This document shows positions 1-38,531 of a stretch of 38,531 nucleotides of DNA, in pieces. Where the stretch lies: the NCBI GenBank assembly GCA_018060515.1, contig JAGOVY010000005.1, forward strand, positions 1 to 38,531, written 5' to 3'. The notes beneath the pieces are model-generated. The model was not told the DNA's origin, ran no database searches, and saw nothing but the letters and a program-made list of their open reading frames with translations. The DNA is from Anaerolineaceae bacterium. Lineage in GTDB: Bacteria; Chloroflexota; Anaerolineae; Anaerolineales; Anaerolineaceae. The translations under genes were made by a program, and so were the position numbers. The stretch's first letter is position 1, and every line of letters starts with the position of its first letter.

Positions 1-27
1 AAAGGTATAATTATTTTGGTGGGTCAT
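1..27 (-). CDS. 5' end of an unidentified leftward gene (partial)
   Basis: Only the first nine codons lie in the window. An ATG at 27-25 on the minus strand opens MTHQNNYT and runs off the left edge. The start is supported by a good Shine-Dalgarno sequence, AAAGGAG, about seven bases upstream (complement of 36-42), and by a plausible promoter further up. The fragment is too short to assign a family, so the product is unknown. Confidence 0.5.
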
Positions 28-98
28 TTCGAGTCTCCTTTTCTGGTTTTAGACACCTTAAGGATACTTCTGACTCACCACTTTTGTTAAGGTTCTGC

Positions 99-127
99 AT
101 TTTACAGAAAGAATGTTACACCAACAA
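99..127 (-). promoter_or_regulatory. Candidate promoter for the partial gene at the left edge
   Basis: On the minus strand TTGTTG (122-127) and TAAAAT (99-104) are separated by exactly 17 bases. The predicted leader is about 65 nt. It contains a 7-bp inverted repeat (ACCTTAA / TTAAGGT) before the AAAGGAG ribosome-binding site. Confidence 0.4.
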
Positions 128-194
128 GAAATGAGCAGGATTGATGAAGGAAACCATTATTTGCATACAATAAAAAACATCCCAGTTAATGGTT

Positions 195-200
195 TACAAT
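195..200 (+). promoter_or_regulatory. -10 box immediately upstream of the DUF218 gene
   Basis: TACAAT ends seven bases before the ATG at 208, so transcription would begin at or next to the start codon. No Shine-Dalgarno sequence and no convincing -35 box are present. See the finding on leaderless genes. Confidence 0.4.
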
Positions 201-207
201 CCTCATT

Positions 208-813
208 ATGAAAACAATACCAGAAACAAAGAAAACCCACTGTGGTTGTCTGATCGCGTTCTTGATTGTGGTGATAATATCATTGCTGGTTGTGCCTTTA
301 CTTCTACGCGGAATTGGTGCAATGCTGATCTATGCTGACCCTTTGAAAGAAGCGGATGCCGCTGTAGCGTTGACCGGCGACAAAGGAGCACGCGTGGCCG
401 AAGCCGCAAAACTAATGGGAATGAATTATGTCGAGTACCTCTACATAACTTTTACAGATGAGACCGCACGCGACACTTTGTTGTGGCAGGCAAACCAAGC
501 CGGCATCACTGCAGACCTGATTGTGGTAACGGAGATGCAGGTGAATAATACCGTTGATGAAGCCCGAGCAGTAAAAAAACTGGCAACCCAGCGCGGAAAT
601 GATTCATTGATGATTATCACCGACCCTTTCCACACGCTCCGTACGAGAATAATTTTCAAAAAAGTGTTTGCCGGTAGCGGGATTAAGATCCAGGTACGAC
701 CGGTTGGCAATCATTGGTACCGCTCCAATACTTGGTGGCGTACATCAGAAGGCCGAATGTACACTCTCGAAGAATATTTTAAGATTTTTATGTTCTATTT
801 GGGAAAATACTGA
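208..813 (+). CDS. SanA/YdcF-like membrane protein (DUF218)
   Basis: This 201-residue protein has a short cytoplasmic N-terminus, one hydrophobic segment (about residues 14-37) and a soluble DUF218 domain. The family pattern is visible: an early hydrophobic strand followed by TGDKGARVAEAAKL, then the acidic NTVDEA segment near the middle, then ITDPFHTLRT, which corresponds to the conserved S/T-x-x-x-H-x-x-R motif. DUF218 proteins such as E. coli SanA, ElyC and YdcF are linked to envelope integrity, but their chemistry is not established. The protein is probably membrane-anchored with the domain outside. The ATG at 208 has no ribosome-binding site but a -10 box seven bases upstream, suggesting a leaderless transcript. 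It stands alone, with udk starting 65 bases later from its own -10 box. Confidence 0.75.
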   Translation: MKTIPETKKTHCGCLIAFLIVVIISLLVVPLLLRGIGAMLIYADPLKEADAAVALTGDKGARVAEAAKLMGMNYVEYLYITFTDETARDTLLWQANQAGITADLIVVTEMQVNNTVDEARAVKKLATQRGNDSLMIITDPFHTLRTRIIFKKVFAGSGIKIQVRPVGNHWYRSNTWWRTSEGRMYTLEEYFKIFMFYLGKY

Positions 814-866
814 TGAATTTTCTCAACCTTTTCTTCAGTATTTACTCTCAAAAATGAGCATTCATA

Positions 867-872
867 TATAAT
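867..872 (+). promoter_or_regulatory. TATAAT box directly upstream of udk
   Basis: A perfect TATAAT ends six bases before the udk ATG at 879. This places the expected transcription start on the start codon. No Shine-Dalgarno sequence lies between them. Confidence 0.5.
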
Positions 873-878
873 AAGCGC

Positions 879-1520
879 ATGCCAATCCCTAAACCCCCCC
901 TTGTCATCGGTATCGCTGGCGGCTCTGGCTCAGGTAAGACCACAGCCGCCGAAATCATTCTGGAAAAAGTAGGCCGGAAGCGCATTGCCTACTTACAGCA
1001 TGATTCTTATTATCGAGAATTAACCAATTTGCCGCTTAATCAACGGGCGGCTATTAACTTTGATCATCCGGATTCGCTCGAGAACGAATTGATGAAAGAA
1101 CATATACTTTCGCTGAAAGAATGGAAATCGATTGAGGTGCCGGTATATGATTTCACCACGCATAGCCGCACCAGCGAAAGTGTGCATGTTGAACCAAGAC
1201 GGGTGATTTTAGTTGAAGGTATATTGATTTTTGCTGAACCTGAGCTGCGCCCGCTTTTTGATGTGAAAATCTTTGTCGACACAGATTCGGATATCCGTTT
1301 CATCCGCCGACTGAGACGGGATATTGAGGAGCGCGGCAGAACCACTGACATGGTCGTCAAACAATACCTCACCACAGTGCGCCCAATGCACTTGGATTTT
1401 GTTGAACCATCCAAGCGTTATGCAGATGTGGTTATACCCGAAGGCGGATTGAACGAGGTGGCGATGGATATGATTATTGCGAGAATCGAGTCACTGCTTA
1501 AAGAAGAAACCAGTAAATGA
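879..1520 (+). CDS. udk: Uridine kinase
   Basis: The product phosphorylates uridine and cytidine to UMP and CMP in pyrimidine salvage. The 213-residue length is normal for the family. The P-loop GGSGSGKTT lies at about residues 15-23. It is followed by the substrate-binding HDSYYREL and NFDHPDSLEN segments, VPVYDFTTHSR, the strand ending in EGILIF, and the lid RDIEERGRTTDMV. The start has a TATAAT box six bases upstream and no ribosome-binding site, so the mRNA is probably leaderless. The stop codon overlaps the ATG of the next gene (ATGA), so the two are co-transcribed. With upp and pyrG also in this window, the cell can both salvage uracil or uridine and make CTP. Confidence 0.93.
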   Translation: MPIPKPPLVIGIAGGSGSGKTTAAEIILEKVGRKRIAYLQHDSYYRELTNLPLNQRAAINFDHPDSLENELMKEHILSLKEWKSIEVPVYDFTTHSRTSESVHVEPRRVILVEGILIFAEPELRPLFDVKIFVDTDSDIRFIRRLRRDIEERGRTTDMVVKQYLTTVRPMHLDFVEPSKRYADVVIPEGGLNEVAMDMIIARIESLLKEETSK

Positions 1521-2059
1521 AGAACCTAAGCGGCTGGAAATTAACCGCTGTCAGGGCTGTTGTTTTTATTGCAGTGATTGTGTTAACTGTTTTCTTGCTG
1601 ATAAACCGTGATCTTGTCCAGGAACTTGAACCGTTGGGTTATCCCGGGGTTTTCCTTATATCTTTGCTTTCAAACGCCACGTTGATTTTACCTGTTCCAG
1701 GCGTTCTGTTTACTTCGGCGATGGGCGCTGTTTTCAGCCCCTTTTGGGTGGCGATTGCTGCAGGCACTGGGGCAACGCTCGGCGAGATGACCGGCTATGC
1801 TGCCGGTTTTAGTGGTCAGGGTGTGATTGAAAACCGGGAATGGTATACCAGAGTTCTTGGTTGGATGTCTATATACGGTGGAATCACTGTTTTGGTACTG
1901 GCACTTATTCCCAACCCATTTTTTGATTTTGCCGGCATAGCTGCAGGCGCGTTGCGTATGCCCTTATGGAAATATCTCGTTTACAGTTGGATTGGTAAAA
2001 CAGCGAAAATGATGGTTTTTGCCTTTGGCGGCGCCCAGATTCTCGCTTGGTTCAGCTAA
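1517..2059 (+). CDS. DedA/VTT-domain membrane protein
   Basis: This 180-residue protein is almost entirely hydrophobic, with about five membrane segments. It carries VTT (DedA/SNARE-associated) family signatures: LPVPGVLFTSAMGAVF, then GTGATLGEMTGYAAGF, then the re-entrant-like PNPFFDFAGIAAGALRMP near the C-terminus. Members of this superfamily act as lipid flippases or scramblases or affect membrane charge and proton-motive force; the substrate here is unknown. Its ATG overlaps the udk stop by four bases, so translation is probably coupled. The link to uridine kinase looks positional rather than functional. It is shorter than E. coli DedA and closer in size to YqaA-like members. Confidence 0.8.
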   Translation: MKNLSGWKLTAVRAVVFIAVIVLTVFLLINRDLVQELEPLGYPGVFLISLLSNATLILPVPGVLFTSAMGAVFSPFWVAIAAGTGATLGEMTGYAAGFSGQGVIENREWYTRVLGWMSIYGGITVLVLALIPNPFFDFAGIAAGALRMPLWKYLVYSWIGKTAKMMVFAFGGAQILAWFS

Positions 2060-2127
2060 TTTTTCTTATTGGGGGGTGAACATTAGGGGTGTATGGATCA
2101 ATATTCTTACAGCTTAATCGAACAAAC

Positions 2128-2536
2128 AACACAGGTCAGCTCATAAGCCGCATTCTGTTGCCTGGAAAGGTATGCGCGTTGCACGGTTTCCAGACCGATA
2201 GCCATCTCTCTTGGCTGGATGTCGCCATCCAGCTCGTGCAGCCTACCCGGGACTCATAAGAAAACGGGCCGCTTCCCGCCGCCGAAGCGGACTTGGTCCC
2301 TGCTTGGCCTTGCTCCAGTAAGGGGTTGCCTGGCCGCTGCATTGCTGCAGCGCCGGTGGTCTTTTACACCGCCATTTCACCCTTGCCCTTGTGGGCGGTA
2401 TGTTTCTGTGGTCCTGTCCGGCGGGTTCTTCCGTAGAATCCCCGCCCCGGGTGTTACCCGGTTACTTGCCCTGTGGAGTGCGGACTTTCCTCGACGCTGA
2501 AAAATCAGCGCCGCAGCCATCTGGCTGACCTGTGGT
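2128..2536 (-). ncRNA. rnpB: RNase P RNA, bacterial type A
   Basis: This is the catalytic RNA that matures tRNA 5' ends. Read on the minus strand it has the universal core elements in order: GAGGAAAGTCCG near the 5' end, ACAGAAACATACCGCC, the GGGTGAAATGGCGG block, and near the 3' end ACAGAATGCGGCTTATGAGC. The ends pair to form helix P1 (CACAGGTCAGC near 2534-2524 with GCTGACCTGTG at 2140-2130, 11 bp). This fixes the gene at about 409 nt, typical of the class. It fills most of the 600-base interval between the DedA gene and tpiA. The exact termini are inferred from P1. Short open frames in this stretch are not genes. Confidence 0.93.
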
Positions 2537-2540
2537 TTTC

Positions 2541-2569
2541 ATCATACTCTTTATAACCTGCTTCGTCAA
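2541..2569 (-). promoter_or_regulatory. rnpB promoter
   Basis: On the minus strand TTGACG (2564-2569) and TATGAT (2541-2546) are spaced exactly 17 bases. The predicted start, six to seven bases past the -10 box, coincides with the 5' end of helix P1 at about 2535, which supports both calls. Confidence 0.75.
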
Positions 2570-2599
2570 TCTTAAAAATTCGTAATATGGATATGGGAT

Positions 2600-2605
2600 T
2601 ATAAT
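2600..2605 (+). promoter_or_regulatory. Candidate -10 box for tpiA
   Basis: TATAAT on the plus strand lies about 60 bases upstream of the tpiA ATG, in the spacer shared with the divergent rnpB promoter. No clear -35 box is seen. A second A/T-rich hexamer near 2613-2620 is an alternative. Confidence 0.35.
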
Positions 2606-2666
2606 TGCGTCTGTATATAGATTCTACTTGCACGGACTGCCGTGATTTCATTTGAAAGAGGCGATT

Positions 2667-3425
2667 ATGAGAAAACCTTTTGTAGCGGGTAACTGGAAAA
2701 TGAACAAAAATGTGGAACAAGCCAGTATGCTGGCGCAGCAATTATTGCCGGGCTTACAGCAGGTTCCAGAGGTTGAGCGGGTGATCTGTCCTCCTTATAC
2801 TTCATTAATGCTCCTCTCAGCCCAGCTTAAAGGCACCGGTGTGGGAATTGGTGCGCAAAATATGCATTGGGCGGAGTCTGGCGCATATACCGGCGAAATT
2901 GCCCCGCAGATGGTGCGCGAGTTTTGCGATTATGTCATTATCGGGCACTCTGAAAGGCGCGCTTATTTTGGCGAAACTGATGAAACTGTAAACAAGAAAT
3001 TGAAATCAGCGCTGTCGCTGGGGTTAATTCCCATCGTGTGTATCGGTGAAACGCTGGCTGAGTATGAAGCAGGCGTAACTGGTGATGTTATCAACAAACA
3101 GGTGTTGGAAGGTTTTAAGGAGATTGAACCGACCCTGGCTTCGATGATTGTGATCGCTTACGAACCCGTGTGGGCGATCGGCACAGGCAAAGCAGCCACC
3201 GCAGAAGGAGCCAACGGAGTGTTAAAGGATATCATCCGTCCAGCGCTGGCAGGGTTGTTTGGCTCAGGCTTGGCTCAGAACCTGCGCATATTGTATGGCG
3301 GGTCGGTTACCGCAGCGAATGCAGCCGAATACTTTCACCAATCAGATATTGATGGCGCGTTAGTGGGCGGAGCAAGCCTGAAAGTAGAAGAATTCGCAAA
3401 AATTGTTGAGGCTGCTAAGCCGTAA
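2667..3425 (+). CDS. tpiA: Triosephosphate isomerase
   Basis: The enzyme interconverts glyceraldehyde-3-phosphate and dihydroxyacetone phosphate in glycolysis and gluconeogenesis. The 252-residue protein starts with the canonical FVAGNWKMNKN (substrate-binding Asn and Lys). It has the catalytic His in IIGHSERR, the catalytic Glu in IAYEPVWAIGTG, and the phosphate-gripping YGGSV and GALVGGASL near the end. The ATG at 2667 is chosen over an in-frame TTG at 2652 because AGAGG sits just upstream and homologues begin at this point. It is transcribed divergently from rnpB and ends at a terminator shared with upp. Confidence 0.96.
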   Translation: MRKPFVAGNWKMNKNVEQASMLAQQLLPGLQQVPEVERVICPPYTSLMLLSAQLKGTGVGIGAQNMHWAESGAYTGEIAPQMVREFCDYVIIGHSERRAYFGETDETVNKKLKSALSLGLIPIVCIGETLAEYEAGVTGDVINKQVLEGFKEIEPTLASMIVIAYEPVWAIGTGKAATAEGANGVLKDIIRPALAGLFGSGLAQNLRILYGGSVTAANAAEYFHQSDIDGALVGGASLKVEEFAKIVEAAKP

Positions 3426-3454
3426 ATTTTTCGTGTAAGTTAAACAAATAGAAT

Positions 3455-3480
3455 AAGACCCGGGTTTAACCCCGGGTCTT
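3455..3480. terminator. Bidirectional terminator between tpiA and upp
   Basis: A perfect 10-bp G/C-rich stem (3455-3464 with 3471-3480) encloses the six-base loop TTTAAC. It is flanked by T-rich sequence on the plus side (TATTGTTATT) and by TTATTC on the minus side. It serves both convergent genes. Confidence 0.85.
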
Positions 3481-3488
3481 TATTGTTA

Positions 3489-4115
3489 TTATGCGGTTCC
3501 GAACTCCCTGTCGCCGGCATCGCCCAAGCCGGGGAGAATATAGCCAACCTCATTGAGGCGTTCGTCCACGGCAGCGAGATGGATTGGCACCTCAGGGTGT
3601 GCACTGGTCAGAGTCGCAATCCCCTCAGGCGCGCCGATGATGCCGACAAATTTGATCTTCTTCACACCCCAGTGTTTCAACACATCTACCGTCGCAGTAG
3701 CAGAACCGCCAGTGGCCAGCATCGGGTCGAGAATCATACACACCGATACGGTGGGCTCAGTCGGGAGTTTATTGTAGTATTGAACCGGCTTGAGTGTGTT
3801 TTCATCGCGATAGATACCGATATGCCAGACTTCAGCCCCTGGCATCAGGTCCCAGACGCCTTCCACCATGCCCAAACCTGCTCGCAAGATAGGTACCAGT
3901 CCGATTTTTTCTTTGAGCGCCTTGCCAGTTGCAAGCGCCAGTGGCGTGGTAACCTGAACATCATCGGTAATCAGGTCGGCAGTTGCCTCGTACGCCAGCA
4001 AAACGGCAATTTCTCGCACCAATTCACGGAATTTTTTGGGTTCTGTTTGGATATCACGTAGTTTGGCGAGTTTGTGTGCAACCAGCGGATGAGGAGAAAC
4101 GTGAACATTTGACAT
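3489..4115 (-). CDS. upp: Uracil phosphoribosyltransferase
   Basis: The enzyme converts uracil and PRPP to UMP in pyrimidine salvage. The protein is 208 residues, the usual length. The PRPP loop [12 protein letters not shown] is in the centre, preceded by [10 protein letters not shown]. The uracil-binding region [16 protein letters not shown] closes the protein. The ATG at 4115 has a strong AAAGGAG a few bases upstream and a TATAAT about 25 bases upstream, so this gene has an ordinary leader, in contrast to its divergent neighbour ruvB. Transcription ends at the stem-loop shared with tpiA. Confidence 0.95.
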
Positions 4116-4140
4116 AAACGCTCCTTTGGATATTTCTCCA

Positions 4141-4146
4141 ATTATA
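4141..4146 (-). promoter_or_regulatory. -10 box for upp
   Basis: TATAAT on the minus strand gives a leader of about 18-20 nt containing the AAAGGAG ribosome-binding site. The -35 region is not recognisable. Confidence 0.5.
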
Positions 4147-4184
4147 GCTTAATTGATCATTGCGGAAGATTGTTCTAAATAGAT

Positions 4185-4213
4185 TTCATGTGAATTCGGG
4201 GAGAGGGTATAAT
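4185..4213 (+). promoter_or_regulatory. ruvB promoter (leaderless type)
   Basis: TTCATG (4185-4190) and a perfect TATAAT (4208-4213) are 17 bases apart. The -10 box ends seven bases before the ATG at 4221 and itself overlaps an upstream in-frame ATG at 4212. This makes 4221 the probable 5' end of both mRNA and protein. Confidence 0.55.
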
Positions 4214-4220
4214 GGGTTTT

Positions 4221-5252
4221 ATGCCAGCAAATGAAGAACGTATAACCGACCCCAGCCTGAAGCCGGATGACCGCATCGATCAAACCCTGCGCCCATCGAG
4301 TTTACGCGAGCTAATCGGGCAAAACCAGGTGAGGCAGAACCTGGAAATCTTGATAGCTGCGGCTAAAGGACGAAAAGAATGCCTTGACCATGTGTTGTTC
4401 TACGGCCCGCCCGGGCTGGGAAAAACAACGCTGGCGTATATCCTGGCAAACGAGATGGGAGTGAATATCAAGATCACGTCCGGCCCGGCGATTGAACGTA
4501 CCGGCGACCTGGCTGCCATCCTTACCAATTTGCGAGAAGGCGATATTCTCTTTATTGATGAAATTCATCGTCTGGGACGCTCAATCGAAGAGGTGTTGTA
4601 CCCGGCGATGGAAGATTTCTCCCTCGATATCATCATAGGCAAAGGTCCATCTGCGCGTTCGCTGCGCCTCAAGCTTCCACGCTTCACCACGATTGGGGCG
4701 ACTACGCGTCTGGCGCTGGTGACAGCCCCGCTCAGAGCGCGTTTTGGCGCGGTATATCGTCTTGATTATTATGACCAACCCGCCATGGAAGAAATCGTGC
4801 GCCGGGCAGCAGTGTTATTAAACGTTGACAATGACGAAACCGGGATTGAAGAAATCGCCAGACGAGCGCGCGGTACACCGCGAGTAGCGCTGCGCCTGCT
4901 GCGCCGGGTGCGCGACTTTACTCAGGTGCGCGCCGATGGAATCATCACCCGTGATGTGGCAATCCAGGCATTAGACTTGCTGGCCGTTGACGCGATGGGT
5001 TTGGATGATGTCGACCGGAGGGTGCTGAAGGCGATTATCGAAAAATACAATGGCGGACCGGTTGGGCTGGCTACCATTGCTGCTTCAATCAGCGAAGAAG
5101 CCGACACGATTATGGATGTGGTGGAGCCTTATTTGCTTCAACTGGGCTATATTGACCGGACTCCGCAGGGCAGGGTAGCGACTCAGTTAGCTTATGACCA
5201 TTTACAGCTTACCTCTAAGAAGAAAGACGAACAGCCGCGCCTGATTCCCTGA
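4221..5252 (+). CDS. ruvB: Holliday junction branch-migration helicase RuvB
   Basis: This AAA+ hexameric motor drives Holliday-junction branch migration with RuvA and RuvC. The P-loop [11 protein letters not shown] lies near residues 62-72. Walker [10 protein letters not shown], sensor 1 GATTR and the arginine-rich [17 protein letters not shown] follow, then a C-terminal winged-helix domain. The start at 4221 (MPANEERI, 343 residues) is preferred over 4212 because the -10 box TATAAT covers 4208-4213, so 4212 cannot lie within the transcript. There is no ribosome-binding site. It is the first gene of a ruvB-queA-UDG operon; queA begins two bases after the stop. ruvA and ruvC are not in the window. 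Confidence 0.95.
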
Positions 5253-5254
5253 AA

Positions 5255-6274
5255 ATGCTGACTTCTGATTTTGATTATTCTCTACCACCGGGGTGTATCG
5301 CTCAAACGCCTCTGGAACCAAGGCATAATTCACGCCTCATGGTCTTGCAGCGTGATACTGGCACACTCAAAGATGATCATTTCTACAATATTGGAGCGTA
5401 TCTCAATAGCGGTGATTTATTGGTAATAAACCAATCCAAAGTAATTCCCGCCCGTCTGCGCGCAAGAAAACCCAGCGGTGGAAAGGTGGAGTTATTACTC
5501 CTCAAACAGCAATACCCCGGTGTTTGGCAGGCTTTGGTAGGCGGCAAGGGGCTGCGTGCCGGCACTCATGTCCAGGTGGAAAATGGCCCAGAAGTGGAAA
5601 TTATTGAGGAACTCGAAGGAAGTGAGCGGCTGCTTCGCTTTTTAGGTCCCATTGAAGAGTCGCTAAACCAAATAGGGGAGATGCCGCTTCCACCCTACAT
5701 CCATGAAAAGCTGCAAGATCCACAGCGATATCAAACAGTTTACGCAGCGGTGAACGGTTCAGCCGCTGCACCGACTGCCGGGCTGCACTTTACTGAAACG
5801 CTTATCAGCGAACTGGCTGCTGCGGGGGTCCGCTTTGCCCGCGTCACCCTCCATGTAGGTTTGGATACATTCGCACCGGTGACTGAAGCCAACGCCAGCG
5901 AGCATAAGATCCACACTGAATGGTGTGAACTGACCGCAGAAACCGCTGCGCAGATTAATCTGACGCGGCAAGCAGGCGGCAAGGTGGTTGCAGTAGGCAC
6001 GACCAGTGTGCGTGTGCTGGAGAGTGCTGCTGCTCTGAGCGGGCTGCCGGGGCGGGTGGCGCCATTCCGCGGAGCAACAGGGCTGTTCATTCTGCCCGGC
6101 TACCATTTCCAGGTGGTGGATGCCATGATTACTAACTTCCATTTGCCCAAATCTACGCTGCTGATGTTGGTGAGCGCCTTTGCAGGCAAAGAAAGGGTAT
6201 TTAACGCCTACCAGCAAGCCATAGAACGCGGATACCGTTTTTATTCTTTTGGCGATGCGATGCTGATTCAATAA
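5255..6274 (+). CDS. queA: S-adenosylmethionine:tRNA ribosyltransferase-isomerase
   Basis: QueA transfers and isomerises the ribosyl moiety of S-adenosylmethionine onto 7-aminomethyl-7-deazaguanine in tRNA, giving epoxyqueuosine. The 339-residue protein shows the family run: FDYSLPPGCIAQTPLEPRH at the N-terminus, GDLLVINQSKVIPARL, PLPPYI, the AAPTAGLHFT block, and the C-terminal TNFHLPKSTLLMLVSAFAG. It starts two bases after ruvB with no clear ribosome-binding site, so translation is probably coupled to ruvB. The next enzyme, QueG, is encoded at 28266-29315, so both late steps of queuosine synthesis are in this window. The ruvB-queA pairing is common in bacteria. Confidence 0.95.
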   Translation: MLTSDFDYSLPPGCIAQTPLEPRHNSRLMVLQRDTGTLKDDHFYNIGAYLNSGDLLVINQSKVIPARLRARKPSGGKVELLLLKQQYPGVWQALVGGKGLRAGTHVQVENGPEVEIIEELEGSERLLRFLGPIEESLNQIGEMPLPPYIHEKLQDPQRYQTVYAAVNGSAAAPTAGLHFTETLISELAAAGVRFARVTLHVGLDTFAPVTEANASEHKIHTEWCELTAETAAQINLTRQAGGKVVAVGTTSVRVLESAAALSGLPGRVAPFRGATGLFILPGYHFQVVDAMITNFHLPKSTLLMLVSAFAGKERVFNAYQQAIERGYRFYSFGDAMLIQ

Positions 6275-6282
6275 GAGGATTT

Positions 6283-6972
6283 ATGCCCTGCGAAAAAAAT
6301 CTGACGCAACTGATTCACGAAATTACCCAATGCCGCGCTTGTCCGCGATTAGTGGCGTGGCGTGAAAAAGTAGGCGAAGACAAACGACGCGCTTTTCTTG
6401 ATCAAACTTATTGGGCTAAACCTGTGCCCGGGTTTGGAGATCCCAACGCGAAAATTCTGGTTGTGGGGCTTGCCCCTGGTGCACACGGATCCAATCGGAC
6501 GGGGCGCATGTTTACCGGTGATGCCTCGGGTGAGTTCTTGTTTGCCGCTTTGCATCGGGCGGGGTTTGCCAATCAGCCCCAAAGCCAGAGAATTGATGAT
6601 GGTTTGGCGTTAAACCAGATGTTTATCACTGCCGTTTGCCGGTGTGTGCCGCCAGACAACAAACCGCTGCCTGCTGAGATTACGAATTGCCTGAGATTTC
6701 TCCGCTGTGAAAGAGACCTGCTGCCGTCAATTGAAGGGGTGGTTGCACTGGGGAAGATTGCTTTTGATGTGGTGAAGAAGGAGATTCTCGACACGAAGAG
6801 CGAAGAATCGCTCATTCCTTTTGCGCATGGTGTTTTTATAGACCACACTGAGAAACGCCCCTGGATTTTGGGTTCGTATCATCCAAGCAGGCAGAACACG
6901 CAAACCGGCAGATTGACGGTGGAGATGTTCGATAGTATTTGGCTGCGAGCTCGAGGGATGATTACTAATTAA
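6283..6972 (+). CDS. Family 5 (UDGb-type) uracil-DNA glycosylase
   Basis: The enzyme removes uracil, and in this family often hypoxanthine or xanthine, from DNA to start base-excision repair. The 229-residue protein has the diagnostic motif GLAPGAHGSNRTGRMFTGD at about 62-80, whose GxxPG-HG form marks UDGb rather than family 4. It also has the second active-site motif GSYHPSRQNTQTG at about 197-209. Four cysteines fit the family's [4Fe-4S] pattern: C17 and C20, then C121 and C136 separated by 14 residues. AGAGG lies just upstream of the ATG, nine bases after queA, so it is the last gene of the ruvB operon. It ends two bases before the convergent methyltransferase, with no room for a terminator between them. 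Confidence 0.9.
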   Translation: MPCEKNLTQLIHEITQCRACPRLVAWREKVGEDKRRAFLDQTYWAKPVPGFGDPNAKILVVGLAPGAHGSNRTGRMFTGDASGEFLFAALHRAGFANQPQSQRIDDGLALNQMFITAVCRCVPPDNKPLPAEITNCLRFLRCERDLLPSIEGVVALGKIAFDVVKKEILDTKSEESLIPFAHGVFIDHTEKRPWILGSYHPSRQNTQTGRLTVEMFDSIWLRARGMITN

Positions 6973-6974
6973 GT

Positions 6975-7733
6975 CTATTTTCGCGCCAGAAACCAGGCAC
7001 GGGCTGAGGTTCGCTCCAATGGGCTGATCGGGTTAAGGCTTCCGAGTACATCGACAACCCGAAAACCGGCATATTCAAGGCATTTTTCGATTTCGCTGAG
7101 TGAAAAACCACGGTTAGTGTGTTTTTCCTCGTATTTTTCCCATTTGTCTTCAACTTTTACGAACCAAGTGATCTTGATGCAGCCAAGATTTTTCTCAAAA
7201 TCATATTGTGTGCGATGTAATTCGAGCAGGTCTTTCGTTTCTTGCTGGACAAAGCAGGCATTACGCTGCCTTTCTACCGCCAGACCATAAATTGTAACCA
7301 TATCAAAAAGAAACCAGCCATTGGGTTTAAGCGAGCGATAGATATTATTGAATGTTGATTGCAGATCGCTATTGTTAATCAGATAGTTCAAGCTGCCAAA
7401 CCAGCAGGTTGCCAGGTCAAATTCGCTTTGAAAGTCGATGAAGCGCATATCTTGATTTTTATAGTCGATGGCGATGTTCTCATTTTTCGCCTGGTGATTT
7501 GCCAGCCGCAGCATTTCTTCCGATTGGTCAATACCGGTTACATTCCAACCCTTCTTTGCCATTTCCGCGCAGAAGCTGCCTTCGCCGCAGGCAATATCCA
7601 ACAGGCGCTTGGAACCGTTGAATGTAATTTTGTATTCTTTCATTAAGGCGGGAAGAATGGCGGCCATCGCTTGTGAGTGACTGCGATAATTACCGCTGGC
7701 GTAAATTTGTGCAAATTGGTCAAAAAGGTTCAT
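6975..7733 (-). CDS. Class I SAM-dependent methyltransferase
   Basis: A 252-residue protein with a Rossmann-type methyltransferase fold. Motif I is LLDIACGEGSFCAEMAKKG with the SAM-binding acidic residue in VTGIDQSEEML. Then come NQDMRFIDF, the motif FDLATCWFGSLNYL and a post-motif SLKPNGWFLFDM. The substrate cannot be told; the second half resembles small-molecule methyltransferases of the Methyltransf_11/25 type. The ATG at 7733 is chosen over a GTG at 7748 because GGTGAG lies just upstream and NLFDQFAQIY matches how such proteins begin. It is a single gene reading toward UDGb, with eno and its terminator upstream on the same strand. Confidence 0.8.
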   Translation of the reverse strand: MNLFDQFAQIYASGNYRSHSQAMAAILPALMKEYKITFNGSKRLLDIACGEGSFCAEMAKKGWNVTGIDQSEEMLRLANHQAKNENIAIDYKNQDMRFIDFQSEFDLATCWFGSLNYLINNSDLQSTFNNIYRSLKPNGWFLFDMVTIYGLAVERQRNACFVQQETKDLLELHRTQYDFEKNLGCIKITWFVKVEDKWEKYEEKHTNRGFSLSEIEKCLEYAGFRVVDVLGSLNPISPLERTSARAWFLARK

Positions 7734-7845
7734 TTTCTCACCTGGCACCGCTCTATTTACAAAATTTATAATTGAGTTTTACCACACAAGGGTTGATTTG
7801 ACTATATACCGCAATAAAATGCACCTTGTTTTGGTGCCATAGAGG

Positions 7846-7882
7846 AATAATAAAAGAGACAGCGAAGAGATTCGCTGTCTCT
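7846..7882 (-). terminator. eno terminator
   Basis: A perfect 12-bp stem (7855-7866 with 7871-7882) has a four-base loop. On the minus strand it is followed by TTTTATTATT. It lies 24 bases beyond the eno stop codon. Confidence 0.88.
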
Positions 7883-7905
7883 GGGTTTGACCTTAGCTTG
7901 TTAGC

Positions 7906-9204
<1,299 letters not shown>

Positions 9205-9276
9205 TTATTAATTAGAGGTTATTTATCATCCAAACGGCAGTAAGTATATCGAATTTTCGGCAATTTTGCTGGTATT

Positions 9277-10665
9277 TCAAATTAAAATACGCAGTTTGTC
9301 AACAACGCGCTGCGTACAATTACCGTCAGCGAAGGTACAAATCTCTCTGACAATTTTACGTCGGCCTTCTGCGCGCAAGCCCGGGTTTGTGAAACCCTCG
9401 TTTACGGCGCGAATCATATCTTCACCTGAGGTGACCACATCCAAGCCGCCAGAGCGGGTGATGGGGATGTAGTGTTCACGGAGGTAAAGTTCTTTCAGCA
9501 CACGATCGTATTTCTTGCTTAACCCCGGGTCGTAAGCAGGCCCGATTTGCGGACGATCATAAACTGAACCATCGACAGAAAGTGTGGAGGATGAATTAAT
9601 TTGAACAGCACAGTGTGCCAGCGTGGAACAGAGTTGTTCGATATCCGCCCGGGTGATGTTGATCTGTCCTCTTTTTTCGCTTGCCTGCCAGCTCTGATCA
9701 ACCCAGGTATTCTTTGCTGCCGCCAGGACGCTCTGCCAGCGATCAGAACCGTCACCAGGGTGCCGGCGGAATAGAATCACGGGGTTTGCGGGAATCTCGC
9801 CGCTGGTGATGGCATCATCAAGCTGCTTGAGGAATAACGGCTCATTGGGGACGATCTTGTCAGTGCCGCCGCCGAAGAGGATGACGGGACGGTCGAGCGG
9901 CAGGGAGAGCTTTGCCCGCCAATCGGCTTCATCCATCACGTAGGATGCGTCATAATAAAAGTCGAATTGGGCTGGTCCTGTGATGGTGATTTTTTCAGTT
10001 GTGATGTAGGGGTATGCGCGTAGCAATTCATCGTGGTTGTAATGGTTCCACACAAAGTAATGCTCAAAAGGTACGGGCAAGCGGGTGCGGGTTGTTACGT
10101 TATCAAACGAGAGTATGGAAGTAATAATTCTGATGCCGCGTTTGTCGGCGCAGCGCAAGAGTGGTTCTTCCTTGTTGACGAAGGGTGTGACAGAAAAAAC
10201 AACATCTGGTTTTGCAGCAGCGAGGATCGCATCGAAGTCTGCCTGATTTGAATCCGTCCAGAACAAGGCTTCTTCTTCAGCGAGCAGATTGGGGATGCGG
10301 GAAGAATTCGCGATTTTCAAGCGGTCAGTAATCACCTTTTTTTCATAAGAAAGGCGTTCGCGAAATGACAGGAGCGAACCCTCGCGCCGTATATCAATGA
10401 GGGTGGTATTGGTCTTGCGGTCAAACTTGTGCCAGAGGTTGACCAATTCACGAGTTTCTTTAAAACGCGGACTAAAGGTAAAGTTCGGCACTTGGAAGAT
10501 TTCACAGCCTAAGCGCTTGAAGTCTTCTTCAAGCTCGGTATCCTGCCAGCTCAACGCAATCAATGGCTGAGAGAACTCGGTGAGTTTGTCGAGCATTCCG
10601 GTTCTTAGAATATAACGCACGGAGAAATGTGTAAAAATGGGGATTAATAATCGGGGTTTAGACAT
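9277..10665 (-). CDS. GT-B-type glycosyltransferase/glycerophosphotransferase-like protein
   Basis: The exact function is not recognised. The 462-residue protein has two Rossmann-like halves. The C-terminal half has VILFGGGTD, VILFRRHPGDGSDRW and the motif INSSSTLSVDGSVYDRPQIGPAYDP. This resembles the donor-binding region of GT-B enzymes and CDP-glycerol glycerophosphotransferases, where Ser/Thr and an acidic residue precede a G/D-x-P. The N-terminal half begins with LLIPIFTHFSVRYILRTG. There is no signal peptide or membrane segment, so it is probably cytosolic. It is monocistronic from its own promoter, in line with eno but with an 84-base gap. The leader of about 14 bases has no ribosome-binding site. 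A role in surface polymer or glycolipid synthesis is an inference from fold only. Confidence 0.55.
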   Translation of the reverse strand: MSKPRLLIPIFTHFSVRYILRTGMLDKLTEFSQPLIALSWQDTELEEDFKRLGCEIFQVPNFTFSPRFKETRELVNLWHKFDRKTNTTLIDIRREGSLLSFRERLSYEKKVITDRLKIANSSRIPNLLAEEEALFWTDSNQADFDAILAAAKPDVVFSVTPFVNKEEPLLRCADKRGIRIITSILSFDNVTTRTRLPVPFEHYFVWNHYNHDELLRAYPYITTEKITITGPAQFDFYYDASYVMDEADWRAKLSLPLDRPVILFGGGTDKIVPNEPLFLKQLDDAITSGEIPANPVILFRRHPGDGSDRWQSVLAAAKNTWVDQSWQASEKRGQINITRADIEQLCSTLAHCAVQINSSSTLSVDGSVYDRPQIGPAYDPGLSKKYDRVLKELYLREHYIPITRSGGLDVVTSGEDMIRAVNEGFTNPGLRAEGRRKIVREICTFADGNCTQRVVDKLRILI

Positions 10666-10685
10666 TGAGTTTCAAATCATTCTTT

Positions 10686-10714
10686 TATATAGAATTTTTT
10701 CCAAGACCGCACAA
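10686..10714 (-). promoter_or_regulatory. Promoter of the glycosyltransferase-like gene
   Basis: TTGTGC (10709-10714) and TATATA (10686-10691) on the minus strand are spaced 17 bases. Predicted transcription starts about 14 bases before the ATG at 10665. Beyond it, up to the pyrG stop at 10907, there is about 190 bases of spacer with no gene and only a weak CTGCCA/TGGCAG inverted repeat (about 10853-10886). Confidence 0.5.
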
Positions 10715-10906
10715 CAACTCAGCTATTATACCTGTTTGGCTGGCCTTTTGGGTTGCTGTGGATGTGCAACCAATGTGATAAACGAAAATTGCTTTCCATG
10801 GAGCGTGAGCAGAAAGAGTTGCCCCTAAAAGAAAAACATCAGGGCGGCGCTGCCAGAATATAAGTTCAAATCATTTTGGCAGTTTTTACAAACCACTCAT
10901 TGCAGG

Positions 10907-12559
10907 TTAGTTTTCACTTGGAGGGTTGCTAAGCAGCGGCGGGTCAAGGTATTCAATTCCGGCATTGAGCGCGGCTGCGCGCATGAAGGCGATAAAAAGC
11001 GGGTGCGCTCGTGTCGGCCGGGATAGGAATTCGGGATGGAATTGGCAGCCAAGCATGAAGGGATGATCTTTCAATTCCACAATTTCAACCAACGCCTTAT
11101 CCGGTGAAAGCCCTGAGAAGAGCATACCGTTATCAGAAAAGCGTTGGCGATATTGATTATTAAACTCGAAACGGTGACGGTGGCGCTCATCAATTCTGTC
11201 GCAGCCATAAGCTTGGGCTGCGATGCTGCCAGGCAGCAAATCGCATGGATACAAACCCAAGCGCATCGTGCCGCCTAAATCTTGAATGCTTTTTTGGTCT
11301 GGCAGCAAGTCGATCACCGGGTTAGCGGTGGAGTGGTCAAATTCGGTGGAATTCACCTGATCTGACTTGAGAATGTACCTGCCAAATTCTACGCACAAAA
11401 GCTGCATTCCCAGGCAGATACCCAAATATGGTGTCAGGCTGGAGCGGGCATAATTGGCAGCGTTAATCTTACCCTCTATGCCGCGGTTGCCAAAACCGCC
11501 TGGCACGAGTATGCCGTTCATGTTTTGCAATGTTTCGTGGGAATTACCCTTCTCCAAATCGGATGATTGCACCCAATGCAAGTCGAGCTCTAACCCCAGA
11601 GAAAGGGCAGCGTGATTGAGGGCTTCTTTTACGCTGAGGTAGGCATCATGGAGTTCAACGTATTTTCCTACCAGGGCTATTGAAACCACAGGTCTTTCTT
11701 TTTTCGTTTCACGCACCAGGGTTTCCCAGCCTGAAAGGTCAGGTTTTTTTCTGGGTTCCAAATTAAATCGCTCCAGCAAGTACTCTCCCACCTGTTCCTT
11801 TTCAAGCAGCAGGGGAATCTCATAGAGTACAGGCATGGTAACCATGGGGATTACTGCGCGCTTTTCAACGTCACAAAATTGGGCGATTTTCTCGCGGATA
11901 CTATCATGAACCGGCTTGTCGCTGCGGGCGATGATCATATCTGGCGAAATGCCAATCGAACGTAATTCAGCCACCGAGTGTTGGGTTGGCTTAGTCTTAA
12001 TCTCATCGGTGGCGCCTATGTATGGCAGCCAGGTGACATGAATGCTGATTGTGTTATCGCGCCCCAGGTCAGAGCGCAGCTGCCTGAGCGCTTCGAGGAA
12101 GGGCAAGCTTTCGATATCGCCAACCGTACCGCCAACCTCGAGGAGAACAATATCCGCGCCAGTAGATTTGGCGGCGAGACCAATGCGTCGTTTGATTTCG
12201 TTGGTAATGTGAGGGATTACCTGTATCGTTCCGCCAAGATAATCGCCATGGCGTTCTTTGGCAATCACTTCTGCATACACCTGGCCGGTTGTCATATTGC
12301 ATACTTTGTTCAGGCGGATATCGATAAAGCGTTCATAGTGACCGAGGTCAAGGTCAGTTTCTGCACCATCATCGGTAACGAATACTTCGCCATGTTGATA
12401 GGGGCTCATCGTACCAGGATCAACATTAATATACGGATCCAGTTTCTGCGCGGCAATTTTATACCCCCGTTCTTTGAGGATCAAACCGACTGACGCAGCC
12501 GTTACCCCTTTTCCGACTGAGCTTACCACACCACCTGTAATGAATATGTATTTTGTCAT
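10907..12559 (-). CDS. pyrG: CTP synthase
   Basis: CTP synthase aminates UTP to CTP using glutamine. The 550-residue protein has the N-terminal synthetase domain (TGGVVSSVGKGVTAASVG P-loop, then KLDPYINVDPGTMSPYQHGE). The C-terminal class I glutaminase domain has the nucleophile Cys in YLGICLGMQ and the His/Glu pair in CQFHPEFLSRP. The frame is open upstream to 12664, but the ATG at 12559 is the start: the protein begins MTKYIFITGG as in homologues, and GGAG lies five bases upstream. The extra upstream codons coincide with a stem-loop in the leader, discussed under regulation. The S1-protein terminator separates it from the gene before. Confidence 0.96.
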   Translation of the reverse strand: MTKYIFITGGVVSSVGKGVTAASVGLILKERGYKIAAQKLDPYINVDPGTMSPYQHGEVFVTDDGAETDLDLGHYERFIDIRLNKVCNMTTGQVYAEVIAKERHGDYLGGTIQVIPHITNEIKRRIGLAAKSTGADIVLLEVGGTVGDIESLPFLEALRQLRSDLGRDNTISIHVTWLPYIGATDEIKTKPTQHSVAELRSIGISPDMIIARSDKPVHDSIREKIAQFCDVEKRAVIPMVTMPVLYEIPLLLEKEQVGEYLLERFNLEPRKKPDLSGWETLVRETKKERPVVSIALVGKYVELHDAYLSVKEALNHAALSLGLELDLHWVQSSDLEKGNSHETLQNMNGILVPGGFGNRGIEGKINAANYARSSLTPYLGICLGMQLLCVEFGRYILKSDQVNSTEFDHSTANPVIDLLPDQKSIQDLGGTMRLGLYPCDLLPGSIAAQAYGCDRIDERHRHRFEFNNQYRQRFSDNGMLFSGLSPDKALVEIVELKDHPFMLGCQFHPEFLSRPTRAHPLFIAFMRAAALNAGIEYLDPPLLSNPPSEN

Positions 12560-12568
12560 TTTAACTCC

Positions 12569-12618
12569 AGTCAGGTTATAAAAGAAGCGAGGAGGGTGTT
12601 TTATCCACGTCCTCCTCG
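12569..12618 (-). promoter_or_regulatory. Terminator-like hairpin in the pyrG leader (candidate attenuator)
   Basis: On the minus strand CGAGGAGG (12618-12611) pairs perfectly with CCTCCTCG (12595-12588). A GTG/CAC continuation brings the arms closer, and the U-rich run CUUCUUUUAUAA follows at once. It ends about ten bases before the pyrG start and its ribosome-binding site, so it can only be a leader element, not the end of the upstream gene, which has its own terminator at 12712-12737. Confidence 0.5.
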
Positions 12619-12689
12619 GTCGTATCCTCACTAAATTGGAATGTCGATTATTTTCATAAGGCAAACTTCACTTTAAAGAAGTGTATCAT

Positions 12690-12695
12690 AAAGTT
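12690..12695 (-). promoter_or_regulatory. Candidate pyrG -10 box
   Basis: TATGAT on the minus strand at about 12686-12691 is preceded at about 16 bases by TTCAAC. This gives a leader of roughly 120 nt that holds a small CACTT/AAGTG hairpin near its 5' end and the terminator-like hairpin near its 3' end. The placement is approximate. Confidence 0.3.
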
Positions 12696-12711
12696 GTTCA
12701 GGTATGGTTGA

Positions 12712-12737
12712 AAAAACCATCCCGCGGGATGGTTTTT
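12712..12737 (-). terminator. Terminator of the S1-domain gene
   Basis: This is a palindrome with arms CCATCCC/GGGATGG, a GC centre and A5/T5 flanks. It begins a few bases after the S1-gene stop codon at 12743 and ends in a T-run in that direction. Confidence 0.85.
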
Positions 12738-12742
12738 GTATG

Positions 12743-13567
12743 TTAGGTGGTTTGAACTTTGTTTTCGAGAGTGCGGGCGAGGATTTCATCCTGTTCAGAA
12801 GAGGATGCCTTCGCTTTGCGCGCCTCTGATTTTTGCTTGTTCTTGGCTTTTTCCATTGCAGCTCGCATCGCCAATTCCATGGAGGTTGGTTCGGGTTCTG
12901 CTGGTTCATTCACAGATTCAAGGATGGCTGAATTGTCGTACTCGGTTTTTTGGCGCGGTTTACGCTGAGCTTTTTTCTCTCGTTGTGGGGCCGGAGAGCT
13001 GGCTGGCGTGGGTGCGGGTCTTTCTGTTACGACGACTTCAGGCTCGGGCTGGATTGCTTTAATGCTCAATTTAATCTGTTTCTTGCGCCGATTGACATCA
13101 ATAATCTGGGCTTCAACTTCTTCGCCCTCTTTGATGACGTCAGAAGGAACTTTTACATAACCATGCGCCATTTCACTGATGTGAACCAAGCCTGGTCTTT
13201 CTGCACCGATTTCGACAAAGGCGCCGAATTTTTCAAGGCGAACAACTTTCCCTTTTACGGTGTCACCGACTTTTACCTCACGCCATTCAAGTTCAAGAGG
13301 TTTGATCATCGTCATTTCAATGCGTTCTTCTTCGTCTTTATGGGCAATTTTCTTTACCCAGACGTCAATCTCATCCCCAGGTTTCAGAACTTCATCTGCC
13401 TTTTTATTGGGTGCATCTTCAGGAATTACAATTTGTGAAACATGTAATAAAGCCGGTTTACCGACACCAATATCAAGGGCTGCACCAGCCAGTGTTACCT
13501 TTAAAACTCGGGCTTTGAATTGCTTTTTTAGTTCGAGGTTGGTCTTTTCTTGTGAATCAGCGCTCAT
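12743..13567 (-). CDS. Two-S1-domain RNA-binding protein
   Basis: This 274-residue protein is distinct from ribosomal protein S1, being much shorter. S1 domain 1 spans about 13-85 (VLKVTLAGAALDIGVGKPALLHVSQI). S1 domain 2 spans about 97-170 (GDTVKGKVVRLEKFGAFVEIGAERPGLVHISEM). The tail of about 100 residues is Pro/Glu/Lys-rich, low-complexity, and probably disordered. Such proteins may act in translation or RNA turnover; the target is unknown. The gene is monocistronic with a perfect consensus promoter and a strong terminator, so high constitutive expression is likely. The ribosome-binding site is weak (GAAAGAG about 14 bases upstream). Confidence 0.82.
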   Translation of the reverse strand: MSADSQEKTNLELKKQFKARVLKVTLAGAALDIGVGKPALLHVSQIVIPEDAPNKKADEVLKPGDEIDVWVKKIAHKDEEERIEMTMIKPLELEWREVKVGDTVKGKVVRLEKFGAFVEIGAERPGLVHISEMAHGYVKVPSDVIKEGEEVEAQIIDVNRRKKQIKLSIKAIQPEPEVVVTERPAPTPASSPAPQREKKAQRKPRQKTEYDNSAILESVNEPAEPEPTSMELAMRAAMEKAKNKQKSEARKAKASSSEQDEILARTLENKVQTT

Positions 13568-13612
13568 AATTTCTCGTTTTCTCTTTCCATAAACGTGGGT
13601 TAACGAAGCAGG

Positions 13613-13641
13613 ATTATACCTCTTGCCTCAAGATCTGTCAA
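13613..13641 (-). promoter_or_regulatory. Perfect sigma-70-type promoter for the S1-domain gene
   Basis: TTGACA (13636-13641), 17 bases, then TATAAT (13613-13618) on the minus strand. This is the only promoter in the window matching both consensus hexamers. It implies a leader of about 40 nt. Confidence 0.85.
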
Positions 13642-13649
13642 TTAATAAG

Positions 13650-13670
13650 CTGGAAAACACAGGTTTTCAG
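13650..13670 (-). terminator. Weak stem-loop after the S41 protease gene
   Basis: A CTGAAAAC/GTTTTCCAG stem with one bulge lies just past the S41 stop at 13673, but no clear T-run follows. It may only partly stop transcription into the S1 gene. Confidence 0.3.
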
Positions 13671-13672
13671 GA

Positions 13673-14935
13673 TCAAAAACCATTCTTTAGCACTTCGATT
13701 GCTTTTTCCAGTTGACGGTCAAATTCTTCTTCGATGTCCTGCTCTGTCAATTCAACCACAAAATCGGGTTCGAGTCCGGTGCCGTGAATCAACCGGCCGT
13801 TGGGTGTGAGCCAGCGCGCGACAGTAATTTTCACCGCGCCTTGGTTGTCTTCCAATGGAATCCAATTTTGGACGGATCCCTTGCCGAATGTGGTGGTGCC
13901 GACGATTTTTCCGCGTTGGTAGTCTTGAATCGCTCCGGCTGTAATTTCTGAAGCTGAGGCCGATCCTTCATTAACCAAGACCACCAGTGGAATTTTGGTT
14001 GCCAACCCGCCAGGAAGCGCTTCCAGGACTGTTTCTTCCCCGCTGCCCATGCGTTCGATCATCACCGGACCGGAACCGATGAATTGAGAGATAATTTCAA
14101 TGGCGGTATCAACATAGCCGCCGCCGTTGTTGCGCAGATCTAAAATGAGGCCATCAGGGTTCTGTGCCAATAACTCGCGCAGCGCAACTTTGAAATCTCT
14201 TGAGCTTTGATCTCCGAAGGTAAACAAGGCGATATAACCAATATTCTCTCCTTCGAGCATACGGCTTTCAACACTCGGGACGTTGATTATTGCCCGCTGA
14301 AGGGTGATATCGATTGTTTCGTCAGGGGAGGAGCGTTTAATTGTCAGAACAAGGGTAGTACCTTCGGGGCCTTTAACAGATTGCAGCACGATGTTCGGAT
14401 CAACTCCGACTACATTATTCCCATCCACTGCAATGATTAAATCGCCGCTTTTCAAGCCGGCTGCTTCAGCTGGAGAGTTCGGCATTGGGCTGATGATGGT
14501 GAGATATTCGCCGCTGGTATCCACCCAGGCACCGATACCGCCATACGATCCTTCAAGTGGCGCGGTGGCTTGTTCGTATTCTATAGGCGTCATGTAGGCT
14601 GAGTGCTGATCACCCAACGAGTCGAGCATCCCGCGAATTGCGCCCTGCATGAGTTTGACATCATCAACCGGTTGGTCAACAAACTGATCATGGACAATGT
14701 CCCATGATTCCCAGAAGGGTTTAAACAGCTCTTCACGCGTTTCCGGTGCGGTTGCGGCTGTTCCTTCTGTTGGCGAGTTCTCTTTGTTTGTGGAGAAATT
14801 GGGTACAAGTGTTTCGAGTGGCGATTGAGATGGAATCAGCCATCCCAGGAGCACACCGCCTGAAAATGAGCCAGCCAGTAATAAGAGTGCCAAGAAAATC
14901 AACAGGATTTTAATACCTGTGTTATTGTTTTTCAT
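13673..14935 (-). CDS. S41-family C-terminal processing protease (CtpA/CtpB type)
   Basis: A 420-residue membrane-anchored serine protease. The signal-anchor is at about 8-34, then a Ser/Pro/Thr linker, a helical N-terminal domain, a PDZ domain (about 130-200) and the S41 catalytic domain. The catalytic dyad is Ser327 in NEGSASASE and Lys352 in TTFGKGSVQ; the 25-residue spacing equals that known for CtpB and D1 protease. Such enzymes cleave C-termini of exported proteins or cell-wall regulators. The start overlaps the preceding 93-residue membrane protein by four bases (ATGA), so that small protein is a likely partner. It is the last gene of the HAD / 93-aa / S41 operon. Confidence 0.93.
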   Translation of the reverse strand: MKNNNTGIKILLIFLALLLLAGSFSGGVLLGWLIPSQSPLETLVPNFSTNKENSPTEGTAATAPETREELFKPFWESWDIVHDQFVDQPVDDVKLMQGAIRGMLDSLGDQHSAYMTPIEYEQATAPLEGSYGGIGAWVDTSGEYLTIISPMPNSPAEAAGLKSGDLIIAVDGNNVVGVDPNIVLQSVKGPEGTTLVLTIKRSSPDETIDITLQRAIINVPSVESRMLEGENIGYIALFTFGDQSSRDFKVALRELLAQNPDGLILDLRNNGGGYVDTAIEIISQFIGSGPVMIERMGSGEETVLEALPGGLATKIPLVVLVNEGSASASEITAGAIQDYQRGKIVGTTTFGKGSVQNWIPLEDNQGAVKITVARWLTPNGRLIHGTGLEPDFVVELTEQDIEEEFDRQLEKAIEVLKNGF

Positions 14936-15213
14936 TCATTCACCTCGTTGGGATGTTCATTGTTCATATTTTGTAGTTTTTCAGCCTCAGGGTTCAGCTG
15001 CTGAACTTTGGTTGATAGTTCATTGAGTTTTTTGTTCTCCGCACCAAACGGGTCGCGCAAGGTGGTGCCTGCATTTTGCATCATTGAAATCCAGGTTTGG
15101 TCTTTGCTATTCTTTTTTGCATGTGTAAATAAGGAGACAAACAAGCCGATTGTTAAGAAAACTACGAAAATAATCAATAACCAACCGAAAAGTGAAATTG
15201 AGTTTCCCGCCAT
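14932..15213 (-). CDS. Small single-pass membrane protein of unknown function
   Basis: No family is recognised. The 93-residue protein has one hydrophobic segment (about 7-30), a short basic stretch (HAKKNSKD) that by the positive-inside rule puts the C-terminal part in the cytoplasm, and a tail (about 58-85) with heptad-like Leu spacing, possibly a short coiled coil. It begins immediately after the HAD gene stop, with AAAGG as ribosome-binding site inside that gene, and overlaps the S41 protease start by four bases. This tight position suggests it is made with the protease and may dock or regulate it. Confidence 0.65.
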   Translation of the reverse strand: MAGNSISLFGWLLIIFVVFLTIGLFVSLFTHAKKNSKDQTWISMMQNAGTTLRDPFGAENKKLNELSTKVQQLNPEAEKLQNMNNEHPNEVNE

Positions 15214-15870
15214 TTAGAACCTTTCGGGTGCCGGCTTGTCTGTGGGTATCACGTCTGGCAGATCTGCAATGGTGAGAATTGCCGCATCGGCGTGAGGGCA
15301 GCGTACGTCTGTGCCCACTTGAATTGTGAAGAAGCCCATTTCGCGGGCAGTAGCTAAATTGCGCGGTGAATCGTCAATCATGACACAATCAGCTGTTGAA
15401 ACAATGCCGCTGATTTCAATCGCCTTTTGAAAGGCATCTGTCAGCGGTTTACAGTAAGGCGAAAGCTGTAGAATGTCGATAATCTCTGGGAAGAACTCTT
15501 CAATTCCGAGCGCAGCAAGCACTCTTTCAGCATGCTCTTTATTAGCATTGGTGAAAATTACTTTACGGGCTGAATAGAGAGACAGTGTATCTACCAGGGC
15601 GAGATCCTCTTGAAGATAACGGTTGATGGGAATATCATGGACAAAATCGAGAAAGTGCTTTTCATCAATCCCATAACGGGTGCTTAACCCGCGAAGGGTG
15701 GTGCCGTATTCGAGAAAAAGCTCTTCTCGCAGTTCGGAAACTTCTTGCTGCGGGATCTTGAGCAAATCCATAATAAATGTATCCATGCGTGAGCCGATTG
15801 CCTGCCAAATTCCCGATGTAGCAGGATAGAGCGTTTCATCTAAATCGAAAAACATGGTTTCGAAACTCAT
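15214..15870 (-). CDS. HAD-family hydrolase, pyrimidine 5'-nucleotidase-like
   Basis: A 218-residue haloacid-dehalogenase phosphatase. Motif I is FFDLDETLYP with the nucleophile Asp, motif II is VIFTNANKEHA, and the Lys plus motif III region is YCKPLTDAF then DCVMIDDSPRNLATA. The LYP ending of motif I and the overall arrangement resemble the SDT1/PHM8 pyrimidine 5'-nucleotidase group, but the substrate is an inference. The ATG at 15870 is used rather than far-upstream frames because a TATACT box ends seven bases before it. The start has no ribosome-binding site and is probably leaderless. It is first in an operon with the small membrane protein and S41 protease, and divergent from mutL. Confidence 0.82.
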   Translation of the reverse strand: MSFETMFFDLDETLYPATSGIWQAIGSRMDTFIMDLLKIPQQEVSELREELFLEYGTTLRGLSTRYGIDEKHFLDFVHDIPINRYLQEDLALVDTLSLYSARKVIFTNANKEHAERVLAALGIEEFFPEIIDILQLSPYCKPLTDAFQKAIEISGIVSTADCVMIDDSPRNLATAREMGFFTIQVGTDVRCPHADAAILTIADLPDVIPTDKPAPERF

Positions 15871-15877
15871 AGCGGTT

Positions 15878-15883
15878 AGTATA
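15878..15883 (-). promoter_or_regulatory. -10 box upstream of the HAD gene
   Basis: TATACT on the minus strand ends seven bases before the ATG at 15870. The -35 region is unclear. Only 49 bases separate it from the divergent mutL -10 box. Confidence 0.45.
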
Positions 15884-15932
15884 CCCTTATTTCTGTCCAG
15901 AGGATAAACACATATCCTTAAAAGCGGTGAGA

Positions 15933-15938
15933 TATAAT
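15933..15938 (+). promoter_or_regulatory. TATAAT box upstream of mutL
   Basis: A perfect TATAAT ends nine bases before the mutL ATG at 15948. A leader of at most two or three bases is predicted, and there is no ribosome-binding site. Confidence 0.5.
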
Positions 15939-15947
15939 AGAAGCATA

Positions 15948-17696
15948 ATGAAGATCCAGATCCTTCCTGATGAATTGGCATCTCAAATCGCGGCGGGCGA
16001 AGTTGTGGAACGCCCAGCCTCTGTGGTTAAAGAATTGGTTGAAAATGCAATCGATGCCGATTCCAGGCGCATTAGCATTCGCATATGCGACGCGGGCAGA
16101 ACCTTGATTGAGGTGAGCGATGATGGGTCGGGAATTCCGCCCGCTGAAATTCCACTGGCAGTTGCGCGCCATGCAACAAGCAAGATCAATGCAGCCGAAG
16201 ATCTTTTTCACATTCGCACATTGGGTTTTCGCGGAGAAGCTTTATCCTCCATTGGCGCTGTCTCACGCATGAGAATTACATCACAGAATATCGGTCAGAA
16301 GATTGGGAGTGTTGTCTTGGTGGAGGGAGGGAAGACGATCAGCATTAATCCCATTGGAGGCGTAAGCGGGACTGTAGTTCAAGTGAATGATCTGTTCTAC
16401 AATACACCCGCTCGCTTGAAATTTCTTAAGCGAGATCTGACTGAAAAACAGCAAATCGACGGCCTGGTGACTCGTTACAGCCTGGCTTACCCAGATAAAG
16501 CCATTCATCTCGACCATGACGGTAAAACTGTATTGCAGACGACTGGGAATGGCAATCGGCGTGAGATTCTGGCGCAGCTTTATGGGGTAGATCTGGCACG
16601 GCAGTTGCTTGAAGTGATCTTTGAAGAAGGAAAATCAACCATCACGGGTTTTATCAGCCCGATCTCGGTCAATCGATCTAATCGGAAAGACATAACATTC
16701 TTCGTGAATGGTCGCTGGGTGCAAGATTCTGCCTTGATCAGCGCTTTATTGAAAGCTTATCAAACTTATCTGATGGTCGGACGCTATCCCCTTTCTATTT
16801 TATTCATTGAGATCGACCCTGAAGATGTGGATGTAAACGTCCATCCGGCAAAATCAGAAGTACGTTTTAAGAAACCTGACGAGATATTTTCCACTGTGCA
16901 GCGAGCGGTCAGAAGGGCACTGATGGCTTATTCGCCTGTGCCCCAAATTGCACCAACACCCTGGCGCAGCGAACCCTGGTTTTCAACCTCTGGTATGGAT
17001 ACAGGAACAAAAATCAGCGCTTCAACGCCTGAGGGACTCTCGCAACAGCCTGAGGCTGAAAATGAGAGAGTCACAGATGCGAATGGCGAGCAGGCGCAGC
17101 TTGTATCTGGCATCCCGCTGCTGCGCCTGATCGGGCAGATAGGTGCGACGTACCTGGTGGCAGAAGGACCTGACGGCCTGTATTTGATTGATCAACATGC
17201 GGCGCATGAGCGGGTTTTGTTTGAAAAAATGAGTCGTCAAAAAGGAAAAATTGCTACACAGGCATTGCTTGAGCCGGAATTAATCCAAATGCCGCCGCAA
17301 TCCGCCAGCATTCTGGAGGAAAACCTGAGGCTTCTCAATGAAATTGGGTTTGAACTCGAAGAATTTGGGCAAAATACATTTCGCTTATCTGCCATGCCGG
17401 CGATTTTCGGTCAGAGAGACCCGCGCGCTGCCATCAGCAGCGTGGTAGAAGATTTCGAAGAGGATGAGACGCCGCTCGCAGGTTTAATTGAGGAAAAAAT
17501 GATCGCGCGCATCTGCAAGCGGATGGCGATTAAAGGCGGGTCTGTGCTCTCTGTTGAAGAACAAAACGAACTCATGCGCAGCCTTGAGGCTTGTGCGTCG
17601 CCGAGAACTTGCCCGCACGGACGCCCCACGATGATTCATCTTTCGGTGGAATTGTTGGAACGCCAGTTTGGACGCCGCGGCGCGCGGTCCAGTTAA
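15948..17696 (+). CDS. mutL: DNA mismatch repair protein MutL (endonuclease type)
   Basis: The 582-residue protein couples mismatch recognition by MutS to strand incision. The N-terminal GHKL ATPase shows catalytic Glu29 and Asn33 in KELVENAIDA, then DDGSGIP and FRGEALSSIGAV. The C-terminal domain carries the metal-dependent nicking motif DQHAAHERVLFE, which matches DQHA(X)2E(X)4E exactly, plus the late CPHGRP motif. It therefore nicks DNA itself, as in bacteria without MutH. The ATG at 15948 is chosen over a GTG at 15927, because that one lies upstream of the -10 box. Gene mutS is not in the window. The 3' end is five bases from the convergent sirtuin gene. Confidence 0.96.
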   Translation: MKIQILPDELASQIAAGEVVERPASVVKELVENAIDADSRRISIRICDAGRTLIEVSDDGSGIPPAEIPLAVARHATSKINAAEDLFHIRTLGFRGEALSSIGAVSRMRITSQNIGQKIGSVVLVEGGKTISINPIGGVSGTVVQVNDLFYNTPARLKFLKRDLTEKQQIDGLVTRYSLAYPDKAIHLDHDGKTVLQTTGNGNRREILAQLYGVDLARQLLEVIFEEGKSTITGFISPISVNRSNRKDITFFVNGRWVQDSALISALLKAYQTYLMVGRYPLSILFIEIDPEDVDVNVHPAKSEVRFKKPDEIFSTVQRAVRRALMAYSPVPQIAPTPWRSEPWFSTSGMDTGTKISASTPEGLSQQPEAENERVTDANGEQAQLVSGIPLLRLIGQIGATYLVAEGPDGLYLIDQHAAHERVLFEKMSRQKGKIATQALLEPELIQMPPQSASILEENLRLLNEIGFELEEFGQNTFRLSAMPAIFGQRDPRAAISSVVEDFEEDETPLAGLIEEKMIARICKRMAIKGGSVLSVEEQNELMRSLEACASPRTCPHGRPTMIHLSVELLERQFGRRGARSS

Positions 17697-17701
17697 CTTC
17701 T

Positions 17702-18472
17702 TTAAATCATCCGTTTGAGCTTTTCAACAATTCTCGGCAGGCTCTCCGCGATATCCATATTGAGGGTTACTTCTGCATACTGATCGAGAAAAGTGGGCGT
17801 AAAGTTGATGATGACAATTTTACAGCCTTGATGTTGCGCCAATGCCGGCAGAGATGAGGCTGGGGCAACCTCCAAAGAGGAACCGGCAATCAGCATCAAG
17901 TCGGCTTGCAGGGTTTCACGCTCAGCATGTTCCCAGGCATTCACAGGCAGGGCTTCTTCAAACAGGGTGATATCCGGTTTGAGGATTGCGTTGCAGCGAG
18001 GACAGAGAGGGATTTTTCCGGCAAGTATGGCAGCGTAAACGTGTTTTAACTGTTGTATTTGAAAATGGCACACAGGGCAGTAAAAGCGCTTCATAGAGCC
18101 GTGTAACTCAATCACAACTGCGGAACCTGCCTTTTGATGCAGCCCGTCTATATTTTGCGTGATGATTGCTTTGAGGATACCCATCTGTTCAATTTCTACC
18201 AGTGAATGATGAGCCGGGTTGGGCCGCGCCTGCAATGAGGTTTCGAGCAGTGGACGAAGCCAATTGAAAAACCTGTCGGGGTGGTGACGAAAGGCAGTGG
18301 CAGAGGCAACAAGCATAGGGTTCGAGGTTTCCCATAAGCCGGTGCCAGCGCTGCGAAAATCTGGAATGCCTGAACGGGTTGAGATTCCCGCGCCGGAAAA
18401 TACAACACAGTGGTTGGACTGGGCGATGAGCTGCGCGATTTGGTGTATAGCGGGGTTGTTTTTATCTTCCAT
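17702..18472 (-). CDS. NAD-dependent deacylase, SIR2 family
   Basis: A 256-residue sirtuin that removes acyl groups from lysines using NAD. Motifs in order are VVFSGAGISTRSGIPDFRS (NAD-binding), TQNIDGLHQKAGS, the catalytic His in VIELHGSMKRFYC, two zinc Cys pairs (CPVC and CPRC), and IAGSSLEVAPASSLP. The ATG at 18472 gives a normal N-terminus; a longer frame to 18520 overlaps the promoter region. No clear ribosome-binding site is present. It is divergent from tilS and convergent with mutL. A partner acetyltransferase or acyl-CoA gene is not seen nearby. Confidence 0.93.
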   Translation of the reverse strand: MEDKNNPAIHQIAQLIAQSNHCVVFSGAGISTRSGIPDFRSAGTGLWETSNPMLVASATAFRHHPDRFFNWLRPLLETSLQARPNPAHHSLVEIEQMGILKAIITQNIDGLHQKAGSAVVIELHGSMKRFYCPVCHFQIQQLKHVYAAILAGKIPLCPRCNAILKPDITLFEEALPVNAWEHAERETLQADLMLIAGSSLEVAPASSLPALAQHQGCKIVIINFTPTFLDQYAEVTLNMDIAESLPRIVEKLKRMI

Positions 18473-18545
18473 TTTTTCGGTTTTCTTTAGTTTAGCATAT
18501 TCCGCAGCACCCAAAAACAAAGCTCAGAAGCAGGCGAGATGCTGA

Positions 18546-18554
18546 TGCTATAAT
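18546..18554 (+). promoter_or_regulatory. Extended -10 promoter of tilS
   Basis: TGC-TATAAT (TATAAT at 18549-18554) forms an extended -10 element and ends six bases before the tilS ATG at 18561. This predicts a leaderless transcript. Confidence 0.5.
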
Positions 18555-18560
18555 TTATTT

Positions 18561-19982
18561 ATGGATTTACTGGCATTCAAGAGCACGCTGATCGATTTGT
18601 GCCGTATTAACCCCTCTAAGCCGGTGCTGTTAGGTTTTTCAGGCGGACCGGATTCTGTATGCCTGTTAACCCTTTTGCTTGCCAGCGGTGTACCTTTAAT
18701 CGCGGCGCACCTGGACCATTCTTTAAGGCCCAATTCAGCGCTTGAAAGCGCTCAGGTTGAGGAAATATGCGCAAAGCTTGGAGTGCGCTGCGTGATTAAA
18801 AAGGCGGATGTAAGAGAATATGCCTTAACCCGCCGCATATCCATTGAAGAAGCTGCAAGAGAGGTACGCTACGAGTTTCTCTTTACAACAGCAGCCGCTG
18901 AGAACGCTCAGGCAGTGCTCACCGGTCACCATGCCGATGATCAAGTAGAAACCGTGCTGATGCACCTGCTGCGCGGAAGCGGGCTCAGTGGGCTTGCCGG
19001 CATGCGGATGGTTTCGTTGCCCAATCCTTGGAGCGAATGCATTCCCTTAGTAAGACCGATGCTGTACATCGGCAAGGCAGAAATCGACCGGCACCTGCAA
19101 TCGGTGCCGATCCAGCCGATTCTGGATGAATCCAACCTTGATGCGGGGTTTTTCCGAAATCGGATCAGGCATGAACTTCTCCCGATACTCGAGACCTACA
19201 ATCCGCAATTTCGCGAACGGCTTATCAATACAGCTGAGGTAGTGACGCTGGAAGATGATTTCATGCTGGAGATGACTGAGGCTGCCTGGAAAACTGCGCT
19301 CTTGGAACGTGGCTCTGCCTATCTTGTGTTTGATCGGAAAGCCATCACTGCGCTCAGTCCGGCGATTTTACGCCGCCTGCTGCGCAAAGCCTTGAAAACA
19401 ATCAACGCATCACTGCGCGACATTGACTTTACCCTTATCGCCAGGGCAAGTAATTTTTGTTTCTCTCCATCCCGAACGAACCACATTGATTTGGCCGCTG
19501 GTATCGAAATGTTTTATTACCTAAAAGACAGGTTGGTTATCGCCCTGAGGGAGGATGCTTTACATGAACTTTGGCCGCAGGCTGCGGGGGATGAAGATAC
19601 ACCTATCACGCTGCCGGGCATTACGCGCCTCAACGAAACTTGGTTGTTTCACTCTTCAGTTGAAGACAATTACTTGAAAACTGATGATGCTTACATCGCG
19701 CAGTTTGACGCCGATAAATTGCCAGGCAGTTTATTGCTCAGCCGCTTCAAACCTGGGGAGCGTTTCTCCCCCTTTGGCGCGCAATCACATACACTAAAAT
19801 TAGGAGATTTTTGGACAAATCAAGGGCTGCCTGCTCGAGCCAGAGGAAAATGGCCACTGCTTCGCTGCGGCAACATGCTTGCCTGGGTGCCGGGTTTTCG
19901 GATTGCACAGGATTTACGCGTCAGTGAAACGACTGAAAAAATCATCCGAGTGATATTATGTAAAGCAAAACCGCCGCATTAG
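18561..19982 (+). CDS. tilS: tRNA(Ile)-lysidine synthase
   Basis: TilS converts C34 of the AUA-decoding tRNA-Ile to lysidine, which is essential for reading AUA. The 473-residue protein has the PP-loop LGFSGGPDSVCLLTLL at 24-39, the AHLDHSLRPNS segment, LTGHHADDQVETVLMHLLRGSGLSGLAGM, and a C-terminal domain with RFKPGERFSPFG and LKLGDFWTNQGLPARARGKWPLL. The length agrees with the long, multidomain form. It is a single gene, divergent from the sirtuin. The start is preceded by an extended -10 box at six bases and no ribosome-binding site. Its last codons overlap a stem-loop that probably terminates the gene on the other strand. Confidence 0.95.
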   Translation: MDLLAFKSTLIDLCRINPSKPVLLGFSGGPDSVCLLTLLLASGVPLIAAHLDHSLRPNSALESAQVEEICAKLGVRCVIKKADVREYALTRRISIEEAAREVRYEFLFTTAAAENAQAVLTGHHADDQVETVLMHLLRGSGLSGLAGMRMVSLPNPWSECIPLVRPMLYIGKAEIDRHLQSVPIQPILDESNLDAGFFRNRIRHELLPILETYNPQFRERLINTAEVVTLEDDFMLEMTEAAWKTALLERGSAYLVFDRKAITALSPAILRRLLRKALKTINASLRDIDFTLIARASNFCFSPSRTNHIDLAAGIEMFYYLKDRLVIALREDALHELWPQAAGDEDTPITLPGITRLNETWLFHSSVEDNYLKTDDAYIAQFDADKLPGSLLLSRFKPGERFSPFGAQSHTLKLGDFWTNQGLPARARGKWPLLRCGNMLAWVPGFRIAQDLRVSETTEKIIRVILCKAKPPH

Positions 19983-19993
19983 AAGCGACGGTT
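19962..19993 (-). terminator. Terminator of the recombinase-fold gene, overlapping the tilS stop
   Basis: AACCGTCGC (19993-19985) pairs with GCGGCGGTT (19977-19969) with one G-U pair in minus-strand RNA. The run TTTTGCTTT follows. The loop contains the tilS stop codon (19980-19982). On the plus strand the same stem has a C-A mismatch and no T-run, so it mainly serves the minus strand. Confidence 0.6.
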
Positions 19994-20010
19994 GAAATTG
20001 ACGAAGGGGG

Positions 20011-20901
20011 TTACTCTCCGGCAAGTTGGCGGAGTTTGGTACTGAATTCACGCCATTGAATTTTGGAAATCCCCAATTTTTGGCGCAAAATATCCTTATC
20101 CATGGGCGACTTCCAATCGTTCAAGGCGCTTGTCCAGCGGCACATATTGAAAGAAAGGTGTTTGGATAAGCCCGCGTCTTGTCCTATTTCTTCGAGCAGA
20201 TACTCCAGGCGGCGCGGTGACCAGGGGAAAACCGTTTCAAGCGGAAAGTACTGCGCAGTGTATTCGTGAAAGGCATCAACCCAATCATTGGTTAGCGGGA
20301 TGTTGCGCTCTTTGTAGCGGCTGCCGCTGGCCGAGTAGCGAACAAAGAGACGCGGGCCTTTGGGACTCACCAAGTCGATATGGTTGAGGGTTAATGCAAG
20401 ACACTCTCCCTTTTTTATGGCAGTCGTCAGCAGCAAGCTAAGCAAAGTGTACGGCCGGGAGTCGGGGTTGGCGGCTGTGCGCAGATTCCTGGCTGAGTCG
20501 AGGACCAGCGCTTCTTCTTCAGGGGTGAGCACCAATGGCAGAGGACTGATGACGTTTTTGTAAAGGACTTTCTCGGAAGGGTCAATTGGCAGCCGACCGG
20601 AAAGGGTAAGCCAGCGGAAAAATGATTTGATCGAAGTAATGCGGCGCGATAGGCTTTTTGGGCTGCAACTAACCGGACGGTCGTTTTCGAGCCAGGAGAG
20701 GAAGCGGTTTATATCATTAGTTGTGATACTGCCTATGCTGGTGTCAGGAGGGAAATAGCTGGCAAAAAGCTTTATATCGCCGATGAATGCTTTCACGGTG
20801 AAATGCGAGCGCCCCTGATCGTACAGATAAATCTCCCACGAGCGTAAGGCAGGGGAAAGCGGAGTTTCGGAAGTGATATGCAGTTCAGGTAGTGTATTCA
20901 T
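20011..20901 (-). CDS. Tyrosine-recombinase-fold protein lacking catalytic residues
   Basis: A 296-residue XerC/XerD-like protein. The N-terminal SAM-like DNA-binding domain spans about 15-105 (SWEIYLYDQGRS, TNDINRFLSWL, SRRITSIKSFFRWL). The C-terminal domain, about 120-290, aligns with the catalytic fold through LLSLLLTTAIKKGECLAL, YKERNIPL and LGISKIQWREF. The active site is lost: the first Arg is Lys163, the H-x-x-R motif reads NMCR (only Arg255 remains), the LGH His is Ile278, and no Tyr exists in the C-terminal 60 residues. DNA cleavage is therefore unlikely and a DNA-binding or architectural role is inferred. It has a near-consensus promoter and its own terminator, and lies among housekeeping genes without att sites or cargo. 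Confidence 0.85.
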   Translation of the reverse strand: MNTLPELHITSETPLSPALRSWEIYLYDQGRSHFTVKAFIGDIKLFASYFPPDTSIGSITTNDINRFLSWLENDRPVSCSPKSLSRRITSIKSFFRWLTLSGRLPIDPSEKVLYKNVISPLPLVLTPEEEALVLDSARNLRTAANPDSRPYTLLSLLLTTAIKKGECLALTLNHIDLVSPKGPRLFVRYSASGSRYKERNIPLTNDWVDAFHEYTAQYFPLETVFPWSPRRLEYLLEEIGQDAGLSKHLSFNMCRWTSALNDWKSPMDKDILRQKLGISKIQWREFSTKLRQLAGE

Positions 20902-20951
20902 CTTTTTAGCTCATCTTTCGCGGAAAAATGCGCATAGTATTATTAATTCAT

Positions 20952-20980
20952 ACTATACAAGCTTATTCAATGCTTGTCAA
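20952..20980 (-). promoter_or_regulatory. Strong promoter of the recombinase-fold gene
   Basis: TTGACA (20975-20980), 17 bases, TATAGT (20952-20957) on the minus strand. The predicted leader is about 45 nt. It ends in an A-rich stretch with no clear Shine-Dalgarno sequence. Confidence 0.75.
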
Positions 20981-21000
20981 TATGCAATAATTATGCCGAA

Positions 21001-22020
21001 TCAGGGGTAAATCGCGCGGCGAATGGTTTCAGCAATCGCTTCAAAGTCAGGAATCAAGACCCAAGATCCATTTTCAGGGACGATATATGGCGTAGTTTGA
21101 TCTTCTGTGATCGCATAACGTTGAATAAGTTCAGGGTTTGCCAGAATATCGGCAGCCAATGGCATCAGCGTCACAACAAGGTCGAGTGGAACATTGGTTT
21201 CAACGCTGTTAATGAAAAGGTTGAATAATTCAGGCGCTCGGCTGACCGCATTAAGGCTGATCATTTTCTTTGCAATGGCATAAACGACTTCTTGCGCGCG
21301 ACGGGTGCGGTCAAAATCGCTGGTGGAGGAGCGCGAGCGAACATACCACAGGGCAGTTTTGCCATTCATTGTGTTTAAACCAGAGGGTATGTAGCACATC
21401 TTGTCAACCGCTTGGGGCAGGTCGCAGCGATCATACAATTCGTAATATGCATTTACCGTAATGCCGCCAAGCGCGTCAATGATGTGTGTAAACCCGTAAA
21501 AATTCGTGATCATGTAATAATCCACTGGCACATCAAAGTTGTAGAGCAGGGTTTCAGCGGTTAGATCAAACCCTCCTTTTGCCTGGGTGGTATTAATTCG
21601 CTCGTAGCCAAAACCAGGGATATAAACATACAGGTCACGCGGGAATGAAAGCAACGCGGCGGTTTTCTGTACCGGGTTCAATGACAACAACAACACCACA
21701 TCAGTTCGGAAACCTGCCTCTGGGCGCCAGTCGGAACCCAACAGCAGGATATTTACCTGGTCTTCAGGACGAGGCAGGCCAAGTGAAATCATTCCTGTTT
21801 GCGGTGTTATAGTCGGCGATACTGTGGCGCTGGGTGTGTTGGTTAAAGTAGGCAGATTATCGGTGGAATGAGCTTGAGGAAGAAAAGGGGTGGGGGTGGC
21901 GGTGAAATGGTTTGGGTCAGGCAGTTGAGTGGAATTATTCCTACTGAAGCTTGGGAGGATTGAGCAGCCAATGATGCTGATTAACACTGCCATAAGGATG
22001 ACCCATTTTTGCCTTCGCAT
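21001..22020 (-). CDS. LytR-CpsA-Psr (LCP) family cell-wall polymer ligase
   Basis: LCP proteins attach polyprenyl-linked polymers such as teichoic acids or capsule to peptidoglycan outside the membrane. The 339-residue protein has a hydrophobic segment at 7-23 ending in SIIGC; Cys19 could be a lipobox Cys, so it may be a lipoprotein rather than a signal-anchor protein. A Thr/Pro-rich linker spans about 40-75. The LCP domain follows with LLGSDWRP, the Arg/Asp pair FRTDVVL, LSFPRDLYVYIPG, ERIN and the DFDRTRRAQ pyrophosphate-binding motif. The start has a TAGAAT box seven bases upstream and no ribosome-binding site. It is monocistronic. Confidence 0.9.
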   Translation of the reverse strand: MRRQKWVILMAVLISIIGCSILPSFSRNNSTQLPDPNHFTATPTPFLPQAHSTDNLPTLTNTPSATVSPTITPQTGMISLGLPRPEDQVNILLLGSDWRPEAGFRTDVVLLLSLNPVQKTAALLSFPRDLYVYIPGFGYERINTTQAKGGFDLTAETLLYNFDVPVDYYMITNFYGFTHIIDALGGITVNAYYELYDRCDLPQAVDKMCYIPSGLNTMNGKTALWYVRSRSSTSDFDRTRRAQEVVYAIAKKMISLNAVSRAPELFNLFINSVETNVPLDLVVTLMPLAADILANPELIQRYAITEDQTTPYIVPENGSWVLIPDFEAIAETIRRAIYP

Positions 22021-22027
22021 ACAGGCA

Positions 22028-22033
22028 ATTCTA
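22028..22033 (-). promoter_or_regulatory. -10 box upstream of the LCP gene
   Basis: TAGAAT on the minus strand ends seven bases before the ATG at 22020. TTATCA 18 bases further up is a weak -35 candidate. A leaderless transcript is predicted. Confidence 0.4.
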
Positions 22034-22093
22034 CTCCAAATGGCGGCTGGCTGATAAATCGCATGTTGACAGCACCAATGTCAGTCATTATGG

Positions 22094-22121
22094 TTGACAT
22101 TCTTCAAGAGTCTGTTAAAAT
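22094..22121 (+). promoter_or_regulatory. tRNA-Leu promoter
   Basis: TTGACA (22094-22099), 16 bases, TAAAAT (22116-22121), with a TGT extension just before the -10 box. It is placed correctly for a transcript starting about seven bases before the tRNA. Confidence 0.75.
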
Positions 22122-22134
22122 ATCTCTCTGGAAA

Positions 22135-22218
<84 letters not shown>

Positions 22219-22223
22219 CCTCA

Positions 22224-22254
22224 AAAACCCGCAGAAACCCTGCGGGTTTTCTCT
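22224..22254 (+). terminator. tRNA-Leu terminator
   Basis: An 11-bp stem (22224-22234 with 22240-22250) with a five-base loop ends in a T-run (TTTTCTCTT), six bases after the tRNA. Confidence 0.9.
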
Positions 22255-22289
22255 TGTCCCTGCCTCAAGAATAAGGTAAGATTAATTTA

Positions 22290-22685
22290 ATGCAAAACTT
22301 TTTACAGAAAATAAAAGCATCAATGGATTTGAAGAAAATCGGGCTGATTGCTGCGGCAATTATCCTCCTTCTGTTGGCGATGGATCTCAACAGCCGATTA
22401 AACGAATTGTCACGCCTGACGGCGCAGCGTGATAAAGTAGCTACTTCTGTTGCCGAGCTTGAAAGCACGTACGCCATGCTCAGCACACAGGTGGAATTTG
22501 CCAGGTCAGATGGGGCGGTAGAAGAGTGGGCGTATACTGAAGGAAAAATGGTCAGGCCAGGCGAGGTTCTGGTGATTCCACTTTCGCCGCCAGGTACCAC
22601 ACCACAGCCGGTTGTAATTCCCACGCAGATTGCCCCACCTGTTCAAAACTGGGAAGTTTGGTTTGCGTTAATCGTCGGCAGGTGA
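22290..22685 (+). CDS. DivIC/FtsB-like septum formation initiator
   Basis: A 131-residue single-pass membrane protein. A short basic N-terminus precedes a membrane segment at about 17-34 (IGLIAAAIILLLLAMDL). Then comes a coiled-coil stretch (about 36-70, with Leu/Val heptads), then EEWAYTEGKMVRPGEVLVIPL and a Pro-rich tail ending in NWEVWFALI. This arrangement fits the DivIC/FtsB family that links divisome components, although the family is called mainly from architecture. A TAAGAT box ends seven bases before the ATG, so the mRNA is probably leaderless. The last 18 bases overlap the 3' end of the convergent GAF-phosphatase gene. Confidence 0.7.
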   Translation: MQNFLQKIKASMDLKKIGLIAAAIILLLLAMDLNSRLNELSRLTAQRDKVATSVAELESTYAMLSTQVEFARSDGAVEEWAYTEGKMVRPGEVLVIPLSPPGTTPQPVVIPTQIAPPVQNWEVWFALIVGR

Positions 22686-25600
22686 GGATCTCCTGCTGTG
22701 AGGTTGGCTTGTTGGAAGGCGGTGCAGCGCGAGCATGGTGAGGTCGTCTGACGGCGGTTCACCTTTACGGAAGCGATCAATGATCTCCTCCAAGTTTTGC
22801 AGCAAATCACTGGCTGCCTCGTAAGAATTCTCCCTTAATGCTTCAACCAAGCGTGACTCTGAAAACAAGTCTCCTGTTGATGAGAAAGCCTCGGTGACCC
22901 CATCGGTGTATAACAGCATGGTGTCACGTTCTTTGATTTTTAGTTTATGGCTGGCGTATGTGGCATTTTCTACCACGCCCAGCGCAATTCCACCTTTCTT
23001 TAAATGCTCAATTTTCTGCGTGTTCCCTCTGAAGAGCAGCGGTAAATTGTGACCAGCGTTGGCATACTCCATAATCCCGGTTACGGGGTCGAGCAGTGCG
23101 AAAATTGCCGTAACAAACATACCATTTTGCGATTCTTCAACGAGCAACTCATTCACCCGCTTGAGCACTTCTGCCGGTGAATCAAGCGTTTGGATTGCCG
23201 AGCGGATCAGAGTTCGGGTGACAGTCATGTAAAGTGCGGCCGGCATCCCTTTATCGGCGACATCCGCGATAACGATGCCCAGACGGTTGTCTCTGGTTTT
23301 GAAGAAATCGTAAAAATCTCCGCCTACTTCACGTGCTGTTCTCCAGCGCAGGTCAAAATCCCATCCCTGAAGGGTAGGCAGAGTATGCGGAAGGAAGGCT
23401 TTTTGAATTTGCCTGGCAAGCTGAAGTTCGCGTTCCACGCGCTCGCGTCCGACCATTTCGATTTTTAATCTCTCATTTTGGATGGCGAGCGAGGTTTGTT
23501 GAGCCACACCTTTAATCAATTCAACGCGTTTTTGATGATAAGCGGTTTGGATATTGGTTTCACGTGCAAGCAGCACGCCATATTTCTCTTCCAGAATCCC
23601 CAACGGAAAACCCAGCAGCCAGCTTGACCCTTCTGTTGTTATTGAGGGGTATTCCTGATCGCATTCGAGCGTTTTCCAAAGTTTGCTGGACTGTTCAGGG
23701 TCGTCCAGCCGGCAGGCAGCCATCTGATCACTTTCGATTAGCTTATCAAGCAGCGGAAACTCGCCGGAAAAATACATCTGTTCGATGATTTGGTTTTCTT
23801 CATCACGGCTTGGGGCGACAGCTTTGGCGGGAGTAAAACTGAGATTTTGCTTATCCCAAAGGTAGATTGCGCAGGTATCTACGCCTGCAAGGATGGGCAT
23901 TAGCTGCACGATGGTATCAAGGATGTTATCCAGGTTGCTTTGACTGACAACAGCCTGCGCCACTTGTAACAAAACGGCGGTAATATAAGCTTCTTCCTGC
24001 CTGTTTTCGAGAAGCCTGATATTCTCAAGACCTACGGCAGTTTGCTGCGCTATTCCTTGTAAAATGGCGAGGGTTTGATCTGTGAATTTCACCTCAAGAC
24101 CGGCGTTGTTTTGGCTGTTATGCGAGACCAGCAGACCGCCTTGCAAATCACCATGTGCTAACAGCGGAACCAACACAAGCGTGCGTTTTTCATCCATTTG
24201 AGCCATAGAGGTTAAACCCAGCTCATCGACCGGGTTGTGGATGAAAACAGGCGACAGGGTAGCTTTGAGTTTCAATAAAGCAATTGCATCCGCATCTGAT
24301 ACTATTTTTTCATTACTTGCAGGTTGAAAGCCGTACCAGCTTTTTAAATCATAGGTTTCATTATCAGACCGCCCCAGATAGATGGCGCATTGGTCAATGC
24401 CTACCAGTAATGGGGTAAGTCTCGTTATCGTCGCAAAAAGAGAGTCGACTGTAGTGATGAATTGCATAGCTTCTGCCACTTGCAAGAGCACTGTGGATGA
24501 CCAGGCTTCTTCTTGAGCAGTGGAATACAGGCGAGCGTTTTGAATGGCGACGGCGGCATAATTTGCCAGGGTTAATGAAATTGTCGCAGCCTCTTTCCCA
24601 TAGCGCCCTGCTGCACGGTGTGCAAGCGTCATGACGCCGAGGATTTCATCTCCGGATCGAAGCGGAACTGCAATGGAAGAATAATTGCGCTTGAATTTGC
24701 ATGCGGTTCCGAGAGGACCGATAGGTTCTGACGGTTTACGGATTTTAACCGGTTCATCATCAAGATCTGTATTGAGTAAGCTCTGGATGGTTATTGATTT
24801 GACAAAAGTTTCCTTGATTACTGTGCTTGAAATCCCTCTGACTGCAGCCAACTGCAAGGGTCGATCAATGATGGCACGATCTGAATCGCCGTTCAATAAC
24901 CAAATCGCTGATGCATCGCAAGGGAGGTTGGCCTCGAGCGCTGCGAGCACTTGATTCAGCATATCTGGCAATGCAAGGTTGCTGTTGAGAGAACCTGCTG
25001 TTTCACGAAAGCTGTCTGCCACGCTGCTGCGCCAGCGCTCGCTGCGGAATAACCTGGCGTTTCGGATGGCTTGAGCAATGCCTGTGGCAAGAGTTTCAAG
25101 CATGCTGCGGTCATCCTCGGTGAACCGGTTGAGGACGTCTGATTGCATATCAAGCACGCCTAACACGGTGTCTCCATGCAGTAGGGGAACGGCAATTTCA
25201 GATTTCACCTGTTGAGAAAAATTTCTTGAGTGAAAATACAATGGGTCAGCTTCAACATTATTTGAGATGTATGTTTTACCGGTTCGCGAAACATGCGGGA
25301 TAATCCCAATCGAAGAATCGAGGTCAAATGCCCACGAATTAGGTTTAAGTTTCGCCGCTTTTGGGCCGGTTCCGGCTTCAAAAATTACTTTTCCGCGGTT
25401 GGAATGAACTGTGAAGATGTGGGTATACGGAATGCCGAAGCGTTTCACGATGATTTGTACCACTTCTCGCAGCAGCTGATCAAGATCGAGAATGGAGGAA
25501 ATTGCGCTGCTGATTTCTGCCACAGCTTTAACTTGGGCAGCACGCTGCTCAAGATTGTTGAACAGGCGGGCATTTTCGACGGCGATCGCGATCGTATCGG

Positions 25601-26516
25601 CCAGTGCTCTTAATACTATCAAATCGTTTTCGTGAAAACCGCCTTTTTTGTTGCTTTGCAAGTCGAGTACGCCGAGAATGCGGTTTTCCACCTTGAGTGG
25701 AAGCACAAATTCGGCTTTTGTATTGGGCAGCACATCGTATGGGAGATATATCGGATTGTCCGAAACATCGGTAATCAAGAACTCCTGACCGGTACGGGCG
25801 GCTTCTCCAATTAGCCCTTTGCCAGATTCCGCCTTGACAAACGGGTTCTCTGTATTAGGCCCGAGTTTGAGTGAGCTGGCGCGGAAAATTAACTTATCGG
25901 TGGCATCATCAATGGTGAAAATTGTAACGTGATAAAGGTTGAAAGAGCTTTTAATCAGGTTTGCAACACGGGCGCAGAGTTCGTTGAGATTAAATACGGT
26001 GGCAATTTGTGAGCTCACCGAGCGTACAAGTTGGATTTGTTCAAAGCGCCAATTCTTAAGTGTAGCCTGCCGGTTCACCTGCATGGAGAGGCCAGCCAAA
26101 GAAGAGATGGTTTCAAGTAGGCGAATCTCATCTTTGGAGAAGTATTCAGACGGCGGCTTTTCTGCCTGAATAACCCCAAGTTGATAGCCCTGGGTGATCA
26201 TGGGCAATGCAATCGCGGTTGGTCTTCGTAGATCTTTTTGATGATTCCGGAATCGTTGAACGAGATGCTTATTTGAAAAAGCTCTTTTTACGATCAGAGG
26301 TGCATTATCGTTGAGGATGTTGATTACGGGTTCTTCACCGGGCAGCGGGTAGAGGGCTTCTGCAAACCAAAGAGTAGTTTGGCATGAGAATTTTGCAGAG
26401 ACAAAGTCTTCCAATACTCGCTGCAGGTGGATAGAATCCGGCTGCTTTACAAGCTCCTCGCCTAACTCGAGAACCTCGCTCCACATTGCTGAGAAATCAT
26501 CGGATGCAGAACTCAT
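22668..26516 (-). CDS. Six-GAF-domain PP2C (SpoIIE/RsbU-type) serine phosphatase
   Basis: A 1282-residue soluble sensor-phosphatase. Six GAF-like domains follow one another at about 25-148, 165-318, 330-490, 505-665, 675-840 and 847-1015. The second and third match the GAF pattern best (SGKGLIGEAARTG, VLPLKVENRILGVLDLQS; IAVPLLHGDTVLGVLDMQS). A helical linker at 1016-1045 with ERELQLARQIQKAFLP leads to the SpoIIE-type PP2C domain (1050-1268). That domain keeps its metal ligands in REVGGDFYDF (Asp1067), ADVADKG (Asp1085), YTDGVTEA (Asp1205) and SDDLTML. By analogy with RsbU it would dephosphorylate the STAS protein encoded upstream. Its start overlaps the RsbW-type gene by four bases. No membrane segment is seen. 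Confidence 0.92.
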   Translation of the reverse strand: MSSASDDFSAMWSEVLELGEELVKQPDSIHLQRVLEDFVSAKFSCQTTLWFAEALYPLPGEEPVINILNDNAPLIVKRAFSNKHLVQRFRNHQKDLRRPTAIALPMITQGYQLGVIQAEKPPSEYFSKDEIRLLETISSLAGLSMQVNRQATLKNWRFEQIQLVRSVSSQIATVFNLNELCARVANLIKSSFNLYHVTIFTIDDATDKLIFRASSLKLGPNTENPFVKAESGKGLIGEAARTGQEFLITDVSDNPIYLPYDVLPNTKAEFVLPLKVENRILGVLDLQSNKKGGFHENDLIVLRALADTIAIAVENARLFNNLEQRAAQVKAVAEISSAISSILDLDQLLREVVQIIVKRFGIPYTHIFTVHSNRGKVIFEAGTGPKAAKLKPNSWAFDLDSSIGIIPHVSRTGKTYISNNVEADPLYFHSRNFSQQVKSEIAVPLLHGDTVLGVLDMQSDVLNRFTEDDRSMLETLATGIAQAIRNARLFRSERWRSSVADSFRETAGSLNSNLALPDMLNQVLAALEANLPCDASAIWLLNGDSDRAIIDRPLQLAAVRGISSTVIKETFVKSITIQSLLNTDLDDEPVKIRKPSEPIGPLGTACKFKRNYSSIAVPLRSGDEILGVMTLAHRAAGRYGKEAATISLTLANYAAVAIQNARLYSTAQEEAWSSTVLLQVAEAMQFITTVDSLFATITRLTPLLVGIDQCAIYLGRSDNETYDLKSWYGFQPASNEKIVSDADAIALLKLKATLSPVFIHNPVDELGLTSMAQMDEKRTLVLVPLLAHGDLQGGLLVSHNSQNNAGLEVKFTDQTLAILQGIAQQTAVGLENIRLLENRQEEAYITAVLLQVAQAVVSQSNLDNILDTIVQLMPILAGVDTCAIYLWDKQNLSFTPAKAVAPSRDEENQIIEQMYFSGEFPLLDKLIESDQMAACRLDDPEQSSKLWKTLECDQEYPSITTEGSSWLLGFPLGILEEKYGVLLARETNIQTAYHQKRVELIKGVAQQTSLAIQNERLKIEMVGRERVERELQLARQIQKAFLPHTLPTLQGWDFDLRWRTAREVGGDFYDFFKTRDNRLGIVIADVADKGMPAALYMTVTRTLIRSAIQTLDSPAEVLKRVNELLVEESQNGMFVTAIFALLDPVTGIMEYANAGHNLPLLFRGNTQKIEHLKKGGIALGVVENATYASHKLKIKERDTMLLYTDGVTEAFSSTGDLFSESRLVEALRENSYEAASDLLQNLEEIIDRFRKGEPPSDDLTMLALHRLPTSQPHSRRSSPADD

Positions 26517-26923
26517 GCACTAATTCTTTTTACCATTTGTAGAATATTCTTATTACCGGAATATACGAACTGAACATCGTCTACAAGTTGGCGTATCATA
26601 TAAAAGCCTAAACCATGATTTTTACGATTACGAATTTGAAAACCTAAATTGGGGGCAGGTACGCTGCTTGGGTCGAAGGGAATGCCGGTGTCTTCAAGGG
26701 TAATTTTGATGCCATCTTCCAACCGGGTACAGGTGCAGGAAATCTCACCCATGCCTTCACCCCCATAGGCGTGTTCGATTATATTAGAAACAGCCTCATC
26801 CACGGCTGTTTCTAATTCGAATATTTCCTTGAATGAAAGACCTGTCTGTTTTGCTTCAACCTGAACAAAATTCGCAATTTCCGCCAGGCTCTCATAACTG
26901 CCAGGGAAGATGCGCTTTTTCAT
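26513..26923 (-). CDS. RsbW-type anti-sigma factor / serine kinase
   Basis: A 136-residue GHKL-fold protein. The N-box is ELETAVDEAVSNIIEHAYG, the G1 box EDTGIPFDP, and the G2 box NHGLGFYMIRQLVDDV. In this family the protein binds a sigma factor or other client and phosphorylates the partner STAS protein on serine. It lies 15 bases after the STAS gene and overlaps the phosphatase gene by four bases, so all three are made together. No sigma factor gene is present in the window, so the client is unknown. Confidence 0.92.
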   Translation of the reverse strand: MKKRIFPGSYESLAEIANFVQVEAKQTGLSFKEIFELETAVDEAVSNIIEHAYGGEGMGEISCTCTRLEDGIKITLEDTGIPFDPSSVPAPNLGFQIRNRKNHGLGFYMIRQLVDDVQFVYSGNKNILQMVKRISA

Positions 26924-26938
26924 TTCAGGACAAATTTG

Positions 26939-27274
26939 TTAGAAAGATCCGACAGCCGACACAACATCATCAAATATTTTAAAAACATTATCAAAACCAG
27001 CGAGGTTGAACACCGAGAGGATATTTTCAGGTAAGCCTGCCAACACCAAATCTCCACGGTTATACCGGCGGCTGCTTTTTAAACTTGAAATCAGCACCCG
27101 CATACCAGCACTGGAGATAAACTCCAAGTCAGAAAAGTCCATCACCACCTTGTATCGACCTGATTCATGGATTTCGGACAATTCTTCAGCCAACCGAGGT
27201 GAAGTGGCGCTGTCAACGCGGCCTGTAACTTTTAGGACGTCACAATGCTTGTATTGAGTGGTTACGATTTCCAT
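26939..27274 (-). CDS. STAS-domain anti-sigma factor antagonist (RsbV/SpoIIAA type)
   Basis: A 111-residue single STAS domain with the phosphorylation site in SDLEFISSAGMRVLIS; the second Ser of the SSAG motif is the expected target. When dephosphorylated it would bind the RsbW-type protein and free its client. The ATG at 27274 is chosen because GGAG lies five bases upstream and EIVTTQYKHCDVLKVTGRVD matches the usual N-terminus. An in-frame ATG at 27301 sits six bases after a TATAAT box and would be a leaderless start, adding nine residues. It is first in the three-gene module. Confidence 0.9.
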   Translation of the reverse strand: MEIVTTQYKHCDVLKVTGRVDSATSPRLAEELSEIHESGRYKVVMDFSDLEFISSAGMRVLISSLKSSRRYNRGDLVLAGLPENILSVFNLAGFDNVFKIFDDVVSAVGSF

Positions 27275-27307
27275 ATTATCTCCATTTTGATTAAATTCCA
27301 TTAAAAG

Positions 27308-27316
27308 ATTATATCA
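27308..27316 (-). promoter_or_regulatory. Extended -10 promoter of the partner-switching operon
   Basis: TGA-TATAAT on the minus strand (TATAAT at 27308-27313) lies upstream of the STAS gene. The expected start of transcription falls at about 27301, giving a leader of about 27 nt to the chosen ATG. No clear -35 box is seen. The 130-base divergent spacer up to the LysM gene contains nothing else recognisable. Confidence 0.55.
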
Positions 27317-27442
27317 CGCCAGTATTATGTAAAAAAGTTATACGGGTCAGGATTTATTTGTGGTATGATGAAATTAATCAACTCGATATAAACATGGAAT
27401 TGCTGAAAGAATAAAAATTAAAAGATATTGTATAGGATACAT

Positions 27443-28165
27443 ATGAAGGAAAAAGACAACCCTCAAGATGTAATTGATAAGTACTCAAAAAGGCAGCGGT
27501 TTATGCCTTATGTTCTTGGCGCCCTGGCAGGGTTACTCGCGGTTGGCGGCATTTTTCTCATCATCAATTTTGCCATGGGAAAAGGCAAACCTTTTAGCAG
27601 CCTCTTTTCCACACGCACACCGACCCCAACAGTTACGTTCACCCCAACGGCAACGGTGCCTTCTCCGACGCCATCGATGACTCCCACCATTACGGAAACT
27701 CCAACCCCTGAACAAACTGCAACACCCTCTGGGCCTCAGTATTACACAGTGAAAGAAGGCGATGATTGCTGGTCGCTGGCCACAACATTTAATGTTGATT
27801 TGATGGTACTGCTGACAATGAACAACTTTCCTGATGGTACCTGTCCGCTGGTCCCTGGAACGGACATCATCATACCGGCGCCAGGTCAGGAGCTGCCAAC
27901 CGCAACGCCGCTGCCAGATAATTTGCCAAGGGGAACCGAGATTTTGTACACGATCATGCAAGGCGAAACCCTGCAGGATATCGCCACCAGATTCTTCACC
28001 ACGGTTGAAGATTTGATGCGCCAAAACCAGATCACAAACGTGGATCTTATCTTTGTCGGTCAGCGAATTAAAGTCAGGGTGAACCTGGTTACGATCACCC
28101 CAACTGTACGCCCAACCAGCACTCTGGCGCTGCCCATCACACCCACGCCAACACCCAGAAGGTAA
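27443..28165 (+). CDS. Membrane-anchored protein with two LysM domains
   Basis: A 240-residue envelope protein. A cytoplasmic N-terminus precedes one membrane segment (about 22-43). A Thr/Pro-rich linker (about 53-92) follows, then LysM 1 (YYTVKEGDDCWSLATTFNVDLMVLLTMNN, about 98-145) and LysM 2 (LYTIMQGETLQDIATRFFTTVEDLMRQNQ, about 167-215), and a second Thr/Pro tail. LysM modules bind peptidoglycan or chitin-like glycans. No catalytic domain is attached, so it may be a wall tether or receptor. The ATG at 27443 with AGGA upstream is preferred to a TTG at 27428. It is divergent from the signalling operon. Confidence 0.88.
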   Translation: MKEKDNPQDVIDKYSKRQRFMPYVLGALAGLLAVGGIFLIINFAMGKGKPFSSLFSTRTPTPTVTFTPTATVPSPTPSMTPTITETPTPEQTATPSGPQYYTVKEGDDCWSLATTFNVDLMVLLTMNNFPDGTCPLVPGTDIIIPAPGQELPTATPLPDNLPRGTEILYTIMQGETLQDIATRFFTTVEDLMRQNQITNVDLIFVGQRIKVRVNLVTITPTVRPTSTLALPITPTPTPRR

Positions 28166-28225
28166 TAAACCTGTAAAGCTTTTTTCTGACTGCAGAAATC
28201 GCGCAGCGCATCACTTACTGAAGAT

Positions 28226-28262
28226 TACAAAAATGACCTCCTGTCATGTTTGACAGGAGGTC
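28226..28262 (-). terminator. queG terminator
   Basis: A perfect 12-bp stem (28235-28246 with 28251-28262) has a TGTT loop. On the minus strand it is followed by ATTTTTGT. It lies four bases beyond the queG stop and may also stop LysM-gene transcripts from the other side, though no T-run follows in that direction. Confidence 0.85.
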
Positions 28263-28265
28263 TCA

Positions 28266-29315
28266 TTATGCCTGGTTAAGCTGTTCAAGCGCCCATTGAG
28301 CAGTTGCCTGTACGACTGGGTCCTGGCAGTTTGTTTGGGTGCGCCGGATTAATTCCACTGAATTAACCGATTTCATATTTGCCAATCGAATTAGAATATT
28401 ACGAATTAAGCCCCTCCACCTTGTTCGCGCCAATGCAGTTGATTTGAACCTGTCGGTGTAATCCTGCTGGCTGAAGATCAAGATCTCTTCCATTTCTATA
28501 AGGCTGAACTGCTCAGCGTTCTGGTGGGATTTAAATTTTGCAAGCGCGGTATTCCATGGGCAAACCATCTGGCAGATATCACAGCCAAAGAGCCATACCC
28601 CCATTTGCTCTCGGATTTCTGCTGGAATGTCACCTTTATTTTCAATCAATTGATAGCTGAGGCAGCGATTCGAATCGATAACCCGACCGGGGAGGATACA
28701 ATGCGTAGGACAAGCTTCGATGCAGCGGGTGCAAGTGCCGCAATGATCGCCGACAAAGGGCTTGTCGGGTTCGAGTTGTAACGCAGTAAAAATTTCTGCC
28801 AGCAAAAAGGCGGAGCCATGAGATTGTGAGAGGATGCATGAGTTTTTACCAACCCAACCAAGCCCGGCGCGAGTGGCTAACTCCCGCTCGAGGATAGGCG
28901 CGCTGTCAGAATAAACGCGTGGCGGCGGGAGAGATGGATCTATTTCTGTAAGGAAGCTGATCAGGGGAGAAAGCAAGCGGGGAATGCGCGCATGATAATC
29001 TTCACCTGCGGCGTAGCCGCAAACCAACCCAGTTTCATTTTGCCGCAGCGCTTCGATTGGGTGCAATGAGTAGGGCAGCCCCAATACGATGATTGATTTT
29101 AGGTTGGGATATAGCTTTTCGGGCGCACGGCGAATTTCGATATGGTACTGGGTTGCCAGATACTGCATTCCCGCTTGCATGCCGCGATCCAGCCAGGATA
29201 GATATGCAGAGTGCGTCTTCATTTCAAGTGCGGTTGTGATTCCACATAACGAAAAGCCAAGGCTTTCAGCCATGGCTTTGATTTCGGATTCGAGTGAATT
29301 TGCTTTGTCAGTCAC
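28266..29315 (-). CDS. queG: Epoxyqueuosine reductase
   Basis: QueG reduces epoxyqueuosine to queuosine in tRNA anticodons, the last step after QueA, using cobalamin and two [4Fe-4S] clusters. The 349-residue protein has the N-terminal cobalamin-binding domain (GLPYSLHP, AGEDYHARIPRLL, YSDSAPILERELATRAGLGWVGKNSCIL). The ferredoxin-like cysteines follow in CGTCTRCIEACPTHCI and CDICQMVCPWN, and the C-terminus has HEAT-like helices. Translation appears to start at a GTG (29315) with a poor ribosome-binding site, so a later ATG cannot be excluded. It follows the NBR1-Ig lipoprotein gene by 39 bases and is probably in the same transcript. Confidence 0.94.
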   Translation of the reverse strand: MTDKANSLESEIKAMAESLGFSLCGITTALEMKTHSAYLSWLDRGMQAGMQYLATQYHIEIRRAPEKLYPNLKSIIVLGLPYSLHPIEALRQNETGLVCGYAAGEDYHARIPRLLSPLISFLTEIDPSLPPPRVYSDSAPILERELATRAGLGWVGKNSCILSQSHGSAFLLAEIFTALQLEPDKPFVGDHCGTCTRCIEACPTHCILPGRVIDSNRCLSYQLIENKGDIPAEIREQMGVWLFGCDICQMVCPWNTALAKFKSHQNAEQFSLIEMEEILIFSQQDYTDRFKSTALARTRWRGLIRNILIRLANMKSVNSVELIRRTQTNCQDPVVQATAQWALEQLNQA

Positions 29316-29354
29316 TTTGATCAGCGGATGAGGTGATTCCTGATTGCTGGTTGA

Positions 29355-30047
29355 TTAAGGCGTCGGAGAAGGCGTAACGCTTGGGGTTGCAGTAATGGTG
29401 ATGGTGGGGGTGGCTGTTCCGGCTGTTGGCGTTAAATCCGATACGACGATGAAGATGTTCATAACATCGCCGAATACATAACCACTGGCGTTGTACATTT
29501 TCCAATAACTACTGAAATTGCCTTTTGTCATCGGAGCGGTGAATGGAACGCTCACATCTGCATAATCGCCAGGTCTGACTTCAGCCGTGAGTTTAAAGTT
29601 CATGCGATCATCTTTCCCTTTCAGGTTTCCTTCAAGGTAAAGGATGGAGAAGTCTTTCGTCCAGGTGGTTTTTCCAGTGTTGAGCAGGCGCCAGGTCTTT
29701 ACAAAACTCTCACCGGGTTTCATGATTGTCCCATCAGGAATGGTCACATCAGAAATAAATTGAGCATTGTCTTGGGTGTTCGAGGGCGGGGTTGTAGTTT
29801 TTATAGACGGTTGAGTCGCCATTCGCGTTGGCGTAGAGGGGCTGGGTGTGGCTGTTGGGGATGGTGTGAAGGTTAACGTGGCCGTTGGTACTAAGGCTGC
29901 AGATTGGGTAAGCTGCGACTGAACTGTTGCTGCAATTTCTGTCATTTTCTGATTCGTGTCAGCGGTGGGTTTGCTGCCGCAGGCTGAAAGGGCCAGGGCT
30001 GCCGCGAGGATTACCAGGATGCTAATGATTGCTTGTTTTTTGCACAT
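29355..30047 (-). CDS. Lipoprotein with an NBR1-type Ig-like domain
   Basis: A 230-residue exported lipoprotein. The signal peptide ends in LALSAC, with Cys23 as the lipidation site. A Thr/Pro/Ser-rich linker spans about 50-90. The single Ig-like domain (about 95-205) has the pattern of the NBR1 domain: ISDVTIPDGTIMKPGESFVKTWRLLNTGKTTW-like strands (Trp and the NTG turn) and a final strand ending in FIVV. A Thr/Pro tail closes the protein. The domain is generally thought to mediate binding; the ligand is unknown. It has a clear promoter and a GGAGG ribosome-binding site, and is followed by queG in the same direction with no evident functional link. Confidence 0.82.
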   Translation of the reverse strand: MCKKQAIISILVILAAALALSACGSKPTADTNQKMTEIAATVQSQLTQSAALVPTATLTFTPSPTATPSPSTPTRMATQPSIKTTTPPSNTQDNAQFISDVTIPDGTIMKPGESFVKTWRLLNTGKTTWTKDFSILYLEGNLKGKDDRMNFKLTAEVRPGDYADVSVPFTAPMTKGNFSSYWKMYNASGYVFGDVMNIFIVVSDLTPTAGTATPTITITATPSVTPSPTP

Positions 30048-30081
30048 GATTCTATGCCTCCAATAAGTTTTGAAGCCACTA

Positions 30082-30110
30082 ATTGTCAGGCAAGTTTAAG
30101 GTATTGTCAA
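30082..30110 (-). promoter_or_regulatory. Promoter of the NBR1-Ig lipoprotein/queG unit
   Basis: TTGACA (30105-30110), 17 bases, GACAAT (30082-30087) on the minus strand. The leader is about 28 nt and carries GGAGG at 30057-30061. Confidence 0.6.
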
Positions 30111-30149
30111 GTGCGGATAGAAGAAGAGCATCACAAGCAGACTTTGGAT

Positions 30150-31052
30150 TTATGGGGCATACTGCCAGAGCATTGCCGGATCAATAGGTTGGAACTTGCC
30201 TGAAGAAACCCAGATACAGTAATTCCAGCGTTCAATTACGGTGGATTCAGGATCGTACGTCGAGAAAAGATTAAATTGGGCTTCCGAGGGCCCGACCCTG
30301 GATTCGAGATGCAGATGCTCGGCAGCTGAGTTGCCAGAATTGCCCGCTTTACCGATCCCTTCTCCGCATGTAATTTCATCGCCAACCTTAAACGTTGGAG
30401 GTTCAATCAGGTGGGCATACAAAATGTAGATCGATTTTTCAGAATCAGACATCCTGATTGGCTCCATATCCTTGAAAAGCGGGTTTGAAACACAGGGTTG
30501 AATGATATCGATGTTTTGCTGTGGTATCGGAGTCGGCAGCGAAAGCGATCCAAGCATTGCAGGCGAAATCCTCTCAAGAGGGGTTTCGATGAGAATGGCG
30601 TTGCCATATGGAAAGCGATCTGAAATAACCATTGCCACCCTGCCACTGAGGATCGATTGTACCGGGTGGTTGAGCATGGAGGTCATCTCTTCGAAGGTAA
30701 AGAACGCCAGGTCGACAGCTGGGTGACCATCATCCTGATATGGCGCAGGCGGAGTGAAACCTTGTGAGGTGATGCTGTGCAAGTCATGCAGCTCGATATC
30801 CTTTAATGGTGAGCAAACCTGGTCGACCATCTCAGCGGTGGGGGTTGCAGTTGGGCTGGGTTTCAAAGTTGCGGTGGGAGATGCCGCAAGTGTGGGTGTT
30901 CGTGTTTCGGTTGGCAGACTGGTCGCTTCAACTGGCTCGGAGCTGGTCGGAACTAAGGAGAAGGTAGTACAACCGCAGAGAACAAGCAGAGTAAAAGTGG
31001 AAATCAATTTTCTTAACGCGGTGTTGCGTCTTAATGTGAGTGGTTTCAGCAT
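30150..31052 (-). CDS. M23-like (lysostaphin-fold) lipoprotein
   Basis: A 300-residue exported protein. The signal peptide ends in the lipobox VLCGC (Cys28). A Thr/Pro/Ser-rich linker spans about 40-75. The peptidase M23 fold covers about 100-255. Zinc ligands are visible: His110 and Asp114 in GHPAVDL and His248 in EHLHLE, with the second-shell His214 in YAHL. The active site looks intact, so peptidoglycan endopeptidase activity is plausible. An insertion of about 45 residues (160-205) separates the first and second halves. The start has GGGAG just upstream and overlaps the preceding 114-residue gene by seven bases, so the two are co-translated. Confidence 0.85.
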   Translation of the reverse strand: MLKPLTLRRNTALRKLISTFTLLVLCGCTTFSLVPTSSEPVEATSLPTETRTPTLAASPTATLKPSPTATPTAEMVDQVCSPLKDIELHDLHSITSQGFTPPAPYQDDGHPAVDLAFFTFEEMTSMLNHPVQSILSGRVAMVISDRFPYGNAILIETPLERISPAMLGSLSLPTPIPQQNIDIIQPCVSNPLFKDMEPIRMSDSEKSIYILYAHLIEPPTFKVGDEITCGEGIGKAGNSGNSAAEHLHLESRVGPSEAQFNLFSTYDPESTVIERWNYCIWVSSGKFQPIDPAMLWQYAP

Positions 31053-31390
31053 TCAGCTCCCACATTGACGAGTTTGCTATCTTGTACTTCGGTTTCATTA
31101 AGGATGACTGAGCATGAAACGTAGAGTTGGCTGACAGGTGCATTATTCTTAATATGAAGGGTGAACTCAATGGTATCGATAAAGACGCCTATCATCAACG
31201 ATTCGCTGATTAGTTCGTGGTGCTCATCAAGCAATTTAAAATCAATCGTGGGTCTGGAAGAGGGATCGTTTAATTTCAACCAAACCTGTACCCGCCGATG
31301 ATCTGGCAGCAGAGCTGCGCGCAGATTCTCTATGCGCGGGCTGGAGGTTGCCGGTGTGGGGGCTGAGGGTGCCTGCATCGGTGGTTCCAC
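31046..31390 (-). CDS. Small protein of unknown function
   Basis: No family is recognised. The 114-residue protein begins with a Pro/Ala/Ser-rich stretch (about 2-20) and continues into alternating strands (VQVWLKLNDPSSRPTIDFKLLD, TIEFTLHIKN, SQLYVSCSVILNE). This suggests a small beta-sandwich. There is no signal peptide. The start may be the GTG at 31390, two bases past the DUF1015 stop, or an ATG at 31378; neither has a strong ribosome-binding site. It overlaps the M23-like lipoprotein gene by seven bases and follows DUF1015, so the three form an operon. Confidence 0.6.
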   Translation of the reverse strand: MEPPMQAPSAPTPATSSPRIENLRAALLPDHRRVQVWLKLNDPSSRPTIDFKLLDEHHELISESLMIGVFIDTIEFTLHIKNNAPVSQLYVSCSVILNETEVQDSKLVNVGAEC

Positions 31391-31392
31391 TC

Positions 31393-32712
31393 TCAGGCGG
31401 TAATTTTGCGGGCTTCCATATAGAAGCGTTTTTCATGCGCTTCGCCCATTGAAAAGGTTTTACGTGGCAGCGCGCCTTCAAGCAATACTGTACGGATTAG
31501 TTCATCCTTTGACATTGCTGGCAGGAAAACCCCCGTGTTGCCGGGTTTGGTTGACAATGTAAAAAGCGCATCAGCCCCATGCACATAATCAATCTCGCCG
31601 ACTGCAGAACTTTGAACCATCTTATCGAGGAGAGGTTGGAGTGAGCCGACAACAAGGTTAGTCTGAGGGTTGGAGATCTCTCCCAGCCTATAACCGCGGG
31701 GAGTTACCAAGCCAAAGCGTTGGGTTTTACCGGAGGTTTGACTTACCTTCTCGGCTAATTCACCACTGGTGGGCATACTGGTGAAAATAAGATTCTCGCC
31801 GAAATGCTTTTGTAAATCCGCTTCTATGTCAATTTTTACGTTAAATAAAACGCGATGGATGGGTTCAAACTCAAGCCCGTGATCGTGAATGTTTTCAATT
31901 TCCACCAGGGCATAGCGGGAAGGGTGGTCCATGCCAACGGTCGGTTTGAGCGATTCCCAGATTGATTTGGCGGTTGCGAGTGAATGGTTGCCGTCACCAA
32001 CGGCGAAGAGCAGCAACCCTTTGTCCCGCGAAACACCGTATTTCTTGTAGAAGCGTTCTGGATCAGCCAGCGACTCGAGGTTGGCAAGAACACTTTTTTC
32101 CAGACGATTGTCGTCTACGATATACCCTGAAAGGTGGCCGCTGTTCATCATCAAATCAAAATCATACGCAAGCGGCAGCTTCTGATGCTGTTTGGCGACT
32201 GTGCCGATTACTTTGTCTTTGGGGTCATCGATTAAGACGAGAATATGCGGCAATTCCAAGGGGGCTTCTTTACGAATGCGTACACGAGGCGGCAGGCGGT
32301 CGATAATTGTGCCTTCTGTCGCGCGGATGAGGCTTTGGGAACCAGCAGAAAAATCATAACATTCAAGGTCAAGCGCAAGAATTATTCCGCGGCGGGTTTT
32401 GCCATCTACGGTCCGTTCCACATAAATCATGCGTTCCAAAGGTTGAAGGACACCTTTGGAAAGGTATTGCTCCATCTTCACGTGGGTGGATTTTACACGG
32501 CGGGCTTCTTCTTCTGAACCCAGATAAACCTCTGGTAAAACCAGATGGTAGGTAGAAGGAGCATCACCTACGATTTCTGCAACCTGGTGCCAATACTCAG
32601 GTTGTGAGGTGTACTGATCGCAAGCTACGACTGCCCACTTTGTAAGATCTACATGAGCATCCGGAAGTAAAATGGCAGGTATTTGGACACCGATTTGCGG
32701 ATAATTTTTCAT
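31393..32712 (-). CDS. DUF1015 family protein
   Basis: A 439-residue cytosolic protein of the widespread DUF1015 family, recognised by its ordered motifs: VVACDQYTSQPEYW near the N-terminus, LPEVYLGSEEEARRV, the central LFAVGDGNHSLATAKSIWESL with the conserved D-G-N/H-H, and ALVEIENIHDHGLEFEPIHRVL. The biochemical activity of this family is not settled. The length is typical. AGGGAG lies upstream of the ATG. It leads an operon with the 114-residue protein and the M23-like lipoprotein. Confidence 0.85.
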   Translation of the reverse strand: MKNYPQIGVQIPAILLPDAHVDLTKWAVVACDQYTSQPEYWHQVAEIVGDAPSTYHLVLPEVYLGSEEEARRVKSTHVKMEQYLSKGVLQPLERMIYVERTVDGKTRRGIILALDLECYDFSAGSQSLIRATEGTIIDRLPPRVRIRKEAPLELPHILVLIDDPKDKVIGTVAKQHQKLPLAYDFDLMMNSGHLSGYIVDDNRLEKSVLANLESLADPERFYKKYGVSRDKGLLLFAVGDGNHSLATAKSIWESLKPTVGMDHPSRYALVEIENIHDHGLEFEPIHRVLFNVKIDIEADLQKHFGENLIFTSMPTSGELAEKVSQTSGKTQRFGLVTPRGYRLGEISNPQTNLVVGSLQPLLDKMVQSSAVGEIDYVHGADALFTLSTKPGNTGVFLPAMSKDELIRTVLLEGALPRKTFSMGEAHEKRFYMEARKITA

Positions 32713-32733
32713 TGTCTGTCTCCCTTCAAAACT

Positions 32734-32742
32734 ATTTTACCA
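32734..32742 (-). promoter_or_regulatory. Extended -10 box for the DUF1015 operon
   Basis: TGG-TAAAAT on the minus strand (TAAAAT at 32734-32739). The leader is about 15-20 nt and contains the AGGGAG ribosome-binding site. Confidence 0.4.
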
Positions 32743-32761
32743 GAATGAAATCTTCAACTAT

Positions 32762-32791
32762 ATTAAAACCTCCCAAGGAGTTTGGGAGGTT
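32762..32791 (-). terminator. degV terminator
   Basis: A perfect 10-bp stem (32767-32776 with 32782-32791) has a five-base loop. On the minus strand it is followed by TTAATATAG. It lies 25 bases past the DegV stop codon and upstream of the DUF1015 promoter. Confidence 0.75.
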
Positions 32792-32815
32792 AGATTATCC
32801 AGAGAAAAATAAAGC

Positions 32816-33676
32816 CTACATGTTGTACATAAATGTTAAGCCAAGTGCGCCGGGACCTGTATGGGTTCCGAGTACCGGCCCCACCACGCTCATCGCGGCG
32901 TCAGCCACCAGCGAGGTTGGGAAGCGTTTCGTCGCAGCTTCGAGCAGCTTTTTGCCTTCCTCCTCTGCGTTTGCCTGTATGACACACAAGCGGATGGGTC
33001 CATGTTCTTTGCTGATTTTCTCTTCTGCCAGATCGAGCAGGCGGGTAGTAGCCTTGCTCAATGTGCGCACCCGTTCCACCGCTTCAATTCGCCCATCACG
33101 CAGCTCGAGAATCGGTTTCATATCCAACATGGTGCCTAAAAACGCCTGCGCCCCGCCAATTCGACCGCCACGATGGAGAAACTCAAGCGTGTTGAGTACA
33201 AAATATACGCCTGTGTTTTGCTTTGCTTTTTCTGCCACTGCAACGCATTCTTCCAATGTTGCTCCGATTTCAGCCATGCGCGCGACACTGAGCACCTGAA
33301 AGCCCATCGCCATGCTGGTGCTCAAAGTATCCACTAGTTTGATTCTGTCTTCCGGAAAATCTCGCTTGGCTTGGATTGCTGAATCCAGCGTGCCGGAAAG
33401 TTTACCGGATATATGCATGCTGATGATGTCGTATCCTTCGTCGAGTAATTTCGCATACATTTTCTTGAAATCTTCAGGGGTTACCTGAGAGGTGGAGGGC
33501 ATGACCTTGGCTGTGGATAAGCGCTCAAAAAATTCTTTGGGTTGTATATCAATTCCATCTCGTAAGACTTCATTCCCCCAAATTACTTGTAAGGGTACGG
33601 TGACAATTGGGTGCCCATTTTGCAATTCGGGCGGTAAATTCACGGTGCTGTCAGTTACAACCATTACTTTACTCAT
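32816..33676 (-). CDS. DegV family fatty-acid-binding protein
   Basis: A 286-residue two-domain protein of the DegV/FakB family. These proteins bind a fatty acid and in Firmicutes present it to the kinase FakA. Motifs are VVTDSTVNLPPEL at the N-terminus, PSTSQVTPEDFKKMY, ISMHISGKLSGTLDSAIQA (the serine loop that holds the carboxylate), FVLNTLEFLHRGGRIGGAQAFLG, and the C-terminal GPVLGTHTGPGALGLTF. A FakA homologue is not seen here. The start has a strong AGGAGG. The promoter region contains a 16-bp palindrome that could be an operator. It is monocistronic, ended by its own terminator, and divergent from ffh. Confidence 0.93.
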   Translation of the reverse strand: MSKVMVVTDSTVNLPPELQNGHPIVTVPLQVIWGNEVLRDGIDIQPKEFFERLSTAKVMPSTSQVTPEDFKKMYAKLLDEGYDIISMHISGKLSGTLDSAIQAKRDFPEDRIKLVDTLSTSMAMGFQVLSVARMAEIGATLEECVAVAEKAKQNTGVYFVLNTLEFLHRGGRIGGAQAFLGTMLDMKPILELRDGRIEAVERVRTLSKATTRLLDLAEEKISKEHGPIRLCVIQANAEEEGKKLLEAATKRFPTSLVADAAMSVVGPVLGTHTGPGALGLTFMYNM

Positions 33677-33698
33677 TTTAAGACCTCCTACACTGCTA

Positions 33699-33714
33699 AC
33701 AATATTTATATTGT
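33699..33714. promoter_or_regulatory. 16-bp palindrome in the degV promoter region (candidate operator)
   Basis: ACAATAT-TT-ATATTGT is a perfect inverted repeat with seven-base arms. It lies 23-38 bases before the DegV start and overlaps an A/T-rich -10-like sequence (TATAAAT on the minus strand). It is too A/T-rich and close to the start to be a terminator. Confidence 0.4.
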
Positions 33715-33857
33715 CTTAAATAACCCCGCAACGGCGATGTGGTTGCACGGCAAACACAATTACAGGTCGTATCTTGACCAATCTGGCCATAAAGGCTAAA
33801 ATTTCGCCGTTATTCACAATTGTGCAAGTTATTGGATGGAACGAAGGAAACCTTACT

Positions 33858-35180
33858 TTGTTTGAGAACCTGACTGGAAGACTTGACCAGATTTTCACCC
33901 AACTGAGGCGGAAGGGAAAACTTTCTGCTGAAGATGTTGACGCAATGATGCGCGAAGTCCGTCTGGCCTTGTTGGAAGCTGACGTGAACTACGCGGTCGT
34001 GAAGGATTTCACCGCACGCGTGCGTGAACGGGCGGTGGGGCACGAGGTTAGTAAGGCGCTCAACCCGGCTCAGCAGGTTATCAAAATCGTTCACGAAGAA
34101 TTAATCAAAACACTTGGCGAACCCGCCAGGCTTAACCTGAGCGGAGTTAAACCCTATGCCATTATGCTGGTAGGTTTGCAAGGTTCAGGAAAGACCACAG
34201 CCGCAGCCAAGCTGGCAAGACGTCTGCGTTCTGATGGCGAAAGGGTGCTGCTGGTTGCGGCTGACCCTTACCGTCCGGCAGCGGTGAAGCAACTGCAGAC
34301 ACTTGGCGAGAGGATTGGGGTTGAGGTCGTCGCAGATACTTCTATGAAGCCGCCCGCGCTGGCAGCATTTGCCTTCGATAAAGCCCAAAAAGGCGGTTAT
34401 TCGGTGGTAATTATTGACACAGCAGGGCGCTCTCAGCTCGATCAACCTTTGATGGATGAGCTGCAGTCAATAACGAAGAAAATCAAACTTGTAGAAACCC
34501 TGCTGGTAGTAGATGCAATGGTTGGGCAAGAAGCGCTGCATATTGCCGAGGGTTTCCGTGATACTGTAAGCATTACTGGCTTGATCTTCACCAAAATGGA
34601 TGGCGATTCTCGAGGTGGCGCCGCAATTTCCGTACGCAGTGTGACCGGTGTGCCGATTAAGTACCTTGGCACGGGTGAAGGAATTGAGGCTATCGAAGTT
34701 TTTGATCCGGCAAGATTGGCATCGCGCATTCTGGGAATGGGTGATATGATAGGGTTAATTGAGAGGGCTGAAGCCGTCCTGGATCAAAAGACCCAAAAGG
34801 ATCAGGCTGAACGTCTGCTTAAAGGTCAGTTCAACCTGGAAGATTTTGCTGACCAGTTAAAACAATTGCGCAAGATGGGTTCTTTTTCGCAGGTAATGGA
34901 CATGCTGCCCGGAGAGTTGGGGCAGGTTTCGCGCAATATTCAGCCTGATGAGGCTGAACGAAATTTAAAAAGGACAGAAGCGATCATTAATTCGATGACG
35001 CTGCAGGAGCGGCGAAACCCGGATGTGTTGAACGCTTCACGTCGCCGCAGGATTGCCAGCGGTTCGGGTACAGATGTACAAGAAGTCAACCGCTTGATAA
35101 AGCAATTTCGAAATGCGCAACGGTTGATGAAAACGATGAAAAAAACAGGCGGGAAGGGACTTTCCCGATTGTTTAAGTGA
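33858..35180 (+). CDS. ffh: Signal recognition particle protein Ffh
   Basis: Ffh binds signal sequences and 4.5S RNA and targets membrane proteins with FtsY. The 440-residue protein has the N domain (LFENLTGRLDQIFTQLRRKGKL), the GTPase G domain with GLQGSGKTTAAAKLA, DPYRPAAVKQL, IIDTAGRSQLD and TKMDGDSRGG, and the Met-rich M domain ending in NRLIKQFRNAQRLMKTMKK. The frame is open back to 33774, but homologues start at M/L-FENLT, so the TTG at 33858 with AAGGA about ten bases upstream is used. It leads the operon with rpsP, khpA, rimM, dprA and manC-like. Confidence 0.95.
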   Translation: MFENLTGRLDQIFTQLRRKGKLSAEDVDAMMREVRLALLEADVNYAVVKDFTARVRERAVGHEVSKALNPAQQVIKIVHEELIKTLGEPARLNLSGVKPYAIMLVGLQGSGKTTAAAKLARRLRSDGERVLLVAADPYRPAAVKQLQTLGERIGVEVVADTSMKPPALAAFAFDKAQKGGYSVVIIDTAGRSQLDQPLMDELQSITKKIKLVETLLVVDAMVGQEALHIAEGFRDTVSITGLIFTKMDGDSRGGAAISVRSVTGVPIKYLGTGEGIEAIEVFDPARLASRILGMGDMIGLIERAEAVLDQKTQKDQAERLLKGQFNLEDFADQLKQLRKMGSFSQVMDMLPGELGQVSRNIQPDEAERNLKRTEAIINSMTLQERRNPDVLNASRRRRIASGSGTDVQEVNRLIKQFRNAQRLMKTMKKTGGKGLSRLFK

Positions 35181-35267
35181 TCAAAAATGAACCAGCGGTA
35201 AGCGCTCCCTTCAGCGCCCCTCGCCAAAGCGAAATTTTTGGATTCACATCATATTTGATCATTTTTT
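35178..35267 (+). promoter_or_regulatory. Structured ffh-rpsP spacer with terminator-like closing stem
   Basis: TGATCAAA (35178-35185, containing the ffh stop codon) is complementary to TTTGATCA (35254-35261), which is followed by TTTTTT. Smaller hairpins lie between (GCGCT/AGCGC near 35211-35226; TCGC-CAAA-GCGA near 35221-35232). It may act as a partial terminator or attenuator before rpsP. Confidence 0.35.
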
Positions 35268-35288
35268 ACGAAACAGGAGAATAACCAG

Positions 35289-35624
35289 ATGGTAAGAATT
35301 CGATTACGCAGGTCAGGTCAAAGGCACCAACCCAGCTACCGGGTCACCGTGGCAGATATTGAAAGCCCTCGAGATGGCCGCTTCTTGGAAATCCTTGGGC
35401 ATTACATTCCCACAACCGAGCCTTTCACCTTTGATATCAAGGAAGATCGGGCATACGAGTGGATGAGCAAAGGCGCTCAACCCAGTGACTCTGTGATGAA
35501 GCTTTTCAAGATCACCGGAGTGCTCGACAGGTACGAACGTTACAAGAATGGCGAAGCACTCGATACCCTGCTTGCTGAAGCCCAGAAAGCACTCGAAGAA
35601 CGAAACGCCAAGATCAAAGCCTGA
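35289..35624 (+). CDS. rpsP: 30S ribosomal protein S16
   Basis: The 111-residue protein binds 16S rRNA in the small subunit. The N-terminus VRIRLRRSGQRHQPSYRVTVADIESPRDGRFLEILGHY is split by a typical S16 basic strand and SPRDGRFLE motif. Then come ERAYEW-like EDRAYEWMSKGAQPSDSV and a charged C-terminal tail longer than in E. coli. AGGAG stands upstream of the ATG. The spacer before it is strongly structured. It is followed at 11 bases by khpA. Confidence 0.96.
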   Translation: MVRIRLRRSGQRHQPSYRVTVADIESPRDGRFLEILGHYIPTTEPFTFDIKEDRAYEWMSKGAQPSDSVMKLFKITGVLDRYERYKNGEALDTLLAEAQKALEERNAKIKA

Positions 35625-35635
35625 AACGGATAATT

Positions 35636-35932
35636 ATGCAGTCTTCAACCAGAACAAACCATCAATATCCAGGCAGCCCCAAGCAGGAAATTCATATCAA
35701 AGAGTTGATCGAGTATATTGCTCTTTCGCTTGTGGATGATCCATCCCAGGTAGTGGTCAGAGAGTACCGCTCCGGAGGCAGGGAGAATCTCGAATTGCAT
35801 GTCGCAAGAGAAGATATGGGGCGTGTAATCGGCAAAGGCGGCCGAATCGCGAATGCGATGCGCGTTTTGCTCCGTGTTGCGGCCGCGCGTGAAGGTGTAC
35901 AGGCAAATCTGGATGTAGCCGAGCCAAGATGA
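35636..35932 (+). CDS. khpA: KH-domain RNA-binding protein KhpA
   Basis: A 98-residue single KH domain. ELIEYIALSLVDDPSQVVV opens the conserved part and the RNA-binding GxxG loop is GKGGRIANAMRVLLR. About 20 extra, probably disordered residues precede the normal family start. KhpA and its partner KhpB bind many RNAs and affect cell division or elongation in Gram-positive bacteria. Its place between rpsP and rimM is the usual one for the family. The ribosome-binding site is weak (GGAT). The stop overlaps the rimM start by four bases. Confidence 0.9.
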   Translation: MQSSTRTNHQYPGSPKQEIHIKELIEYIALSLVDDPSQVVVREYRSGGRENLELHVAREDMGRVIGKGGRIANAMRVLLRVAAAREGVQANLDVAEPR

Positions 35933-36489
35933 GTAGCAGTTCCACCGGAAAAAGAAAAACAGAACACAATGCAGGCTCTCCCCAAACGGGCGAGCCTGTG
36001 TTCTTGATGATTGGCAAGCTGCGGCGGCCACATGGGTTGAACGGCGAAGTCCTCGCTGAAGTGTTGGAAGAACATTCAGCAAGCCTTAAGCCGGGTAATT
36101 TGGTATTTGTGGGCAAAAAACTCATCCGCTGCGTGTTGGCTTCAGTTCGGCAGGCAGATAAGTTTTGGCTGATCCGGTTTGAAGGGTATGGAGACAGCCA
36201 AACTGTTGCGGGGTTTACTAACCAGATGATACAAATTGATCTTCGCGACGCAGCTCCGCTGCCAGAAGGTCAATTTTATTTAAATGAAATCATAGGAATG
36301 CAGGTTTTAGATGAAAGCGAACAATCAATAGGGGCGGTAACCGAGGTTATCGTAACAGGCGCCAATGACGTGTATGTTATACGGAGCGAGAGCGGCGAAG
36401 AAGTTCTCATACCTGCAATTAAATCCGTGATTTTGAAAATGGATCGTGAGGCGAACCTCATGATAATTCGTCTCCAGGAATGGCTGTAG
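35929..36489 (+). CDS. rimM: Ribosome maturation factor RimM
   Basis: RimM helps assemble the 30S head around S19. The 186-residue protein has a variable N-terminal extension of about 25 residues, then the RimM domain (MIGKLRRPHGLNGEVLAEVLEEH, with the conserved G-x-x-G-x-x-G-x pattern) and a PRC-barrel (GQFYLNEIIGMQVLDESEQSIGAV split over two strands, VLIPAIKSVIL). Overlapping ATGA with khpA and immediate contact with dprA indicate one transcript. In many bacteria trmD follows here, but not in this genome. Confidence 0.93.
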   Translation: MSSSSTGKRKTEHNAGSPQTGEPVFLMIGKLRRPHGLNGEVLAEVLEEHSASLKPGNLVFVGKKLIRCVLASVRQADKFWLIRFEGYGDSQTVAGFTNQMIQIDLRDAAPLPEGQFYLNEIIGMQVLDESEQSIGAVTEVIVTGANDVYVIRSESGEEVLIPAIKSVILKMDREANLMIIRLQEWL

Positions 36490-37611
36490 ATGGACTCGTT
36501 GGAAGCGAAAAAATACTGGGTGGCGTTCAACCTGGTGAAGGGAATTGGTTCCGTTCGCTTCAAACAAATTCTGGATTTCTTTGGAGATTTGGAAACAGCC
36601 TGGGAATCTCCTGCAAGTGGAATGGTTTCTGCCGGACTCCCTGCAAAAGTAGTAGAAAACTTCATTAAGGCTAAAAGCCAGGTTGACCTTGACAAGGTCA
36701 TGGAGAAAATTGTCAACAGCGGTGTGAGGGTGATGATCTGGTCGGATAGCGATTATCCACGCCGATTGAAAGAAATCAACCAATCTCCGCCTGTGCTCTA
36801 TATCAAGGGATCAATAAATGTTGAGGATGACTGGGCTGTAGCCGTTGTGGGTACACGACGGGTCACCCCTTATGGGCGGCAGGTTGCCAATGAAATTGCC
36901 ACATTCCTCGCACAAAACGGTGTGACGCTCGTCAGCGGGTTAGCCCGCGGAGTAGATGCAATCTCACACCAGGCATCGCTGCGTGCCGGAGGCAGAACCT
37001 TTGCTGTCTTAGGCAGCGGGGTGGATGTAATCTACCCGCCTGAGCATCGGAAACTGGCAGCCGAAATTGCAGAGCAAGGCGCGCTGATCAGCGATTACGC
37101 CGTCGGTACATCTCCGGATGGGGTGAACTTCCCGCCGCGCAATCGGATAATCTCCGGTTTATCGCTGGCTACTGTTGTGGTGGAGGCGGGAGAAAAAAGC
37201 GGTGCTCTGATTACGGCTGAATTTGCTGTTGAGCAAGGGCGAGATGTTTTTGCAGTACCGGGCAGTATTTTGGCGCCGCAAAGCACTGGTACCAATCAGC
37301 TTATAGAGCAAGGCGCACGCCCACTGCTGAAGATGAGTGAAATTTTAGAATCACTCAAACTTGAACAAATCCCAGAAAAACAACAAATGCGCAGACAAAA
37401 CCCCATGAACCCATCGGAGATAAACTTACTGCAGCATCTCTCTACAGACCCCCTTCACATTGATCAGATCTGCGTGTTGACTGGGTTACCAATCAGTGAC
37501 GTTTCTGCTACACTCATCATGATGGAGTTAAAAGGATATATTTCACAAGTAGGCGGGATGAATTATGTTGCAGTACGCGAAACCAAATCAAAATACAGGG
37601 TGAACTCATGA
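36490..37611 (+). CDS. dprA: DNA processing protein DprA
   Basis: DprA loads RecA onto single-stranded DNA taken up during transformation. The 373-residue protein has an N-terminal SAM-like domain (YWVAFNLVKGIGSVRFKQIL), the Rossmann-like core with VAVVGTRRVTPYG, SGLARGVDAISHQASL, VLGSGVDVIYPPEH and NFPPRNRIISGLS, and a C-terminal winged helix (about 310-365). It begins directly after the rimM stop and its own stop overlaps the next ATG. Its presence suggests, but does not prove, that the organism can take up DNA. It commonly neighbours topA, which is not seen here. Confidence 0.95.
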   Translation: MDSLEAKKYWVAFNLVKGIGSVRFKQILDFFGDLETAWESPASGMVSAGLPAKVVENFIKAKSQVDLDKVMEKIVNSGVRVMIWSDSDYPRRLKEINQSPPVLYIKGSINVEDDWAVAVVGTRRVTPYGRQVANEIATFLAQNGVTLVSGLARGVDAISHQASLRAGGRTFAVLGSGVDVIYPPEHRKLAAEIAEQGALISDYAVGTSPDGVNFPPRNRIISGLSLATVVVEAGEKSGALITAEFAVEQGRDVFAVPGSILAPQSTGTNQLIEQGARPLLKMSEILESLKLEQIPEKQQMRRQNPMNPSEINLLQHLSTDPLHIDQICVLTGLPISDVSATLIMMELKGYISQVGGMNYVAVRETKSKYRVNS

Positions 37612-38531
37612 GCGAACATCATTTTGCCGTGATAATGGCTGGCGGTGGGGGCACGCGGCTCTGGCCGGTTTCACGGCGTGGAACACCCAAACAAACACTG
37701 CGCTTGTTTGACGACAGATCTCTGTTTCAGTTGGCTGTTGAACGCCTCGATGGGTTTATTTCAGCGGAAAACACATATGTTGTTACCTCAGCTGAGTTGG
37801 TTGATCAGCTTCACGAGCAAAAACCCCAGCTTGACCGAGCCAATTATCTGATTGAACCGCAGCCCCGCGGCACTGCCGCAGTGGTTGCCATGGCTGCCGC
37901 AGCGCTGCTTAAGAAAGATCCGAACGCTGTTCTGGCGGTATTAACCGCAGACCATTTAATCGGCAACATACAACGCTTTCATCAAAGCCTAAGCTCGGCC
38001 TATTCGCTGGCAGAACAGGGGTATATCGTCACACTGGGAATTACCCCGCTTTTTGCTGCAACGGGTTATGGGTATGTGGAACGCGGGACAAAATTGGGTG
38101 AGTTTACAGGGTTAACCGGTTATAAAGTGGTTAATTTCATCGAGAAGCCTCATCAAGAACGCGCCGATGAACTGATTAAAAATGTAACCTGCTCATGGAA
38201 TTCTGGTATGTTCATTTGTCGGGCAGATGTGGTTTGGCAGGAGTTTAACAAGCTGATGCCTGATCTCTATAACAATCTCAATGCGGGGTTACTGTATCTT
38301 AACCATGATCATTTAAACCCTGCGTTTGTTGAAACCTGGATGAAGATTAAACCGGAGACGATTGACTACGGGATCATGGAGAAAACCCCTTTAGCGGCAG
38401 TGATTCCGGTGGCCGATTTGGATTGGAAGGACATTGGCAGTTGGGATTCTTTTTTTGATGTGATTCAAGCAGACGAAAACGGTAATATCATCCTGCAGTC
38501 GCAAAATACTGGAATTGACACAACCAATACC
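37608..38531 (+). CDS. Mannose-1-phosphate guanylyltransferase, 5' part
   Basis: The enzyme makes GDP-mannose from mannose-1-phosphate and GTP for surface glycans. The reading frame is open from 37608 to the right edge (308 codons), so it is truncated by the window. The nucleotide-binding signature AVIMAGGGGTRLWPVSR is at residues 7-23 and the PKQ motif follows (here GTPKQTLRL). PRGTAAVVAMAA, LTADHLI, GYGYVERG, FIEKPHQERA, WNSGMFI, TIDYGIMEK and DWKDIGSWDSF all match family positions. The ATG overlaps the dprA stop by four bases. A C-terminal isomerase fusion cannot be judged from the part present. Confidence 0.93.
   Translation, partial: MSEHHFAVIMAGGGGTRLWPVSRRGTPKQTLRLFDDRSLFQLAVERLDGFISAENTYVVTSAELVDQLHEQKPQLDRANYLIEPQPRGTAAVVAMAAAALLKKDPNAVLAVLTADHLIGNIQRFHQSLSSAYSLAEQGYIVTLGITPLFAATGYGYVERGTKLGEFTGLTGYKVVNFIEKPHQERADELIKNVTCSWNSGMFICRADVVWQEFNKLMPDLYNNLNAGLLYLNHDHLNPAFVETWMKIKPETIDYGIMEKTPLAAVIPVADLDWKDIGSWDSFFDVIQADENGNIILQSQNTGIDTTNT

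Follow-up and report, generated by a model that had tools for sequence, protein, structure and literature searches.

A catalytically dead Xer-fold protein kept across most Anaerolineae, with a candidate operator at its own promoter

The window, that is, the whole 38,531-nucleotide stretch of Anaerolineaceae DNA that was analysed, encodes a protein (P0001) that has the fold of a Xer tyrosine recombinase and lacks its active site. From sequence comparisons we judge it somewhat more probable than even that this is a domesticated, vertically kept dead Xer, which would serve as an autoregulated sequence-specific DNA-binding protein and would ancestrally have been tethered to the sliding clamp. A preliminary description of this DNA had suggested that a dead integrase fold was kept for DNA binding; that idea is supported by all of the tests that could be run, with the DNA binding itself a prediction.

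As we envisage it, a Xer recombinase without cutting activity would have taken on a sequence-specific DNA-binding role. The protein would bind the asymmetric sequence CTAYRCGMA, which is often doubled with a 13-bp period, around the -10/+1 region of the gene that encodes it, and binding there would limit its own synthesis. Outside the window's clade, a QLPLF-type N-terminal tail would hook the protein onto the DNA sliding clamp, and its main work would lie on replicating DNA (chromosome maintenance or replication control) rather than in a broad regulon; in the window's lineage the clamp tail would have been lost, and the DNA-binding and autoregulatory parts retained.

Domain structure and predicted fold

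The gene and its two domains are as follows.

20011..20901 (-): gene of the dead Xer-fold protein P0001, 296 aa (open frame, Pfam/NCBIfam matches, homologues)
20605..20841 (-): N-terminal SAM-like (core-binding) domain, residues 21-99 (PF02899 Phage_int_SAM_1, E 3.3e-10)
20062..20487 (-): C-terminal tyrosine-recombinase fold without an active site, residues 139-280 (PF00589 Phage_integrase, residue table, AF2 model, Foldseek)

The frame is intact and the two-domain architecture of XerC/XerD (SAM-like plus catalytic domain) is present, as first described: both Xer domains exceed their Pfam gathering scores (Phage_integrase with 28.9 bits against 27.1), and the same arrangement is found in the AlphaFold2 model and by Foldseek. 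The model has a mean pLDDT of 88.4 and a pTM of 0.61, with the relative placement of the domains uncertain. Foldseek matches it to XerA (5hxy, E 2e-11), lambda Int, XerH, Cre and Tn1549 Int, all with probability 1.00, the nearest solved structures being XerA, lambda Int and XerH-DNA. The curated cut-offs of the NCBIfam XerC/XerD models are not reached (76.7 bits against 329.6 needed, and 67.3 against 335.15). An alignment of 18 proteins, P0001 and 17 homologues with 52-60% identity, has many invariant basic residues: K37, K82, R86, R87, K92, K163, K164, R188, K197, R199, R230, R231, R273, K275 and K280.

P0001 matches only general integrase families in PHROGs and nothing in PADLOC. The dead family has no dedicated Pfam or NCBIfam model and is matched by the general integrase models, so genome surveys are likely to miscount the protein as an active enzyme of mobile elements or of dimer resolution.

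Loss of the active site

Alignment with 13 active Xers gives the same catalytic losses that had been read from P0001 by eye: Arg-I is K163, the His of HxxR is N252 (in N-M-C-R255), the His of LGH is I278, and S287 stands at the spacing of the nucleophilic Tyr (LGH+9), with no Tyr among the last 60 residues. From the R-K-H-R-H-Y set only Arg255 is retained, the placement of the hairpin Lys being uncertain. With XerD as the reference and the C-terminal KLRxL matched to the usual end, the stretch after LG is presumably 4-5 residues shorter in the dead proteins than in active Xers.

The set is absent from all 111 aligned members of the dead clade, and neither at this locus nor elsewhere in the clade was a homologue with an intact set found. 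At Arg-I, 108 members have K, two have S and one has R. The HxxR His is kept by none of the 111 (E in 50, D in 32, Q in 21, and others), and the LGH His has become a hydrophobic residue (L, V, I, F or A) in every one. Arg-II is kept in 110 of the 111, and none has a Tyr at the catalytic spacing. The 13 active Xers, which came from the same searches, retain the set at these positions, with Tyr in place of the HxxR His in two. Arg255 and the Lys at the Arg-I position could still grip the phosphate backbone.

Families f27 and f19 have divergent dead-family proteins (L065, L066, L073 and L074): L065 and L066 have Ser at the Arg-I position, and L074 has Arg there with both His lost. Two genomes carry second copies.

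Distribution and descent

Of 249 Anaerolineae genomes sampled, 206 have the dead protein by a profile search (presence threshold E <= 1e-30), with a single copy in nearly every case, and a 251-genome sample of the phylum adds 28 further genomes of other Chloroflexota classes (families f65, f73, f89, f91 and f93). On the tree, a branch with 100/100 support divides the dead clade from all active Xers, and the loss of chemistry maps to one state change.

Promoter, terminator and candidate operator

Four features lie around the gene.

20952..20980 (-): promoter TTGACA-17-TATAGT (11/12 matches; layout repeated upstream of homologues)
19969..19993 (-): terminator-like hairpin, common to the convergent tilS end (terminator scan)
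20929..20938 (-): candidate operator, a conserved oriented site (ACTATGCGCA; consensus RCTAYRCGMA) that follows the -10 box by 13-14 bp
20934..20956 (no strand): inverted repeat ATAGTAT-N9-ATACTAT, read from the sequence, which runs into both the -10 box and the candidate operator

The gene had been credited with a promoter and a terminator of its own. The promoter is found as described (reading 20980..20952 (-)). Regional scans give counts near chance (promoter 1 versus 1.2 in shuffles; terminators 3 versus 1.6), and the promoter call is made weightier by TTGAC-like and -10 boxes at the same place upstream of homologues. The terminator-like hairpin is likewise in place (19993..19969 (-)), shared with the tilS end.

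The core CTAYRCG of the site occurs in 54 of 111 upstream loci, against 7.4 in shuffles. For the longer CTAYRCGMA, 15.6 kb of upstream DNA holds 55 copies in the sense direction and none in the antisense, whereas 551 kb from the same loci holds 24 (14 sense and 10 antisense); this count omits the lineages without the site, which flatters the ratio, and 54/111 over all loci is the fairer test. In 19 cases the site overlaps the -10 box, with 2 bases inside it; the other copies begin 7-18 bp downstream of the box. Because the 19 overlapping copies cannot be fully transcribed, their position speaks for an operator in the DNA more than for an RNA element. The site is absent from f5, from part of f39 and f11, and from the other classes, which counts against the favoured reading; in the other classes no alternative promoter motif was found beyond the -10-like TGCTATAATG. 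In the window the second arm of the inverted repeat overlaps the -10 box, and this arm could represent the site a second time, inverted and degenerate.

Tandem pairs of CTAYRCGMA with a 13-bp period are frequent. Searched genome-wide in ten genomes picked for having it, the tandem pattern gives one promoter match per genome and two stray matches in total. A conserved tandem site nearly unique to its own promoter suggests autoregulation, which we consider likely.

The same site could be occupied by a different regulator, the protein being otherwise as described and not autoregulated. The association is positional only, and the presence of the site changes 7 times on the sampled tree with no clear pattern, both of which leave room for this reading; we hold it to be unlikely, since in many families the site goes with the gene and it is hardly found anywhere else, the pattern expected of a self-contained autoregulatory pair.

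A DNA-binding fold and a promoter-linked site would also suit a conventional transcription factor that controls a regulon, or a nucleoid protein that binds at many places. Single sites are, however, not enriched in the window's own genome (38 matches against 89 for the reversed control), matches across 61 genomes of the order fall below the reversed control as well, and the tandem pattern scarcely occurs outside the gene's own promoter, all of which makes a regulon or nucleoid role quite improbable.

A clamp-binding-like N-terminal tail

A Gibbs search of the upstream DNA of distant homologues locked onto their N-terminal codons, and in this way a motif surfaced in the protein tails (QLPLF, QLSLF, QPSLF and similar). 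With start codons of the relatives taken as predicted, all 18 proteins from other classes match Qxx[LM][FL], as do 33 of the 56 from the remaining Anaerolineae, where shuffling the tails gives 0.67 and 1.25 matches, respectively; the stricter Q[LIVMP]xLF is found in 10 and 23 proteins, respectively. The window's clade has it in 0/36, the N-terminus of P0001 reading MNTLPELHITSETPLSPA. QLPLF-type tails are seen in L035, L088, L114, L117, L121, L126, L104, L106 and others, and in L013 and L014 the Gln is missing (TLPLF and DLPLF). On the sampled tree the motif, with labels assigned by hand, undergoes seven changes.

Published work gives the motif for clamp binding as Q-phi-x-[L/M]-[F/L], with consensus QL(S/D)LF or QLxLF, often in disordered regions and N-terminal in Hda (PMC11139829, PMC4549789). 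Since the tail motif is found in other classes and in most Anaerolineae families, it is probably ancestral and lost in the window's clade. Its absence from P0001 and its 36-member clade would make the replication link only ancestral for P0001 itself; for the family the link is plausible. A more specific proposal, which we regard as speculative and unlikely in this full form, is a replication-coupled regulator of Chloroflexota, tethered to the clamp through QLPLF, limiting itself via a dedicated operator, and playing a Hda/YabA-like role at forks or initiation; in the window's clade the protein would since have been freed from the clamp.

Genomic neighbourhood and coexisting active Xers

The two neighbours of the gene are taken, from their sequences, to be tilS and an LCP-family gene. 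Among loci of the window's order with long flanks, tilS adjoins downstream in 13 of 17, and the LCP-family gene adjoins upstream within this order only. The tilS neighbourhood, whose conservation had been raised as a check, is thus kept within the order and not outside it, and because the linkage is so limited, the neighbourhood offers no clue to function. Complete genomes place the gene at ~6% to >30% of the chromosome from dnaA, and on these distances a location near dnaA was rejected, a point that weighs against the favoured reading. In the window a tRNA-Leu (cag) lies at 22135-22220, just past the LCP-family gene, and the open reading frame at 22009-22290 (+) that overlaps it is probably not a gene.

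Active Xers coexist with the dead protein in most genomes, their type varying by lineage (a single housekeeping Xer or XerC/D-like pairs). Together with the Xer-like fold, this coexistence would fit a protein that, without catalysis of its own, assists or inhibits the active chromosomal Xer, either by occupying a dif half-site or as a regulatory subunit within the synapse, and the reversed promoter site (TGCGCATAG / TTCGTATAG) may resemble the XerC arms of dif. Against it, active Xer types differ, and in five genomes that have the dead protein (G243, G426, G019, G055 and G242) no housekeeping Xer orthologue was found at the threshold used, which argues against a fixed partnership with an active Xer; a scan for dif-like sites also gave no consistent site. 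We accordingly rate the partner or inhibitor role as improbable. The order's active housekeeping Xer (L192, 1477-2460 (-), on contig C88 of the window's genome) has ARH in place of LGH.

Selection and origin

Two further explanations can be dismissed briefly. Chemistry continuing through a different nucleophile is very improbable: Arg255 and a Lys at Arg-I persist and 23 of the 111 members have Tyr residues nearby, but none of these Tyr stands at the catalytic spacing, and every member has lost both His. A decaying integrase or pseudogene, to which the lost active site might point, has practically no probability and is ruled out by dN/dS values of 0.047-0.168 over 13 pairs, the same substitutions across the class, frames open throughout the family with no stops within matches, and the full support for the clade; the gene is selected rather than decaying, as had been supposed at the outset.

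A recent phage or plasmid origin was also rejected: a scan of viral contigs found no relatives of the dead family, and the top phage and plasmid matches are only ~20-29% identical. Two translated plasmid proteins (from Thermus and Athalassotoga) have intact active sites and are active integrases.

Relation to known systems

P0001 is like XerC, XerD and XerA in its two-domain fold and by homology (TIGR02225, E 1.8e-21; XerA 5hxy, E 3.2e-14), and differs from them in having no active site, in scoring far below every equivalog cut-off and in belonging to a separate clade. A streptococcal XerD-like protein also has a Xer fold and is said not to act on dif, a precedent for the idea rather than a sign of common descent.

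Crypton-derived tyrosine recombinases of eukaryotes (DUF3504 proteins, Cbf2/Ndc10 and Gcr1) lost catalytic residues and were kept to bind DNA or to regulate (PMC3212892), and P0001 resembles them in the recombinase fold that would be retained for DNA binding or regulation. They differ in being eukaryotic, in their other recombinase ancestry and in their added domains. These domesticated proteins are not known to carry a clamp motif.

Hda is an AAA+ protein. Its N-terminal disordered clamp-binding motif (QLSLPL; PMC11139829) resembles the tails of the dead Xer relatives, whereas the tail here sits on a dead Xer fold and is missing from P0001.

Domesticated dead tyrosine recombinases are thus documented in eukaryotes, and the present family is a bacterial case that spans most of a class and extends into other classes; its candidate operator and candidate clamp contact make the function directly testable.

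In the PDB, chain 14 of 9i5v (401 residues, named RaiA) matches the N-terminal half of the recombinase when searched with the profile (E 2.2e-07), and from this match the chain may be a fusion or misnamed.
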